From Clostridia bacterium (lineage in GTDB: Bacteria > Bacillota > Clostridia > Christensenellales > Pumilibacteraceae), in assembly GCA_017623455.1 (NCBI GenBank), contig JAGAPA010000006.1, forward strand, positions 1 through 60,542: DNA of 60,542 nt. Direction: 5' to 3'. A program made the translations under genes and the position numbers. This document shows, one piece after another, positions 1 to 60,542 of the stretch; within the stretch, counting starts at the first letter, position 1, and each line of letters opens with the position of its first letter. The notes beneath the pieces are model-generated. The model did not search any database. It was not told where the DNA came from and saw nothing but the letters and a program-made list of their open reading frames with translations.

Positions 1-286
1 AACAATAATGGGATGCAACGTCACGTTACCTTTGTTAAAGTACAATTATCGAGAGTGCGTCTGCGCACCGAGTTAGAGAAAGAAAAATACCGCTCTTGGC
101 AGGGCGCGGTGCGAAGGCGGTGGGCAGACCCACTGTCAATATTAAAAAACCAACGGCAGTTGATTGTTCGCTTTATGGAAGAACAATAATGGGATGCAAC
201 GTCACGTTACCTTTGTTAAAGTACAATTATCGAGAGTGCGTCTGCGCACCGAGTTAGAGAAAGAAAAATACCGCTCTTGGCAGGGC
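1..286. repeat. 105-bp direct repeat in two copies at the left end
   Basis: Bases 1-105 and 182-286 are identical. Each copy contains the palindromic stretch GTGCGTCTGCGCAC and ends in CTCTTGGCAGGGC. The 76-bp spacer (106-181), read on the minus strand, carries ATTGACAGTGGGTCTGCC followed by a CCTTCGCAC motif. Related motifs occur in the tandem repeats near 58150 and 58360. The first copy begins exactly at base 1, so the contig probably ends inside a longer repeat array. The 67-codon reading frame crossing this area (164-367) has no ribosome site and lies inside the repeat, so it is not called as a gene. No other feature is seen up to argS at 376. Confidence 0.85.
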
Positions 287-325
287 ACGTACAAGCCGTA
301 CGTAACCAACAAGAGCGGTATTTTT
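264..325. other. long inverted repeat with nested hairpin beside argS
   Basis: AAAAATACCGCTCTTG at 264-279 is exactly complementary to 310-325. A second perfect arm pair, ACGTAC/GTACGT (287-292 and 298-303), lies in the loop. On the plus strand the 3' arm ends in five Ts. It lies about 50 bp beyond the argS stop codon, so it may end transcripts in either direction. The left arm is part of the 105-bp repeat. Confidence 0.6.
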
Positions 326-375
326 ATGCACTATAACGAAGTATTTAACCCGTTTGGGATCAAATAAGCCGTTTT

Positions 376-2055
376 TTACATTTTATTAGGAGCATCGATC
401 AATATAAGCCCCAAACCGTTTTTAAGAGCATCGGCAACGTACTTAGTAAAGAGAACTCTTGTGTACGTTACGTTCTTGTCGTCTACTACGATTCTGTTTT
501 CTAAATAGAACTTGTTATAAGCCTTGGCGAGCGAAATGAGGTAGTGAGAAATTATGCTGGGTTCATACTTTTCGCCTGCCTCTATAACGGTTGCATCGTA
601 CTCGTTGAGGAGCTTTATTACCTCGTAAGCGGAAGAACTGTCGAGCGCGGAAAGATCGAACTTACCCTCTACTTCCCCTGCTTTTCTTATAACCGAACGA
701 CATCTTGCGTGCGTATACTGAAGATACGGTCCCGTTTCGCCCTCAAAGGAAAGCGCCTTGTCGTACGAGAACACCAAGTCCTTGATTCTTGCGGAAGAGA
801 GCGCGTAGAAAATAACTGCACCAACGCCCACCTTTTCGGCTACACCGTCCTCTTCGTCCGTATTCTTTTCTTTCATTACCGCCTTAACTTTTTCAACCGA
901 AGTGTTAAGCACGTCTTCCAAGAACACCACGTTACCCTCACGCGTAGAAAGTGTCATTCCCTCTAAGCTTACCATTCCAAAAGGCACGTGCACGAGTTTT
1001 TCCGCCCAATCGTAACCCATAAGTTCCACAACCTTGAACACCTGCTTAAAGTGCAAATTTTGCTGATACGCAACAACGTATAAGCACTTATCAAAGTCGT
1101 AGGTCTGCTTTCTATAAAAGGCTGCGGCAAGGTCACGGGTTGCGTAAAGCGTTGCTCCGTCCTTTTTGAGGATAAGACAAGGTGCCATATTATACTCGTC
1201 GAGATTTACCACCTTCGCTCCCTCGGACTCTACGAGCAAATTCTTAGCGTTAAGCTCGTCGATAACGGGTTGCATTTTATCGTTATAAAAGCTTTCGCCG
1301 GCATAGGAGTCAAACTTGATTCCCAGCTTATCGTAGACCTTATTAACTTCCTTTAAGGTGATAGTCTTAAACTTTTCAAAGATTGCAAGAGCCTCCTCGT
1401 TGCCCTCTTCTATCTGCTTAAACCAATATCTGCCCTCTTCGTTCAAACTCTCGTCATTTTCCGCTTCCTTGTGAAAACGCACGTACAAGTCCAAAAGCGC
1501 CTTTATGGTACGCTTTTCGATATCCTCATCGTTACCCCACTTTTTGTAAGCAACGATAAGTTTTCCAAACTGCGTTCCCCAATCCCCCAAGTGATTGATA
1601 CCCACAGTCTTATAGCCGAGGTACTTATAAATACGGTACAACGAGCCTCCGATAACCGTTGTGAGAAGATGTCCGATATGGAAAGGCTTTGCGATATTAA
1701 TGGACGAATAGTCTATACAAACCGTTTTTCCATTGCTCTCAAAAGGCTTATACTCTTCGCCCTTTTGCGCGATTTCGCCCAATACGTATTCGCTTATCTT
1801 GGTTCTGTTTAGGAAAAAGTTGAGATATCCGCTTACCGATTCGGTCTTATCGATATACTCGTTTTCCACAACGCAAGCCTTTATTGTATCGGCAATCATC
1901 ATAGGGCTTTTGCGAAGCGTTTTTGCAAGCTTAAAACAGGGCAAGCACACGTCGCCGTTCTTTTCGTCCACAGAAAGAGTGAGCGCGCAATAAAGCTCGT
2001 CCTCGCTAAGAAGATCTGTTTTTATACTGTTACATACAATTCTTTTTAAGTCCAT
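376..2055 (-). CDS. argS: arginyl-tRNA synthetase
   Basis: Class I aminoacyl-tRNA synthetase that charges tRNA-Arg in the cytoplasm. The protein has about 559 residues, normal for the family. The N-terminal Add-1-like region is followed by the HIGH signature (HIGHLL, residues 126-129) and the KMSKS-equivalent loop LSTREGNV near residue 370. The C-terminal anticodon-binding domain ends in the typical GLGLILIDAPNKM. The ATG at 2055 is chosen because GGAG lies six bases before it; an in-frame TTG four codons upstream is less likely. It starts 15 bp after the ychF stop codon and is probably cotranscribed with ychF. The identification is secure. Confidence 0.97.
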   Translation of the reverse strand: MDLKRIVCNSIKTDLLSEDELYCALTLSVDEKNGDVCLPCFKLAKTLRKSPMMIADTIKACVVENEYIDKTESVSGYLNFFLNRTKISEYVLGEIAQKGEEYKPFESNGKTVCIDYSSINIAKPFHIGHLLTTVIGGSLYRIYKYLGYKTVGINHLGDWGTQFGKLIVAYKKWGNDEDIEKRTIKALLDLYVRFHKEAENDESLNEEGRYWFKQIEEGNEEALAIFEKFKTITLKEVNKVYDKLGIKFDSYAGESFYNDKMQPVIDELNAKNLLVESEGAKVVNLDEYNMAPCLILKKDGATLYATRDLAAAFYRKQTYDFDKCLYVVAYQQNLHFKQVFKVVELMGYDWAEKLVHVPFGMVSLEGMTLSTREGNVVFLEDVLNTSVEKVKAVMKEKNTDEEDGVAEKVGVGAVIFYALSSARIKDLVFSYDKALSFEGETGPYLQYTHARCRSVIRKAGEVEGKFDLSALDSSSAYEVIKLLNEYDATVIEAGEKYEPSIISHYLISLAKAYNKFYLENRIVVDDKNVTYTRVLFTKYVADALKNGLGLILIDAPNKM

Positions 2056-2070
2056 CGTATTCTCCAAAAA

Positions 2071-3165
2071 TTAAACGTTAAATCTGAAAAGCACAACGTC
2101 GCCGTCGCACATAACGTACTCTTTACCTTCGCTTCTTACCTTGCCCTTTTCCTTGGCCTGATTAAATCCGCCAAGCGAGGTAAGATCGTCGTAGGTTACA
2201 ACTTCGGCGCGGATAAATCCCTTCTCAAAATCCGAATGGATTTTTCCTGCAGCTTGCGGTGCTTTAGTACCCTTTTCAATAGTCCAAGCTCTTACTTCCT
2301 TCTCGCCTGCGGTAAGATAGGAAATAAGCCCCAACAATTCGTAACCCGTCTTGATAATACGGTTAAGACCGCTCTCGTTAAGACCAAGCTCTTCGATAAA
2401 CATCTGCTTTTCTTCTACGTCGGTAATGCAAGCAATCTCTTCCTCTATCTTTGCGCAAATGGACAAACACTGAGAGTTTTCCGTCTTTGCATACTCTCTT
2501 ACGCGCTTAACCATATCGTTATCCTCACCGCCAATATCGTCCTCGCCGATATTACAGCAGTAGATCACGGGCTTGGAAGTGAGAAGGAAGAACGTTTCCA
2601 TAAGCTCTTTTTCTTCCTTTTTAAGCTCTAAGGTGCGCAAATTCTTTTCATTGCTAAGATGCTCGTAGAGCTTTTTGAGAAGATCCGCCTCGTCGGCATA
2701 CTGTTTCTCACCCGTCTTTACGAGCTTTTCCGCCTTGTCAAGACGCTTCTTTACAACTTCCATATCCGAAAGTATAAGCTCGAGGTTGATAGTTTCGATA
2801 TCTCTCACAGGATCGATACTTCCGTCTACGTGAATAATGTTGGAATTATTAAAGCATCTTACCACGTGAACAATTGCATCAACCTCTCTAATGTGCGAAA
2901 GGAATTTATTACCCAAGCCCTCGCCTGCGGATGCGCCCTTTACAAGACCTGCGATATCCACAAACTCCAAAACCGCGGGGGTAATCTTTTTCGTGTTATA
3001 CATTTTGCCGAGCACGTCAAGTCGCTCGTCGGGAACTGCCACCACACCCACGTTGGGTTCTATGGTACAGAACGGATAGTTTGCGCACTCTGCGCCTGCC
3101 GAAGTTATTGCATTGAATAACGTGCTTTTTCCTACGTTGGGAAGTCCTACTACGCCTAATTTCAT
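2071..3165 (-). CDS. ychF: redox-regulated ATPase YchF (Obg-like)
   Basis: Universal translation-associated P-loop ATPase of the Obg/OLA1 family. The 364 residues match the usual length. The Walker A GLPNVGKS is at residues 7-14 and is followed by the family stretch [12 protein letters not shown]. The C-terminal TGS-like domain contains [13 protein letters not shown]. In this family NxxE replaces NKxD, giving ATP rather than GTP preference; the equivalent here should be NIGED (inferred from position). An AGAGG ribosome site and a TTGCCA-17-TATAAT promoter lie upstream. argS follows after a short gap, giving a two-gene translation operon. Confidence 0.97.
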
Positions 3166-3199
3166 AATGTTTGCCTCTTTTTATATATTTTTCCTGTTT

Positions 3200-3228
3200 A
3201 TTATATAGTATTTTACAGGTTTTGGCAA
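3200..3228 (-). promoter_or_regulatory. sigma-A-type promoter of ychF-argS
   Basis: On the minus strand TTGCCA (3228-3223) and TATAAT (3205-3200) are separated by 17 bp. The -10 lies about 35 bp before the ychF start codon. Confidence 0.75.
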
Positions 3229-3260
3229 GACAAAAGAGCCCAATGACGCATTATTTTTAC

Positions 3261-3305
3261 AAAAAATAATGGAGTTTAGCCTTTTTTTAGCTAAACCCCA
3301 TTATT
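3261..3305 (-). terminator. terminator after the small exported-protein gene
   Basis: On the minus strand a 16-bp stem, AATAATGGGGTTTAGC paired with GCTAAACTCCATTATT (one G-T pair), is followed by a run of six Ts. It begins directly after the stop codon at 3306 and separates this operon from ychF. Confidence 0.85.
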
Positions 3306-3845
3306 TTATCTGCCAAAAGTCCTTGCAGGCGCAAAGCTTATACCGTTATCCTCCGCCCAGTTTTCGCAAAGCGACTTTAACGCTCTGTCGTACACGTCCT
3401 TTAACGCGTAGTACTCGCTCCATAGCTTAGCGCTTTCCCTTTCGTACTCGTCAAGCTTTTCGCGTATCTCGTACATGTGCTCGAACTTCGCTTCAAGCTG
3501 AGCAAAAACGTCCGCATTTTCAAATACAACTTCTTCTCCGCTCGCACTCTTTATTTTTTGTTTATCCTGCTTTTCTACCTTTACAATTATCCCTGCAAGC
3601 GGTCCACGTTCTCTTACAAACTCTTTTTCTTTCTCTTCCAAGGTCATAATGCCCGCATTTTTATCGGTTTTGTCACGTTTTTCCGCATACGTATCACACT
3701 TTTCCTTACATTCTGCCTCATAATCGGCAACAATCTCATACCTGCACGGCATCTCTTGTTCCGCTATTACAGGCTCGGCTTTTGCGTCTTGAAAAGCTGA
3801 ACAAACGAGCGTGGGAACAAGCAGAACGTTTAGTAATTTTATCAT
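3306..3845 (-). CDS. small exported protein of unknown function
   Basis: No family was recognised. The 179-residue product starts with a short hydrophobic segment (LLNVLLVPTLVCSAF) followed by AKA-E, a plausible signal peptidase I site, so it is probably secreted. The rest is charged and rich in Glu and Lys, with a likely coiled coil at about residues 115-165 (FEHMYEIREKLDEYERES). ATG 3845 is preferred over a GTG three codons upstream because GGAGG lies eight bases before it. The gene follows rnr after 66 bp, and its ribosome site lies in a predicted hairpin. An envelope-associated role is only a guess. Confidence 0.6.
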   Translation of the reverse strand: MIKLLNVLLVPTLVCSAFQDAKAEPVIAEQEMPCRYEIVADYEAECKEKCDTYAEKRDKTDKNAGIMTLEEKEKEFVRERGPLAGIIVKVEKQDKQKIKSASGEEVVFENADVFAQLEAKFEHMYEIREKLDEYERESAKLWSEYYALKDVYDRALKSLCENWAEDNGISFAPARTFGR

Positions 3846-3852
3846 AAAAAAC

Positions 3853-3889
3853 ACCTCCGTAAAAACGTTTTATACGTCCTTACGAAGGT
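3853..3889 (-). promoter_or_regulatory. hairpin covering the ribosome site of the exported-protein gene
   Basis: In the minus-strand RNA, ACCTTCGTAA pairs with TTACGGAGGT (one G-U pair) and an inner ACGT/ACGT stem extends it. The 3' arm contains the GGAGG Shine-Dalgarno sequence of the gene starting at 3845, so folding would block initiation. There is no T-run, so this does not look like a terminator. Confidence 0.6.
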
Positions 3890-3911
3890 ATTATTTGCCT
3901 TTTTTCTCTTT

Positions 3912-5855
3912 TTATTCGCCTTTTACAAACGTGAAAGCAATCTTATCCGAAGCAATGCTATCCACTTTTATGCGCACTCTATCGCCTATACGGTAGCGAA
4001 CAGAACCACACGAAAGAGTCATAAGCTTTTCATTGTACACGAAATTACCGTCCATACTCTCTGCCTTTACCATACCCTCAACGCTGTTATCAAGCTCCAC
4101 GAACACTCCTCTGTCCGTAACACCGCTAACCGTTCCGTCGTACTCGTTACCAATCTTATCCGCCATAAACTTAGCCTTAAGCAAATCGTCCACTTTTCTC
4201 TCCGCCTCTTCCGCAATCTTTTCGCGAGCGGAAGAAATAAGGGAAATTGACTTAACTCTATCCTTATACGCAGACAAAGAATTTCCGCAGAGCGCATCTT
4301 TGATAATGCGATGAATTGCAAGGTCGGGGTATCTTCTTATAGGTGAAGTAAAGTGACAGTAGAATTTTTTCGCAAGTCCGAAATGTCCTTTACAGTCGGG
4401 GCGGTAGTCCGCCTTGGACATGGAACGGAGTGCCACTCTACTTACCACGCCCTTTAAGTTTTCCTCGGTATCCGACAAGAGCTTGCTATAGTCCATAGGC
4501 TGTGGTTCGTCGGTAAACTTTACGCCGAGCGATTGCAAAAACTCATTGATAGCGCTTACTTTTTCAGGTGGAGGCGCTTCGTGAACACGGTACACGAACG
4601 GTGCTCTTTGAAGAGCAAACTTTCTTGCCACCGTTTCGTTTGTTACGAGCATAAACTCTTCTATTATACCGTGAGATACAAGCCTTTCAAGCGCGTGTAT
4701 TCCCACAACGTTCTTGTCTTTATCAAAATCGAACTCGGTTTCGGTAAGCTCGAACTCTACCGAACCTTTATCAAGACGCTTTTGTTTAAGTATAGAAGCA
4801 AGCTCGTTTGCGTCTTTGAGCATAGGAATGAGGAATTTATAAATTGCGCAAAGCTCCTTATCGCCGTCCAAAATTTTAGCAACCTTGCTATAGGTCATAC
4901 GCGCTTTGGACTTGATAACACCCTCGCATATCTTATAATCGTAAACGTTGCCCTCGGTATCAATTTTCATGCACACAGACAAAGTTAAACGCTCCACGCC
5001 CTCGTTAAGCGAGCAAATGCCGTTAGAAAGCTTTTCGGGAAGCATGGGAATAACACGGTCGGCAAAGTATACGCTCGTTGCGCGCTTTAACGCTTCTTTA
5101 TCAATCTTTCCGTCCATTTTTACGTAGTGCGCAACGTCAGCAATATGCACGTCAAGTTCAAAGCCGTACTCATTTTTTCTTACGCAGATAGCGTCGTCAA
5201 AGTCCTTACTGTGATCCCCGTCTATGGTGATAACGAGATCGGAAGTAAAATCTGCCCTGCCCTGTTTTTCACTCTCTGTTACCTTGTCGGGAATACTGTC
5301 CGCATTTTCAAGCACGTGCCGTGGGAACTTTTCAGGAAGCTGATACGAACGGATAATGGACAGAATATCCACGTCCGTTATTCCCTCTTTGCCCAGCCTT
5401 TCGGTAATAATACAAAACGCAGGATCGGGAAGAAGACGTGCTACTACCCTATCGTCCTCGTCGTACTCCACGCTGTCGGAAGGAATAATGGCGATTGATT
5501 TGGGCATACCACGCTCTATGGGCAAGCAATATCCGTACTTGATAACACCCACAAAGTACTCCTTGGTGCGCTCTATAATCTTGACTACTTTACCCTCTCC
5601 GTTTCCCTTTTCTTGCGAGATCTTTCTTACAACAACCCTATCGCCGTGAATTGCGCCGTGAAGATCGTCCTCACCGATAAAAATATCACCGCTCTTGTCA
5701 TCGGGCTCGAAAAACGCGTAACTCTTGCCCGTACCAATAATCTTGCCTTCCATATCAAACTTATTATTTTTGGCAATTCCTATTCTGCTTTTTGCGGTTT
5801 TGGGCTGCTGATGTTTCTGATGTATCTGATGTTTTTGTTTGTTTTTACGTTTCAT
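3912..5855 (-). CDS. rnr: ribonuclease R family 3'-5' exoribonuclease
   Basis: Processive hydrolytic exoribonuclease of the RNase II/R superfamily, acting on structured RNA in the cytoplasm. It starts with a basic Lys/His/Gln-rich tail, followed by a cold-shock-like OB domain (GDIFIGEDDLHGAIHGDRVVV). The RNB catalytic domain contains the acidic signature DGDHSKDFDDAI and VHIADVAHYV, then FADRVIPMLP. An S1 domain follows (YDGTVSGVTDRGVFVEL). At 647 residues it is shorter than most RNase R proteins (700-800), mainly at the N-terminus. An AAAGAGG ribosome site precedes ATG 5855. secG lies upstream, the usual Firmicutes neighbour. Confidence 0.93.
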   Translation of the reverse strand: MKRKNKQKHQIHQKHQQPKTAKSRIGIAKNNKFDMEGKIIGTGKSYAFFEPDDKSGDIFIGEDDLHGAIHGDRVVVRKISQEKGNGEGKVVKIIERTKEYFVGVIKYGYCLPIERGMPKSIAIIPSDSVEYDEDDRVVARLLPDPAFCIITERLGKEGITDVDILSIIRSYQLPEKFPRHVLENADSIPDKVTESEKQGRADFTSDLVITIDGDHSKDFDDAICVRKNEYGFELDVHIADVAHYVKMDGKIDKEALKRATSVYFADRVIPMLPEKLSNGICSLNEGVERLTLSVCMKIDTEGNVYDYKICEGVIKSKARMTYSKVAKILDGDKELCAIYKFLIPMLKDANELASILKQKRLDKGSVEFELTETEFDFDKDKNVVGIHALERLVSHGIIEEFMLVTNETVARKFALQRAPFVYRVHEAPPPEKVSAINEFLQSLGVKFTDEPQPMDYSKLLSDTEENLKGVVSRVALRSMSKADYRPDCKGHFGLAKKFYCHFTSPIRRYPDLAIHRIIKDALCGNSLSAYKDRVKSISLISSAREKIAEEAERKVDDLLKAKFMADKIGNEYDGTVSGVTDRGVFVELDNSVEGMVKAESMDGNFVYNEKLMTLSCGSVRYRIGDRVRIKVDSIASDKIAFTFVKGE

Positions 5856-5968
5856 TAAAACCTCTTTAAATAATAGACTATATCACAACAAACGGTTGAA
5901 AAATATTACTTACTGTTGCGACTGAGCCTTAATAATAAATATTTTTCATTGCTCGTCCTTTTGCGCGC

Positions 5969-6003
5969 TAAAAAAAGAGATGACCGTTTTTGTAGTCATC
6001 TCT
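5969..6003 (-). terminator. terminator between secG and rnr
   Basis: On the minus strand AGAGATGAC and GTCATCTCT (arms at 6003-5995 and 5984-5976) enclose a 10-base loop and are followed by a T-run. It separates secG from rnr, so rnr depends on read-through or on a promoter of its own. Confidence 0.8.
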
Positions 6004-6016
6004 CGTTTTTCTGTAA

Positions 6017-6334
6017 TTATGCAACCTGTCTTCCGGAAATAATAAGGGTAATGAAGAACAATACCGCGGTAACTGCAATAGCAATTGCAAGAATAACGGT
6101 AAGCTTACGCAAAAAGCCCTCTAAAGTGTAAGACTTGTTTTTTCCGTAATAGGTTTCGCTCTGTCCCGTAATAGGATTTACGCCGTTTCCGCTTGCACTG
6201 GGCTGAATAATAACGGTTACGATAAGCGCAAGACACATAAGTACGATGATAACTGCCAAAACTATTCTGATAATGGGGAAGGATACCGCGATCCACTCGG
6301 GTATAGCTTCTGCACCCAACAAATTAATATACAT
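6017..6334 (-). CDS. secG: preprotein translocase subunit SecG
   Basis: Small membrane subunit of the SecYEG translocon, which speeds protein export. The 105 residues carry two hydrophobic segments (about residues 22-45 and 78-100). Between them is the loop motif NPITGQSETYYGKNKSYTLEG, which is diagnostic of SecG. The protein is slightly longer than typical Firmicutes SecG. The ribosome site AGGAG is well spaced, and a TTGCAT-17-TATAAT promoter lies upstream. The order secG then rnr is conserved in Firmicutes. Confidence 0.95.
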   Translation of the reverse strand: MYINLLGAEAIPEWIAVSFPIIRIVLAVIIVLMCLALIVTVIIQPSASGNGVNPITGQSETYYGKNKSYTLEGFLRKLTVILAIAIAVTAVLFFITLIISGRQVA

Positions 6335-6367
6335 AATATAATCTCCTCTCTTTCGATTAGCCTACTT

Positions 6368-6396
6368 ATTATAGCATAGCAAAACCGTTTATGCAA
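6368..6396 (-). promoter_or_regulatory. promoter of secG
   Basis: Minus-strand TTGCAT (6396-6391) and TATAAT (6373-6368) are separated by 17 bp. The -10 lies 33 bp before the secG start codon. Confidence 0.75.
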
Positions 6397-6499
6397 GCAT
6401 TTTGCCCTCGATTTTTGCAAAAATTAGTCCGTTTCTTGCTATTTTGCCCAAATTCTCCTATCTCTTTAGGCTATCAGCCCCAATTTTTGGTTCGCACTC

Positions 6500-6528
6500 T
6501 TGACAGTATGGGGTTTTAGTGGTACAAT
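6500..6528 (+). promoter_or_regulatory. promoter of the DUF1934/MBL operon, with no room for a leader
   Basis: TTGACA (6500-6505) and TACAAT (6523-6528) are 17 bp apart. The ATG at 6535 begins seven bases after the -10 element, where the transcription start is expected. The predicted mRNA therefore begins at or next to the start codon. Confidence 0.8.
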
Positions 6529-6534
6529 ATACGC

Positions 6535-6912
6535 ATGAGATACGATACTGACATTTATTACTCCACACAGGGCAATCCGTATGAAAAAGCAAGTGGCTAC
6601 GTTGTTGACGAGGGCACGGTTTTTCGTATTGGCTTTTCTTGCGAAGAGTACGGCTTTGAAGTAAAAAACGATAACGGAAAAATAAGCGTAATAAGAACGG
6701 GCGAGCAGTCTTATACCATTCCGCTCACCTCTCTTCCGTCCGCGTTCTTTATTAATACGCCGTACGGAAGCTTGCGCTACGAAACAAAGCTTCTTTCCTA
6801 CTCGTGCGAAAAAAAGACTAATTCCTACACTGTTTCGCTAAGCTATATGCTCACCGACAGTAGCGGACACTCTCAAAAAAACACACTAAAACTAAGGGGG
6901 ATGATCAAATGA
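6535..6912 (+). CDS. DUF1934-like (YwiB family) beta-barrel protein
   Basis: The 125-residue product resembles the DUF1934/YwiB family, a small calycin-like beta-barrel of unknown function. Visible family features are the IRTGEQSYTIPL strand, the INTPYGSLRYETKLLSY segment (family pattern: TPFG followed by a beta strand) and the closing YTVSLSYMLTDSSG. In Bacillus ywiB lies next to argS; here argS is about 4.5 kb away. There is no Shine-Dalgarno sequence and the promoter -10 is only seven bases before ATG, so translation is probably leaderless. The stop codon overlaps the next start (ATGA), implying coupling to the MBL gene. Family assignment is moderately sure. Confidence 0.6.
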   Translation: MRYDTDIYYSTQGNPYEKASGYVVDEGTVFRIGFSCEEYGFEVKNDNGKISVIRTGEQSYTIPLTSLPSAFFINTPYGSLRYETKLLSYSCEKKTNSYTVSLSYMLTDSSGHSQKNTLKLRGMIK

Positions 6913-7523
6913 AAATAACTTACTTCGGACACTCGTGCTTTAAGGTGGAAACGCAAAACCTCTCCGTCCTCTTCGACCCGTTTGCTGATATCGGCTATGA
7001 CGTAAAACAAACGAGCGCAGACGTTGTTGTTTGCTCGCACGACCACTTCGATCACAACGCAACCCACCGCATAAAAGCCAACCGTATAATAAGCGATATC
7101 GTAAGCGAGGAGATTGGCGGAGTTAAGATTGAAACGTTGCTTTCGTACCACGATGAAGTAAAGGGTGCAAAGCGCGGAATCAACCGTATCTGCAAGCTTA
7201 CCGCGGAGGGCAAAACAATAGTTCATCTTGGCGATTTGGGCGATTTTGACGATAACGTATCCGACTTTATTGCACACGCCGATGTTCTTCTTATCCCCGT
7301 GGGCGGAACGTATACCATAGACGCAAATCAGGCAAAGGACGTTATTTTTATCACCGAACCTGCCTCCGTTATCCCCATGCATTACAAGAGCGCGGATAGT
7401 AAAATCAATATCTCCTCGCTCCACACTTTCACCTCACTCTTTGATAAAATCAGCTACCTTCCCTCCACCGTAGACGTTGCCTCGCTAAAAGACGGCATAA
7501 ACGTAATGGAAATAGAGAAATAA
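6909..7523 (+). CDS. MBL-fold metal-dependent hydrolase (UlaG-like)
   Basis: Metallo-beta-lactamase-fold protein of 204 residues. The metal site motif HxHxDH is present as SHDHFDHN (around residues 45-52). A downstream metal-ligand Asp is likely in HLGDLGDFDD, and the final His in IPMHYKS. The opening MKITYFGHSCFKVE is typical of the UPF0173/UlaG-like group. The substrate cannot be told from sequence; relatives include lactonases and phosphodiesterases. It is the second gene of a two-gene operon, overlaps the preceding stop codon, and is followed by a clear terminator. Confidence 0.85.
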   Translation: MKITYFGHSCFKVETQNLSVLFDPFADIGYDVKQTSADVVVCSHDHFDHNATHRIKANRIISDIVSEEIGGVKIETLLSYHDEVKGAKRGINRICKLTAEGKTIVHLGDLGDFDDNVSDFIAHADVLLIPVGGTYTIDANQAKDVIFITEPASVIPMHYKSADSKINISSLHTFTSLFDKISYLPSTVDVASLKDGINVMEIEK

Positions 7524-7529
7524 AACACA

Positions 7530-7569
7530 CCACCGCACTCCCCCAAAAGGGAAGCGCGGTGATTTTTTT
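7530..7569 (+). terminator. terminator of the DUF1934/MBL operon
   Basis: The stem CACCGCACTCCC / GGGAAGCGCGGTG (small internal mismatch) is followed by TTTTTTT, starting seven bases after the MBL stop codon. Confidence 0.85.
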
Positions 7570-7932
7570 ATAGCCTAAAATTTTTTGTCAAATTCTCTCC
7601 ACTTCGATCTGCTAAAATTCTCCCTGTTGGTTATTCGGGCAAATCGGCAGTCGTCTACCTACAGATTGGCTGACGATTGTTGAGGTTTGGCTGAGTGTGG
7701 GATTGTTGTGGCGGTGGGTTATTTTTATCCCCTCCACCACCATGGTGGTCCCCCTCCCCTTGTTATACAAGTGGCGGTTTTAGCGGTCGGTGATTGTTTT
7801 TGGATAAGGTTGTATTTAGTCGATTCGCTATAAAAAACACACTGCAATGTCACGGTTTGCGTGATACGTAGTGTGTTTTCGTTACGTTTTAGTTTTTCGC
7901 TTTTTTCGTGGGTGGCTGTGGGATTAGAAGAT
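7570..7932. other. non-coding region 3' of the first TIR gene
   Basis: No gene is seen. The stretch near 7635-7665 (ATTCGGGCAAATCGGCAG...) resembles 39251-39280 downstream of the second TIR gene. The palindromic CACCACCATGGTGGTCC lies at about 7736-7752. The last 25 bp before the TIR stop codon (GGCTGTGGGATTAGA and onwards) are nearly identical at both TIR loci, so the duplicated segment extends past the coding region. No adenine-rich copy of the TIR 3' end (a template repeat) was found here. Confidence 0.6.
7832..7879 (-). terminator. terminator of the first TIR gene
   Basis: On the minus strand AAAACACACT pairs with AGTGTGTTTT. An inner GTATCACGC/GCGTGATAC-like stem is partly formed, and a T-run follows. 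It lies about 55 bp after the TIR stop codon. Confidence 0.7.
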
Positions 7933-10680
7933 TTATGATTCCAAATCCACCCACAAAGCGGGGCGCACGGCATAGTAATCATGGTCGACACCGCGACCAT
8001 CATAGTCGACATCGCCGTCATTATAGACAATTGCGGCATCATACTGATAAAAACCGGGAGATCTGAGCCACCACCAGCAATTTCCGTTATCACTGTTTAT
8101 CCATGCTATGTTCTTATTTGCATACGCTGTTGGTTTACACTGCCTTGCAGTCTTACTACTAAAATATTTATTCGCTTCGAATATACTTAGTAAGAATACT
8201 TCATCCTGCGTTGTATTACCCGGATTTGCACTAAAACTTGAATTATTATCCGCACTTACTGTTACTGTCGGAATAAATGATTTTTCTTCATTACTAAACG
8301 CACTGTTTAGAAAGTTATTATTAAGCCATTTCCTTAAACTACAAGTCTCCCACGTTACGTCTTTCTTTACCATATTATACTGTTTTCTATCTAATGCATA
8401 TTTGCTTATAAGTAACGCTTTGTTTCCCTCTCTTGCAAGCACTTGCCACTCTATATCTTCTTTTGTTTTATCATTGCTTTGATAATATTTTCCGAATTTT
8501 ACAGTTGCTCCAACCTTTGCTTTCGATAATTCTTTTCGTACTAAATCTTTCTTATACTCAGCTGAACTCTCGTACATCTGTTTGCCCGTCTTTGTTTTAT
8601 ACAGCTCTGCTACTATCTCGTCTTTGGTTAACAACGTTTTATTCTTTTCTATCTCCTCTTTTGCTTCTTCTATTTGCTTATCATATTTTTCAATGTCTTT
8701 TTCTATAGAAGATATTGATACATGTCCCTTAAGCTCTTGTTTTAACGTTTCTTTCTTTGTTGCTTTTTCTTTTTCGCCCCGTTCAAGGGCTTTTATTTCG
8801 CTATCTATTTCCTTTTTGCGTTTCATTGCAAAAAAGCCAAGTGTTGCTCTTTCTGCGCGTAGTGCATTTATTTTGCTTTCCAACTCTTTTATTTCTTTAT
8901 CTACATCTTCTATCTGTAATTGTACGGCAGGAAGTTTTTCTTTTATCTTGTCAAGCTCTTTTCTCTTGCTTTCAAGCTTGTTTAAGTTGCTTTGAGCTTC
9001 TTTTCTTATTTCCTCTATAGCCTCTTTGCTTTTTGCGGTTGCTAAGGATTTTACAAGCTCTCCGCACATCTTGTTTTTTTGCTTAGTTGCCTCTATTTTC
9101 GCTTTTATTTCCGCTATTCGCTTATTACAGTATTCTATTTGCGCTTTGCTGTCTTTCCAGTTTATTATGCTTTTGTATATATCTATTGCACTTTCAAAAT
9201 TGATTATATTGCTACCTTTTGCTTCTCTCTTTGCTTTTTCATATATTGCATTTTTGCGGATTTCTTCGGCTTTATCGTAACATTCGTTAGCTAAAGCTTG
9301 CGCGTCCTTATAGCCTTTTATTGTTCCAAACGTCGTACCAGCTTCCTTGTATTCACTCTCCGTTTTTGCGCTTAGCATCAAGCTTGTCGCTTTTTCGTAT
9401 ATGCCCTGTTTTCTTGCGTTCTCGTTACGCTCTTTTATGTAATCGATATACCCTTTAATTTCCTGCTTTAACGTTTCATTTGCAAACATCATAAGCATTT
9501 GATAATGCTTGCTATTGTCAAACGGGTTTGCACAGTCTTTGAGTTGTTCCTTGTTTTTTAGTTTTAGCTCAGATAAGAGCTTACCAAGATATGCTTCTGC
9601 ACATTCGGGATCAGTATCCAAAACCTTTTCCGCATACTCGTCAGCTTTATCCCACTCGCTGTTGATAAGAAAGATATTTATTCTCTTAAGAAGTGGTTGT
9701 ATTGTAGCATTATTGCCCGTTTGTGTCGGGTTTTGTTCAGTACGTATAGGAGAAACTGCGACAGGCTCTGCTTTTTTTGTCTCCACGTATCCGCCAAATT
9801 TTTTGTTTATCTGAAGCAATAAATTCTCATAAAAGTCGAGGTCGGTCATATCAGCCACCTGAAAGCGTGAAAGCTCTTCGGGGAGCTCGTACGGACCCAT
9901 TTGCGCTATACATGGGAGTATGGTTTTTGTAACGTCACTTTGCGCAAACTCCAAAAATCTGCTCCATTCGTTTCTTACCCACGGTGCATTCGTGTGCTCT
10001 ACGCTTGTGGTAACGTGGAGCATTACTTTTGCGGACTTTAATGCTGAGTAAATAACGGGTTCGTATTCAGAACCAAGCTTGTTTTTTAGCGTTATACGCG
10101 AAAAGAACACCTTGTAGCCGTATTCGGTAAGGTAGGTGTAAATCTTGGTTGCGTGCTGAGCGTCAACCGTTCTCTTTCCTCCGTCAAGTTCGGTCTCTTT
10201 ATAGCAGATAAAGATGTCGTAGGGCTCTTCCTTGTCAGCTTTTACAAGAATTTCCTTTTGGATGCGATCTATCTCTTTTGCCTCGGTTTCGTAAATAGCT
10301 TTTTCTTCCGCTGTAGCTCTGCTCATTATGAGCTTATAATCTTTGTTATCAAAAATACTTTCCCTTATCGTTCTGTGGCAAGTGGGAAGATTTTTCTCCG
10401 TGAGAATGTCCTCTACATACTCAATTCCGTACTCGCATAGTATTTTACACCAATATGCTTCGTTCTCCTCGGGATACTGTTCAATTATGCTTTCGTACTG
10501 CTTTTTTGCAATATCGAAACGCGAAGCCATACGGTATTCGTTGGCTTTTGCAAAAAGCTCTAATTTTTTAGGATCATCGGCTGTGGGCAGGGTTTGCTCC
10601 ATTCCGCAAAAATCGCAAACGGCAATCTTTTGTCCGTCCACGTTTAACTCTGTTCCGCAATTTTTACAGTAAAAACTCAT
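7933..10680 (-). CDS. zinc-ribbon/TIR/coiled-coil protein with C-terminal DUF6273 domain (TIR1)
   Basis: Protein of 915 residues. A zinc ribbon lies at residues 5-25 (C5, C8, C22, C25), then a helical TPR-like segment. The TIR domain spans about 153-290 (YDIFICYKE); E207 in SEYEPVIYSAL is at the position of the NADase glutamate. TPR-like repeats and a long Lys/Glu coiled coil follow (about 560-720). The C-terminal DUF6273 domain (about 722-915) has FGKYYQ, WWWLRSPG and YAVRPALW. TIR domains commonly cleave NAD+ in immunity or signalling; whether this one does is inferred. ATG 10680 has AAAGGAACG upstream; a longer frame reaches TTG 10740 but runs through a recombination site. The promoter appears inverted (10711-10877). 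The last 40 codons look hypervariable against the paralogue at 39643. Confidence 0.85.
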   Translation of the reverse strand: MSFYCKNCGTELNVDGQKIAVCDFCGMEQTLPTADDPKKLELFAKANEYRMASRFDIAKKQYESIIEQYPEENEAYWCKILCEYGIEYVEDILTEKNLPTCHRTIRESIFDNKDYKLIMSRATAEEKAIYETEAKEIDRIQKEILVKADKEEPYDIFICYKETELDGGKRTVDAQHATKIYTYLTEYGYKVFFSRITLKNKLGSEYEPVIYSALKSAKVMLHVTTSVEHTNAPWVRNEWSRFLEFAQSDVTKTILPCIAQMGPYELPEELSRFQVADMTDLDFYENLLLQINKKFGGYVETKKAEPVAVSPIRTEQNPTQTGNNATIQPLLKRINIFLINSEWDKADEYAEKVLDTDPECAEAYLGKLLSELKLKNKEQLKDCANPFDNSKHYQMLMMFANETLKQEIKGYIDYIKERNENARKQGIYEKATSLMLSAKTESEYKEAGTTFGTIKGYKDAQALANECYDKAEEIRKNAIYEKAKREAKGSNIINFESAIDIYKSIINWKDSKAQIEYCNKRIAEIKAKIEATKQKNKMCGELVKSLATAKSKEAIEEIRKEAQSNLNKLESKRKELDKIKEKLPAVQLQIEDVDKEIKELESKINALRAERATLGFFAMKRKKEIDSEIKALERGEKEKATKKETLKQELKGHVSISSIEKDIEKYDKQIEEAKEEIEKNKTLLTKDEIVAELYKTKTGKQMYESSAEYKKDLVRKELSKAKVGATVKFGKYYQSNDKTKEDIEWQVLAREGNKALLISKYALDRKQYNMVKKDVTWETCSLRKWLNNNFLNSAFSNEEKSFIPTVTVSADNNSSFSANPGNTTQDEVFLLSIFEANKYFSSKTARQCKPTAYANKNIAWINSDNGNCWWWLRSPGFYQYDAAIVYNDGDVDYDGRGVDHDYYAVRPALWVDLES
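7975..8049 (-). other. candidate DGR-type variable region in TIR1
   Basis: These are codons 878-902 of TIR1. Compared with the paralogue at 39685-39759, 13 of 25 codons change the amino acid, and nearly all are NNY in both genes (for example TAT/AAT, GAT/TAT, CGC/GAT, CAT/CGT, GAT/TGT). Framework codons for Gly, Ala-Ala, Val and Asp-Gly are unchanged. This is what adenine-directed mutagenesis of AAY codons leaves. A few silent third-base differences show that the two are not fresh copies of one template. Confidence 0.5.
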
Positions 10681-10710
10681 TGGTTTTCGTTCCTTTTGTG
10701 TAAATTTTCG

Positions 10711-10877
10711 CGTTCGCCTATTAAGATAATCCACGAACAAAAATAGAGAATTTTATATAAAAAACATTAGGATCTAATTAAAAATTATTGCTTATTTATG
10801 TATATTATTGACAAAAAATGCATTATGGTGTAAAATTATGGTATAAAATGTTCGTGGATTATCTTATTCCACGAATT
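10711..10877. promoter_or_regulatory. putative invertible promoter upstream of TIR1
   Basis: Two 29-bp sites in opposite orientation (10711-10739 read on minus, 10849-10877 read on plus) share the first 18 bases TGTTCGTGGATTATCTTA exactly and enclose 109 bp. The enclosed DNA carries a plus-strand promoter (10808-10836) pointing away from TIR1. Inverting the segment would aim it at TIR1 with a leader of about 65 bases. As sequenced, TIR1 has no convincing promoter, only weak AT-rich candidates. Confidence 0.72.
10808..10836 (+). promoter_or_regulatory. promoter inside the first invertible segment (OFF orientation)
   Basis: TTGACA (10808-10813) and TAAAAT (10831-10836) are 17 bp apart. Downstream on the plus strand are only the right recombination site and a terminator at 10886-10930, with no gene. 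Confidence 0.75.
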
Positions 10878-10885
10878 TCTTAATT

Positions 10886-10930
10886 AAAAAATGCGCTATA
10901 AAGCTTTTTATTGCCTTATAACGCATTTTT
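10886..10930. terminator. bidirectional terminator after nagA
   Basis: AAAAATGCG and CGCATTTTT are the outer arms of a long stem with runs of A/T on both sides. It ends the nagA operon on the minus strand and would also stop plus-strand transcripts leaving the invertible promoter. Confidence 0.8.
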
Positions 10931-10936
10931 ATTTTG

Positions 10937-12040
10937 TTATTTATTTAATATAAGAACGTCGGTCATTTTCCAGTTTTCGTCCAAAAGCAAGAACTCTGCG
11001 TCGTAGCCTTTTTTGATTTTGCCTTTCTTTATGCCCAGCATTTCACAAGGTGTGGTGCTTGCCATTTTGTAGGCTTCTTCCGGCTTTATGCCAAACTCAA
11101 TAGCTTTTTGAACGCATCCGTAAAGGGACGTGGTTGCGCCTGCCAAAGTATCCGTACCCGTAAGCGTTGCTCTGCCGTTTTTTACGGTAACGTTAAGTCC
11201 ACCGCTACTATACTCGCCGTCTGCTAAAAGCGCGGGGCGGATTGCATCGCTGATTAATATCATGCGCTTAGACGAAAACAGCTTGTACGTAAGACGAATT
11301 ACGGACGGATGGATATGCATTCCGTCGCAAATAATCTGTACGTATGCGCCACAATCGTACGCAGCGCCAAGAATAGAGGGCTGTCTATGATGAAGAGATG
11401 GCATACCGTTAAACAAATGCGTTACACATTTTGCACCTGCCTTAAAGCCTGCAACCGCCTCGTCGTACGTTGCTTCGCTATGACCTACCACAACCAAAGC
11501 CTTACTGTTTTTGGTGTACTCTACCGCGCCGTCAACCTCGGGAGCAAGTGTAATAAGCTTGATATTTTCCATATCGTCAAAATCGCTTACGTTGGGACTT
11601 ACGATATTGTTAGGGTCTTGCGCGCCCTTGTATTTGTGACAAATGTACGGACCTTCGCTGTGATAACCCACGATATTTGCCCCTTCCGTTTGTGGAATGG
11701 AAGCAAAAGCCTTTCTTATATCGTTTACCGGAATAGTACAGCCTGTTGGATACCAAGAAGTAGTACCTTGTTCTGCCCAATACTTACTCATTTCCTTTAG
11801 CGCCTGCTCACCGTCCGTAGATTCCATGCCCATGCAACCGTGGCAATGCACGTCGACAAGACCGGGCACAATAATTTTACCCTGTCCGTCAATAATCTCG
11901 TCAAAACGTTCCTTAGGCATGATTTCACTATTGTAAACCGCGGAAATTTTTCCGTTTTTTACCGCTATATTGCACGGTTTTCCCCTATACGTTACGTTAA
12001 TAATGAGTACGCTGTTCTCTTTTTTTAGTGTTTTAAGCAT
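10937..12040 (-). CDS. nagA: N-acetylglucosamine-6-phosphate deacetylase
   Basis: Amidohydrolase-superfamily enzyme that removes acetate from GlcNAc-6-P, feeding amino sugars into glycolysis or wall synthesis. The metal-site HCH is at residues 65-67, the HSEGPY glutamate at 129, histidines at 187 (GHSEAT) and 208 (HLFNGM), and the catalytic Asp at 265 (SDAI). The length of 367 residues is normal. ATG 12040 is chosen because GGAGG lies eight bases before it; upstream in-frame codons overlap the previous gene. It is cotranscribed with the HAD phosphatase. Cytoplasmic hexosaminidase (42207) and surface esterases elsewhere in the window fit amino-sugar salvage. Confidence 0.93.
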   Translation of the reverse strand: MLKTLKKENSVLIINVTYRGKPCNIAVKNGKISAVYNSEIMPKERFDEIIDGQGKIIVPGLVDVHCHGCMGMESTDGEQALKEMSKYWAEQGTTSWYPTGCTIPVNDIRKAFASIPQTEGANIVGYHSEGPYICHKYKGAQDPNNIVSPNVSDFDDMENIKLITLAPEVDGAVEYTKNSKALVVVGHSEATYDEAVAGFKAGAKCVTHLFNGMPSLHHRQPSILGAAYDCGAYVQIICDGMHIHPSVIRLTYKLFSSKRMILISDAIRPALLADGEYSSGGLNVTVKNGRATLTGTDTLAGATTSLYGCVQKAIEFGIKPEEAYKMASTTPCEMLGIKKGKIKKGYDAEFLLLDENWKMTDVLILNK

Positions 12041-12053
12041 GCTGATGCCTCCG

Positions 12054-12758
12054 TTATAAAATACTCTTAATCTCACTCCAAGCCGACACGGTAAAATCCG
12101 CGCTGTCAGGCTTTATGCCCGTATTATACTTATCGTAATAACACGTTTTAATCCCTGCGTTTTTAGCTCCGCCTATATCCGACGACAAGCTGTCACCTAT
12201 CATTATCACTTCGCTGTTCTCTATCTCTTTTTCTTCGCGCTCTTTCAAAAATTTATTCACGGTATCTAACGCAAGCTCGAAAAACTCACGCTTCGGTTTT
12301 TGCACACCCATTTCTTCCGAGATAAAGTCAAACGCGGTAAATTTGTCTATTCCGCTAATAGAAAGCCTGTTTTTTTGTTGAAGCATTGGCCCGTTCGTAG
12401 CCGTGCAGACCAAATATTTACCAGCCAAATATTCAAGCCCCTCTATTGCACCGTCTATAAGTATTGCGTTGTTAAAAAGCGTGCCCTTGAAAAATTTTTC
12501 AAATTCCACTCCGTCGCCATCTATGCCTAATTTTTCAAATACGGCGTTCCATCTTCCACTCAATATCTGCTCGTACGAAACTTCGCCCTTTTCGTAAGCA
12601 CGCCAAAACCCATGATTGATAGTGCAGAACTCGTCGTACATCCAATTCTCGTACGTCTTAAAGCCGAACTTGTCAAAGCCGGTTCTCATTGCGTACTTAA
12701 CGTATTCGTCAAAATCTAAAAGCGTATTGTCAACGTCTACCAAAACAAGCTTTATCAC
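12054..12758 (-). CDS. HAD-family hydrolase, YjjG-like
   Basis: Haloacid-dehalogenase phosphatase of 234 residues. Motif I is DVDNTLLDF (nucleophile Asp near residue 8), motif II is the TNG in CTATNG, the motif III Lys is in QKPKREFF, and motif IV is GDSLSSDIGGA. The helical cap between motifs I and II places it with the YjjG/pyrimidine 5'-nucleotidase group; the substrate is not certain. The start codon is GTG with AAAGGAGAG in front. It is the first gene of an operon with nagA. Confidence 0.85.
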   Translation of the reverse strand: MIKLVLVDVDNTLLDFDEYVKYAMRTGFDKFGFKTYENWMYDEFCTINHGFWRAYEKGEVSYEQILSGRWNAVFEKLGIDGDGVEFEKFFKGTLFNNAILIDGAIEGLEYLAGKYLVCTATNGPMLQQKNRLSISGIDKFTAFDFISEEMGVQKPKREFFELALDTVNKFLKEREEKEIENSEVIMIGDSLSSDIGGAKNAGIKTCYYDKYNTGIKPDSADFTVSAWSEIKSIL

Positions 12759-12779
12759 GATTTTCTCTCCTTTTTATAT

Positions 12780-12808
12780 AGAATAGCACATATTAAATTT
12801 TTTTTCAA
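12780..12808 (-). promoter_or_regulatory. promoter of the HAD-nagA operon
   Basis: Minus-strand TTGAAA (12808-12803) and TATTCT (12785-12780) are separated by 17 bp, 21 bp before the GTG start codon. Confidence 0.7.
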
Positions 12809-12836
12809 GAGAAAATGAGAAAAACACGTAAAGGTA

Positions 12837-12865
12837 TTGCAATTATTTTTAAAACCTTGTACAAT
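12837..12865 (+). promoter_or_regulatory. promoter of the PNPOx/methyltransferase operon
   Basis: TTGCAA (12837-12842) and TACAAT (12860-12865) are separated by 17 bp; AAAGGAG and the ATG follow. It is divergent from the HAD-nagA promoter. Confidence 0.75.
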
Positions 12866-12884
12866 ATAAAAAAGGAGATTTAAA

Positions 12885-13361
12885 ATGTTTAGAGAACTAC
12901 AAAGAATAAAACAAAAAATCAGCAATGCGGATTGCATACGAATACTGACCGAACAGACCCGAGGAGTACTTTCGGTAAACGGCGAGCTCGGCTTTCCTTA
13001 CGCTATGCCAATGAACCACTTTTATAACAGCGAGGACGGCTGTATATATTTTCATACAGGCAAAAAAGGATATAGAACCGACTGTATTAAAAGTAACGAT
13101 AAGGCTTGCTTTTGCGTGTACACAAGCGGAGAAAAGGAAGAAAACGAATGGGCGTACAGAGTAAAAAGCGTTATAGTTTTCGGCAAAATCGAGATTGTAG
13201 ACGATATAAATACGGTTATTGATATCAGCAGAAAGTTGTGCTATAAGTTCACCCAAGACGAGGAATACATAGAAAACGAAATAAATAACCACGCTAAAAA
13301 CACAATACTTTTGCGCCTAAAACCTCAACACGTATGCGGTAAAACGGTAAAAGAAGAATAA
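12885..13361 (+). CDS. pyridoxamine 5'-phosphate oxidase-family (NimA-like) flavoprotein
   Basis: The 158-residue protein has the split-barrel FMN-binding pattern of the PNPOx-like superfamily. The opening helix is followed by GVLSVNGELGFPYAMPMNHFY, then IYFHTGKKGYRTDCIKSNDKACFCV and YRVKSVIVFGKIEIV. The LSVNG...PYAMP layout and the single His after MN match 5-nitroimidazole reductase-like (Nim) proteins. The physiological substrate is unknown. AAAGGAG precedes ATG. It starts a two-gene operon with a methyltransferase 15 bp downstream. Confidence 0.8.
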   Translation: MFRELQRIKQKISNADCIRILTEQTRGVLSVNGELGFPYAMPMNHFYNSEDGCIYFHTGKKGYRTDCIKSNDKACFCVYTSGEKEENEWAYRVKSVIVFGKIEIVDDINTVIDISRKLCYKFTQDEEYIENEINNHAKNTILLRLKPQHVCGKTVKEE

Positions 13362-13376
13362 AACAAGGAGCAACAA

Positions 13377-14135
13377 ATGGAACTTAGAAGAATTTTTGAC
13401 ACAATCCCAAACGAATTTGATACATTTCGTCCGAGATACTGCGCTCAGCTTTTTGACAAGCTCATAAATTTTTGCAACTTAAAACAAGGTAAAACGGTTT
13501 TAGAACTGGGACCTGGCACAGGACAGGCAACCGAGCCAATCTTAAAAACCGGATGCAATTATAACGCAATAGAACTCGGCAAAAACTTTTATAACGTAAT
13601 GAAGGCAAAGTACGCCCACTATCCCAATTTTAATATCGTAAACGATGATTTTATTACTCACGATTTTGGCGACACTCAATTTGATATGATATACTCGGCT
13701 GCGACCATTCAATGGATAGACGAAGAAATTGCATTCCCCAAGACTTTTAAGTTGTTAAAGCCCGGTGGTACACTTGCGATGTTTTTAACAAAAAGCGACT
13801 ACAAAACCCCAAACCCTTCACTATATGCGCAAATCCAAAAGGTGTACGACAAATACCATAAACCGTCAATACCCTACACTCGCGGTTCTTTTTCCTACAC
13901 AAACGCACCCTTGTACGGCTACGAAAATTTCGAAACGCACGAATTTCACACAACACGAGTTCTAAATGCCGAAGAATACGTGGGTTTATGCTCCACACAC
14001 TGCGACCACATAACTATTCCCGAGCCTTATAAAACTGAGTTTTTTAACGGCTTAAAAGACACCGTGGAAAAACACGACAATAAAATAGTTTTTTACGACA
14101 CGCACGTATTACACCTTGCAAAAAAGCCCTTATAG
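13377..14135 (+). CDS. class I SAM-dependent methyltransferase
   Basis: Rossmann-fold methyltransferase of 252 residues. Motif I VLELGPGTGQAT (about 41-52) binds SAM, an acidic residue follows in NAIELG, and motif IV lies in FDMIYSAATIQWID. LLKPGGTLAMF is the post-motif. The substrate cannot be inferred; the group includes small-molecule and tRNA/lipid methylases. AAGGAG precedes ATG. It is second in the operon after the PNPOx-like gene. Confidence 0.85.
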   Translation: MELRRIFDTIPNEFDTFRPRYCAQLFDKLINFCNLKQGKTVLELGPGTGQATEPILKTGCNYNAIELGKNFYNVMKAKYAHYPNFNIVNDDFITHDFGDTQFDMIYSAATIQWIDEEIAFPKTFKLLKPGGTLAMFLTKSDYKTPNPSLYAQIQKVYDKYHKPSIPYTRGSFSYTNAPLYGYENFETHEFHTTRVLNAEEYVGLCSTHCDHITIPEPYKTEFFNGLKDTVEKHDNKIVFYDTHVLHLAKKPL

Positions 14136-14512
14136 TGGTACGCAGGCGTACTCCCTTTATTGTGCTTTAGCTAAGGTAAACAATTAAGCTACTGTTTGTT
14201 TTTTTGTAAAGAGATTGCTTCGTCACTTCGTTTCTCGCAATGACATAAGGAGTAAATGACTCACTCTCCCAGTACGCAGGCGTACACCCTTTATTGTGCT
14301 TTAGCTAAGGTTAGCAATAGCTACGGTTAGTTATTCTCCCTGACGTCATTGCGAGCCTTAGGCGTGGCAATCTCTTAAGGGAAATAAAATTACATACAAA
14401 ACCCAATTCTACCACCAACTCAAATAATAATATAGGGAGTGGAGCTGCCCACCGTCATTGACATACTGTCCTTTAGCTAAGACCAACAATTAAATATAGT
14501 AGGCTCTTCAAA
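14136..14512. repeat. intergenic repeat cluster
   Basis: No gene is seen. A 40-bp direct repeat with one mismatch occurs at 14138-14177 and 14272-14311; each copy opens with the palindrome GTACGCAGGCGTAC and ends TTTAGCTAAGGT. A third partial CTTTAGCTAAG lies at about 14471. A second element, GAGATTGC...TCGCAATGAC, occurs at about 14211-14243 and in opposite orientation at 14345-14374; a decayed copy lies near 39468. A GCTGCCCACCGTCATTGACA stretch near 14440 recalls the repeats at 58160. Confidence 0.75.
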
Positions 14513-14553
14513 CAAAAACGGCGACCTGGATTTTTTCCAAGCCGCCGTTTTAT
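14513..14553 (-). terminator. terminator of the guaA/CofE-like operon
   Basis: On the minus strand AAAACGGCG and CGCCGTTTTT form the outer stem, with TTGG/TCCA pairing inside and a T-rich tail. It starts 17 bp after the stop codon at 14570. Confidence 0.85.
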
Positions 14554-14569
14554 TTTACCTGAAATTCAA

Positions 14570-15772
14570 TTAGTTTGTATAGTTATCGAAGTAGCCTTGT
14601 ACCAAAACTACGGGAGTTCCCTTATCACCGCTACCGCTGGTAAGGTCGCAAAGCGAGCCGATAAGGTCGGTAAGCTGACGGGGAGTCGTACCCTGAGCCG
14701 CCATATTTCCTACAAGCGAGCTTCCGTCCTTTGCCTTGATACTGTTGGAGATTGCTTCTTTGAGAGCTTCGCCCGACAAATCCTTAAAGTCGTTATCCGC
14801 AAGGTACTTAAGCTTAAGCTCGTTAGGAGTTCCTACAAGTCCGTCGGTAAACGCAGGAGAAACTACGGGGTCTGCAAGTTCCCAAATCTTACCCTGAGGA
14901 TCTTTGAACGCGCCGTCGCCGTAAACCATAACTTCTACGTGCTTACCCGTTGCGTCAAGTATCTGCTTTTGAATATCAAGAACTAAATCCTTACACTCTT
15001 TGGGGAAAAGCTTAATAGTTGTTTCGGTAGACTTGTTAGAGCCAAGAAGTCCGTACTTTGCGTTATATCCGCTTCCGTTTACGGGAGCGTTCAAAATTTC
15101 GTCAAGACCGTAAACGATCTTAGCACCTGCGTTCTTCAAAATTCGCTTGGTTCTTGCTCTTGTGTGAATGTCACAGGTAAGAACGCAATCGGTATAGTCA
15201 AGTATTGCTTTAGCCTGATTTGCAAAGATTATCTCAACCTCAGCGCCACATTCCTTAATAAGGTCTGCATAATACTGAACGTAGTCAACACCCGTAAATG
15301 CAAGTTTCTGCACGCCAAACACTTCACGATATTTTTCAAGCGATAAAACGTCCGAATAAGGATTGATGCCGGCTTCGTCGATAATATCAAGAGTTGCGAG
15401 AGAGTTTCCAACTTCGTCGGAGGGGTAGCTGAGCATAAGAACAATCTTCTTTGCACCCTTTGCAATACCCTTCAAACAAATTGAAAAACGGTTTCTCGAA
15501 AGTATGGGGAAAATAACACCCAACGTTCCACCGCCAAACTTGTTTTTTACGTCCTCGGCAATATCGTCTATGCTTGCATAGTTACCTTGCGATCTTGCTA
15601 CTATTGATTCGGTAATCGAAATAACGTCGCGATCACGAAGTTCAAAACCTTCGAACTTTGCAGCTTCAAGCACGCTATCGGTTACTATTTTTGCAAGATT
15701 ATCTCCTTGTCTTATTATCGGGCAACGGATTCCTCTGGAAACCGTTCCTACTCTACGTTCATAATTCGTCAT
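14570..15772 (-). CDS. CofE-like (F420-0:glutamate ligase family) protein
   Basis: The 400-residue protein matches the CofE/F420-ligase fold family: RVGTVSRGIRCPIIRQGDNLAKIV, then RDRDVISITESIVARSQGNY, and the C-terminal KHVEVMVYGDGAFKDPQGKIWELADPVVSPA. CofE adds gamma-linked glutamate to F420-0, but no other F420 gene is in the window and Clostridia rarely make F420. A different glutamyl ligation is therefore likely. AAGGA precedes ATG. It lies 90 bp downstream of guaA on the same strand. Confidence 0.75.
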   Translation of the reverse strand: MTNYERRVGTVSRGIRCPIIRQGDNLAKIVTDSVLEAAKFEGFELRDRDVISITESIVARSQGNYASIDDIAEDVKNKFGGGTLGVIFPILSRNRFSICLKGIAKGAKKIVLMLSYPSDEVGNSLATLDIIDEAGINPYSDVLSLEKYREVFGVQKLAFTGVDYVQYYADLIKECGAEVEIIFANQAKAILDYTDCVLTCDIHTRARTKRILKNAGAKIVYGLDEILNAPVNGSGYNAKYGLLGSNKSTETTIKLFPKECKDLVLDIQKQILDATGKHVEVMVYGDGAFKDPQGKIWELADPVVSPAFTDGLVGTPNELKLKYLADNDFKDLSGEALKEAISNSIKAKDGSSLVGNMAAQGTTPRQLTDLIGSLCDLTSGSGDKGTPVVLVQGYFDNYTN

Positions 15773-15862
15773 AAATATATCCTTCTTTTTATTTAGATTA
15801 GATGCAAGCCTTTTACGGCTTTATTGTGTTCGGTTTTTTACTTTTTTTGTTTTAACAAATTC

Positions 15863-16864
15863 TTATTCCCACTCGATAGTTCCTGTAGGCTTGGGAGTTA
15901 AGTCAAGCAAAACTCTGTTAATTCCCTCAACCTCTGCAGTTATACGAGCGGTAATCTTGTGAAGTACGGGATAAGGAACTTCTTCGATAGTAGCCGTCAT
16001 TGCATCTTTAGTATTAATAGCTCTGATAATTGCAGGCCAGCCTTCATATCTGCTTTCGTCCTTTACTCCTACGCTTTTTAGGTCGGGGATTGCGATAAAG
16101 TACTGCCATACCTTTTCGGCAAGACCACACTTGTCAAACTCGTCGCGAAGTATTGCGTCTGCTTCACGGAGTGCGTGAAGTCTGTCACGGGTGATAGCTC
16201 CAAGACATCTTACGCCAAGACCGGGGCCGGGGAACGGCTGACGGTATACCATAGCGTGGGGAAGTCCAAGCGTTTCTCCAACAACTCTTACCTCGTCCTT
16301 AAATAAAAGCTTGAGAGGCTCAACGAGTTCAAACTGCATATCCTGGGGAAGTCCGCCTACGTTGTGATGAGATTTTACGGCTTTCTTGCCCTCGGCTTGC
16401 TTTACGCTCTCCAAAATGTCGGGATAGATAGTTCCCTGAGCGAGGAAAGAAATTCCCTCTAACTTATTTGCTTCTTCGTCAAAAACCTTAATAAATTCTG
16501 CGCCGATAATCTTTCTCTTTCTTTCAGGATCAGCAACGCCTGCCAAAAGATCCAAGAATCGATCAGTTGCATCAACGTAAACAAGGTTTGCGTTAAGTTC
16601 TTTACCAAATACTTCAATAACTTGTTCGGACTCGCCTTTTCTCATAAGTCCGTGATTTACGTGCACGCATACGAGCTGTTTGCCAATAGCCTTAATAAGT
16701 AGAGCTGCTACAACTGAAGAGTCAACACCACCGCTTAATGCTAAAAGCACTTTTTTATCTCCCACTTGCTTACGAATCAGTGCAATCTGTTCGTCAATAA
16801 ACGCATTAGCAAGGGCTTTGTTTGTGATACGTTGCATTTCGTCTGGTCTTTTGTTGTTTTCCAT
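15863..16864 (-). CDS. guaA: GMP synthase, ATP-pyrophosphatase/dimerisation part only
   Basis: Catalyses amination of XMP to GMP. Only the synthetase half is present: the PP-loop LSGGVDSSV at residues 44-50, the XMP/ATP site segment LVEPLKLLFKDEVR, then YRQPFPGPGLGVR and the closing PKPTGTIEWE. The N-terminal class I glutamine amidotransferase (about 190 residues) found in most bacterial GuaA is absent. The 333 residues match the archaeal-style GuaAb subunit. It must use free ammonia or a separately encoded glutaminase, not found here. The AAAGGAG ribosome site at the ATG argues against truncation. A promoter lies at 16944-16972. Confidence 0.92.
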   Translation of the reverse strand: MENNKRPDEMQRITNKALANAFIDEQIALIRKQVGDKKVLLALSGGVDSSVVAALLIKAIGKQLVCVHVNHGLMRKGESEQVIEVFGKELNANLVYVDATDRFLDLLAGVADPERKRKIIGAEFIKVFDEEANKLEGISFLAQGTIYPDILESVKQAEGKKAVKSHHNVGGLPQDMQFELVEPLKLLFKDEVRVVGETLGLPHAMVYRQPFPGPGLGVRCLGAITRDRLHALREADAILRDEFDKCGLAEKVWQYFIAIPDLKSVGVKDESRYEGWPAIIRAINTKDAMTATIEEVPYPVLHKITARITAEVEGINRVLLDLTPKPTGTIEWE

Positions 16865-16943
16865 AAATATCTCCTTTAAATATTTGTATAGTCGCTCTAT
16901 TTAACAATTAAGAACGTTAGAATTAGCAAAAAAAACATTTTTA

Positions 16944-16972
16944 AGTATACTACAAATATGGAAATTTTTCAA
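16944..16972 (-). promoter_or_regulatory. promoter of guaA
   Basis: Minus-strand TTGAAA (16972-16967) and TATACT (16949-16944) are separated by 17 bp. The leader of about 70 bases shows no recognisable purine riboswitch. Confidence 0.7.
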
Positions 16973-17011
16973 GTATATGAAATATATTTTTTTAAAAAAT
17001 TTGATTTTTTT

Positions 17012-18916
17012 TTACTTCTTTCTACGCGCTACACCCAAAATATTATAATAGTACACCGCTATTGCGCTCCAGCCGTGGCAAAGCGATCCTGCATTATGGA
17101 AATCGTGCCATCCATTCATCGTTTCCCAAAACGACGTTGCCCCCGCGTCAAGCATTTTACTAAATAGCGTGCGAATTTCGGCAAGAATGAAGTCCTTATA
17201 CCCTTTGTCTACGGAAAGCAAAGCGTCATAAACGAAGGTCTTGAAGGATAGCGTTGTATTTTCTATCTTTCCGTCAACTATAGCCTTGCAAAGCGCTTGC
17301 TTTCGCTCTTTGCTAATATCGAGTGCAAGTATAGCGAGAGCTTGAGTAAGCACGGTATAATTATCAGTATTAACGTCGTTTGCGTACAAGCCGTTTTCCT
17401 TGTTATAAAAATTCTGTTCAACACCGTTTTTTACAACCTTAACAACGTCGTCAAACACGTTTTGTTTTCCTAAAGCTTTACAGATTTCATCATAATTCTT
17501 TACGGCAAGCACGAATAAAATGTTTAAAAGCGCATTGGTTTTTTTACCTTTTCCACCGTCGTTACTATCCGTCCAGTCATAAAAACTCCAATACGTATCG
17601 TCAAAATCGGTCAAAAGTCCGTTTTTTATGCGGTTTGCAAAAGCAGTAAGCATAGCGGTAAGTTTGTCAAAAACCGACAAAAGGAAATTAGTATCGCCAC
17701 TAAACTTAAGGTATTCGTTAAGTGCCAAAGCCCAATAAAGCGAGAAAGACGGAATAGGATATTTACAGCCCGACGGATAACAAATTTCGAGCAAATCGTC
17801 CTCACGATTATCCTTGCTCATAAGCAAAAGATTGCTCTTTACGTACTCTGCGTTTCCGTTTTTGAACGCCTTGTAACCAAACAGCATTTGATTTCTGCTA
17901 TCAAACACGTACAAGTTCTGCTCTCTCCAAGGACAGTCCACAAAGTGTTCCATCATACATAACCTAAGCGTTCTGACCGACACGTCGTAAATACGCTTGT
18001 CCAGCTCGTTATCAAAAGTATATTCTATCTCTTCTATCGGATATTCCTGCTTTGTAATATAAACGCTAATATCGGTAATAGGCTTAGAAAAATTAAGCTC
18101 GACGTATCTGCAACCAAGTCTTAAAAACGGGTTACGGTACTCGTTTTTGCCCTTTTTAGCGGTATACTCAAATGAAAAATCACGACTACCGATAATACGC
18201 GGAATAGTTACTCCGTCGTCGCAAAAATGTTCGCTCCACACGCCTGTTATCACAACTTCCTCGCTTGCGTTAAACGAAAATCCAACAAGACCCACAACCT
18301 CTTCGCCCATATCGAAAACAACACGGTTTTTTTCGGTTATTACAGCCTTGCCTACAAGATTATCGGTAAGAACGAGTTTTTTGTTGGGGCGAGGATTAAG
18401 CTCGTACGTTTTTTCCACCGCAACAGAATTTGCAAAGCCTTCGCCGTTGCCGTTTATCCAATCATCCTCTTTGTTTGCATCGTAAAAGAAGGTACAGCCA
18501 AGTTGATTAGTAATCTTCTGACACTTACCGCTTATATACGCTCTACTTATTCTGCTTTGCGTTTTCTCACAGCTATAGCAAACAACCTTATCTTCGCTCT
18601 TAACCTCGAAAATTAAACCTGCCTGCGCGTTGACATATCGCTGAGTATTTACGCCAAAGTGCCAAACGTTAAACGCAATGCGGTTTTCACCCTCTTTTAT
18701 AAAATCGGTAATATCAATACTATCAAAAACCTTAAAATGCGGATAGTCGCCATACTGATTGGTGGCAACCTCCGCTCCGTTTATATACATTACGTAATCG
18801 CCGTCACACGAAATATCCACACTTGTTTTTCCACTCGCATTGAACACGGAAACAAACTCACAATACTTATCGGGAGCATCATTTTTATGAGCCCATATCC
18901 ATTTTGCCTTTTCCAT
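17012..18916 (-). CDS. alpha-L-rhamnosidase-like glycoside hydrolase (GH78 type)
   Basis: The 634-residue protein has an N-terminal beta-sandwich (AKWIWAHKNDAPDKY, VYINGAEV-like strand YVMYINGAEV) and an (alpha/alpha)6 barrel with FVDCPWREQ (around residue 320), DWTDSNDGGKG and ATSFWETMNGW...SLCHGWSA near the C-terminus. These are the GH78 hallmarks. It has no signal peptide and so probably acts in the cytoplasm on imported rhamnosyl oligosaccharides. It is shorter than typical GH78 enzymes (about 900 residues) because accessory beta domains are missing. It starts 13 bp after the SDR gene, in one operon. The exact specificity is uncertain. Confidence 0.8.
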   Translation of the reverse strand: MEKAKWIWAHKNDAPDKYCEFVSVFNASGKTSVDISCDGDYVMYINGAEVATNQYGDYPHFKVFDSIDITDFIKEGENRIAFNVWHFGVNTQRYVNAQAGLIFEVKSEDKVVCYSCEKTQSRISRAYISGKCQKITNQLGCTFFYDANKEDDWINGNGEGFANSVAVEKTYELNPRPNKKLVLTDNLVGKAVITEKNRVVFDMGEEVVGLVGFSFNASEEVVITGVWSEHFCDDGVTIPRIIGSRDFSFEYTAKKGKNEYRNPFLRLGCRYVELNFSKPITDISVYITKQEYPIEEIEYTFDNELDKRIYDVSVRTLRLCMMEHFVDCPWREQNLYVFDSRNQMLFGYKAFKNGNAEYVKSNLLLMSKDNREDDLLEICYPSGCKYPIPSFSLYWALALNEYLKFSGDTNFLLSVFDKLTAMLTAFANRIKNGLLTDFDDTYWSFYDWTDSNDGGKGKKTNALLNILFVLAVKNYDEICKALGKQNVFDDVVKVVKNGVEQNFYNKENGLYANDVNTDNYTVLTQALAILALDISKERKQALCKAIVDGKIENTTLSFKTFVYDALLSVDKGYKDFILAEIRTLFSKMLDAGATSFWETMNGWHDFHNAGSLCHGWSAIAVYYYNILGVARRKK

Positions 18917-18929
18917 AATATTTACTCCT

Positions 18930-19712
18930 TTATTTGTTCTTTGGAACCATTAATTTTTGCGTAAAATGCATAAATACGTGTAATGGGAAAATACGCTTTA
19001 GGAAATACAAAAACTTGTATTTTGCACCCACTATATACATGGGCTTAAGCTTCTTTTTGTCGCAAATTTTTGCAATAACTCCGCCCGCATACGACAATTC
19101 CATTCTGCTATTATACTTCTTTTCCACCTTTTTGTCCGCGCGTTGCATAGCGTCGCCATAACGCTCATTTGTCGCATAATCGTGCTTACGGTTGGTGGTA
19201 AACGGTGTTTTTATGTCGCCGGGACAAATAGACGTTACGGCTATACCGCAATCCTTAAGCTCCATAGTAAGACCTTGCGACCAAAGATTCATTCCTGCCT
19301 TTACCGAGCAGTACATAGTGCGGTACGGGAGTGGGAAAAGCGCGCATGCGGACGAAATGTTTATTATCTTGCCCCCGCTTTGCATAAGGGGAAGAATACG
19401 CTTAGTAAGGTATATAGCACCCATAAGATCCACGTCGAAAATCTGTTTGATTTCCTCATCTTTAAGCATCTCGCAAGCGCCCGTAAGTCCGTAGCCCGCG
19501 TTGTTAATAAGCACGTCTACACGTCCGTATTTTTCCTTAATAATACTTACTGCGTTGTCAAGATCGGCATTTGAGGAAATATCGCACACGATTGCATTTT
19601 CACCACCGCTTCTGCACAAGCCTATTACGGTATTATCCTTTGCAAAATAGTCCGTCAAATACTTTCCTATTCCGCTGCTACTACCTGTTATTACAATAAT
19701 CTTATCCTTCAT
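18930..19712 (-). CDS. short-chain dehydrogenase/reductase
   Basis: Classical SDR of 260 residues. The NAD(P)-binding TGSSSGIG is at 9-16, the NNAG motif at 70-73, and the catalytic Ser near 120-121 with Y134-x3-K138 (YCSVK). The C-terminal part contains a hydrophobic/basic tail (YKFLYFLKRIFPLHVFMHF), which may hold it near a membrane. The substrate is unknown. It is the first gene of the operon with the GH78 enzyme, under a TTGACA-18-TATACT promoter. Confidence 0.88.
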   Translation of the reverse strand: MKDKIIVITGSSSGIGKYLTDYFAKDNTVIGLCRSGGENAIVCDISSNADLDNAVSIIKEKYGRVDVLINNAGYGLTGACEMLKDEEIKQIFDVDLMGAIYLTKRILPLMQSGGKIINISSACALFPLPYRTMYCSVKAGMNLWSQGLTMELKDCGIAVTSICPGDIKTPFTTNRKHDYATNERYGDAMQRADKKVEKKYNSRMELSYAGGVIAKICDKKKLKPMYIVGAKYKFLYFLKRIFPLHVFMHFTQKLMVPKNK

Positions 19713-19797
19713 TTTATATCTCTTTTTACTCCTTATGAAACGATAACGTACTGTATTGCTTTTTTACAGTAAATTCCCTAAAAATCTTTCTTTAATA

Positions 19798-19827
19798 AGT
19801 ATACCAAACAATACTACCTCATGTCAA
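19798..19827 (-). promoter_or_regulatory. promoter of the SDR-GH78 operon
   Basis: Minus-strand TTGACA (19827-19822) and TATACT (19803-19798) are separated by 18 bp. Confidence 0.75.
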
Positions 19828-19838
19828 TAATCACATAT

Positions 19839-19876
19839 AAAAAAACGGCAAAACTTTTAAGTCTTACCGTTTTTTA
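19839..19876 (-). terminator. terminator of the larger lipoprotein gene
   Basis: On the minus strand AAAAAACGG and CCGTTTTTT arms (loop about 18 bases, with an AAGACTT/AAGTTTT partial stem) are followed by more Ts. It lies 35 bp after the stop codon at 19911. Confidence 0.85.
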
Positions 19877-19910
19877 TTGTTAGTAATTCATTTTTAAGTA
19901 ACTTTTACAA

Positions 19911-22900
19911 TTAGTCGCCTACCTTCAAAACGTTTTCAAGAATGCTGTTACCTACAAGTTTACCGATTTCGATATGGTCGCTGTAGTTCCAGTGCCAGCT
20001 ATCAGTTCCGACAGCGGTATTGCTTCCGTTTACAAGCTTGTTAATATCGTACTGTCCGGATGCAATTACGTAGGTGTTCGCTACGTTGTCGGGGATAGTG
20101 TTCTGCATTGCAATAAACGCATTGTTGGTATTTACAGTTCCACTTACCGCAGAGCCCGAAGTTTTGGATATCTCACCAATAATGATGGGCATATTGGACA
20201 AATCCTGACCCAAAAGCTTAGTAAGGTCAGCTCTGATATCCGAAGCAAAATACTTGAATGCCTTTAAGTATTCGGTAGGATTGCCCTTATCCGACTCGCC
20301 CTGCATCCAGTACATACCCTTAACGTTAATGGTTTCATATCCCATTGCCTTAAGCTCGTTAACGTTCTTTTGTACCTGAGCTAACAATCTTCTGTACAAG
20401 CCACCCGTAAGGTTTCCGGGAGATTGCGGATTAATTGTCGCCTCGTAAGAGGGAGATACCCAGTTTCCGCTACCTGCGTTTTCACCGCCGATATTGTCAA
20501 GCAATGCTGTTCCGCCGTGAGCAAGTTTAATGAAGCCTGCTTCCTTTCCACTCTGAGGGTTGTAGTAAGAGGAAAGCACGTGAGCCATACCGATTTCGGG
20601 ACCAAAGAAATTACGGTTCGGGCCTGCACCCTGTCCTACACGAACAAGTGTCCAGGGCTGTTCGTTATGAACTGTAGTTCCGCCACGTTCAGCATCACCT
20701 GCATACAGAACATTCTGAAATCCGTAAACATAATTATCGTCAAGCGCAAGCATCTTTGCTTCATCGTAAGAAGTAAATCCCGACGCATTGGACTGTCCTG
20801 CAATGAGGTAAATGTCAATAGAACGACCTTGTACCTTGTTTGCGGCAATCATCTTGTCAAGCACGGTTGCGTTTGTGGTGTAGTTAAAGTTGGAAATTAC
20901 GTTGTTTACAACGCTTGAGCCTGTACCGAATCCGCTTACGGTATTGCCGTAAGTTTCAATCTTTCTGTACGCTACGAATACGTCGTTTACGTAGAAGTAA
21001 TAATCAGTTCCATTACGAAGAACGCCGAGTTTTACAGCGGTAGGATCGTAATTACCCTCGCCCAAAACGTCCTTATAATTTGCAATATGAACAGGAGTGG
21101 AAATTCCCCATCCTTCAGTTGTTCCAATTACTACGCTATCGCCTTTAATATAAGCAAAAGACTTGCTGTGTCCGCTTGCATCCAAAGCAGTATGGTTTAC
21201 GTGAGCAAACAAAAGTCCGGAGAAGTTACTATCGTACGCGCTGTATTTAGTCATCGTAGAGTCGAACGTTCCTTCAAGGTAGTACTTGCTACCTACTACC
21301 TGATGCTGGAATGCGAACGAGTGGGTAGTGGTTTTGATGTGGTTTCTATATCCGTCCACAAGTGACCAACCACCGCCTGCAGTTGCAGTTACGTCAGCGT
21401 TGTTAAACGACTTAAGCGTTGCTTCGCTTCCCGTATTTGCTACGTAAGTAATTGATCCGCCAAGATAGGAGTTGGAAATCTGTCCAACGATATCCAAGCC
21501 GTCCTCACCAACTTCAACTTCTTTGCTCCACAAGTTGTTGTTGTAAATAAAGTTTACTCTATACTTACCCGTTGCAATATCCAAAGTCTTGGTTGCCTCG
21601 TCAAAGGTAAACGTTTTAACACCGCTTCCCGACAAACTTACTACCTCTACGGTAATATCGGAAGGCTTAACTCCGCTCATATCGTAAAGGGCAAGCTTTT
21701 CATCTCCCACCATTACGTATGCCGATTCGTAAGAAAGGGTAAGAGTAGTAGGAGCAGCCTCTTCGTACTCTACAGAGATTGCAATCTTACCGCTTGCAGT
21801 AAGATCGAATGCGTACATTCCACCGCTTGCAACCTCTACGTCAAGAGCTTTTCCGTTTAACGTAACGGTCAAATTCTTAATATTCTTTCCCTCGGGAGTA
21901 GCAACCTTAACGTACTTGGTAGTACCGTCAAATCCAAGAAGATTTCCGCCGTTTCCTACTTCTTTAGTTCCGCTAAGAACGGTTACGTTAGCATCACAAG
22001 CCACGCTTGCTTCAATTCCGCCAAAGATTGCGTTGATAGCCTGTTCGTTGAGCGTGTACTTAACGTTAGACATAGTAACGGCAGTTCCTACGCCCTGATG
22101 TCCTCTGTATACACCAAGTCCGCTGATATTATCTCCGGGCAAGCTGTTGTATGCGTTATCAATAGCGGTATACTTACCTGTGTGGAATAAAACTCCGTTA
22201 ATATAAACCTTGTACTCGTCCTTATTTCTCAAAATTCCGAGCTTGTAATCTTTCTTGCCAGTTGCATTCGAAGTTCCGCCGTTACCATATCCGTGAGTCC
22301 AGTTAGTAATGGGATCTTTCTGATCGCTACCCTTCTGGTGACGAAGCAAGTACATAGTGTTGTAAGTATCACCAAACGAAATCTGAGGATAGTTGAAGTT
22401 TGCATCGGGAGCTGAAGTATTCATTACAAATCCAAGCCAAGGCGTGTTCGCTACGTAAGTTACGTTTCCTTCAATATAGTATACGTTACCAGTTACTCCG
22501 TTAACAAACGCCAGATAGTCGTTGCTGAGCGTTACGCTGTCGGCAGAGTTATACTTTACCGCAGTATCCTTACCACCGCTCGTTACTGTCTTGCCGTTGC
22601 AGTCCACAAACGATCCGCCAAGGTCGGTAATGGAAATATCATAAGCAAAGCTTGCATTTTCCTTTGTTACGGTAATCTTGGTTTCCTTTACGGTGTTAGC
22701 CTTAACACCTGCAAAAGTTGCTCTTACCGTATATGTGCCGGGCTTGAGGGCGATATCGAAGTTTCTATTTGCGGTTACAACCGTCTTTACTACGTTGCCA
22801 GCCTCGTCTAATACTTCTACCTTAATAGACTTTTGATACGTTGCGGTAAGATCTTGATAGTAAATCTTGTTGCCGTTTGCACCTAAGATATAATCAGTAT

Positions 22901-25900
22901 CGGTTGTTACCGTTGTTACTACCATGTCTTTTGCCACAACCTCATCGATTGCAGAAAGAAGAGCCTCGTCCATAGAATACATAAAGTTCGTAAACTTAGT
23001 ATAACCGTTAGACGTATTATTTGCCATAGAGCCAAGACCAAATCCGCACTTTTCGAACATTCCAAGCGAAATGGAAGCAATATACTCGTTGTTGATAAAG
23101 ATGTAGAAATCCGCTCCGTTTCTGTATACACCGAGTTTATAACCGTACTTATCGCCGTCGTAAGAAATCTTGCTCTTTACGTCCTTGATAGCATGGAAGT
23201 AATTATTGCTCCAACTTTTTTCGTATGCATATCCAAGCACACCTGCCTGATTTACACCGATAATAAGCTTGTTTCCTCCGTTTGAATTAAGGTCAGCGTT
23301 TTCAACGGCAGCCATAATACCTACGATGTTTGCGTTGGTCTTTCCACTAAACGCATCGAAATAAGAATCTGTTTCGATATAATATCTCGTTCCCTGAACT
23401 GCGTTCTGATAGGTAAAGTCATAGTAGCCAAGCCATACTTCATCAGCGCTCTTAACTTCCTTACTGCTGTGAACAAAACTGCTAAAACCACCGACAGATC
23501 CGTTAAGGTTTGATGTGGAAATATCCACTTCGATATTAGCATCCGCGCCGTTTACGGTAAACGTCTTGCTAAACGTTGCGCCGTTATAAATAGCCTTTAC
23601 GGTATAAGTTCCGTTTGTAAGAGCGATTGCGCTTCCGTCCATAGCAAGGAGTTTGCCCGAAGCGTTGTAAAGCTCGTAATCAACGTCGTCAGCAGAAACG
23701 TCAGCCGTCGCATAAGACTTTCCGCCAAACTCAATACTCTTTACGTTGTGAGTAAACTCAACGTTATACTCCTCAACGTCCTCTCCGATAATTGCCTTGA
23801 TGGCATCGGGGTTGGTGGTGTACTTAACGTTAGACATTCCAATAGACGTTCCTACGCCCTGATGTCCTCTATACACACCGAATCCGCTGATATTATTTGC
23901 AGGAAGAGTGTTGTAGTTCTTGTCTACCATTGCGTAAGTTCCGGTATGGAACAACGTGCCGTTGATATAAACCTTGTAGGTATCGTTTACACGTAAAATT
24001 CCGAGTTTGTAATCCTTTCCGCCTATCAAAGATGTGGGAGAACCTAAACCATATCCGTGCGTCCAGTTGGTGATAGGATCTTTCTGATCGCTACCCTTTT
24101 GATGACGGAGCAAATACAACTGTCCGTACGTTACACCAAAGGAGATCTGCGAAGCGTTACCGTTCGCATCGGGAGCGGTAGAGTTCATAACGAATCCAAT
24201 CCACGGAGGAGTGGACGTAAGATACTGAACAGTTCCTTCTATATAATATACGTTGCCCGTTACGCCGTTTACGTAAGAGAGGTGATCGCTCGTTGCGGTA
24301 ATGCTGTCAGCAGATGCGTGCGTTACGGTAGAGCCTTCCTTTACTACGGATTTAGCAAGCTCGCCCTTAGCATCGATAAACGATCCGCCAAGATCGGTTA
24401 CGCATACGCTGTAAGCAACGTCCGTCTTGTCCTCTGCAACGGTTACGGTCGTTTCTTTAACGTTGTTTGCCTTAACACCCATATAGGTTGCCTTAAACTT
24501 ATAAGTACCGGGCTTTAAGGTGATTTCGAAGTTTCTATCGGGTGCGTACATCGTTCTTACAAGCTTGTCGCTCTCGTCAAGAATTTCGAGTTTGATATTT
24601 TTAATCTGATTATCGGTAAGTTCGTCCTGAAGATAAATCTTCTCACCTTTTGCTCCAAGCACGTAATCGGATTCTGTGGTAACGTTTACCGCAATTTCAT
24701 CCTGAGCGGGATCTCCGTTGATAAGTCTTTGGATTACGTAAGGATTGGTAGAGAACTGAATGTCCTTAACGTCAACTGTCTCGGGAGAGAAGTTGCTTCC
24801 TCTGAAAATTCCAAATCCAGACTCGTTATCCGCGGGAAGAACAGTACTGCCGTCCTTAGTAGTGCTCTCAACCGTCATTTCGTAAACCTGAGTACCGTTT
24901 ACGTAGAAGATATATCTGTTATCAAGTCTGAGTGCCGCAATCTTGTAAGTATTACTGCTTCCAAGATGAGCAGTAATAGAGCCTACGCTCGTTCCACTTG
25001 ACCAGCTACCTGCAAGGTTTTTCTGAACAAAGAGCGTTGAATTGTCATAAACAGCCATTACGGTCTTTCTATAACTATTAGTGGGCGCGCCCTCGTTGGA
25101 GTTAAGAATAAATCCTGCCCAACCTTTTTGTCCTTTAGTAAGGGTTGCTTCGATATAGTACATACTTCCCGTTACGTTGTTAAGGTATGCGTACGTGTTG
25201 TTAGTAACGGTGATAGAGTTGTTGGCATTTACGGTATAGAACTGACCGAACGAATTAATTTGAGTTCCGTTGTCAAGAGTATACGAGCCTGCAATATCTA
25301 CGAGAGAAATGCCGTAAGCAATATCTTTAGTTCCATTTGCTACTACAACTTCGGTTTCTTTTGTTGCTACCTTTCCTGCCGAGCCCTTATAGCTTGCCTT
25401 GAACTTATAAGTACCGGGTTTTAAGGAAAGCGTGAAGTTGCTCTCGCCCGACACAACTTTCTTTACAAGATTGCTTTCAGCATCGTAAATCTCAATTGAG
25501 AGATTTTGCGCCATAGCGTTTGTAAATGTGTGGTTGTGATAGTACTGTTTATTGCCCTCGCTATCAAGCATATAATCAGAGTCAGTCGTAACGTTTACAA
25601 CAACCTCGTCCTTAGCTACGCTTTCTTGCAAATCGTTGAGAAGCTGTTCGTTGAACGAATATACGTAGTTTGTAAAGTGCGTCTTACCGTTAGCGTCGTT
25701 GTTGTTAATAGAGCCTACGCCGAACGAACATTTTCCGAACATACCGAGAGTAATAGTGCCTACATATTCATTAGCTACGAAGATTGAATAATCCGCTCCG
25801 TTTCTATATACGCCGAGCTTATAAATAAACTCTTCACCATTGTAAAAAATCTTATCCTGAACGTCAGCAATCTCGATGGGAGCGTGTCCCCAACCACCTT

Positions 25901-28316
25901 GATATGTATAAGCAAGTTTTCCTGCCTTAGTTACACCAATAATGAGTTTTCCTGCGCCACTTCCTTCCAATACTTCGTTACGCGACGCCGCCATAATACC
26001 TACAAGACCTGCGTAATTTGCACTCTTTGCTCCGTCAAAGCGAATATCACTTTCGATATAATATCTGTCACCGAACGTTTCGTTCTGATATGTAAAGTCG
26101 TAATGGCTCAAGCTTACCGCATCGGGTCCAACGTAAACCTTGTTGGGATTTACAAAACTCTTTCTTCCCTCGCTCGTTCCTCCAAGCTTGGTCTTAGTAA
26201 GTTCTACGTATACGTCCTTTTCACTATCTACGGTAAATGATTTTGTAAACTCATAGCCATTGTATTGAGCGATAATTTCGTACTCGCCGTATGCAAGATC
26301 CATAGAAGTGCTATTAATGGGGGTTTCGTTACCGTCCTTATCAACGATAACTGCCGACATAGAAGCCATATCCTCTTCGGTAAAGCTATACGCTGCATAA
26401 GTTTCTCCGCCAAAGGAAATATCCTTGCTCTTAACGCCCAAGCCGATAGCGTACTCTCTTGCGGACTCTGCAAATCTTGCCTCAATCACAACATCGCCGC
26501 TTACCTTATCCTTTGCAAAATCCCAAACGGTATCCGTTCCTTTGATATACCAGTTATCAAAGGTATAAACTGTGGAAACACTGCTTTCCTTTGTAGGATC
26601 TTCGGGCTTAACAAGGAGCGAACCGTATTCGATATCTTCGGTCACACCGTCAAGCGTTACGCTGTACTTTCTTACGCTTTCGTTAAACCTTGCCTCAATC
26701 TCCATATCCTTGCTTACGGTATCGTTTTCAAAATCCCACTTGCTATCCGTTCCTGCGATATACCAAGCGTCAAACGTATAAACCGTATCAACCGTACTTT
26801 CCTTTATAGGATCTTCGGGCTTTTCAAGCTTGTCGCCAAACTTGTAAGTTCCCTCTGCTCCGCCAATGGTTACAACGTAAACTCTCTCACCGGCAATAAA
26901 TCTTGCTTCGATTTCTACGTCACCTGTAACGGGAGCTTCAAAATCCCACTTGGTATCTGTTCCAACGATATACCAGCCGTCAAAGGTAAAGGACTGAGTA
27001 TCAGTGCTTTCTTTCTTGGGATCCTCAGGCTTTTCAAGAAGTGTGCCGTATGCAATATCTTCAGTCACTCCGTTAAAGGTTACTGAATACTTTCTCACCT
27101 CTTCCGTAAATCTTGCCTCGATTACCACTTCACCCGTAATAGGCTTTTCAAAATCCCAAACGGTATCGGTATCTGCAATGTACCAGTTATCGAAGGTATA
27201 AACCTTATCAACGGTGCTTTCCTTGGTAGGATCTTGGGGCTTTTCAAGAAGCGTGCCGTATGCAATATCCTCGGTCACACCGTCAAGCGTTACCGCGTAC
27301 TTTCTCACGCTCTCAGTAAATCTTGCTTCAATTTCAACTTCGCCACTTACCTTATCGGTTTCGAAATTCCAAACGGTATCCGTTCCTTTGATATACCAGT
27401 TATCAAAAGTATAAACGGTGTCGACAGTGCTCTCTTTAGTGGGATCTTCGGGCTTTTCAAGGAGCGAGCCATACGCAACCTGCTCGGTTTCCCCGTCAAG
27501 CGTTACGGCATACTTTCTTGCAGTTTCAATAAATCTTGCCTCGATTTCAACTTCGCCCTCAACCTTGTTTACAAGGAAGTTCCAAACGGTATCCGTACCC
27601 TTAATATACCAATTATCAAAGGTATAAACGGTAGATATCGTGGTTTCCTTGGTAGGATCTTCGGGCTTTTCAAGTTTGCTTGCGTACTCAACCTGCTTAG
27701 CTTCTCCGTTTACCGTTACGCTGTACTCTCTTACGCTTTCAATCCACTTAGCTTCCAAAACAACGGGGCCTGTTACGGGCGTATCGAAATCCCATTCGAT
27801 ATCGCTACCCTCTTTTACCCAGCAGTCAAACTCAAAGTTTGTGGAAACTGTGCTTTCCTTAGTGGGGTCTTCGGGCTTGGTAATCTTACCGCCGTGAGTA
27901 ACCTTTACGGGCGCATTATCTCCCACAACCACGTCGTACTGAGTGGAAAGAGGCGTTACGGTAATGGTAATGGTCTTACTTACCGAAGGAGCGGATTTTA
28001 CCATAAACGTAATATTTGCCGTTCCTTGTTTAAGACCGACAATCTTACCGTTTACCGCGTCGTAACGAATAATGCTCGTATCGTCGATAACGTACCTGAA
28101 CTCTTCTCCGTCCATTGTGGCAACGTCAAGACTTATTGTTTCGTTCTGTCCCACTTCAATCGTTGTAGAACCAATTACCGCCGTGATCTCATGCGTTACG
28201 GGTGGCGTTTCTCCACCACCTTCGGGATCGGTAGGCGTACACGCAATGGTAACACCTCCGATAGTTATGCACAATGCACCTGCGAGTCCTGCTGTTAGCA
28301 ACTTTTTCTTATCCAT
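19911..28316 (-). CDS. giant lipoprotein with InlB-type repeats and C-terminal sialate O-acetylesterase domain (LpA)
   Basis: The 2801-residue surface lipoprotein has a signal peptide ending in a lipobox-like TIAC, with C26 the lipidation site. A Big_2-like Ig domain (about 43-122) follows, then seven tandem Listeria-Bacteroides (InlB B/Flg_new) repeats of 70-71 residues (127-621). A long series of modules (about 622-2500) pairs a small beta domain with a jelly-roll domain carrying YYIE, LGVYRNG and SGFGVYRG motifs, probably carbohydrate-binding. The C-terminal SASA/SGNH-type esterase (about 2511-2801) has GQSN (Ser 2519), WMQGESD and WHWNYSDH. It would remove O-acetyl groups from sialic acid or other glycans. 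AGGAGG precedes ATG. The start lies 18 bp from a recombination site of a putative invertible promoter. Its paralogue is immediately upstream. Confidence 0.85.
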   Translation of the reverse strand: MDKKKLLTAGLAGALCITIGGVTIACTPTDPEGGGETPPVTHEITAVIGSTTIEVGQNETISLDVATMDGEEFRYVIDDTSIIRYDAVNGKIVGLKQGTANITFMVKSAPSVSKTITITVTPLSTQYDVVVGDNAPVKVTHGGKITKPEDPTKESTVSTNFEFDCWVKEGSDIEWDFDTPVTGPVVLEAKWIESVREYSVTVNGEAKQVEYASKLEKPEDPTKETTISTVYTFDNWYIKGTDTVWNFLVNKVEGEVEIEARFIETARKYAVTLDGETEQVAYGSLLEKPEDPTKESTVDTVYTFDNWYIKGTDTVWNFETDKVSGEVEIEARFTESVRKYAVTLDGVTEDIAYGTLLEKPQDPTKESTVDKVYTFDNWYIADTDTVWDFEKPITGEVVIEARFTEEVRKYSVTFNGVTEDIAYGTLLEKPEDPKKESTDTQSFTFDGWYIVGTDTKWDFEAPVTGDVEIEARFIAGERVYVVTIGGAEGTYKFGDKLEKPEDPIKESTVDTVYTFDAWYIAGTDSKWDFENDTVSKDMEIEARFNESVRKYSVTLDGVTEDIEYGSLLVKPEDPTKESSVSTVYTFDNWYIKGTDTVWDFAKDKVSGDVVIEARFAESAREYAIGLGVKSKDISFGGETYAAYSFTEEDMASMSAVIVDKDGNETPINSTSMDLAYGEYEIIAQYNGYEFTKSFTVDSEKDVYVELTKTKLGGTSEGRKSFVNPNKVYVGPDAVSLSHYDFTYQNETFGDRYYIESDIRFDGAKSANYAGLVGIMAASRNEVLEGSGAGKLIIGVTKAGKLAYTYQGGWGHAPIEIADVQDKIFYNGEEFIYKLGVYRNGADYSIFVANEYVGTITLGMFGKCSFGVGSINNNDANGKTHFTNYVYSFNEQLLNDLQESVAKDEVVVNVTTDSDYMLDSEGNKQYYHNHTFTNAMAQNLSIEIYDAESNLVKKVVSGESNFTLSLKPGTYKFKASYKGSAGKVATKETEVVVANGTKDIAYGISLVDIAGSYTLDNGTQINSFGQFYTVNANNSITVTNNTYAYLNNVTGSMYYIEATLTKGQKGWAGFILNSNEGAPTNSYRKTVMAVYDNSTLFVQKNLAGSWSSGTSVGSITAHLGSSNTYKIAALRLDNRYIFYVNGTQVYEMTVESTTKDGSTVLPADNESGFGIFRGSNFSPETVDVKDIQFSTNPYVIQRLINGDPAQDEIAVNVTTESDYVLGAKGEKIYLQDELTDNQIKNIKLEILDESDKLVRTMYAPDRNFEITLKPGTYKFKATYMGVKANNVKETTVTVAEDKTDVAYSVCVTDLGGSFIDAKGELAKSVVKEGSTVTHASADSITATSDHLSYVNGVTGNVYYIEGTVQYLTSTPPWIGFVMNSTAPDANGNASQISFGVTYGQLYLLRHQKGSDQKDPITNWTHGYGLGSPTSLIGGKDYKLGILRVNDTYKVYINGTLFHTGTYAMVDKNYNTLPANNISGFGVYRGHQGVGTSIGMSNVKYTTNPDAIKAIIGEDVEEYNVEFTHNVKSIEFGGKSYATADVSADDVDYELYNASGKLLAMDGSAIALTNGTYTVKAIYNGATFSKTFTVNGADANIEVDISTSNLNGSVGGFSSFVHSSKEVKSADEVWLGYYDFTYQNAVQGTRYYIETDSYFDAFSGKTNANIVGIMAAVENADLNSNGGNKLIIGVNQAGVLGYAYEKSWSNNYFHAIKDVKSKISYDGDKYGYKLGVYRNGADFYIFINNEYIASISLGMFEKCGFGLGSMANNTSNGYTKFTNFMYSMDEALLSAIDEVVAKDMVVTTVTTDTDYILGANGNKIYYQDLTATYQKSIKVEVLDEAGNVVKTVVTANRNFDIALKPGTYTVRATFAGVKANTVKETKITVTKENASFAYDISITDLGGSFVDCNGKTVTSGGKDTAVKYNSADSVTLSNDYLAFVNGVTGNVYYIEGNVTYVANTPWLGFVMNTSAPDANFNYPQISFGDTYNTMYLLRHQKGSDQKDPITNWTHGYGNGGTSNATGKKDYKLGILRNKDEYKVYINGVLFHTGKYTAIDNAYNSLPGDNISGLGVYRGHQGVGTAVTMSNVKYTLNEQAINAIFGGIEASVACDANVTVLSGTKEVGNGGNLLGFDGTTKYVKVATPEGKNIKNLTVTLNGKALDVEVASGGMYAFDLTASGKIAISVEYEEAAPTTLTLSYESAYVMVGDEKLALYDMSGVKPSDITVEVVSLSGSGVKTFTFDEATKTLDIATGKYRVNFIYNNNLWSKEVEVGEDGLDIVGQISNSYLGGSITYVANTGSEATLKSFNNADVTATAGGGWSLVDGYRNHIKTTTHSFAFQHQVVGSKYYLEGTFDSTMTKYSAYDSNFSGLLFAHVNHTALDASGHSKSFAYIKGDSVVIGTTEGWGISTPVHIANYKDVLGEGNYDPTAVKLGVLRNGTDYYFYVNDVFVAYRKIETYGNTVSGFGTGSSVVNNVISNFNYTTNATVLDKMIAANKVQGRSIDIYLIAGQSNASGFTSYDEAKMLALDDNYVYGFQNVLYAGDAERGGTTVHNEQPWTLVRVGQGAGPNRNFFGPEIGMAHVLSSYYNPQSGKEAGFIKLAHGGTALLDNIGGENAGSGNWVSPSYEATINPQSPGNLTGGLYRRLLAQVQKNVNELKAMGYETINVKGMYWMQGESDKGNPTEYLKAFKYFASDIRADLTKLLGQDLSNMPIIIGEISKTSGSAVSGTVNTNNAFIAMQNTIPDNVANTYVIASGQYDINKLVNGSNTAVGTDSWHWNYSDHIEIGKLVGNSILENVLKVGD
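26454..27938 (-). repeat. seven tandem 210-213-bp coding repeats in LpA
   Basis: Encodes residues 127-621 of LpA: seven units, each with a YxVT(L/V)xG start, LEKPEDPTKEST, YTFDNWYIKGTDTVW and a closing (V/M)xIEARF. Several neighbouring units are nearly identical in DNA. Long open frames on the opposite strand here are a by-product of the repeats and are not called as genes. Confidence 0.85.
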
Positions 28317-28334
28317 ATTTTCCTCCTAAAAATT

Positions 28335-28542
28335 TGTTCATAAAATAGTATATTCAGCGAACAAATTTTAAGCGTAAATAAAAATAAAAGTGAAAATATT
28401 GTTGCAATGAAAGCTAATTAGTGCTATAATGTATCTATTATAGCTATAAATAGTGCTAAATAGGTGGAAATTTAGAGCGTTTAATGGTGTTTTTGCGAGG
28501 GAAAAAGAGTAAATGTTCACCTAATATACTATTCCACGAACA
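28335..28542. promoter_or_regulatory. putative invertible promoter upstream of LpA
   Basis: Two 29-bp sites in opposite orientation (28335-28363 on plus, 28514-28542 on minus) share the core AATAGTATATT and the ends TGTTC and GAACA. They enclose 150 bp with a plus-strand TTGCAA-17-TATAAT promoter (28402-28430) pointing away from LpA. Inversion would place it in front of LpA with a leader of about 125 bases. The end motifs match the pair in front of TIR1. Confidence 0.75.
28402..28430 (+). promoter_or_regulatory. promoter inside the second invertible segment (OFF orientation)
   Basis: TTGCAA (28402-28407) and TATAAT (28425-28430) are separated by exactly 17 bp. Its transcript leads only to the terminator at 28554-28602. 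If it read through, it would be antisense to the 3' end of the neighbouring lipoprotein gene. Confidence 0.8.
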
Positions 28543-28553
28543 AAATAACACGA

Positions 28554-28602
28554 AAAAAACTGCGATTATGCGCCCATTGAAGCGTACAACCGCAGTTTTT
28601 TA
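28554..28602. terminator. bidirectional terminator between the two lipoprotein genes
   Basis: AAAAAACTGCG and CGCAGTTTTTT arms flank a 26-base loop region, with T-runs on both strands. It ends the LpB gene on the minus strand and blocks the OFF-state promoter on the plus strand. Confidence 0.85.
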
Positions 28603-28624
28603 TATTTGTTGGCACTATATTACA

Positions 28625-31600
28625 TTAATCTTTCACTTTAAGCACGTTTTCCAAAATGCACTCGCCTACCATATTACCTATTTTGAGGTGATCTTTATAA
28701 TTCCAATGGTATTGATCCGAGCCGACTTTTGTAGCAACTCCGTTTATATATTTGTTCTGGTCAAACACCGAAGATTTTACAATATAGGTGTTAGGCACGT
28801 TTTGAGGAATGGTGTTCTGCATTGCGATAAAGTTTGCGTTGCTGTTCATAGAGCTGGTACTACACGAAGAAAAGCTTCTGGAAATTTCACCGATAATTAT
28901 TGGCATGGACGAACAATCCTGACCGCTTATTCTCGTAATATCGTTTCTTACGTCGCTTGCAAAGCACTTAAACGCTTTCATATACTCGCTTGGTTCGCCT
29001 CTGTCGCTTTCGCCCTGCATCCAATACAGACCTTTTATTATCGGGTTATATCCAAGCTTCTTATAATCGGCAAGACTCTTTTCTGCCTGCGCGATAAAGT
29101 TGCGATACAGTCCGCCCGTCTTGCTCGTTACTCCGCTTGTAAGCATAGCCTGATACGACGGCGGTACCCAGTTACCCTCAGGGCCGTTTTCACCCGTAAA
29201 GTAGTTAAGAAGCCTTGTTCCGCCTGCGGCATACTTAATAAAGCCTGCCTCTCTGCCCGTTTCGTGATTATAATACACAGATAGTGCCTCTGCAAGACCG
29301 GGCTCTACTCCCATTGTCGTCGTATATGCTCCATATCCTGCACGCATTAAGGATATATCTCTTATGCGGTTATTTGCAACCGTTGCCGATCCGCTTCTCG
29401 AATTTCCCGTATACCAAATATTGTTAAATCCGTAAATATAATCGTCGTTTAGCGACATTACGATATCTTGATTATAAGACGTATAACCCGAAGCGTTAGA
29501 CTGACCTGCGATAAAGTAGATATCGATATCCTTTATCTTTTGCTCGGGGGTAAGCGCGGAAATAACCTCGCTTCTCGTAGAATAGTTGAACTCGTAAATC
29601 TTCACGTCGCTCTTAATATCTATAAGACCAACACCGCTCGCATCCGTCTGAACTTCCCAAATATACTTTCCTACGTACACGTCGTTAACGTAAAAATAAT
29701 AATTAGTCTTGTTCCTTAAAACGCCAAGCTTAACTCTGCTTCTGTCGCCGCCCAAAAGCCCAAGCTGTTCTAAGTTTGCTATCACAACGGTATTAACAGT
29801 GCCAAATTCCTTATCCCAGTTTACGACCAAGGATTCCTTATAAATACCTGCCATAAGCTTGTGCGAATTGTTTCGTCCGGCCCCTGCGTTTCCGCTAAGC
29901 TCGTCAAGCCCGTGCGCAATCAACAATCCTCCAAACGCCTCGTCTATCTTGCCCGTAAACTTTTGGTTTGTTAGGTCAAACTTTGCCTCAACGTACACCT
30001 GATCTGCAACAACTTTATCTTGCATAACGTACGTAAAGTTTGTCATGTGAACGCTGTTGCGCTGTCCGTCGATAAGCGACCAATTTGAACCGCTCGCGCT
30101 ACCGGTGCTAACTTTGTCAAAGCTCGTAAGCGTATAAGACAAGCCTGTCGTCTTGTTCGTAAAGTTTATCGCTCCGCCCAAGTACGCCTTAGAAATCTCG
30201 CCTTCAAAATTATCGTTTTCCGTGTCAATATGTACGGTTTTCACGCATACGTTGCCGTTATACGCGTACGTAATCTGATAAAGTCCGCTTTCTACGCTTA
30301 CGCTTCTGTGCTGACTGTCAAGCGCGAAAGTATCGACTTTTCCCGTGTAAATATTCAACAAACTTACGGTGATATTGCTTGCTACAACGTCCGCCACATC
30401 ATAAAGAGCGTATTCAACTCCGTCCTTTACTGCCACTGCCGATTTGTAGCCGAGATTGAGCGTTACGTTCGTCGTCTGACCGAACTCTACGTCCACACTG
30501 ATATTACCGTTACTATAAGCGCTAAACGAATACACTCCGTCGGACACGTAATTAATTTTTTGAGCAACACCGTTAATCTTTACGTCGATATTTATAATTT
30601 CCTTACCTGACGGAACGTTTACTCTAATAAGCTTTTCGGGGCTTTCTATTTCGTATATATCTCCGCCGTTCTTTACTTCTCTTCCGCCCGAAATTACGGT
30701 TACTTCGCTGTCACAAGTAAGCTTGAACACGTCTTTTCCAAGTATTGCGCTTGCAACTATGGGATCGGTGGTATACTTAACGTCGTCAACCAACCTCGCT
30801 CCTCTTCCCACGTTCTCTCCGCCAAACACGCCAAAGCCCGATTTATTGTTTGCAGGAAGCGCGGTTCCGTTAACGTCAAGCGCGGTTATCTGACCTTGCC
30901 AGAAAAGCGTGTCGTTTATGTAAACGTAGTAATAATCCCAAACTCTGAGCACGCCCATTTTATACGTCGCGGAATTACCCGAGATATAGTTTTCTATAGA
31001 GCCCTTACCCGTACCCTTCCACCATTCGTGAGAAGTACTGTGCTGAACGTAAAGAGAATGTGTTCCGCCAAGATTGTCCAAAAGTATTGCAAACACTATC
31101 TTTTTATATCCGTCGGTTGGCGCGCCCTCGGACGAATTCATAATAAAACCGTACCAGCCCGTCGTATTCTTATCAAACGTACCCTCAATATACGCGGTGT
31201 CGCCCACCTGTCCGTCTATATATGCGTACGTGCGATAATTTAAGGTAATACTGTCCGCCTCGTTTATAACGTAATCCTGACCGAACGAATTGACCGTCTT
31301 TCCGCTTGGTAACGTGTACGATCCGCCTATATCTGTAAAAGATATATCGTACTCGAACGCTTTGTTTTGACCGTAAACGCTTATAGTGCTTTCCTTTACT
31401 GTAGTCGCCTTTACACCTGCGTATTTAGCTTTGACTTTATACGTTCCGGGCTGTAACGAAATAGTAAACGTTCTGTCCGCGCTCACCACGTTCTTTATCA
31501 CGTTACCGCTATAATCCACTATCTCCAAAGATATCTTCTGAGCCGTAGCGTTATCTATTTCTTCGCCCTGATAATACAGTTTATTACCGTTTTTGTCCAA

Positions 31601-34600
31601 TACGTGGTCGGAATTTGTGGTCATTTTCACCACAACCTCACCTTTTGCTACGTAATCTTGCAAAGAGGAAAGAAGCTCGTCGTTGAACGAGTAGACGTAG
31701 TTTGTAAAATACGTTTTTCCGTTACTGTCGTTGTTTCCCACTGAGCCTACGCCAAATCCGCACTTGCCAAACATTCCAAGCGTTATGGTGTCGATATATT
31801 CGCCGTTTACAAACAACGCAAAGTCTGCGCCGTTTCTGTATACGCCCAATTTGTAAGAGTATTTTGTTCCGTTGTACGTAATCTTATCTTTTACGTCGGC
31901 AACCTCAATAGGTGTATAGCTCCATCCACCCTTGTACGTATAAGCAAGTTTACCCTCTTGCGTTACTCCCACAATAAGCTTACCTGCTCCGCTTCCTTCC
32001 AATTTTTCGTTTCTGACCGCCGCCATAATTCCCACCATGGCATTGCTCGGTTTGTTATCCTTTGAATCGAAAAATATCTCGCTTTCAAGATAATATCTAT
32101 CGCCCACAACGGACGCATTGTAAGTATAATCGTGATGACTTAAGCTTACCGAATCGGCAAAATGATACGTTTTGTTGGGATTTACAAAGCTGTTAAATCC
32201 ACCCACCGCTCCACCTAAAACGGTATCTGTAATCTCGATAACGACGTTTGCATCACTATCCAAAACGACCGCGTTTTTCTCATACGTATAGCCGTTATAC
32301 TGTGCGCTTACGGTATAAGTACCGGGAATAAGCTCGGTTGCATCCACCTCGTTTCCGCTCGCATCCGTTATCTTTATCCGTATCCCGTCTAACGTAGATG
32401 CGGAATACTCGTACGCGTCGTACTCTGTATTAAGAACGTTTATCTTTTTGCTTTGTATCTTTACGTTTACGGCAAACTTTTCGGACGGAGTGTACACAGC
32501 GGTTACCGTTTCGTTCTTTTCCGCCCGTTCTATAGTTTTATCCCAGCTTGCGGTATATCCGCTCTTAGGTTTAATAAACGGAACGACGGGCGCTGCGCCG
32601 TGTTTTACCGCCTGCTCGTCAACAATCTCTCCGTCTGCAATATACGTTATGGTATGTACCACTCTGTCATAATAAACCTTTAAGACAAGCTCCTTGCTCG
32701 CAACGCCTGCAAGCTCGCTCTTATCTGTATTTATAACGAAGTTCGCCTTTTCCTCGGGAAGTACTTCCACGTTACCAAAGCCTTGCTTTATCTCCTCGCT
32801 CTCTTCGTACGTTCCGTCCACCCTCTCTACGTAGGTGACAATCTTATACTTTGAGCCTCTTATTTTAGTAACGATATCCCGAGCTTCCTCCGCGCTTCCG
32901 TAGGCTAAAGACGACGCTTCAAACGCAAGAACCGCGTCCGATTTATCCGTTGTTACGCTAAATCCGTAATCAAGCTCACCATCAAGAAAATCAGAGGCGT
33001 ACGAACCCATATAAACGTAATCGCTCATAAGCGAAGATTTAGCAAAAAATGATATCTCGCCGTTGTATTTTGCATACAAAAAGCTGTAGCTTACGTCAGT
33101 TTCACCGTTATTTATGCGATTAAGAAGCGCACCTACGCTCCCGTTTCCGTTTTGAGGCTGAGCAAGAGCAAGGCTCGTACCCGAGGTGTTGAGATTACCC
33201 GAAGCGGAAATGCCCATTCCTATTTTTTGACCTTTTGTATCGGTTATAATTCCGCTGATATTTATAAGCGCGTCCGCCCACTTTCCTTCCGCTGTTCCGC
33301 ATCCGCCGTTAAATTTGAGATTAAAGCGCAAAGTTCCGTCGCTAAGCCCCTTTCTGAAAGTGTAGCCCACTGCATTATTTCCGCTTGTATTAACGTTAAG
33401 TAAAAACTCAACGTCCACGTCGCACACGTTACCGAACTTATCGTACGCAAGCTCTGCGCCCTTTCCTTCCACACCGCTCTTTGCGGTAATTATATCGTCA
33501 AGAAAGAGTGGGTCTGCTAAGGACGCGGTAAATCTCTTACCCATCTCGTAATATCCATCTCTTATCGCGGTAACGTAATGCTCCTTTCCGTCTATCTTTA
33601 CCCTAAAGCTGTAAGCTCCGTTGCCGTCGCTTCTTCCCACATTTGCTCCGTCAAGGTAAATCTGCGCAACAATAGCGTTTCCGTCCTCGTCCACAACTTT
33701 TCCGCTTACGGCAAGATAATTAAGTCTACTTTCAAAGCTTGCCACAAACTGCATATCCGACGTAACCGTGCTTGCGCTGTCGCCTACCCATTCGGTAAAT
33801 ATATAATCATACTCGCTATCGGACGGCTTTGTCGGATCTTGCGGATGAACGAGAGGCGCGTTAAACTCATACTTGTCCGTTTTGTACGTTTCTCCGTCCA
33901 CGACGTACGTTACCGTATAATACCTGACCTCCTGTGCAAAACGCGGTTCGATAACGATGCCGTCTTTGTTTATCTTGTCAACGGCAAAATTCCACTTCTC
34001 ATCCGTGTCCTTTACGTACCAGCCCTCAAAGGTATACTCCAAGGTGTCCGTTTTGTAATCGGAGGGCGCTTGGGGCGCAACAAGACGATCGCCGTATTTA
34101 CCAAAAATCTCACTACCGTTTACGACAACCTTGTACATTCTGTCCGAAGTTATCCATCTTGGAACAAGCGTAAGATTGCCCGTTACGGGAGTATCGAAAT
34201 CCCATTCTATATCACTTCCGTCCTTTACCCAGCAGTCAAAAGTATAAACCGTCTTTTCGTCCTGCCACGAAGCCGGATCTTGAGGCTTTTGCACCTTATT
34301 TCCATGCACTACGGCAAATGCCTCACCGTCCCCTATCTTTACCTCGTACTCGGTGGTTTGTATAACGGTTACGGTTATGGTTTTTCTTATGGAAGGATTA
34401 GTTTTTAAGCTGAACGTAATATCCGCAGAGCCTGCCGAAAGTCCTATAATCTTTCTGCTTTGCGCATCGTAAAAAGCAACCGCAGGGTTTGAAACCACAC
34501 AGCTGATCTGCTCACCATCCATATTTGTTACGTCCACGAAAATCTCTTCGCCCTGTCCTACCTCAAGCTCTGTATCCGCAATCGTAACAACCATCTCGTG

Positions 34601-34720
34601 CTTTACGGGTGGCGTATCTCCACCGCTCTCGGGAGCAGGAGTACACGCTATAACTCCGCCCGATACTGTAAGACACAATGCGCCAATAATACCCGCCTTT
34701 AGCAAATGCTTTTTACTCAT
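28625..34720 (-). CDS. large lipoprotein with sialate O-acetylesterase domain (LpB), paralogue of LpA
   Basis: The 2031-residue surface lipoprotein has a lipobox VIAC with C26. In order: a Big_2-like domain (about 42-122); three InlB/Flg_new-type repeats (about 125-330); a carboxypeptidase-regulatory-like beta domain (about 335-395, VSGKVVDEDGNAIVAQIYLDG); a jelly-roll region; another MucBP/Flg_new-like segment; several LpA-type modules (KLGVYRNG, SGFGVFGG). A SASA esterase (about 1743-2031) carries GQSN, WMQGESD and YHWNYKDH. Its likely role matches LpA, deacetylating host or mucin glycans at the cell surface. Unlike LpA it has a fixed, correctly oriented promoter (34813-34841) and a 5' leader hairpin. 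GGAGG precedes ATG. Confidence 0.85.
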   Translation of the reverse strand: MSKKHLLKAGIIGALCLTVSGGVIACTPAPESGGDTPPVKHEMVVTIADTELEVGQGEEIFVDVTNMDGEQISCVVSNPAVAFYDAQSRKIIGLSAGSADITFSLKTNPSIRKTITVTVIQTTEYEVKIGDGEAFAVVHGNKVQKPQDPASWQDEKTVYTFDCWVKDGSDIEWDFDTPVTGNLTLVPRWITSDRMYKVVVNGSEIFGKYGDRLVAPQAPSDYKTDTLEYTFEGWYVKDTDEKWNFAVDKINKDGIVIEPRFAQEVRYYTVTYVVDGETYKTDKYEFNAPLVHPQDPTKPSDSEYDYIFTEWVGDSASTVTSDMQFVASFESRLNYLAVSGKVVDEDGNAIVAQIYLDGANVGRSDGNGAYSFRVKIDGKEHYVTAIRDGYYEMGKRFTASLADPLFLDDIITAKSGVEGKGAELAYDKFGNVCDVDVEFLLNVNTSGNNAVGYTFRKGLSDGTLRFNLKFNGGCGTAEGKWADALINISGIITDTKGQKIGMGISASGNLNTSGTSLALAQPQNGNGSVGALLNRINNGETDVSYSFLYAKYNGEISFFAKSSLMSDYVYMGSYASDFLDGELDYGFSVTTDKSDAVLAFEASSLAYGSAEEARDIVTKIRGSKYKIVTYVERVDGTYEESEEIKQGFGNVEVLPEEKANFVINTDKSELAGVASKELVLKVYYDRVVHTITYIADGEIVDEQAVKHGAAPVVPFIKPKSGYTASWDKTIERAEKNETVTAVYTPSEKFAVNVKIQSKKINVLNTEYDAYEYSASTLDGIRIKITDASGNEVDATELIPGTYTVSAQYNGYTYEKNAVVLDSDANVVIEITDTVLGGAVGGFNSFVNPNKTYHFADSVSLSHHDYTYNASVVGDRYYLESEIFFDSKDNKPSNAMVGIMAAVRNEKLEGSGAGKLIVGVTQEGKLAYTYKGGWSYTPIEVADVKDKITYNGTKYSYKLGVYRNGADFALFVNGEYIDTITLGMFGKCGFGVGSVGNNDSNGKTYFTNYVYSFNDELLSSLQDYVAKGEVVVKMTTNSDHVLDKNGNKLYYQGEEIDNATAQKISLEIVDYSGNVIKNVVSADRTFTISLQPGTYKVKAKYAGVKATTVKESTISVYGQNKAFEYDISFTDIGGSYTLPSGKTVNSFGQDYVINEADSITLNYRTYAYIDGQVGDTAYIEGTFDKNTTGWYGFIMNSSEGAPTDGYKKIVFAILLDNLGGTHSLYVQHSTSHEWWKGTGKGSIENYISGNSATYKMGVLRVWDYYYVYINDTLFWQGQITALDVNGTALPANNKSGFGVFGGENVGRGARLVDDVKYTTDPIVASAILGKDVFKLTCDSEVTVISGGREVKNGGDIYEIESPEKLIRVNVPSGKEIINIDVKINGVAQKINYVSDGVYSFSAYSNGNISVDVEFGQTTNVTLNLGYKSAVAVKDGVEYALYDVADVVASNITVSLLNIYTGKVDTFALDSQHRSVSVESGLYQITYAYNGNVCVKTVHIDTENDNFEGEISKAYLGGAINFTNKTTGLSYTLTSFDKVSTGSASGSNWSLIDGQRNSVHMTNFTYVMQDKVVADQVYVEAKFDLTNQKFTGKIDEAFGGLLIAHGLDELSGNAGAGRNNSHKLMAGIYKESLVVNWDKEFGTVNTVVIANLEQLGLLGGDRSRVKLGVLRNKTNYYFYVNDVYVGKYIWEVQTDASGVGLIDIKSDVKIYEFNYSTRSEVISALTPEQKIKDIDIYFIAGQSNASGYTSYNQDIVMSLNDDYIYGFNNIWYTGNSRSGSATVANNRIRDISLMRAGYGAYTTTMGVEPGLAEALSVYYNHETGREAGFIKYAAGGTRLLNYFTGENGPEGNWVPPSYQAMLTSGVTSKTGGLYRNFIAQAEKSLADYKKLGYNPIIKGLYWMQGESDRGEPSEYMKAFKCFASDVRNDITRISGQDCSSMPIIIGEISRSFSSCSTSSMNSNANFIAMQNTIPQNVPNTYIVKSSVFDQNKYINGVATKVGSDQYHWNYKDHLKIGNMVGECILENVLKVKD

Positions 34721-34754
34721 ACTTCCTCCAAGTATATACTCTTTTTCGTCTTAA

Positions 34755-34800
34755 ATATTGATTTTTAACGTATAGTTACGAAACACGTAAAAATCAATAT
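34755..34800 (-). promoter_or_regulatory. 16-bp leader hairpin or operator of the LpB gene
   Basis: ATATTGATTTTTAACGT (34755-34771) and ACGTAAAAATCAATAT (34785-34800) are complementary except for one bulged base. It lies directly downstream of the predicted transcription start and upstream of GGAGG. It may be a stabilising 5' hairpin or a dyad operator. It does not match the invertible-promoter sites. Confidence 0.65.
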
Positions 34801-34812
34801 CTTCATAATTAT

Positions 34813-34841
34813 ATTATATAATATATATCGCTTTTAATCAA
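34813..34841 (-). promoter_or_regulatory. promoter of LpB
   Basis: Minus-strand TTGATT (34841-34836) and TATAAT (34818-34813) are separated by 17 bp, pointing at LpB. The remaining intergenic DNA up to 35012 is very AT-rich and shows nothing else. Confidence 0.75.
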
Positions 34842-35012
34842 TAGCAAAATCGCTTTATTTTTTAACATTTCCGCTACCATTATATATAATTATACAATAA
34901 TATTGCATATACAAACAAGATAAAAATTGCAATTTTATAGCCATAATTTGTCTTTTTAGCGAATTTTACACAAACAAACTGCCGTTTTTAGCCAAACCGC
35001 ATATTTATCCGT

Positions 35013-35056
35013 AAAAAAACACAGCCTTGGTTTTTCACCAAAGCCGTGTCTGTTTT
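35013..35056 (-). terminator. terminator of tex
   Basis: On the minus strand GACACGGCTTTGGT pairs with ACCAAGGCTGTGT (small mismatches), followed by a T-run. It begins directly at the tex stop codon. Confidence 0.85.
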
Positions 35057-37423
35057 TTATCTTCTAAACTTGTTCTGAAGCGCAAGAAGCTTTGCCTGCA
35101 AATCTTCTTCCTGCTTTTGCTTTCTGTCGTTTCTCTTATCGAAGCGACCGTTGTTCTTGTTGTTATTGTTCTTGTTAAAGGGCTTCTTTTCGCCGTTTTG
35201 CTTGTCGTTTCTTTCGGGACGGGCAGGTCTTTCCACCTTAACTCCGCCGTCAACCGCCTTCATAGAAAGGCTGATACGTTGCTTAACTGCATCTACGCCG
35301 ATAACCTTTACCTTTACAACCTGACCTACTTTGAGCGCGTCGGAGGGATGCTTGATATATCCGTCCGAAATCTCGGAGATATGAACGAGTCCGTCGTGAT
35401 GAACGCCGATATCCACGAACGCACCGAAGTCGATTACGTTTCTAACCGTTCCCGTAAGCTCCATGCCCTCTTTAAGATCGTTAATATCCATAAGGTCTGC
35501 GCGAAGCACGGGTGCAGGAAGAGTATCACGGATATCTCTACCCGGCTTGGTAAGATCGTCAATAATATCCACAAGAGTCATCTCGCCGATTGCAAGCTCT
35601 TCGGCAACAACCGCGTTACCCTTAAGAGCAACTTTGTTTTTAAGATCGTTAATCTTGCCGTTCTTTACGTCCTCGTCGGTATATCCAAACATATTCAAAA
35701 GCTTCTTTGCCGCCTCGTAAGACTCGGGGTGAACGCCCGTGTTATCGAGGATATTGTCGGCATTGGGAATACGAAGGAAGCCTGCGCACTGCTCGTACGC
35801 CTTAGGTCCGAGCTTCTTTACCTTCAAAAGCTCTTCTCTGCAAGTAAAGGGATTTTCCTTTCTGTATTCCACAATGTTTTTAGCAATGGAAAGGTTAAGA
35901 CCGGAAACGTAAGAAAGCAAGCTGTAAGAAGCGGTATTGAGGTCTACGCCTACGCTGTTTACACAGTCCTCTACTACGCCTTCCAAAACCTCGGTAAGAC
36001 GCTTTTGGGGCATATCGTGCTGATACTGTCCTACGCCAATCGATTTTACGTCAATCTTAATAAGCTCTGCCAAAGGATCCATAAGACGGCGAGCAATAGA
36101 GATTGCCGAACGTACCGTTACGTCAAACTCAGGGAACTCCTCAGTACCCTGCTTGGATGCAGAATATACGGAAGCGCCTGCTTCGTTTACTACGATATAC
36201 TGAATGGGACGTGGGCTTTCCTTGATAAGGTCGGCTACAAAAATTTCAGTTTCCTTGCTTGCAGTTCCGTTACCAATCGAGATAACGTCTACCTTGTGCT
36301 TAACGATAAGTGAAAGCACTTTTGCCTTGGACTGCTTAATCTTCTCGTCGCTCGTTGCTGCAACGAAGATTACAGTGTTATCGAGGTGATTACCGTTCTG
36401 ATCGATAACTGCAACCTTACAACCCGTTCTGTATCCGGGGTCAAGTCCCATAATAGTCTTACCCTTAAGCGGGGGTTGCATCAAAAGAGGTTTAAGGTTT
36501 ACTTCAAACATCTTTATAGCCTGCTCGTTTGCGTTATCCGTAAGATCGTTTCTTACTTCGCGCTCGATAGAGGGGAATATAAGACGCTCGTAGCTGTCCG
36601 CGATCGTTGCAACGATCTGCTCGTTAAAAATACTGTTTTTAAGGTACTTACCCTTAATCTTATTAAGTGCGCCCTCTTCGTCTGCAGTAATATCAACCTT
36701 AAGACACTCTTCCTTTTCTCCGCGGTTAAGCGCAAGAATTCTGTGCGAGGGAAGGGTGGAAACCTTTTCGCTGTACTCGTTGTACATCTCGTACACGCCA
36801 AGCTTTTCCTTGTCTTCCATTTTTGCGTTGAACGCAGAAGCGATCATGCCTTCCTTTACAAGGTATTCTCTAAGCACCTTACGAAGCTCTGCGTCGTCGG
36901 AAATAGTTTCCGCAATAATATCCAAAGCGCCCTGCAATGCGTCCTGAGCCGTGGGTACGGACTTTTCCGCATCCTCTTCGTCGGTGTGAACGTAAGGCTC
37001 GCAAATAGCAAGCACGTCGCCTTCCTGAATTTCCTGAGCAAGAATGATATCCGCAAGGGGCTGAAGTCCGCGAGCGATAGCCACCGAAGCTCTGGTCTTT
37101 TTCTTCTGCTTATAAGGACGGTAAATATCCTCAACCTCGGTCATGGTAACCGCGCCTGCAAGAGCAACGGCAAGCTCGTCAGTCCACTTGCCCTGTCCTT
37201 CGATGCTGTTCTTAACCTCTTCCTTTCTCGTTTCGAGATTGGTAAGATAGGTGAGTCTGTCCGCGAAATCTCTCAAAAGTTCGTCACCGCATCCGCCGTG
37301 CATTTCTTTACGGTAACGCGCGATAAAGGGAATGGTGTTTCCCTCGTTAATAAGGTCTACAATGTTGGACGCATAGTCCGCTCTTAAGTTAAATTCTTCT
37401 GCTAATTTAAGTTTGATGTCCAT
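35057..37423 (-). CDS. tex: Tex family transcription accessory RNA-binding protein
   Basis: Tex/YdcI-type nucleic-acid-binding protein. Its 788 residues are close to the usual 720-780. The N-terminal helical Tex region (IPFIARYRKEMHGG) is followed by the YqgF-like RNase H domain (GLDPGYRTGCKVAVID), helix-hairpin-helix segments (LNTASYSLLSYVSGLN) and a C-terminal S1 domain (GMELTGTVRNVIDFGAFVDIGVHHDGLVHISE). It ends with an unusual Lys/Asn/Arg-rich basic tail of about 60 residues (EKKPFNKNNNNKNN), probably disordered. It has a TTGCAA-17-TATAAT promoter and a leader hairpin. Confidence 0.95.
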   Translation of the reverse strand: MDIKLKLAEEFNLRADYASNIVDLINEGNTIPFIARYRKEMHGGCGDELLRDFADRLTYLTNLETRKEEVKNSIEGQGKWTDELAVALAGAVTMTEVEDIYRPYKQKKKTRASVAIARGLQPLADIILAQEIQEGDVLAICEPYVHTDEEDAEKSVPTAQDALQGALDIIAETISDDAELRKVLREYLVKEGMIASAFNAKMEDKEKLGVYEMYNEYSEKVSTLPSHRILALNRGEKEECLKVDITADEEGALNKIKGKYLKNSIFNEQIVATIADSYERLIFPSIEREVRNDLTDNANEQAIKMFEVNLKPLLMQPPLKGKTIMGLDPGYRTGCKVAVIDQNGNHLDNTVIFVAATSDEKIKQSKAKVLSLIVKHKVDVISIGNGTASKETEIFVADLIKESPRPIQYIVVNEAGASVYSASKQGTEEFPEFDVTVRSAISIARRLMDPLAELIKIDVKSIGVGQYQHDMPQKRLTEVLEGVVEDCVNSVGVDLNTASYSLLSYVSGLNLSIAKNIVEYRKENPFTCREELLKVKKLGPKAYEQCAGFLRIPNADNILDNTGVHPESYEAAKKLLNMFGYTDEDVKNGKINDLKNKVALKGNAVVAEELAIGEMTLVDIIDDLTKPGRDIRDTLPAPVLRADLMDINDLKEGMELTGTVRNVIDFGAFVDIGVHHDGLVHISEISDGYIKHPSDALKVGQVVKVKVIGVDAVKQRISLSMKAVDGGVKVERPARPERNDKQNGEKKPFNKNNNNKNNGRFDKRNDRKQKQEEDLQAKLLALQNKFRR

Positions 37424-37439
37424 TAAATGTTTCCTTTGT

Positions 37440-37470
37440 GGTCTGCCGTCGTTTAGGTAAAATGCAGACC
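37440..37470 (-). promoter_or_regulatory. leader hairpin before tex
   Basis: GGTCTGC (37440-37446) and GCAGACC (37464-37470) are perfectly complementary and enclose 17 bases. It lies between the promoter and the AAAGGAAAC ribosome site. Confidence 0.5.
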
Positions 37471-37480
37471 GTACTTTCTA

Positions 37481-37509
37481 ATTATACTACATATTCGAAA
37501 ATTTTGCAA
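37481..37509 (-). promoter_or_regulatory. promoter of tex
   Basis: Minus-strand TTGCAA (37509-37504) and TATAAT (37486-37481) are separated by 17 bp. Confidence 0.75.
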
Positions 37510-37649
37510 ACAAACGGACTATATTTTTTTGTTTGAGTAAAAAAAAATTACAATTTACCGCTTGTTGCTCATAATCTGCCATTCTTTTTCATAATTATAC
37601 AAAAAAAGGCTGACAAAACAGCCCTTAAAAGCAAAAAAAAGGAGAAATT

Positions 37650-37913
37650 ATGGAAAAGAAAGAAGAACAAAAACCGCACGCGATAAGTATAGACAACCGC
37701 AACAAGTGCGTAATGAGCGGAATTCTTAAGGTGGTGAGCGCGACGGATACGTGCATAAACCTGCAAACCTCTTTGGGCGCGCTGACAATAAACGGAAGCT
37801 CGCTCAAACTCGTTGCATTTTCTGAAAGCAACGGCTCGCTTAGTATGCAGGGCGAGATAAACGCAATAAAGTACGGAGCAAAGACCTCCGCTATCAAAAA
37901 GCTTTTCGGATGA
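37650..37913 (+). CDS. yabP: sporulation protein YabP
   Basis: The 87-residue YabP/YqfC-family protein is required for spore formation in relatives. The family pattern is visible: HAISIDNRNKCVMSGILKVVSATDTCINLQTSLGALTINGSSLKLVAFSESNGSLSMQGEINAIKYG. The ribosome site AAGGAG is well spaced. Upstream, TCATAAT and CATAATTA about 13 bp apart weakly resemble a sigma-E promoter, which would fit mother-cell expression in Bacillus, but this is tentative. The stop codon overlaps the start of the next gene (ATGA). It indicates that the organism, or its recent ancestor, sporulates. Confidence 0.88.
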   Translation: MEKKEEQKPHAISIDNRNKCVMSGILKVVSATDTCINLQTSLGALTINGSSLKLVAFSESNGSLSMQGEINAIKYGAKTSAIKKLFG

Positions 37914-38197
37914 CGGGATTTTTTGCGCTTTGCTGGGGGCTTACGTGCGCGTTGCTTTTCGCGTTTATCACCACCCGTAATCTTAACCTCTTTACTCGCG
38001 TTTGCTTAGACACCGTATACGGCTTTTTTACACTGTTTGGGCTATACGTTGTTGAGTTTTTAATCACAAACGGCAACGTTCCCCATTATATCTTCTTCGT
38101 GTTCGCTCTCGCGTTTTTCGCCACTCTCTCCTTTATTTTTCCGCTGAAAAACAAAAAAAGCTTAGACGGAAAACGGAAACAAAAAAAGAAAAAATAG
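37910..38197 (+). CDS. yabQ: YabQ-like spore cortex membrane protein
   Basis: The 95-residue membrane protein has three hydrophobic segments (about 3-20, 33-52, 60-78), a central LDTVYGFFTLFGLYVVEFLITNG resembling the YabQ core, and a Lys-rich tail. In Bacillus yabQ follows yabP and is needed for cortex formation. The overlap with yabP and the topology support the assignment more than sequence identity does. It is shorter than Bacillus YabQ (about 210 residues), as in many Clostridia. Confidence 0.75.
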   Translation: MTGFFALCWGLTCALLFAFITTRNLNLFTRVCLDTVYGFFTLFGLYVVEFLITNGNVPHYIFFVFALAFFATLSFIFPLKNKKSLDGKRKQKKKK

Positions 38198-38200
38198 GGA

Positions 38201-38229
38201 TTGACAGCAGAACGCAAATGTGATACAAT
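38201..38229 (+). promoter_or_regulatory. promoter of the GH43 gene
   Basis: TTGACA (38201-38206) and TACAAT (38224-38229) are separated by 17 bp. AAGGAG and ATG 38260 follow. Confidence 0.8.
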
Positions 38230-38259
38230 ATCAGTACATAACACAAGGAGAAAAGCTTT

Positions 38260-39138
38260 ATGAAAAATCCCGTAATTAATGGCTGGTACGCAGATCCCGA
38301 ATCAAGAGTATACAACGGCAAAGTTTATATGTACGTTACGCGCTCGCTTCCTTTTGAGGAACAGCACAACTTAGATCTCGTAGTAACCGACGATTTGAAG
38401 AATTTTACTAAAATTGAGGGCATTTTGGATATGTCCACGTTCAAAGGCGCAACCTTTGCTATTTGGGCACCTACTATTATCGATAAGAACGGCAAGTACT
38501 ACCTTATCTTTGCCGCAAACAATATCCACGAGGACAACGAGCCGGGCGGACTTTATATAGGCGTATGCGACAAGCCCGAAGGCCCGTTTGTAAACGTGTT
38601 TAGTGACGGCAGACCACTTCTAAACGTGTTCCACTACGGCGCTCAACCCATTGACGCGCACCTATTTAAGGACGACGACGGTAGTATATATCTTTACTAC
38701 GGCGGTTGGAAACACTTGGTAGGCTGTAAGATGAACGAAACTATGGACGGCTTTGTGGAAATTGACGTAGAGGGCGCAAAAGACAATAAGTTTATCGAGC
38801 TTACTCCAAACGCTTACGTAGAAGCTCCGTACGTTAGAAAAATGGGTGGCAAGTACCACCTGCTCTACTCCACGGGCGGATGGACGAACGGAACGTACTG
38901 CGTAAAGGCAGGCGTTGCGAACTCTCCCCTCTCTTCCTTTACCTACTACGACGACATCTTAAAAGCCGACGAGCTTGCCGACGGTCCCGGGCATAACAGC
39001 GCGTTCACCTTTAACGGTGTGGACTACGTTGCATACCACAGACGAAGAATAGGCGACAAATACCCCCACAACCGCGAGCTTTGCATAGACGAGATCTCGG
39101 TAGAGGGCAACAAATTCCACCCCGTAAAAATGACCTAA
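38260..39138 (+). CDS. family 43-type glycoside hydrolase
   Basis: Five-bladed beta-propeller enzyme of 292 residues, with the three GH43 acidic residues in place: the base D12 in WYADPE, the pKa-modulating D132 in PIDAHLF and the acid E188 in YVEAPYV. AIWAPTIIDKNGKYYLIFAA is the usual second-blade motif. It has no signal peptide, so it probably hydrolyses imported arabino- or xylo-oligosaccharides in the cytoplasm. It is a single-domain minimal form with its own strong promoter and a terminator, so it is monocistronic. Exact linkage specificity is unknown. Confidence 0.88.
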   Translation: MKNPVINGWYADPESRVYNGKVYMYVTRSLPFEEQHNLDLVVTDDLKNFTKIEGILDMSTFKGATFAIWAPTIIDKNGKYYLIFAANNIHEDNEPGGLYIGVCDKPEGPFVNVFSDGRPLLNVFHYGAQPIDAHLFKDDDGSIYLYYGGWKHLVGCKMNETMDGFVEIDVEGAKDNKFIELTPNAYVEAPYVRKMGGKYHLLYSTGGWTNGTYCVKAGVANSPLSSFTYYDDILKADELADGPGHNSAFTFNGVDYVAYHRRRIGDKYPHNRELCIDEISVEGNKFHPVKMT

Positions 39139-39150
39139 ACTCTATAACGT

Positions 39151-39186
39151 AAAAGCAGAGAAGTAACAACCTCCTCTGCTTTTTTA
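39151..39186 (+). terminator. terminator of the GH43 gene
   Basis: AGCAGAG (39154-39160) and CTCTGCT (39174-39180) are followed by a run of Ts, 12 bp after the stop codon. Confidence 0.8.
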
Positions 39187-39204
39187 CATCAATCATCTAC
39201 CGTC

Positions 39205-39504
39205 TTACCGTAGGGAAGGGGTTGTCCTTCCGCCTTTTTTTATTGTGATTATAAATGATAATTCGGGCGATTCGACAGTCGTCTCCGTACAGTGGGGTAT
39301 TGGCTGTTTTGTATTGTGACGGTTTTTCGTGTCGTAGGGAAGGGCCTTGTGTCCTTCCGTCTTTTTTATAGCGGTGATTGCATAGCGGCAGGAGACGAGC
39401 CCCTGCCCTACAGTTATTATATGGTTGATGACGTTATAAAAACAAGGTAAGTGGTTGTACAGATATCTCTCCACTTCGCTCGCAATGACGTTGTGCAAAA
39501 TAAC
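39205..39504. repeat. intergenic region with repeated terminator-like units
   Basis: No gene is seen. Two related units occur at about 39211-39242 and 39335-39369: GTAGGGAAGGG...TCCTTCCG followed by TTTTTT, where GGAAGG pairs with CCTTCC. Between them, 39251-39280 (ATTCGGGCGATTCGACAGTC) resembles the region at 7635 downstream of TIR1. A decayed CACTTCGCTCGCAATGAC element lies at about 39475-39492. Confidence 0.6.
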
Positions 39505-39548
39505 AAAACAGCCCTGAAAGATAAATTTTCTTTTAAGGGCTGTTTTTT
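39505..39548 (-). terminator. terminator of the second TIR gene
   Basis: On the minus strand AAAACAGCCCT and AGGGCTGTTTT flank a 20-base loop containing an AAAGAAAATTTATCTTT partial stem. T-rich tails lie on both strands. Confidence 0.75.
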
Positions 39549-39572
39549 GTTTGATTTTTCGACCGCATTTAA

Positions 39573-39626
39573 GGCGGTAAATTCTGATTGCACTTCGTGC
39601 TGATTTGCCGCCCCTTTGTGGGCGGC
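39573..39626 (-). other. GC-rich alternative hairpins 3' of the second TIR gene
   Basis: GCCGCCC (39607-39613) pairs perfectly with GGGCGGC (39620-39626). Alternatively GGCGGTAAAT (39573-39582) pairs with ATTTGCCGCC (39603-39612), enclosing a GCAC-TTCG-TGC mini-hairpin. It lies about 17 bp past the stop codon of the candidate variable region. It has no adjoining T-run. TIR1 lacks this hairpin. Confidence 0.6.
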
Positions 39627-39642
39627 TGTGGGATTAGAGGAT

Positions 39643-41514
39643 TTATGATTCAAGATTTACCCACAAAACAGGACGCACGGCATAGATACAACGATCTACA
39701 TCATCACCAAAGTCGTTAACATCGCCATCAGGATAGACATATGCAGCATATTTTTGATTAAAACCGGGAAAGCGAAGCCACCACATACTATTCCCATCAT
39801 ACTTATTTACAAATGCTCCGTTTTTCTTTGCATAGGCTGTTGGCTTACACTCTCTTGCCGTATCACTACTAAAGTATTTGTTTGCTTCGGATATACTTAA
39901 TAGGAATATTTTATCCAACGTGCTATTTCCGGGATTTATGCTATAGCTTGGGTTCTTATCTGCACTTACCCATACTGTTGATATTATTGCTTTTTCTGCG
40001 TCCCTAAAAGTATTGTATAGAAAGTCGCTATTTAGCCACTTTCTTAAACTGCATATCTCCCATGTTGTGTCTTCATATTTAGAGTTATACGGCTTACAGT
40101 CTAATGCGTACTTACTTATAATCAACGCTTTATTTCCCTCTCTTGCAAGTACTTGCCACTCTATATCTTCTTTTGTTGCATCATTGCTTTGATAGTATTT
40201 ACCAAATTTGCAGATATCTCCTACTTTTAGAGCAACGGTAAGCTTTTGTGCCGCAGGCGCAGGGGTGGGAGCAGAAGTTGTTTGCGTAGTAATGGGTTCT
40301 TTAAGCGAGGACAGGCTTGCGGAAAGCTGTGGATCTCCAAAGCGGATTGATTTTTTGAAATTGGGATTTTGTGTAAATCCTTGTTTCTTTGCAAGCTCTT
40401 CTACTTTCGTTACCTTGTATTCGCAAAATGCTTTATAAAGATAAGCTTTTGCACACTTTGGATTGACGTCAAGTATGCGCTCAGCATACTCGTCAGCCTT
40501 TTTCCAATCTTTATCCTCTAAAAAGATTTCAATTCTTTCCAAAAAACTCTGTATTTGTTTATCTATGTCTATACTTTGTGTAACGTTTTGTTCTATACGT
40601 GTGCTTGTAACCGTGTTAACTCGTCCGAATTTGCTATCAATCTGTCGGGTAAGGCTTTCGTAAAAATCTATATCCGTTATGTCCATTACCTGTATTTTTG
40701 AAAGCTCTTCGGGCAGGTCGTACGGGTACACGTCCTTAAGACAGGGTAGTAATACCTTTGTATAGTCCTTGCGCATAAACTCTAAGAATCTGCTCCACTC
40801 GTTTCTTACCCATGGCTCACTTACGTAATCCTTGTTTGCGCACACGAACAGCATAACCTTTGCGGTATAAAGCGCGGAATATATAATAGGCTCGTATTCC
40901 TCGCCTGCTCTGCTTTTAAGCGTTACGGGAGAGAAAAACACCTTGTAACCAAGCCTTGTAAAATGCGTATATATCTTGTTTGCGTACTGAGAATCGGTAG
41001 TACGTCTTCCGTTTTCGTCGCTGTCCTTAAAGCAAATGAAAATATCGTAAGGCTGTTCCTTGTTCGCCTTCTCTTTTATCTCTTTTTGCAGTCTGTCTAT
41101 CTCTTTTGCTTCCGTTTCGTAAATTACTTTTTCTTCCGCGCTTGCTCTGTTCATTATGAGCCTGTAATCCGTATTATTGAAAATGCTTTCGCGAACGGTT
41201 CTGTGGCAAGTAGGAATCTTGCGCGCGGTTGCAAAGTCCTCAACGTACTCTATACCAAACTCACACAGTATTTTACCCCAGTATGCTTCATTCTCGTCGG
41301 GGTATTGTGTAATTATGCTTTCGTACAGTTTTTTGGCAATATCAAACCTACAAGCCCTGCGGTGACCGTTAGCCGTAATAAGCAACTCTAATTTTTTAGG
41401 GTCGTTGATTACAGGAACCGTTTGCTCCATTCCGCAAAGCTCGCAGATTACGGTTTTAGCTCCATATTTCAGCGAAAGCTCAGAACCACAGCTTTTACAA
41501 GTAAGTTTTTCCAT
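39643..41514 (-). CDS. zinc-ribbon/TIR protein with C-terminal DUF6273 domain (TIR2)
   Basis: The 623-residue paralogue of TIR1 has a zinc ribbon (C6, C9, C24, C27), a helical TPR-like segment, and a TIR domain from about 155 (YDIFICFKD) with the putative catalytic Glu in GEEYEPIIYSAL (about 209). A further TPR-like pair precedes a Thr/Pro/Ala-rich linker (TTQTTSAPTPAPAAQ). The DUF6273 domain (about 445-623) has FGKYYQ, WWLRFPG and YAVRPVLW. It lacks the long coiled coil of TIR1. About 60 bp at the start of the DUF6273 coding region are almost identical in both genes, showing recent duplication or gene conversion. A perfect-consensus promoter faces it directly, unlike TIR1. An NADase or signalling role is inferred. 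Confidence 0.85.
   Translation of the reverse strand: MEKLTCKSCGSELSLKYGAKTVICELCGMEQTVPVINDPKKLELLITANGHRRACRFDIAKKLYESIITQYPDENEAYWGKILCEFGIEYVEDFATARKIPTCHRTVRESIFNNTDYRLIMNRASAEEKVIYETEAKEIDRLQKEIKEKANKEQPYDIFICFKDSDENGRRTTDSQYANKIYTHFTRLGYKVFFSPVTLKSRAGEEYEPIIYSALYTAKVMLFVCANKDYVSEPWVRNEWSRFLEFMRKDYTKVLLPCLKDVYPYDLPEELSKIQVMDITDIDFYESLTRQIDSKFGRVNTVTSTRIEQNVTQSIDIDKQIQSFLERIEIFLEDKDWKKADEYAERILDVNPKCAKAYLYKAFCEYKVTKVEELAKKQGFTQNPNFKKSIRFGDPQLSASLSSLKEPITTQTTSAPTPAPAAQKLTVALKVGDICKFGKYYQSNDATKEDIEWQVLAREGNKALIISKYALDCKPYNSKYEDTTWEICSLRKWLNSDFLYNTFRDAEKAIISTVWVSADKNPSYSINPGNSTLDKIFLLSISEANKYFSSDTARECKPTAYAKKNGAFVNKYDGNSMWWLRFPGFNQKYAAYVYPDGDVNDFGDDVDRCIYAVRPVLWVNLES
39685..39759 (-). other. 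candidate DGR-type variable region in TIR2
   Basis: Codons 586-610. Amino-acid differences from TIR1 fall at codons that are NNY (one is AAA), while the frame of Gly, Ala-Ala, Val, Asp-Gly and the following YAVRP is kept. Several codons here are AAY or one step from it (AAT, AAC, GAT, TAT). Confidence 0.5.
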
Positions 41515-41551
41515 AGTTTTTCCTCTTTTTGAACTTCTGATTTACAATAAA

Positions 41552-41580
41552 ATTATATCACTTACATTATTATCTGTCAA
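41552..41580 (-). promoter_or_regulatory. consensus promoter of TIR2
   Basis: Minus-strand TTGACA (41580-41575) and TATAAT (41557-41552) are separated by 17 bp, pointing at TIR2. No inverted recombination sites flank it. Confidence 0.85.
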
Positions 41581-41657
41581 TAATAATCCAAATTCCGCGC
41601 TTATTTATAATCTGATTTTAATCTTATGTATGCTTATAAAAATCTGCCAATATTATA

Positions 41658-41699
41658 ATATGTATCCCCTGCAGTTAAACAAACCTTGGGGATACATAT
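41658..41699 (-). terminator. perfect 12-bp hairpin after trmL
   Basis: ATATGTATCCCC and GGGGATACATAT flank an 18-base loop, about 26 bp after the trmL stop codon. The tail on the minus strand is AT-rich without a clean T-run, so terminator function is likely but not certain. Confidence 0.55.
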
Positions 41700-41724
41700 C
41701 AATTGTTAAACAAAATATTTTCTT

Positions 41725-42201
41725 TTACTCTTTTATATGCGTGTCAAAGCCGTAGAAGCCGTGCTGGCGGAGGGCTTCGTAGAGGACTATGGCAACCGAG
41801 TTAGAAAGGTTTAGCGAGCGAACCTCGCCTTTCATGGGGATGCGGATCGCGGTATCGTAGTTGTCGTAGATAAGGCTTTCGGGCAAACCCTTGGTTTCTT
41901 TGCCGAACAGCAGATAGCAGTCGTCCTCAAACTGCACGTCGCAGTAGTTCTTTTGCGCCTTGGTGGTGCAAAGGTACAGTTTGTCGTTTTTATGTTTTTC
42001 CAAGAACTCCGCAAGCGAATCGTAGTAAAAAATAGTCAGCTTATCCCAATAGTCAAGCCCCGCTCTTTTTACCGTCTTGTCGCTTATCTCAAAGCCGAAC
42101 GGGCGCACGAGATGCAACGCACAACCCGTACAAGCGCACGTTCTTGAAATATTACCGGTATTCTGCGGAATTTCGGGTTCTACAAGTACAATGTTTATCA
42201 T
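41725..42201 (-). CDS. trmL: tRNA (cytidine/uridine-34-2'-O)-methyltransferase TrmL
   Basis: Small SPOUT-class methyltransferase of 158 residues that methylates the wobble ribose of tRNA-Leu isoacceptors. The start MINIVLVEPEIPQNTGNI is diagnostic. The trefoil-knot SAM site is seen in LLFGKETKGLPE and IRIPMKGEVRSLNLSNSVAIVLYEALRQ. ATG 42201 is chosen because homologues start at this Met; the upstream extension lies over the GH20 stop codon. There is no strong Shine-Dalgarno sequence. The start lies five bases after the GH20 stop, so translation is probably coupled. Confidence 0.94.
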   Translation of the reverse strand: MINIVLVEPEIPQNTGNISRTCACTGCALHLVRPFGFEISDKTVKRAGLDYWDKLTIFYYDSLAEFLEKHKNDKLYLCTTKAQKNYCDVQFEDDCYLLFGKETKGLPESLIYDNYDTAIRIPMKGEVRSLNLSNSVAIVLYEALRQHGFYGFDTHIKE

Positions 42202-42206
42202 AATCG

Positions 42207-44072
42207 TTACGGTCTGAAATGCGTATAGGCGTTTGCCGAAACAACCTCTACGTACATGCACTGAGCACTGTCGTGCGGTTTGTCATAGTTTTCTCTCTCG
42301 GGATCCAAAAGCTTTTGCTCAAGCTCGTCGATACGGTCGGTCTTGCCCTTGATATAGCTTTCCAAAATCTCGATACACTGCTTAAGACGAAGGATAACAC
42401 CACCAAATCTTACGGTCTGAATCTCCAATCCGTACGGCTTATTCTCCTTGTTCCATACCGTCTTAAACGCTTCCCACCACTTTTCAATTCTCTTCAGTAA
42501 CGGCTTGTACGCGGTTTTAATAAGGTTTTTCAAGCCTTTCTTATCTCCGTTCTTGTACAGCCTTCTCGTTTTTACGCCAAGATCCCACTTAAGTTCCAAC
42601 ACCTCGGCAAACTTTTCCATGTTGTCGAAAAGGTACGCGTATTTGCCTGCCGCTGTCTTGGCTTTTGCAATACGTTTAGCGATTTCCTTGAATTTTTCGC
42701 CCTCGCCCTCGATAATGAGCGGATCGTAAAGTCCGTATAAAGGATCGTTAAAGAACGCAGTCTTGCTCAAACAATTGTTGTGAACGGTTTTGGTCTTGAT
42801 ATCGTTTACAAGATCCAACGTAATAAAGTCTTCCTTGGAAATTCCTGCTAATGCAAAGAAGGATTTTTCGTGATTGTCCTCTCCGTACGCAAAGTCGGAC
42901 GCATAGCAAAGCGAGGAAAGAAGCGCAAGCACCGAGCACTCCGCCGCATCGTCGCCCCACATTGTGAGGAACACGTTCTTAATGCCCTTGTTTACGCACG
43001 CCTTAAAAGCGTTCTCGGTTGCAAGATCGGAGAACTTGTTGTGAGGAGCATATCCTCTCCAGTTCCAAGCACCGCCTGCAAAAACTATCTCGTTGGGGAA
43101 TTGGTGATGACGGTCTATCATCTTTTCGTATGGGGCTTGCTCGGTTTGATAATAATCCCAATAAACAAGTCTTACGTTCTTGGGCGCAAGGTCGACAAAT
43201 TCCTGACAAAGCATCGGCTCGTCAACGCCCGGGCGCGCACGACCGCCAAACTGTAAGCGGAAGAACATATCGCTCCACATCTCGCAAACGAAGCCGTACT
43301 TGTCTGCAATCTCCAGAATTTTTTTGAGGTGGTCCATCATTACCTTGATGCCCTTCTCATATCCGTACTTGTCAAGCCACTTACCTCTGCCCACAAGGTG
43401 CGCCTCATCCATTCCGATATGTACCTTTCTGGACGTAAAATTCTTGGCAAGGGAAGCAAAAACCTTATCGAAAAGCTCTAACGTTTCGGGGTCGGACGCA
43501 AGCAAAATATCGTCTATATCCCTAATACGCTGAAATCTCTCCCATCTGAAAAGCTGATTTAAGTGCGCAAGCGTCTGAATACAGGGAACAAGCTCTATTT
43601 CGTAGCTTAAGCAATAATTATCAATTTCCTTAATCTCCTCAGCAGTATATCTTCCGCGCATATAGCCCCAGTACGGTTCGCCGTCCACCTCGTACGTATC
43701 CTCGGTGTAAAGCTGAAGCTGATTATAACCCATAAGCGCAAGATTGTCCACAACCGTCTTAAGATGCTCAACGGTTTTTACAGCGTTTCTCGAGCAGTCT
43801 ATCATAATGCCAAGCTCGTTAAATCTACACTCAATCTCGGTATTCGTTTTCTTTTCGGGTTGAGAAAGATACGTCTTTAACGCATAGAAAAACTCGTACG
43901 TTTTTGCATACTTGATAGTTACCGCATTAAGCTCGGGCATAATCACGGTTTTATCCGCTCTCTCCGCCTTAACTACAACTCCGTCTGCATCCTCGGTTAT
44001 GGAAAGCTGACGAGCTGACCTTAACACCTTTTGGTACAAAGACTCATCCAACTGTTTAAGATTAAGTTTCAT
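42207..44072 (-). CDS. GH20-type beta-N-acetylhexosaminidase
   Basis: The 621-residue protein carries a GH20 barrel: a short N-terminal alpha/beta domain, then LALMGYNQLQLYTEDTYEVDGEPYWGYMRGRYTAEEI and the catalytic pair D222-E223 in HIGMDEAHLVGRG. VYWDYYQTE and MWGDDAAE complete the site. A long helical C-terminal region (about 440-600) is extra. There is no signal peptide, so it acts in the cytoplasm on imported GlcNAc/GalNAc oligosaccharides. Together with nagA this suggests amino-sugar use. ATG 44072 has GGAG eight bases upstream. A TTGCTT-17-TACAAT promoter lies ahead; trmL follows in the same operon. Confidence 0.88.
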   Translation of the reverse strand: MKLNLKQLDESLYQKVLRSARQLSITEDADGVVVKAERADKTVIMPELNAVTIKYAKTYEFFYALKTYLSQPEKKTNTEIECRFNELGIMIDCSRNAVKTVEHLKTVVDNLALMGYNQLQLYTEDTYEVDGEPYWGYMRGRYTAEEIKEIDNYCLSYEIELVPCIQTLAHLNQLFRWERFQRIRDIDDILLASDPETLELFDKVFASLAKNFTSRKVHIGMDEAHLVGRGKWLDKYGYEKGIKVMMDHLKKILEIADKYGFVCEMWSDMFFRLQFGGRARPGVDEPMLCQEFVDLAPKNVRLVYWDYYQTEQAPYEKMIDRHHQFPNEIVFAGGAWNWRGYAPHNKFSDLATENAFKACVNKGIKNVFLTMWGDDAAECSVLALLSSLCYASDFAYGEDNHEKSFFALAGISKEDFITLDLVNDIKTKTVHNNCLSKTAFFNDPLYGLYDPLIIEGEGEKFKEIAKRIAKAKTAAGKYAYLFDNMEKFAEVLELKWDLGVKTRRLYKNGDKKGLKNLIKTAYKPLLKRIEKWWEAFKTVWNKENKPYGLEIQTVRFGGVILRLKQCIEILESYIKGKTDRIDELEQKLLDPERENYDKPHDSAQCMYVEVVSANAYTHFRP

Positions 44073-44119
44073 AAAATTTTCTCCGTTCATATTTTAGGCT
44101 GTAGCTATGCCTTACTTAT

Positions 44120-44148
44120 ATTGTAGCACAACCCGTTTGCTAAAGCAA
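44120..44148 (-). promoter_or_regulatory. promoter of the GH20-trmL operon
   Basis: Minus-strand TTGCTT (44148-44143) and TACAAT (44125-44120) are separated by 17 bp. Confidence 0.75.
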
Positions 44149-44211
44149 GGATTTTTTAAGTTTTTTAGCATATTTAACGCAAAACTGCATATGATAGACT
44201 TGAGGTGAATT

Positions 44212-44703
44212 ATGCAAAGAACTATCGGTATTAAAAAATTCAATTCCGTTCTCACTTTTATTGCAATCGTGGGCGGAACAATGGTACTTGGCTTCATAGT
44301 GGGAATTTTGAGCGGTGCAACGGCAGGCTATACTTCTTACACCCGTCCTGCACTCACTCCGCCCGATATCGTGTTTTCCATAGTGTGGCCGGTACTGTAT
44401 TTTATGATGGGCGTAAGCTGTTATATTGCGCTCAACTCAGCGCGCGACACGAAAACTCTGTACACGTTTGGGGCTTTATACATTATTCAGCTTGTCCTAA
44501 ACTTAGTATGGCCGTTTATCTTTTTTACCTTGGACGCGTTTACTTTTTCGGCAATTATAAACTGCGTGCTTACAGGTAGCGTGCTTGCTCTTACCGTGCT
44601 TGCTTTTTCTATAAACAAGGTGTCGGGATTTATGCTTATACCCTACTTTTTGTGGTTGCTTTTTGCAATCTATCTCAACGTTGCCATTGCCGTTCTGAAC
44701 TAA
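44212..44703 (+). CDS. tspO: TspO/MBR family membrane protein
   Basis: Tryptophan-rich sensory protein/translocator homologue of 163 residues with five hydrophobic segments. Family features are YTRPALTPPDIVFSIVWPVLYFMMGVSCYIAL (the PP-x-VF-xxW-xxLY motif) and LVLNLVWPFIFF. TspO proteins bind porphyrins and cholesterol-like ligands; the role in anaerobes is unsettled. GAGGTG precedes ATG. It is convergent with the activase gene, with a shared terminator between. Confidence 0.9.
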   Translation: MQRTIGIKKFNSVLTFIAIVGGTMVLGFIVGILSGATAGYTSYTRPALTPPDIVFSIVWPVLYFMMGVSCYIALNSARDTKTLYTFGALYIIQLVLNLVWPFIFFTLDAFTFSAIINCVLTGSVLALTVLAFSINKVSGFMLIPYFLWLLFAIYLNVAIAVLN

Positions 44704-44739
44704 AAAACTCATATACGTTATAATGTTTTTGTGATAATT

Positions 44740-44786
44740 AAAAAACCGTTACGATCGCCTGCGTTTGACGTTCATAACGGTTTTAT
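44740..44786. terminator. bidirectional terminator between tspO and the activase gene
   Basis: AAAAACCGTTA and TAACGGTTTT arms with A/T runs on both sides, between two convergent genes. Confidence 0.8.
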
Positions 44787-44792
44787 TTCTTT

Positions 44793-45695
44793 TTACGCCT
44801 TTTTTACGGGCTTGAAAGTTTTTTGAGAAACGGCTTTTATCCACGATTGCGTTTGCTCTTCTTCGGTAAACTTAAGGTCGGACAGTTCGTACTCTACGCC
44901 CAACTTTTCCGCCTTACTCTTGCCGAGCGGATGATACGGTTCTATATTGATTTCGCTTACACAGTCAAGCTCGTTAGCCAAATTTGCAATGCCCGAAAAA
45001 TGCCCGTCAGTATCGTTTATACCGGGAATAATCGGACAGCGTAAAATTATCTGCTTTCCAATACCGTTTAGCAAACGAAGATTGCGAATAATTCTTTCGT
45101 TGCTCACTCCCGTATATTTTTTGTGTAGCTCTGCATCCGTGATCTTGTAGTCAAACAAGAATAAATCCACGTAAGAAGCTATCTCTCTTATTTTTTCCTC
45201 GCTCGTATATCCACACGTTTCCATTGCCGTATGCAAGCCTTCCTGCTTTGCTCTCTTTAATATCTCAAGCGAAAAATCATACTGCAACAGAGGCTCTCCG
45301 CCCGAAAGCGTAATACCGCCGTTTGACGTTTCATAAAATACCTTATCCTTCATTACTTCGTCAATAACTTCCTCTACGCTCTTTTCTTTACCTGCAATTT
45401 CTAAAGCTTCGTACAGACATTCTTCCTCGCATTTTCCACACACAATGCAGTTTTCTCTTTTTACGATATGCACGTTATTTTTGAATAAATGCACGTTTTT
45501 CGGGCATACGTTAGCGCATTTTCCGCACATAACGCATTTGTCCGCGCTGTACATAAGCTCCGGGAAAGCCTTTTTGGATTCGGGGTTATGACACCAAATA
45601 CAAGACAGGGGGCAACCTTTTAAGAACACGGTCGTTCTTATTCCCGGGCCGTCGTTTACCGAAAACTTTTGGATATTGAACACTATTCCTTTCAT
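44793..45695 (-). CDS. glycyl-radical enzyme activase (radical SAM)
   Basis: Radical-SAM activating enzyme of the PflA family, 300 residues. The cluster-binding C28-x3-C32-x2-C35 (CPLSCIWC) is followed by two ferredoxin-type 4Fe-4S motifs (C54/57/60/64 and C83/86/89/93), typical of activases for glycyl-radical diol/trimethylamine/HPA-type enzymes rather than PflA itself. GGEPLLQ is the SAM-binding GGE motif. It would make the glycyl radical in a partner enzyme, but no partner gene is in the window. ATG has GGAG upstream and a TTGTTT-17-TATAAT promoter. Confidence 0.92.
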   Translation of the reverse strand: MKGIVFNIQKFSVNDGPGIRTTVFLKGCPLSCIWCHNPESKKAFPELMYSADKCVMCGKCANVCPKNVHLFKNNVHIVKRENCIVCGKCEEECLYEALEIAGKEKSVEEVIDEVMKDKVFYETSNGGITLSGGEPLLQYDFSLEILKRAKQEGLHTAMETCGYTSEEKIREIASYVDLFLFDYKITDAELHKKYTGVSNERIIRNLRLLNGIGKQIILRCPIIPGINDTDGHFSGIANLANELDCVSEINIEPYHPLGKSKAEKLGVEYELSDLKFTEEEQTQSWIKAVSQKTFKPVKKA

Positions 45696-45724
45696 ATTTT
45701 CTCCGCGTAAAATTTTATACTTCT

Positions 45725-45753
45725 ATTATAACAGTATTATCTCATAAAAACAA
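45725..45753 (-). promoter_or_regulatory. promoter of the activase gene
   Basis: Minus-strand TTGTTT (45753-45748) and TATAAT (45730-45725) are separated by 17 bp. Confidence 0.7.
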
Positions 45754-45828
45754 TGATATTTCAATCACTTTTGTATTTTTCGATACAAAAATATCCACAG
45801 CTCGTCTAAAGTTGCGGATATTTGTTTT

Positions 45829-47229
45829 TTATACCGTTTTATTTTCCCACTTACCGCTATGCCAACGGATTATGTACAAAATTCCTCTCGTCCACTCGTC
45901 CACGATAAAAGCAATCCAACATCCGACCAATCCCCATCCGCAAACTATTGCAAACAGGTAAGATAGGAATACGGCGTTTACCCAGCACGAGATTATAGAC
46001 ACTACGGTACAGTACGTTACGTCGCCCACGGAGTTTAGCATAAACTGATTAGCGTGGTTTGTTCCGCGTCCAAGTTCTACTACTATATCGAGTAGGAAGA
46101 TGGGCAAAATCAACGTCAGGTGGCTTGGGTTTCTGTCAAAAATCATGTATAGCGGTTCTCTGAAGAGGAATACGATAAGCGCGAATATAAAGTTAGCCAT
46201 AAGCACTATCGTAAAGTTTTGCCTATACAGTCGCTTTGTCTTGTCGTACTCTCCCGCTCCCACAAGTCGTCCTGCCATAATACCGCCCGCGGTTGCAAAA
46301 CTGTATCCAAGATAGGACACAAAACCGAAGATAGTATCACAGTACACCTTTACGTTTATATACGTTACGTCCAACATAGAAATTATGGAGGTGGTAAGGA
46401 GGGTGGACATCGCGTAAGAAAGTCCGGTAACACTTGCCGGAACGCCGATACGGAAAAGACGCTTTACGTACACAAAACTGAACTTTCTTCCTATCTTTAT
46501 CTTGTTTTTGAAAATTACTACGCCGTAAGCAATCAAGCCCACCAAGGTTACGAAAATCGAGTTAATCGCGCAGTTGTAAATCATGGGTAAAAACGAGCCG
46601 AGCGGTGTATACACGAACGCCCACATAACGAGCGCAGAAAGAACACACGTTCCTATTCCTATAATAACGCTACTCGTTACCTTGCCGTACGCTGAAAGCA
46701 TTCCGGAAAAACAGGACGAAACTACGGATATAAGCACGGCAATTTGTCGGAGCGAAAAATAAATCTTCGCGTTTGCCATAATTTCGCCCGTAAGATTCAT
46801 CATGGAAAGCAACGGCTCTTGCAACGCTAACGATATTAGACAAACCACAACTCCCAAAACGACGTTACACACGATTGCGGTCATGGAAATATTGTTTATT
46901 ACTTCTTTATCGTCGCGTCCTAACGCGTGCGCCAGTATTATGCTTAATCCCGCAGAGCCGAGAACACAAAAGTACAGCGTCGTTGTAATAATTCGGTTTG
47001 ACGCATTCATTGCAGTAATAATCGTACTATCGTAGTTTGACAATATCGCGGTATTTATAGAGCCTAGCATATTGTTAACTATACATTGCAAAAACACGGG
47101 AAGCATTAGAGCGAACAAATTGAGTTTGCCATTCTTGTCTTGTAAAGTTATCAAACTTTTATCAAACAACTTAAACTTACCCTTCTTTCTTGGCGTGGAA
47201 GCCAAACTTTTATCAGATAATCTTGTCAT
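45829..47229 (-). CDS. MATE family efflux transporter
   Basis: Multidrug/toxin extrusion-type membrane protein of about 466 residues with about 12 hydrophobic segments in two pseudo-repeats (LMLPVFLQCIVNNMLGSINTAIL at the first half; RLFRIGVPASVTGLSYAMSTLL at the second). MATE proteins export drugs or metabolites using Na+ or H+ gradients. The start is uncertain: ATG 47229 is taken because the 48 residues before it in frame are basic and unlike MATE N-termini, but no clear ribosome site is seen. It lies downstream of the V-ATPase operon, separated by a terminator. Confidence 0.85.
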   Translation of the reverse strand: MTRLSDKSLASTPRKKGKFKLFDKSLITLQDKNGKLNLFALMLPVFLQCIVNNMLGSINTAILSNYDSTIITAMNASNRIITTTLYFCVLGSAGLSIILAHALGRDDKEVINNISMTAIVCNVVLGVVVCLISLALQEPLLSMMNLTGEIMANAKIYFSLRQIAVLISVVSSCFSGMLSAYGKVTSSVIIGIGTCVLSALVMWAFVYTPLGSFLPMIYNCAINSIFVTLVGLIAYGVVIFKNKIKIGRKFSFVYVKRLFRIGVPASVTGLSYAMSTLLTTSIISMLDVTYINVKVYCDTIFGFVSYLGYSFATAGGIMAGRLVGAGEYDKTKRLYRQNFTIVLMANFIFALIVFLFREPLYMIFDRNPSHLTLILPIFLLDIVVELGRGTNHANQFMLNSVGDVTYCTVVSIISCWVNAVFLSYLFAIVCGWGLVGCWIAFIVDEWTRGILYIIRWHSGKWENKTV

Positions 47230-47407
47230 AATGATAGCGAAAAACTCGCAAATTAAATAGTTGATATTTGTCCAACGTTTGTACCGAACAATAAATATTG
47301 TTCTTGCTCTTATTCTACTACACAAAAATTTAAATTTCAACTGTTTTTTAAAAAAAATATTGCTGTTTTTCACCGCAATTTTTTCCTGTTGCCTTATCTG
47401 AAAGCAT

Positions 47408-47457
47408 AAAAAAGGCGCGCAGATAAACTTACTTAAAAAAGTAACCTCTGCTCGCCT
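47408..47457 (-). terminator. terminator of the V-ATPase operon
   Basis: On the minus strand AGGCGAGCAGA pairs with TCTGCGCGCCT (one mismatch), an inner TTACTT/AAGTAA stem forms the top, and TTTTTT follows. Confidence 0.9.
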
Positions 47458-47496
47458 AAAAATCAGTCGATATTCTAAAGCTTTTGCTTTTTACTC

Positions 47497-47922
47497 TTAT
47501 CCAAGCGCAACCATGCTAAATACCAGAGCAAACAAAGCAACGGTTTCACAAAGACCGACAACCGTTATATACTGCGCAAAACCTTTGCCTGTTTCGGCTA
47601 AAGCGTCTGCACCTGCTGCGCCTGCCTTACCCTGAAAAATTGCAGATAAAGCCATAGCTATTGCCGATGCAATTCCAAGCCCAAATAAAAATGCAGGATC
47701 GGCGCCCGACGCTTTCATTTGTTGCATCAAAAGAAAACCGTAAATAGTTTGAGTGAGCGGTGCACCCGCAAAAACGGTAAGAATAAACGGCGCGGCTTTA
47801 TTATTCATATAACACTTTTTCCAAGCGCCAATAGATGCTTGACCGGCGATACCTATTCCTATTGCCGAACCAAGCGCCGCAATACCCATTGTCAAAGCTG
47901 TTCCCAATAAACCTAAATTCAT
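47497..47922 (-). CDS. ntpK: V-type ATPase membrane-rotor subunit K
   Basis: Proteolipid c-ring subunit of 141 residues, a double hairpin with four transmembrane helices. The ion-binding Glu is E126 (GLCETVAL). The other positions known to ligate Na+ in Enterococcus NtpK are matched by T57-Q58 (APLTQTIYGF) and Q97 (IFQGKAGAAG), so sodium coupling is likely. ATG 47922 has AAGGAG upstream; a longer frame overlaps subunit I. It is last in the operon. Confidence 0.95.
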   Translation of the reverse strand: MNLGLLGTALTMGIAALGSAIGIGIAGQASIGAWKKCYMNNKAAPFILTVFAGAPLTQTIYGFLLMQQMKASGADPAFLFGLGIASAIAMALSAIFQGKAGAAGADALAETGKGFAQYITVVGLCETVALFALVFSMVALG

Positions 47923-47939
47923 AATATTTCTCCTTTTAA

Positions 47940-49856
47940 TCAATTTATTTCTTTAAATGGTTTAAATTTATGTCCGCTCCACGACATGTCTAAATGTGAA
48001 GAGAACTCTAACGTATTAAGTCGAATACCGTGGACAATAACAGACAGAATGTTTAATATCATATTCAGCCCGTGTCCAAACACCAACAGAAAAATAGCAA
48101 GCACCATAAACATAAAGTTTCCAAGTAGCGGTCCTGCCAAGGAATTTACCGTTGCAGATATTGCCGCTCCGGCAAGCCCGACAGCCCAAAGTCGTATATA
48201 CGAAACGATGTCCGAAAATATGTTAACGACTCCAAGCAGTACCGATACTATCTTTTTGCAACTCTCGATAACAGAGCTTAGGATATTTCCCTTGTAATTT
48301 GAAAATACAAAACCAAGAACAAACCCTACGCCAATCAATACGATTGATACCGTCCCTATGGGGATTGAGCCGATTACCAACCCAAAGCTAAATACTTGAG
48401 CGTTAACGACAAAACTCAGCACTAAATAATATATACCGAGAAGCTGTAAGATAGCTCCTACGTCGCCCAATATTTTTATTGATCCCCTGTTTTTAACAGC
48501 GCATTTTATATGCGCCACCGTCAATTGTATCAACGCAAGAGAGAAACATACAATCTGCAAGTTCTGAGCAGTTGTAAGCCCGGCTTCACCGTTTGTCCAG
48601 AACGGATACCATATCTTATCGGCATACACGTTTGATATAAACGGAACGGATAAGCTTCTCAGCCATTCAGGCAAATCCTTTGGCGTCAGACCAAACCAGG
48701 TGCACGTGAGCATACCCCACACAACCGTCGAAAGCCCAAACAACCCTATAAGCAAAAACATTGGAGCTACTTTTTTGTGTTTAATAAGAGAGTATATTAT
48801 CAAAATTGCCGCAATAGAGCAAATTATAAGACCATATCCGCCGTCCCCGAAAATTATACCGAAAAATATAAGTATAAAGGTCAAAAACCATCCGGATATA
48901 TCATGCTCGAAATAGCCGGGCACTGTTCCTAGAAAGTCGGTTAAAGGATAGATAAGGCTTACAAACTTATTATTCTTTAGCTTTGTGGGAACGTTATCCT
49001 CTTCCGTTGGCTCTTCAACAAGCAGTCCCCACGAGTTGTTAGTCGCCTCTCGTTTTAACTTGTCAACGTTTTCTTTTTCGATATAGCCTTTAAGATAAGC
49101 AATGGAAAACGGTTGTTTCCCCACCGAGGATAAATCTTCCTCAGTCATGCCCGTTGCATAAGTTTCAAATTCAACTTCCTTTTCCTTGCTCGCTATTGCT
49201 TGTTTTATACTTTCTAAATAACAAGCGTTAGCCACTATATCCGCGTTTATTTTTTCGATGCGCGTGTTTAGATTAACAAGCTTTCGCCTCATTTCGTCCG
49301 TGGAAGTTTGAGGCAGAACCAAACGGTACGCACTTATGGATGAAATTTCACTCTCCTCTTTTCCGTCGGATTTTACCAACGCAAATCTGACGGTAGACCT
49401 ATTAGCGCTAAGACGAACGGTGACGGCTTTTGAGGAAATTAATTTATATTCGGCTTTCGGTGTTTCGTAAAACTCCAGTTCTACGCCTTTCGCTTTTAAT
49501 TCATTAATACCGTCAAGGTCAATCTCACCCCATTTTTTTAATCGATCAAGCTCTGATACGAGTATGATTTTTTCTGCCTGACACTGCTTTTTTTCTTCTT
49601 CAAGATTTTTAACCAGCTTTACTACGGACAACGCTTCCTCAGCGCTTACGTTTTTTTGTTCAAGCTTTTTATTTTTTCCTATTACAAATACAGACCCCTC
49701 AAGCAAAGCAATTTGCTCTTCAAGCTCGGCAAGCTTTTCTCCCGAACCCTCGGAAATTTCAACGTGCACCGTTCCCAATTTACGAAGCTTTTTTAGCGCA
49801 TCCTGTTTTTTGTCTGCAGGAATAATTAAAGACACCTTACTCATTGGTACTATCAT
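47940..49856 (-). CDS. ntpI: V-type ATPase subunit I (a-subunit homologue)
   Basis: Stator and ion-channel subunit of 638 residues. The N-terminal cytoplasmic half (about 1-320) is coiled-coil rich. The C-terminal half has about seven to eight membrane helices, including FGIIFGDGGYGLIICSIAAI and YIRLWAVGLAGAAIS, where the conserved Arg faces the c-ring. The start overlaps the stop codon of subunit D by four bases (ATGA). Confidence 0.95.
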   Translation of the reverse strand: MIVPMSKVSLIIPADKKQDALKKLRKLGTVHVEISEGSGEKLAELEEQIALLEGSVFVIGKNKKLEQKNVSAEEALSVVKLVKNLEEEKKQCQAEKIILVSELDRLKKWGEIDLDGINELKAKGVELEFYETPKAEYKLISSKAVTVRLSANRSTVRFALVKSDGKEESEISSISAYRLVLPQTSTDEMRRKLVNLNTRIEKINADIVANACYLESIKQAIASKEKEVEFETYATGMTEEDLSSVGKQPFSIAYLKGYIEKENVDKLKREATNNSWGLLVEEPTEEDNVPTKLKNNKFVSLIYPLTDFLGTVPGYFEHDISGWFLTFILIFFGIIFGDGGYGLIICSIAAILIIYSLIKHKKVAPMFLLIGLFGLSTVVWGMLTCTWFGLTPKDLPEWLRSLSVPFISNVYADKIWYPFWTNGEAGLTTAQNLQIVCFSLALIQLTVAHIKCAVKNRGSIKILGDVGAILQLLGIYYLVLSFVVNAQVFSFGLVIGSIPIGTVSIVLIGVGFVLGFVFSNYKGNILSSVIESCKKIVSVLLGVVNIFSDIVSYIRLWAVGLAGAAISATVNSLAGPLLGNFMFMVLAIFLLVFGHGLNMILNILSVIVHGIRLNTLEFSSHLDMSWSGHKFKPFKEIN

Positions 49857-50485
49857 AACGTATAATCCTCCTCAACGGGATTTTGAACGTTGCTATCGGC
49901 AATTTTCCGCTTGGATATTTTGGAGCGGACTACGGCGCTTACCTGCTGATCTGCCATATAAACAGATATCTTCCTGATATTTTCCTTTGCTTCGGGAATT
50001 TTAACCTTTTCAAACAGGTTAACTCTTTGGGTCGTAACTCGCAATTCTTTTTCTAAAAGCCTGACTTGTTCGTCTAACACTTCAGCCTCCAGATCAAGTA
50101 ATATAGCCTTTTCCACGTGTTTTGCGGCAATATCCACCCAAAGCGGAGTCTTGTATAAATCGTAATCCCCGTACGAAAAATCAGCGCCCTCAAACGTTGG
50201 AATATCAACGCCTGCAATATTACTTCTGCCTTTACGGATATTGCTGACAGTAATTATATCCTTTTGAAAAGCGTCCTTTTCGCTAAATACGGCAATCCAA
50301 TTTCTAAAGCCCAATTCGACTTCTTCTCTTCTTTTTCTTACCGCCCTTGCTTTTGCTTCGATAACGTGTATTTCAGTATAAAGTTGCTGTTTTTTTAACG
50401 TTAGTGTAGGCAAATATCTGCGGTACATTTTAAGCGAGTCCTTTTGAACCTTAAGCTCGTTTTTAGTCAGTTTGATTTTTGCCAA
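49853..50485 (-). CDS. ntpD: V-type ATPase subunit D
   Basis: Central rotor-stalk subunit of 210 residues, mainly two long helices (KIKLTKNELKVQKDSLKMYRRYLPTLTLKKQQL at the N-terminus and an RVNLFEKVKIPEAKENIRKI segment near the C-terminus, the family signature). It couples rotation in the A3B3 head to the c-ring. It lies 14 bp after subunit B. Confidence 0.94.
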   Translation of the reverse strand: MAKIKLTKNELKVQKDSLKMYRRYLPTLTLKKQQLYTEIHVIEAKARAVRKRREEVELGFRNWIAVFSEKDAFQKDIITVSNIRKGRSNIAGVDIPTFEGADFSYGDYDLYKTPLWVDIAAKHVEKAILLDLEAEVLDEQVRLLEKELRVTTQRVNLFEKVKIPEAKENIRKISVYMADQQVSAVVRSKISKRKIADSNVQNPVEEDYTL

Positions 50486-50499
50486 AATTACAGCCCTCC

Positions 50500-51795
50500 T
50501 TATTTGTTCGGCCAGAATTCATTCATAAGGTCCGACTTAATTCCGGTTTCTTCTCTACTGAAACATTCCGCCAGTATATCCCAACCCAAATCAAGCGCTT
50601 GCTCAAGCGTAAGATTAACTGACAACGACATTAATTTGTTTTCAAAAAGCTCTCCGTATCTTAACAGCTTCTCATCCCATTTACTCATCGAAAAACCCAT
50701 ATTTTTCTTTTCTAACGTATCCTTGTACGAGGAATACATACGAATCATTGCGTCCATAAGCGCTCTGTGGTCTTTTCGGGTTTTCCCGTTTACGTTTTGC
50801 TTAAGTCTGGACAAAGAACCAAAAGGCTCTATACGTCCGCCCTTGAGGTAGTACTGTCCCTCGGTAATATATCCGGTATTATCGGGAACAGGATGAGTTA
50901 CGTCATCGCCGGGCATGGTGGTAACCGCCAAAACCGTAATCGAACCGGAATCCGCAAAGTCAACTGCCTTTTCATAACGAGAAGCAAGCTGAGAATAAAG
51001 ATCTCCCGGATAGCCACGATTAGAAGGAACCTGCTCTTGCGTTATCGCAATCTCCTTCATTGCGTCCGCAAAGTTAGTCATATCAGTAAGAAGAACCAAC
51101 ACGTCCTTGTTTTGCAGAGCAAACTGTTCTGCTACAGCCAACGACATATCCGGAATCATCATACACTCAACAGTCGGATCGGAAGCCGTGTGTATAAACA
51201 TAACGGTTTTACTTAATGCTCCGCCTTTGGAAAGCGCATCCTTAAAATACAAAAAATCGTCATATTTCAGACCCATACCGCCAAGCACGATAACGTCTGC
51301 CTCTGCCTGCATTGCTATACGGGCAAGAAGCTGATTGTACGGTTCTCCCGAAATAGAGAAAATCGGTAGCTTTTGCGACACCACTAACGTATTAAACATA
51401 TCTATCATTGGAATATTCGTTCTAAGCATTCTATTTGCAAGAATACGTTTGGTGGGATTTACCGACGGACCGCCTATCGCTTTCAAATTTTCGGTAAGAG
51501 CAGGCCCTTTATCTCTGGGCTCGCCTGAACCGTTGAAAATACGACCTAACAAGTCTTCGCTAAACGACACTCGCATTTCGTGACCGAGAAAACGTACCTC
51601 GTCCCCGGTAGACACACCTTGCCCTCCTGCAAATATCTGAAGAGAAACGATATCCCCCTCTATTTTATTGACCTGAGCCAATGATTTTCCAAAACGCGTG
51701 CTGATTTGCGCCAATTCTTTATACTGAACACCATTTGCCTTAACGGTAATAACGTTACCTACAATTGATTCTATTCGATTATATACCTTACCCAC
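50500..51795 (-). CDS. ntpB: V-type ATPase subunit B
   Basis: Non-catalytic nucleotide-binding subunit of the A3B3 head, 431 residues. Family stretches include [16 protein letters not shown] (degenerate P-loop region), [36 protein letters not shown] and [12 protein letters not shown]. The N-terminal barrel starts at [16 protein letters not shown]. The start codon overlaps the last base of the subunit A stop codon. Confidence 0.96.
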
Positions 51796-53570
51796 TATTG
51801 CACACCGTCCTTTAATAGTTCTTCAATAGGTTGAGCCAATTTGCCTTTCTTACTCAAATAAAGATTATTGATTTCTGTTTCCGTTTTCTTAAATTCCTCA
51901 TTGCCAAACTCAGCATAATTCCAGTCAATAAACTTCTGACGCATACTGTTAAAGAAAGAACGCGCTTCATCTTTATTTTCAATACTGTAACTACTGCCCA
52001 AAATACGTATCAACCTATCCGTAACGTATCGCTGTCTTTCGGTACCGCAGTTTGCGTCTACCAAATCAAAGGAATTCTGTTGCAGATAAACCGCATCAAG
52101 CATTTCGGATTTTAAGTACGTAATGTAATCAATCAAAGTCGTTCCGTCCTCGCCGATAACTTTCATCATAGCAGACGTTTCATAACCCTGTTGCAAAATA
52201 CTCTTGCAAAAATCTAATTTCTCGACGTCTATAACGCTTTTGTATTTTGACCAAGAAATAAGCGGATCGATTGCAGGATATTTTCTTGCATCCGAACGCT
52301 CGCGTGAAAGACCGTGGAAAGCGCCTACTACCTTTAACGTCGCCTGCGTTACAGGCTCTTCAAAGTTTCCGCCTGCAGGGGATACCGTTCCTCCTATGGT
52401 AACGGAACCGGTGCTTCCGTCCGGCAAGCGCACGTACCCGGCCCTTTCGTAAAATGCGGCAATATAAGATTCAAGATAGGCAGGGAATGCCTCTTCTCCC
52501 GGAATTTCTTCAAGTCTTCCCGACATCTCTCGAAGCGCTTGAGCCCAACGGGACGTGGAGTCAGCCAAAAGCAGAACGTGAAGTCCCATCTGACGATAAT
52601 ATTCTGCAAGGGTTACCGAAGTATACACCGACGCTTCACGTGACGCAACGGGCATTGACGACGTATTACAAATTATAATAGTTCGCTCCATTAACGAGCG
52701 GTTTGTCTTGGGATCGATAAGCTCCGGAAATTCCGTCAACGTTTCGACAACTTCACCTGCGCGTTCACCGCACGCAGCAATAATAACGATATCCACGTCG
52801 GCATATTTTGACGTTGTGTGCTGTAAAACCGTTTTGCCTGCGCCAAACGGACCGGGCGTACAATAAGTACCGCCCTTTGCCACAGGAAAGAAAGAATCGA
52901 CCAAACGCACCTTAGTTTCCATAGTTTCAACAGGCGCTAACCTCTCGCTATAACATTTTACCGCGCGTTTTACGGGCCATTTGAACGACATGGTCAGAGG
53001 AACTTCCCGTCCGCGACCATCAACCAAAACAGCAACCGTTTCCTTTACCGTATATTCGCCCTTTGCCACAATAGATTTTACCGTGTAGCTGCCAAGCAGA
53101 TAAAACGGAACGAAAATTTTATGCAGAAACGAACTTTCGGGAACAGTTCCAATATATTCGCCTGCACGTACTACATCCCCCACCTTGGCAGTAGGCGTAA
53201 ACTCCCACTTCTTTTCATAATTCAATCCGTCGGCATAAATTCCTCTTTCTAAAAACCATCCTGCTCTCTCCGCCAAAACCGGAAGCGGATTTTGCAGTCC
53301 GTCATATATTTGCCCAAGCAAACCGGGACCAAGCTCCGCCGACAACATTTCTCCGGTAAATTCTACTGCATCACCGCATTTTATGCCGTTGGTCATCTCA
53401 TAAACCTGTATTTGCGCAACGTTTCCACGAATACGTATAACCTCGCTTTTTAATATCGCATCGTCAACTTTTACGTAACATATTTCATTCATGGAAACAA
53501 CGCCTTTAAATTCCACGGATATCAAATTTCCGTTAACACTTACTACTTTTCCTGTATTTTCGGTCATCAC
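51795..53570 (-). CDS. ntpA: V-type ATPase catalytic subunit A
   Basis: Catalytic ATP-hydrolysing/synthesising subunit of 591 residues. The P-loop GPFGAGKT is at 240-247. The bulge (non-homologous) domain typical of A subunits is at about 115-185 ([21 protein letters not shown]), and [31 protein letters not shown] is the conserved active-site strand. [12 protein letters not shown], rather than GAFGCGKT, is typical of the Bacteroidetes/Spirochaetes/Chlamydiae-type enzyme. The start overlaps the DUF2764 gene by four bases. Confidence 0.97.
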
Positions 53571-54121
53571 ACAGCCTCCGTCTTATTTCCATTCAAAATG
53601 GAATTATACACATTTTTATACATAATTTCTCCATCACTCACGTTAAACTGCCTTATGCGTTGGAGAAGCTTTAGTCTAAGATAATAATAATAAATAAAGT
53701 CCTCGGAAAAAGAATCCATTGGTCTTAGGCTTTCCAAAAATTTCAAACGGTGCTCGGTAAGAAATTTTTCCGCCTCTAAAGGATTTTGAATTTCTGTAGC
53801 TTCAGTTGCTACCTTTATAAGCTCGGCGGATAAGACTTCGTTTTGTAAGTTAAATGTCTTTTTCATTTTCTCCGCGCGAATCTTCGCCAACGATATCCTT
53901 AAATTACGCTCTCCTTCGTTCCACGCCTCAATTAAAGCAGACTTTGATTTTATCGGGATTAACGGTGGAATAAGCGTTATGCCGTGTAATTCGTTTTTTA
54001 TTTTGCTTTTCAACACATTTTCGCACAACGCCATAAACCCCTCTTCCGTAATAGGCAAAGGCATATTATCGCTTATCCCGTCCAACGACGGCAACTGCGC
54101 AATCAAATAGTATTCTGCCAT
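53567..54121 (-). CDS. DUF2764 protein of the V-ATPase operon
   Basis: The 184-residue DUF2764-family protein starts with the typical MAEYYLIAQLPSLDG, and the rest is helical (YYYLRLKLLQRIRQFNVSDGE). In chlamydiae, spirochaetes and Bacteroidetes this family sits between subunits E and A. By position it is thought to take the place of the C (d-type) coupling subunit, which is otherwise absent here. It is translationally coupled to subunit A. Confidence 0.82.
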   Translation of the reverse strand: MAEYYLIAQLPSLDGISDNMPLPITEEGFMALCENVLKSKIKNELHGITLIPPLIPIKSKSALIEAWNEGERNLRISLAKIRAEKMKKTFNLQNEVLSAELIKVATEATEIQNPLEAEKFLTEHRLKFLESLRPMDSFSEDFIYYYYLRLKLLQRIRQFNVSDGEIMYKNVYNSILNGNKTEAV

Positions 54122-54123
54122 AA

Positions 54124-54732
54124 CTATTCCGCCTCTTTCATCAACTTAGTAACCTTAGGACTCAGATAATTTGAAAGCATTTCAACCACCGCTTCCTTAG
54201 AATAGTCGTAAAAAACCGCTCCGTCATTGACGGCAATACGAAAACCTTCGGTAAAATTATCATTCGCTTTTAATATAACGCCTTTACGTATTCTTTCTTT
54301 AAGCGCAGAAGCCAAAGCTTTTTCCAAACGTTCTACATCATCGCTGTTAAGTATTACGGTCAAACTCTGCGTTTCGGGAACACTCGACCACTTCTCAACG
54401 ACGTCAACGATAATTTTTTCGAGCAATTGCGAAGAATATACCGCATCAACTTTTTCGCCAATAATCGCGTCAAGCTCGCGCGCAACGCTTTCTCTGAAGG
54501 AAATCAACAAATTGCGACCTGCTTGACGGATGGCGTCCTCGCTTGCTCTAACCATACGCATACTTTCGTTTTTAGAATCGCTTACAATTTTATCAGCCGT
54601 AGTTTTCGCATCTGCAATAATTTTTTCAGCTTCCGCTTTTGCATTTTTAAGTATGGCTTCCGCCTCCACTTCTGCAACTTTCACGCCATCATTTTTAATC
54701 TTGTCAATAAGTTCTTGTAATTGAATTTCCAT
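54124..54732 (-). CDS. ntpE: V-type ATPase subunit E
   Basis: Peripheral-stalk subunit of 202 residues. The N-terminal half is a long Ala/Glu/Lys coiled coil (AEVEAEAILKNAKAEAEKIIADAKTTADKIV). The globular C-terminal domain has the family segment FTEGFRIAVNDGAVFYDYSKEAVVEML. AAGGAG precedes ATG. It is the first gene of the seven-gene operon, with a leader of about 180 bases that may be attenuated. Confidence 0.9.
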   Translation of the reverse strand: MEIQLQELIDKIKNDGVKVAEVEAEAILKNAKAEAEKIIADAKTTADKIVSDSKNESMRMVRASEDAIRQAGRNLLISFRESVARELDAIIGEKVDAVYSSQLLEKIIVDVVEKWSSVPETQSLTVILNSDDVERLEKALASALKERIRKGVILKANDNFTEGFRIAVNDGAVFYDYSKEAVVEMLSNYLSPKVTKLMKEAE

Positions 54733-54797
54733 ATTGCTATCTCCTTTTATTTAATTATTCTAATTTTCAGCTCTCCAAAACAAATACAACGTCACTT

Positions 54798-54825
54798 AAT
54801 ATAATGAAATGAGTTTTTTTAGCAA
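54798..54825 (-). promoter_or_regulatory. weak proximal promoter of the V-ATPase operon
   Basis: Minus-strand TTGCTA (54825-54820) and TATATT (54803-54798) are separated by 16 bp, downstream of the leader hairpin. It is a plausible unattenuated promoter. Confidence 0.4.
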
Positions 54826-54859
54826 GCACATTGCCGTATCAGGCAATACTATTATATCC

Positions 54860-54914
54860 TCAAAAAGACAAAAGGAACCAACATCCTCTGCAGACAGCTG
54901 GTTCCTTAAATATT
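54860..54914 (-). ncRNA. short leader RNA or attenuator of the V-ATPase operon
   Basis: A strong minus-strand promoter (54921-54950) would start RNA at about 54914. After about seven bases, AAGGAACCA (54907-54899) and TGGTTCCTT (54880-54872) form a perfect 9-bp stem, with an 18-base loop containing CTGTCTGCAGAGG, followed by TTGTCTTTTT. The product would be a transcript of about 50 bases that ends before ntpE. It is either an attenuator or a separate small RNA; no known riboswitch is recognised. Confidence 0.55.
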
Positions 54915-54920
54915 ATTGAT

Positions 54921-54950
54921 ATTATACACTATTTTAATTTACCTTGTCAA
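54921..54950 (-). promoter_or_regulatory. distal promoter upstream of the V-ATPase leader hairpin
   Basis: Minus-strand TTGACA (54950-54945) and TATAAT (54926-54921) are separated by 18 bp. Confidence 0.75.
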
Positions 54951-55050
54951 TCGTTTTAATTATTTTTATTATAATCAACAGCTGTTTTTGACAGCAATTT
55001 TTTCCTATTATTTGTTCTATTTAAAAATTTTTTAAATATGTAAAAAAATA

Positions 55051-55081
55051 TTGACTCTCCCCTAAGGTTATGGTTTATAAT
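55051..55081 (+). promoter_or_regulatory. MerR-type promoter with 19-bp spacer
   Basis: TTGACT (55051-55056) and TATAAT (55076-55081) are separated by 19 bp. The spacer CTCCCCTAAGGTTATGGTT carries an imperfect dyad. Overlong spacers of this kind are the mark of promoters that MerR-family activators untwist, so autoregulation is likely. Confidence 0.75.
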
Positions 55082-55111
55082 AAATATACATCTGTAAGAA
55101 AGGAGATATTT

Positions 55112-55909
55112 ATGCTAAAAATCGGTCAATTTTCTAAGCTTGCCAAAGTTACCATAAAAACACTAAGATATTATGATAAAATAGGTTTACTTAAACCTGC
55201 AATGGTAGAATCGTCTTCGTCTTATAGATATTATTCCGAAAGTCAGCTTCAAACCGTGGCTTTAATTTCATCATATAAATCAGCAGGGCTTTCTAACGAT
55301 CTTATTCTTAAACTTCTCAACCATAGCGAGAACAAGCTTGAACTTTTAGAAAAACAAAAACAACTGCTTATAGAACAAGAAAACAATATCAAACAAGCAA
55401 TATTACGTATTGACGAGCTTATTAACAAAAAAGAACAGCCTTATAATGCCGAAATTAAGCGCATTGACAAAAGATTGGTATACCGTTGTCGTGGTTACGT
55501 TTCGTCCATCGAAAAAATCCACGATTTTATCAAAAACTGCGCCGACGAGTTTTTTAGGAGCAATCCCGACGTTAAATTTTCAGACCCCGACTACTGTTGC
55601 GCAATCTACCCCGACGACAGATATAGAAAAGATAATATTTTTGTAGAATATGCACAGTCGGTGGATAGAGTGGGAAAAGACACCGATATTCTCAAGTTTT
55701 CGGAAATTGAACCTATTACTGCAATAAGCGTATTTCACTACGGCGATTATAAATCTCTCCCCAACGCATACATTTTTGCTGTAAACTGGGCAAGAGAACA
55801 CGGCTATCAGCTTTGTGGCGAGCCTAGAGAACGCTATATAAACGGAGCGTGGAACGTAGACGACGTTTCAAAATGGCTTACCGAACTTCAGCTTCCTATA
55901 AAGGAGTAA
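55112..55909 (+). CDS. MerR-family regulator with GyrI-like effector domain
   Basis: Protein of 265 residues. The N-terminal MerR winged helix is MLKIGQFSKLAKVTIKTLRYYDKIGLLKPAMVES, followed by a coiled-coil dimer helix (about 75-110). The C-terminal GyrI/AraC-effector-like domain (about 125-265) would bind a small hydrophobic or cationic ligand. ATG 55112 is chosen because GAAAGGAGATATTT lies upstream; an in-frame ATG at 55070 lies inside the promoter. It heads an operon with a transporter and a GH28-like gene and probably controls both. Confidence 0.9.
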   Translation: MLKIGQFSKLAKVTIKTLRYYDKIGLLKPAMVESSSSYRYYSESQLQTVALISSYKSAGLSNDLILKLLNHSENKLELLEKQKQLLIEQENNIKQAILRIDELINKKEQPYNAEIKRIDKRLVYRCRGYVSSIEKIHDFIKNCADEFFRSNPDVKFSDPDYCCAIYPDDRYRKDNIFVEYAQSVDRVGKDTDILKFSEIEPITAISVFHYGDYKSLPNAYIFAVNWAREHGYQLCGEPRERYINGAWNVDDVSKWLTELQLPIKE

Positions 55910-55913
55910 CTCA

Positions 55914-56798
55914 ATGATCTATTATTTTTTACTTGCAGGCTCTATAATTCTTACGGTTTGCAAAAGTTCTTTATACAACGTGTACGCAAAAAAAGCAAAT
56001 CCGTCTTTACCCACAACTTTTATATTCAACGCTCTAAGTTATGGAGTTGCAGGTATAATAGCCTTTATAACTACGCTTTTTAGCAACTTTTCCATATCAA
56101 TTCCCACCGTCATTTGCGCTTTATTTTATGCAATAATTGTAGTTTCGCTACAAACGGTTTCTATTGTTTCGATGAAAGTCGGCTCTATGTCAACTACTGC
56201 CATTTGCGTTATGTACGGAATGATTATTCCATCACTAGCCGGCCCTATTTTTTGGAAAGAAAACATAGGCGCTTTGCAAATAGTAGGTATTTGCATTATG
56301 GTTGCATCACTTTGGTTACTAAAAGATACGCCAAAAGAAGGTCAAGAAAAATCCAAGTCGCTTAAAAGCTTAGCGCTAGCGCTTGTTGCGTTCGTTCTTT
56401 CAGGAATGGCTGGCGTTATGGAAAAAATTCACCAAAGCACGGACGGAAAAAGCGAAAAAACTACGTTTGTACTAGTTGCTTGCCTATTTATGTTAGCGTT
56501 TTCCATTATTGCCTATTTTATCATAAAAACAAAAGAACGCGAAAAACGCATAATCCCCAAAGTCTTATATCCCTTTAGCTCTATTTCCGGCTTGATAGTC
56601 GGTTTTTATTCCATCATAAACCTTACCTTAGCAGGAGCTTTAGACAGTATGATATACTACCCCATCGCAAACGGTGGAGCTATGCTTCTTACGGTTATCA
56701 TATCACTATGCATATTCAAAGAACGCGCAAACGTATCGAAAATTATTGGTATGACGCTAGGATTGTGTGGAATATTACTACTAAGCTTGCCTATATAA
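55914..56798 (+). CDS. EamA/DMT-superfamily transporter
   Basis: The 294-residue membrane protein has about ten hydrophobic segments in two halves. The second half closes with MLLTVIISLCIFKERANVSKIIGMTLGLCGILLL, the usual EamA ending. It would export or import a small metabolite or drug; the substrate is unknown. It starts five bases after the MerR gene with AAGGAG, so it is in the same operon. Confidence 0.85.
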   Translation: MIYYFLLAGSIILTVCKSSLYNVYAKKANPSLPTTFIFNALSYGVAGIIAFITTLFSNFSISIPTVICALFYAIIVVSLQTVSIVSMKVGSMSTTAICVMYGMIIPSLAGPIFWKENIGALQIVGICIMVASLWLLKDTPKEGQEKSKSLKSLALALVAFVLSGMAGVMEKIHQSTDGKSEKTTFVLVACLFMLAFSIIAYFIIKTKEREKRIIPKVLYPFSSISGLIVGFYSIINLTLAGALDSMIYYPIANGGAMLLTVIISLCIFKERANVSKIIGMTLGLCGILLLSLPI

Positions 56799-56819
56799 AA
56801 CAATATAAGGAGATTTATT

Positions 56820-57965
56820 ATGGAAAACTTAAAACTCTACGGTGACGGCATTCACGACGATACCCTTGCAATACAAGCTCTTTTAGATAAACGTGGATTA
56901 GTTGAGCTACCAGACGGATATTATATCATCACAAAACCACTTATTATTCACGATGACACGCATTTTAAGCTCTCTCCTTTAGCAACGCTACGTCTTGGCG
57001 ATGGCGCAAACTGCTCACTTTTGGACAACGACGGACTTTATACCGACATTTCCAACAAGAATATTACTATCGAAGGTGGTATTTGGGACGGAAACCACAA
57101 GGCTCAGCAACGTCAAAAAATTCCTAACGAGGGATGCGGTGGCGACAAGAACGAAGACAAGCCTTGCGATAAACAAGTTTATATATCCAATATCTATACG
57201 GTATTTATGATACGTCTTATCCACTCCGTTCACCTTACCGTAAAAAACGTAACCTTCAAAAACCCCACGTCCTACGCTATTCACATTGCTAACGCAAAAT
57301 ACTTTAACGTAGAAAACGTGTTTTTAGACTATGACCTAAGCAAGCCTAATATGGACGGCGTTCATATTCAAGGCCCTGCTCGTTTTGGTAAAATCCACAA
57401 TATTTTCGGCAACGCCAACGATGACCACGTGGCTCTTTGCGCAAACGGAACGATAAGAAGCGAAATTACTAGGGGCGATATTGAAGACGTTGATATAGAC
57501 GGCGTTTACTGCGATAACGGATATACTGGAGTACGACTTCTTTCTCGTGGAGATACAATAAGAAATATCAGTATTAACAATATTCACGGCGAATTTAGAT
57601 ACTACGCTATTTCGTTTACTCACCACTATCCGCTCCGCGACGATATGCCCGTGTTACTCGAAAACGTACGTATTTCCAACGTCTTTGCATCAAAAAGCAG
57701 GGCTGTAAACGTCAAGGAAGAACACAAATATAACCTTAATCACGGAGCTTTAATTTGGTTTGAAAACGGCGTAAATTGTTATAACGTAAATATCGAAAAC
57801 GTTTATCGAAACGAAAGAAACCTTACTACAAGCGCTCCCACTATTCGCATTAGCGAAACGGCAAACGTAAACAATCTTACTATACGCAACCTTAACAACG
57901 ACTTTAAGGGTAGAGATCTTGTGTCTATCGAAAACTTAAGTAGCTCAAAGTACGAACTAAACTAA
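56820..57965 (+). CDS. GH28-like parallel beta-helix glycoside hydrolase
   Basis: The 381-residue right-handed beta-helix protein begins with LYGDGIHDDTLAIQALLDKRG, the pectate-lyase-3/GH28 opening. Polygalacturonase-type active-site signatures appear as NMDGVHIQG (usual NTDG) and NDDHVAL (usual DDC/DDxxAL); the third motif (G-H-G) is not clear. It has no signal peptide, so it probably acts on imported uronic-acid oligosaccharides. It is third in the MerR-EamA operon, so that regulator may respond to a sugar-derived signal. A clear terminator follows. Confidence 0.75.
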   Translation: MENLKLYGDGIHDDTLAIQALLDKRGLVELPDGYYIITKPLIIHDDTHFKLSPLATLRLGDGANCSLLDNDGLYTDISNKNITIEGGIWDGNHKAQQRQKIPNEGCGGDKNEDKPCDKQVYISNIYTVFMIRLIHSVHLTVKNVTFKNPTSYAIHIANAKYFNVENVFLDYDLSKPNMDGVHIQGPARFGKIHNIFGNANDDHVALCANGTIRSEITRGDIEDVDIDGVYCDNGYTGVRLLSRGDTIRNISINNIHGEFRYYAISFTHHYPLRDDMPVLLENVRISNVFASKSRAVNVKEEHKYNLNHGALIWFENGVNCYNVNIENVYRNERNLTTSAPTIRISETANVNNLTIRNLNNDFKGRDLVSIENLSSSKYELN

Positions 57966-57978
57966 TAATCTATAATAT

Positions 57979-58019
57979 AAAAAATTGCAGACTGCTCAAT
58001 TTCACGTCTGCAATTTTTT
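57979..58019 (+). terminator. terminator of the MerR-EamA-GH28 operon
   Basis: AAATTGCAGAC and GTCTGCAATTT arms (11 bp, perfect) with a 13-base loop, followed by TTT. Confidence 0.85.
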
Positions 58020-58048
58020 GTTTGATTTTTATATTAACAAATTAAGCC

Positions 58049-58381
58049 AAATAACTCATATTGGGGGGTGCGCCTTTGCACTAGTTTAGTTATTTTCTCA
58101 ACTATCGCTAAAGTACATTGTAGTCTTATATCTATCTCTTAGTTAAATAACTCTTATTGACCGTGGGGTCTGCCCCACTTTTAGTTAGTTATTTTCTCAA
58201 CTACCACCAAAGCACTTTCTTTAGCCATATATCTATCTCTAAGTTAAATAACTCTTATTGACCGTGGGGTCTGCCTGCGCTTTTAGTTGTTTTTTCAACT
58301 ACCGACAAAGTACATTGTAGTCTTATATCTATCTCTTAGTCAAATAACTCATATTGGGGGTGCGCCTTCGCACTATTTTAG
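58049..58381. repeat. tandem repeats of about 96-101 bp next to mnmG
   Basis: Units start at 58049, 58145, 58246 and 58342 (the last is partial). Each begins AAATAACTC(A/T)TATTG and ends with TATCTATCTCTTAGT or similar. The insert alternates between GGGGGTGCGCC (units 1 and 4) and GACCGTGGGGTCTGCC (units 2 and 3). The last unit runs over the mnmG stop codon at 58373. There is no gene in 57966-58372. Confidence 0.85.
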
Positions 58382-60244
58382 GTTGAGCGACATAATAAGC
58401 ACGTTGATATCGGCAGGAGTTACTCCGCTAATTCTGCTTGCTTGTCCAATAGATAACGGGTGAATCTTGTTTAGCTTTTCTCTTGCTTCAAGCCTAAGTC
58501 CCGAAATGGTCGAATAATCGATATCGCTTGGGAGCGGACTGTTTTCGAGCTTCTTTTGGTCAGCTCTTGCCTTTTCCGCTCTTGCAAGGTATCCCTCGTA
58601 CTTAACCTCGGTAAAAATCTGTTCGATAACGTCAGGCTCAAACTCACGGAAAGTATCGAAATACTCGTTGTACAGCTTTTTGCTTATATTCGCTCTGCGC
58701 AAAACTTCACGAACGGTAAGCGAACGGTAAGGCACGTTCTCGCCAGCTTCTACGAACATTTCTTCAAGCTCTTTGGGCTTTTTAAGTTCGTCAAGCTTTG
58801 CTCTTGCCTTTTCAAGCCCCTTAATCTTTTTGAGGTACTTTCTGTATCTCTTATCGTCTACAAGCCCTGCCTTTCTGCCAATCTCTGTAAGACGCATATC
58901 CGCATTGTCCTGACGAAGGGAAAGCCTAAACTCCGCGCGCGACGTCATCATACGGTACGGCTCGTTAGTTCCCTCCGTTACAAGATCGTCTATAAGCACG
59001 CCTATATACGAATTATCTCGGGTAAACACGAGCTTTTCCTTGCCACGAATGGAAAGCGATGCGTTAAGACCTGCAACCAAGCCCTGAGCCGCCGCCTCTT
59101 CGTATCCACTCGTTCCGTTAATCTGTCCTGCAAAGAACAAGTTTTTATACCGCTTACTCTCAAGCGTGGGATAAAGCTCCAACGGATCAATACAATCATA
59201 CTCAATCGCGTACGCGTCACGCATAATCTGTACGTTTTCAAAACCGCTTATAGTTCGGTACAGCTCGTACTGAACGGATGCAGGAAGCGAAGTGGATATA
59301 CCTTGCACGTACATCTCTGCCGTTCCGTCGCCCTCCGGCTCTAAAAAGAACTGATGACGCTCCTTATCCGCAAATCGTACCACCTTATCCTCAATGGACG
59401 GACAATACCTCGGTCCTACTCCGTCAATAAGCCCGGCATACTTGGGCGCCAAGTGCAAATTGTCACGAATTACCGTATGCGTATCGCCGTTTGTGTAACC
59501 AAGCCAACAAACCCGATCCGCTTTTCTTATCTTTTTCTGATTGCTCATAACCGAGAACGAATATATATCTTTTTCGCCCTCCTGCACCTCAAGCTTACTA
59601 AGATCAATCGAATTTTTATGCACTCTTGCAGGCGTTCCCGTCTTAAATCTTCTTATCTCAAAACCAAGCGAAGCAAGCGAATCGGATAGGTAGTTGGACC
59701 TCGTGAAGGACACGGGTCCCTTGTCTTCCATGCTTTCGCCAATAATAATGGTAGACTTAAGATAAACACCGCACGCAAGTATTACGGTTTTTGCATAATA
59801 ACAAAGTCCAAGTATGGTTTTTACACCTTTTATCTCACCGTTCTCCACTAAAATCTCCTTAACCTCGCCCTGACGAAGCGTTAAGTTTTCAGTGTTTTCT
59901 AAAATAGACTTCATATTCTTGTGATACTTATACTTGTCTATCTGCGCGCGTAACGAATGTACGGCAGGCCCTTTTGAGGAGTTAAGCATCCTTAGCTGTG
60001 TAAGCGATTCGTCCGCCGTAATTCCCATCTGTCCGCCAAGCGCGTCAATCTCGCGCACAAGGTGTCCTTTCGCAGTTCCTCCAATGCTCGGATTGCAGGC
60101 AAGATAACCAATATTATCCAACGTAATGGAAAAAATTATCGTTCTGCATCCCGTCCTCGCAAGAGCAAGCGCCGCCTCTATTCCGGCATGTCCCGCTCCT
60201 ACCACTATCGCGTCATAATTAAAATCTTGTTCGTTAAAACTCAT
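58373..60244 (-). CDS. mnmG: tRNA uridine-5-carboxymethylaminomethyl(34) synthesis enzyme MnmG
   Basis: FAD-dependent partner of MnmE that modifies U34 of several tRNAs. The 623 residues match the usual length. The dinucleotide-binding GAGHAG is at 16-21. Family signatures PSIGGTAKGHLVREIDALGGQMG and SGYEEAAAQGLVAGLNA are intact, and the C-terminal MnmE/tRNA-binding helical domain is complete (SGLRLEAREKLNKIHPLSIGQASRISGV). AGGAAAA precedes ATG. mnmE, its usual neighbour, is not in the window. Confidence 0.96.
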   Translation of the reverse strand: MSFNEQDFNYDAIVVGAGHAGIEAALALARTGCRTIIFSITLDNIGYLACNPSIGGTAKGHLVREIDALGGQMGITADESLTQLRMLNSSKGPAVHSLRAQIDKYKYHKNMKSILENTENLTLRQGEVKEILVENGEIKGVKTILGLCYYAKTVILACGVYLKSTIIIGESMEDKGPVSFTRSNYLSDSLASLGFEIRRFKTGTPARVHKNSIDLSKLEVQEGEKDIYSFSVMSNQKKIRKADRVCWLGYTNGDTHTVIRDNLHLAPKYAGLIDGVGPRYCPSIEDKVVRFADKERHQFFLEPEGDGTAEMYVQGISTSLPASVQYELYRTISGFENVQIMRDAYAIEYDCIDPLELYPTLESKRYKNLFFAGQINGTSGYEEAAAQGLVAGLNASLSIRGKEKLVFTRDNSYIGVLIDDLVTEGTNEPYRMMTSRAEFRLSLRQDNADMRLTEIGRKAGLVDDKRYRKYLKKIKGLEKARAKLDELKKPKELEEMFVEAGENVPYRSLTVREVLRRANISKKLYNEYFDTFREFEPDVIEQIFTEVKYEGYLARAEKARADQKKLENSPLPSDIDYSTISGLRLEAREKLNKIHPLSIGQASRISGVTPADINVLIMSLNLK

Positions 60245-60396
60245 AGTTGTTTTCCTAACTCTGATATAATAAAAATACTAAAATTATCATTGCAAACACA
60301 GTAGGTGTGTCAATCTCTAAATTTAAATTACAATATAAATAAAGCTTTAAGCCTACCCGTCTTTTTACTAACCTTCCAATTCCATACCCGATAAAA

Positions 60397-60542
60397 CTTT
60401 AAGCTTAGCTGAATAACAATATCGGGGGTGCGCCTGCTAATTAAACTCGTATTGTCACCCCAAACCCAAAGCACTCACTACACCTGTTCTTTAAGCTTAG
60501 CTGAATAACAATATCGGGGGTGCGCCTGCTAATTAAACTCGT
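60397..60542. repeat. 54-bp direct repeat at the right end, period 92 bp
   Basis: 60397-60450 and 60489-60542 are identical. Each contains TTTAAGCTTAGCTGAATAAC and GGGGGTGCGCCTGC, the latter shared with the tandem repeats near 58075. The second copy stops exactly at the last base of the window. 60245-60396 contains only the mnmG upstream region and AT-rich DNA. Confidence 0.85.

Follow-up and report, generated by a model that had tools for sequence, protein, structure and literature searches.

Most known cases of promoter inversion concern surface structures, and in Bacteroides the serine recombinase Mpi is said to act as a single enzyme that globally switches the promoters of many surface genes. 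We know of no bacterial TIR anti-phage system, Thoeris or other, of which promoter inversion is a part. For Clostridioides difficile, the available excerpts of two papers describe a tyrosine recombinase, RecV, as needed for several, though not all, of seven invertible sites, with cwpV and the flagellar switch among those that depend on it (PMC5903667, PMC7446863). The available portion of a third paper assigns 32 of the 33 invertons of hCom2 inverton group 139 / invertase group 35 to Clostridia, and places nearly all group 139 invertons near a tyrosine-type recombinase gene (PMC11892184). A promoter flipped by a tyrosine recombinase is therefore nothing new in kind among Clostridia.

Here we analyse positions 10711-10877 of a 60,542-nucleotide stretch from a Clostridia bacterium (the window, by which we mean that whole stretch), in front of the TIR-domain gene TIR1. 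Like the RecV switches, the system comes from Clostridia and probably involves a tyrosine recombinase and several putatively invertible promoters; unlike those in the excerpted RecV accounts (PMC5903667, PMC7446863), it has an 11-7-11 site with a pair-specific spacer and a TIR target. Group 139 can be likened to the present sites by its description rather than by motif, and 'TIR' is absent from the main text of PMC11892184, while in the available part of PMC12118408 the TIR domain occurs in a reference title. The original prediction had known of no such switch reported for a TIR/DUF6273 protein, and this held across the open-licence PMC papers searched, where we found no TIR protein as the target of an inverton. 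The genome differs from the Mpi case in that it yielded no Resolvase-family (PF00239) protein of the kind a serine invertase would be (0 matches in the 77.6%-complete assembly). TIR1 is like bacterial TIR anti-phage proteins (Thoeris and others) in its TIR domain and unlike known TIR defence systems in that neither it nor its paralog TIR2 matched any PADLOC model at E 0.001.

A putative promoter switch upstream of TIR1

The features in and around the locus are as follows.

7933-10680, minus strand: TIR1, 915 aa, ATG at 10680, with TIR_2 and DUF6273 domain matches; predicted target of the switch
10711-10739, minus strand: gene-proximal site, TGTTCGTGGAT-TATCTTA-ATAGGCGAACG (read on the minus strand), arm-matrix score 27.6
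10740-10848, no strand: putative invertible segment, 109 bp between the sites
10808-10836, plus strand: sigma-70-like promoter TTGACA-17-TAAAAT, 11/12 consensus matches, pointing away from TIR1 (OFF)
10849-10877, plus strand: distal site, TGTTCGTGGAT-TATCTTA-TTCCACGAATT, arm-matrix score 25.4
10887-10930, no strand: hairpin with U-rich tail, probably a terminator that separates the switch from the convergent ORF 10937-12076

Re-examination of the sequence bore out two opposed 29-bp sites with 18 identical bases and 109 bp enclosed, exactly as had been claimed, and likewise the TTGACA-17-TAAAAT promoter inside the segment and its direction away from TIR1. The exact 18-bp inverted match (10722-10739 / 10849-10866) is the longest exact inverted repeat of the window in a complexity-filtered search with 60-350 bp between arms, and an inverted match of at least 18 bp arose in 1 of 30 dinucleotide-shuffled windows. 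Each site proved to be itself a dyad, with two 11-bp arms around a 7-bp spacer, and the 18 shared bases are exactly the inner arm plus the spacer; this dyad structure, a second switch in the window and the nine site pairs of the genome were absent from the original prediction, to which the nine pairs were not visible.

The best promoter match in the segment reaches 11/12 consensus positions one way versus 8/12 the other, so that it would face the gene in one orientation only, a point backed by the homologous segments that face paralog genes (below). Promoter-like motifs by themselves are at chance level in such A+T-rich DNA, with 2 found in 10600-11000 versus 2.3 expected. The terminator placed at 10886 stands in substance, as the hairpin at 10887-10930 (-15.3 kcal/mol, z -4.8, none of 200 shuffles as good), although a simple terminator scan near the switch missed this hairpin and returned none. 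There were no Rfam matches at gathering score in the window. Opposed sites thus enclose a short segment carrying a promoter, and on sequence evidence 10711-10877 is best read as a promoter inverton caught in its OFF orientation.

TIR1 itself has a zinc-ribbon-like N-terminus (by eye), a TPR-like region, TIR_2 and a C-terminal DUF6273 domain. Its residues N237-E238-W239 are invariant in 22 of 22 aligned TIR proteins, and we take the E238-type glutamate to be the NADase residue of TIR enzymes. TIR1 is presumably an immune-like NAD-consuming or signalling protein, whose cost would favour an OFF majority. DUF6273 is C-type-lectin-like according to the literature and, in the available parts of two papers, a target domain of DGRs in phages (PMC10743442, PMC11792537). 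We dropped a DGR reading for this domain since the sole RVT_1 match (on C14, in a genome of which 22% is missing) came with no template-like repeat of the TIR1 3' end in the stretches compared, the first 12 kb of the contig. That match is a 513-aa reverse transcriptase (L230:179-1720, G000:C14) with no template repeat detected, and it may be of a non-DGR, defence type.

Matched spacers in nine site pairs

A pattern search of the genome with at most 3 mismatches recovered nine complete site pairs with 108-150 bp between sites and an arm consensus of TGTTCRYBKAW. All nine are opposed; eight stand before a gene, and the remaining one is at the end of a contig. The spacer, the presumed crossover region, is identical within 9/9 pairs, with seven distinct spacers overall, whereas inner arms are identical in four of the nine and outer arms in one. 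Because the search pattern fixed TA at both spacer ends, only the middle three of the seven bases were free to differ. Random re-pairing of the sites reached 9/9 spacer identity once in 20,000 trials. Identical crossover regions within pairs, combined with seven spacers among them, are as tyrosine-recombinase strand exchange over a homologous overlap requires.

The strict site pattern has 18 matches in this genome, where the same pattern reversed as a control has 0; none of 73 other family genomes has more than 3. At the thresholds applied, two congeners yielded neither sites nor TIR genes. An arm weight matrix, trained on the 18 paired sites with those of TIR1 among them, splits sites (>=24.0) from all else (<12) in the 279 kb of genome scanned, and one base-shuffled copy of these 279 kb gave 0 hits >=12. 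Sites in the nine pairs score 24.0-33.6. Single sites occur on C47, C15, C78, C86 and C84, and at L079:3731 a site persists in front of what seems to be a decayed target gene, with a SipW-type start that breaks off within a few codons. Two contigs end at sites, C22 at the last base and C55 inside a site that the contig end truncates, which would fit assembly forks from mixed orientations and is only suggestive. Short repeats also stand at both ends of the window's contig (1-289 and 57972-60542), possibly as assembly break points: 1-108/182-289 at 99% identity and 60397-60450/60489-60542 at 100%.

The nine pairs, their targets and their promoter orientations in the assembly are listed by contig and site starts.

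C3:10711/10849: TIR1; OFF
C3:28335/28514: 2801-aa protein; OFF by a small margin (10 vs 9)
C16:2134/2272: SipW-type, passes TIGR04088; OFF by a small margin (10 vs 9)
C22:14909/15066: target probably beyond the contig end
C26:27852/28031: 1551-aa giant lipoprotein-like protein; orientation a tie by score
C51:21272/21409: SipW-type, passes TIGR04088; ON
C65:9517/9675: SipW-type, passes TIGR04088; OFF
C83:1669/1818 (C83a) and C83:5464/5612 (C83b): both SipW-type; both ON

Targets are thus five SipW-type proteins, two giant lipoprotein-like proteins, TIR1, and one (C22) that was not recovered; on C83, the C83b target passes TIGR04088 and that of C83a was assigned through the same N-terminus. The second pair lies in the window.

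19911-28316, minus strand: protein of 2801 aa, lipoprotein-like by eye, that has List_Bact repeats and a SASA esterase domain; predicted target of the second switch
28335-28363, plus strand: gene-proximal site, TGTTCATAAAA-TAGTATA-TTCAGCGAACA (pattern and arm matrix)
28364-28513, no strand: putative invertible segment, 150 bp
28402-28430, plus strand: promoter-like TTGCAA-17-TATAAT directed away from the gene of the 2801-aa protein (OFF), 10/12 vs 9/12 in the reverse direction
28514-28542, plus strand: distal site, TGTTCACCTAA-TATACTA-TTCCACGAACA (pattern and arm matrix)

By eye, the inner segments of most pairs are dissimilar, those of C3:28335 and C26 being alike, and C26 carries a TTGCAA-17-TATACT that is directed away from its gene, as is the C3:28335 promoter.

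TIR paralogs, the recombinase and its relatives

The genome holds 21 TIR matches, alike in their N-terminal half, versus 0-3 in each of the other 73 family genomes, an expansion spread over contigs C3, C47, C78, C15, C60, C26 and others. We examined 20 of the 21, one of them without upstream sequence; among the other 19 there is one intact pair, three loci have a single site, one (C43) has a degenerate relic judged by eye, and 14 have none. The nine paralogs whose domains were scanned all have TIR_2, five with DUF6273 (one weak and partial) and four with BspA-type LRR, such that TIR1, TIR2 and these nine share a constant TIR half and differ in their C-terminal halves. One paralog lies in the window.

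39643-41514, minus strand: TIR2, paralog of TIR1, TIR_2 plus DUF6273; no recombination site found upstream

BLAST of the switch against its own genome matched paralog C78 with the stretch holding promoter and distal site on the plus strand and the stretch holding leader and proximal site on the minus strand. The segment aligns to C78 with a score of 68 when facing the gene versus 31 as it stands, and to C15 with 50 versus 33, and none of 1000 shuffles reached 68 (C78) or 50 (C15); for C47 the values were 31 versus 30, no better than shuffles either way, and for C43 28 versus 27 (no shuffles run). Since the segment faces the gene at C78 and C15 and faces away at TIR1, both orientations relative to TIR genes occur in one genome, which at the level of sequence implies past inversion and supports the earlier claim that flipping would set the promoter in front of TIR1. 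By the arm matrix these ON paralogs have no recognisable distal site, and with a gene-proximal site only they look frozen. No ON ortholog of the TIR switch was found in sister genomes (two congeners; genus g37).

Two proteins in the genome match PF00589, one on C63 and the other P0001 on C94, a tyrosine recombinase by its Phage_integrase domain (E 1.4e-24). Residues R147, K189, H251, R254, H277 and Y287 of P0001 are invariant in 13 of 13 aligned proteins and are presumably its catalytic residues. By score P0001 is not XerC/XerD (64.9 / 51.4 bits against NCBIfam cut-offs of 335.15 / 329.6), and its best solved-structure matches are the Int proteins 6en0 and 6emy. One gene away is a SipW-like signal peptidase, whose 62.3 bits fall short of the model cut-off of 190; with five SipW-type targets this neighbour is suggestive. 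The C63 integrase is 32% identical to P0001; it is the tyrosine integrase of what by eye is an inovirus-like element (L081, G000:C63) with a Zot-like 709-aa protein and replication-like genes.

Matches to P0001 at E <=0.001 occur in 56 of 74 family genomes, a count that includes its own genome and distant integrases. At recombinase loci, exact inverted repeats were present in 15 of 30 versus 0.1 in shuffles, yet also at 2 of 16 TIR-locus controls, and the 15 include L105 and L109, which are off the site design, and L099, where the pair is not adjacent; on account of these controls and misfits we used a scan for same-design pairs instead. Among the best 80 loci listed (named genomes), a same-design pair lies within 500 bp of the P0001-family gene in 33, downstream of the recombinase gene in 32 of these, and 30 of these 32 are at most 52 bp past the end of the match. 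Controls gave 0 in five shuffles per flank and 0 of 123 segments 1.5-2.5 kb away. The scan took an identical spacer as a condition, so spacer identity is no result there, and the 80 loci overlap the family genomes, include near-identical species and have some flanks that end at contig ends, so they are not 80 independent cases. Motifs closely similar to the present sites occur at L178 and L086. The named relatives are mostly Clostridia MAGs, many of them from animal gut and some under Christensenellaceae or Candidatus Ornithoclostridium, and from these the source organism is presumably a gut bacterium.

At L178 (CANRHP010000003.1, a Clostridia MAG of the Lapin series) the recombinase gene is followed by a site, a segment with an outward promoter, the second site and a TIR gene, whose protein is 41% identical to TIR1 over 469 aa. 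G257 is the same locus, and G225 carries the same switch, its recombinase recovered as a C-terminal part with no intact open frame. In G092, from the same genus, the TIR N-terminus matches that of L178 at 95-96% identity, but the recombinase in front of it shares only 54% identity and the site arms differ. Since the N-terminus is kept while recombinase and arms differ, the switch module before TIR has been exchanged. In this genus (g37), three genomes have TIR behind recombinase-linked pairs of two different modules, all OFF as assembled, and a TIR gene (E 1e-40) is present in 4 of 25 genomes, three of them with a pair. Over all TIR homologs examined outside the source genome, no upstream pair was found at 25 in the family (score >=34), and one was found at 3 of 21 non-own TIR loci in the order (score >=32); with two genes common to both lists, 3 of 44 distinct TIR homologs have a pair and 41 do not. 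We therefore reject as a general rule that TIR genes of the TIR1 type are phase-variable, the three with a pair all being from one genus.

In 29 of the 33 cassettes among the best 80 loci listed, an ORF of at least 60 aa has its ATG within 250 nt of the distal site. Ten of these 29 targets, chosen by eye from those (not all) that did not look like lipoproteins, were scanned and comprised one TIR protein, two EcoRI-type methylases, one Band_7 protein, one aminotransferase, a weak below-cut-off MmeI-type methylase (Pfam), a type II methylase (PADLOC, L124) and three with no Pfam or PADLOC match; 12 of the remaining 19 begin like lipoproteins (by eye). DNA methyltransferase genes stand directly behind recombinase-linked pairs in other Clostridia at L124, L141, L152 (weak) and L157, where phase-variable methylation or restriction is possible. 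Small proteins behind switches in several genomes, at L121, L132, L133 and L138, share IYRV[AS]FIGHR near the N-terminus, those of L121, L133 and L138 having no Pfam or PADLOC match.

Weighing the explanations and what a switched TIR protein would mean

In the mechanism we propose, a trans-acting tyrosine recombinase, most likely P0001, would bind the 11-bp arms of the opposed 29-bp sites, and strand exchange inside the identical 7-bp spacer TATCTTA would invert the 109-bp segment. In the OFF state the promoter would fire away from TIR1 into the terminator hairpin, and after inversion transcription would cross the proximal site and then a 30-nt leader before entering TIR1. At least eight further loci would be under the control of this enzyme, mainly those of SipW-type proteins and including the two that encode giant lipoprotein-like proteins. 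Several TIR and SipW-type loci that retain a gene-proximal site only look frozen; at the TIR loci among them the promoter is directed at the gene. We give this reading, a promoter inverton flipped in trans with TIR1 OFF as assembled, a probability of about 0.88. Site design, pairing, spacer matching, the orientation in two paralogs and recombinase-site linkage in relatives are read off the sequence, and from them we infer that inversion is still going on at TIR1. The phase-variation layout originally predicted thus gains from the site family, the paralog orientation, the recombinase linkage and the TIR pairs in another genus.

The alternative with the greatest weight keeps the switch and changes the enzyme, to a recombinase missing from the assembly or to the C63 integrase. 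The assembly is 77.6% complete, a second Phage_integrase exists and no site pair was found adjoining P0001 itself; against this, the C63 enzyme sits by eye within an inovirus-like element and is quite distant from P0001, and P0001-family enzymes adjoin same-design sites in relatives, with similar motifs at L178 and L086. We regard another enzyme as unlikely, with odds that overlap those of the best explanation, and P0001 as most likely the inverting one. It is a good deal less probable that the locus was once an inverton and that it, or the enzyme, no longer inverts. Decay does occur in the family, as three TIR paralogs keep one site, C43 is degenerate by eye and single sites also stand at C86 and C84, but both TIR1 sites score 25-28, inside the range of the nine pairs, and their spacers match exactly; P0001 has an open frame and keeps the residues conserved in its family; and nine spacer-matched pairs imply recent or current exchange.

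Two further accounts do without a switch, and both strike us as very remote. Repeats that were copied from a small palindromic mobile element, or left as an integration scar, would suit a genome with many site-like dyads whose two congeners yielded none, but not nine opposed pairs 108-150 bp apart with matched spacers, eight before a gene, nor inner segments that are mostly unlike one another by eye (C3:28335 and C26 excepted). Equally, the outward promoter could be the functional state, giving a small or antisense RNA toward ORF 10937-12076 with the repeats merely insulating it, as the promoter does point that way in the assembly; here a strong hairpin starts 10 nt past the distal site, Rfam has no match at gathering score in the window, and two paralogs carry this segment turned toward their TIR gene.

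Taking the promoter inverton as the reading, we suggest tentatively, with the odds somewhat against it, that the TIR proteins form a phase-variable, receptor-like repertoire, at least one member of which is switched by a recombinase and others of which are frozen-ON descendants, serving as a clonal immune bet-hedge. In genus g37, TIR genes with 93-96% identical N-termini have two different recombinase-site modules in front of them, which might mean that having a switch before TIR is itself selected. If so, clonal cells would differ in immune state, hedging a costly and perhaps suicidal anti-phage immunity, and TIR immunity would come under a recombinase family with other cassettes that precede type II methyltransferases. 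The genome-wide recombinase-site code would then extend to a receptor-like TIR protein, and members of one clone could come to differ in phage immunity through this one family of switches. More broadly, matched 7-bp spacers allow candidate switches of this class to be recognised in uncultured gut Clostridia from one assembly each, with no need for reads.
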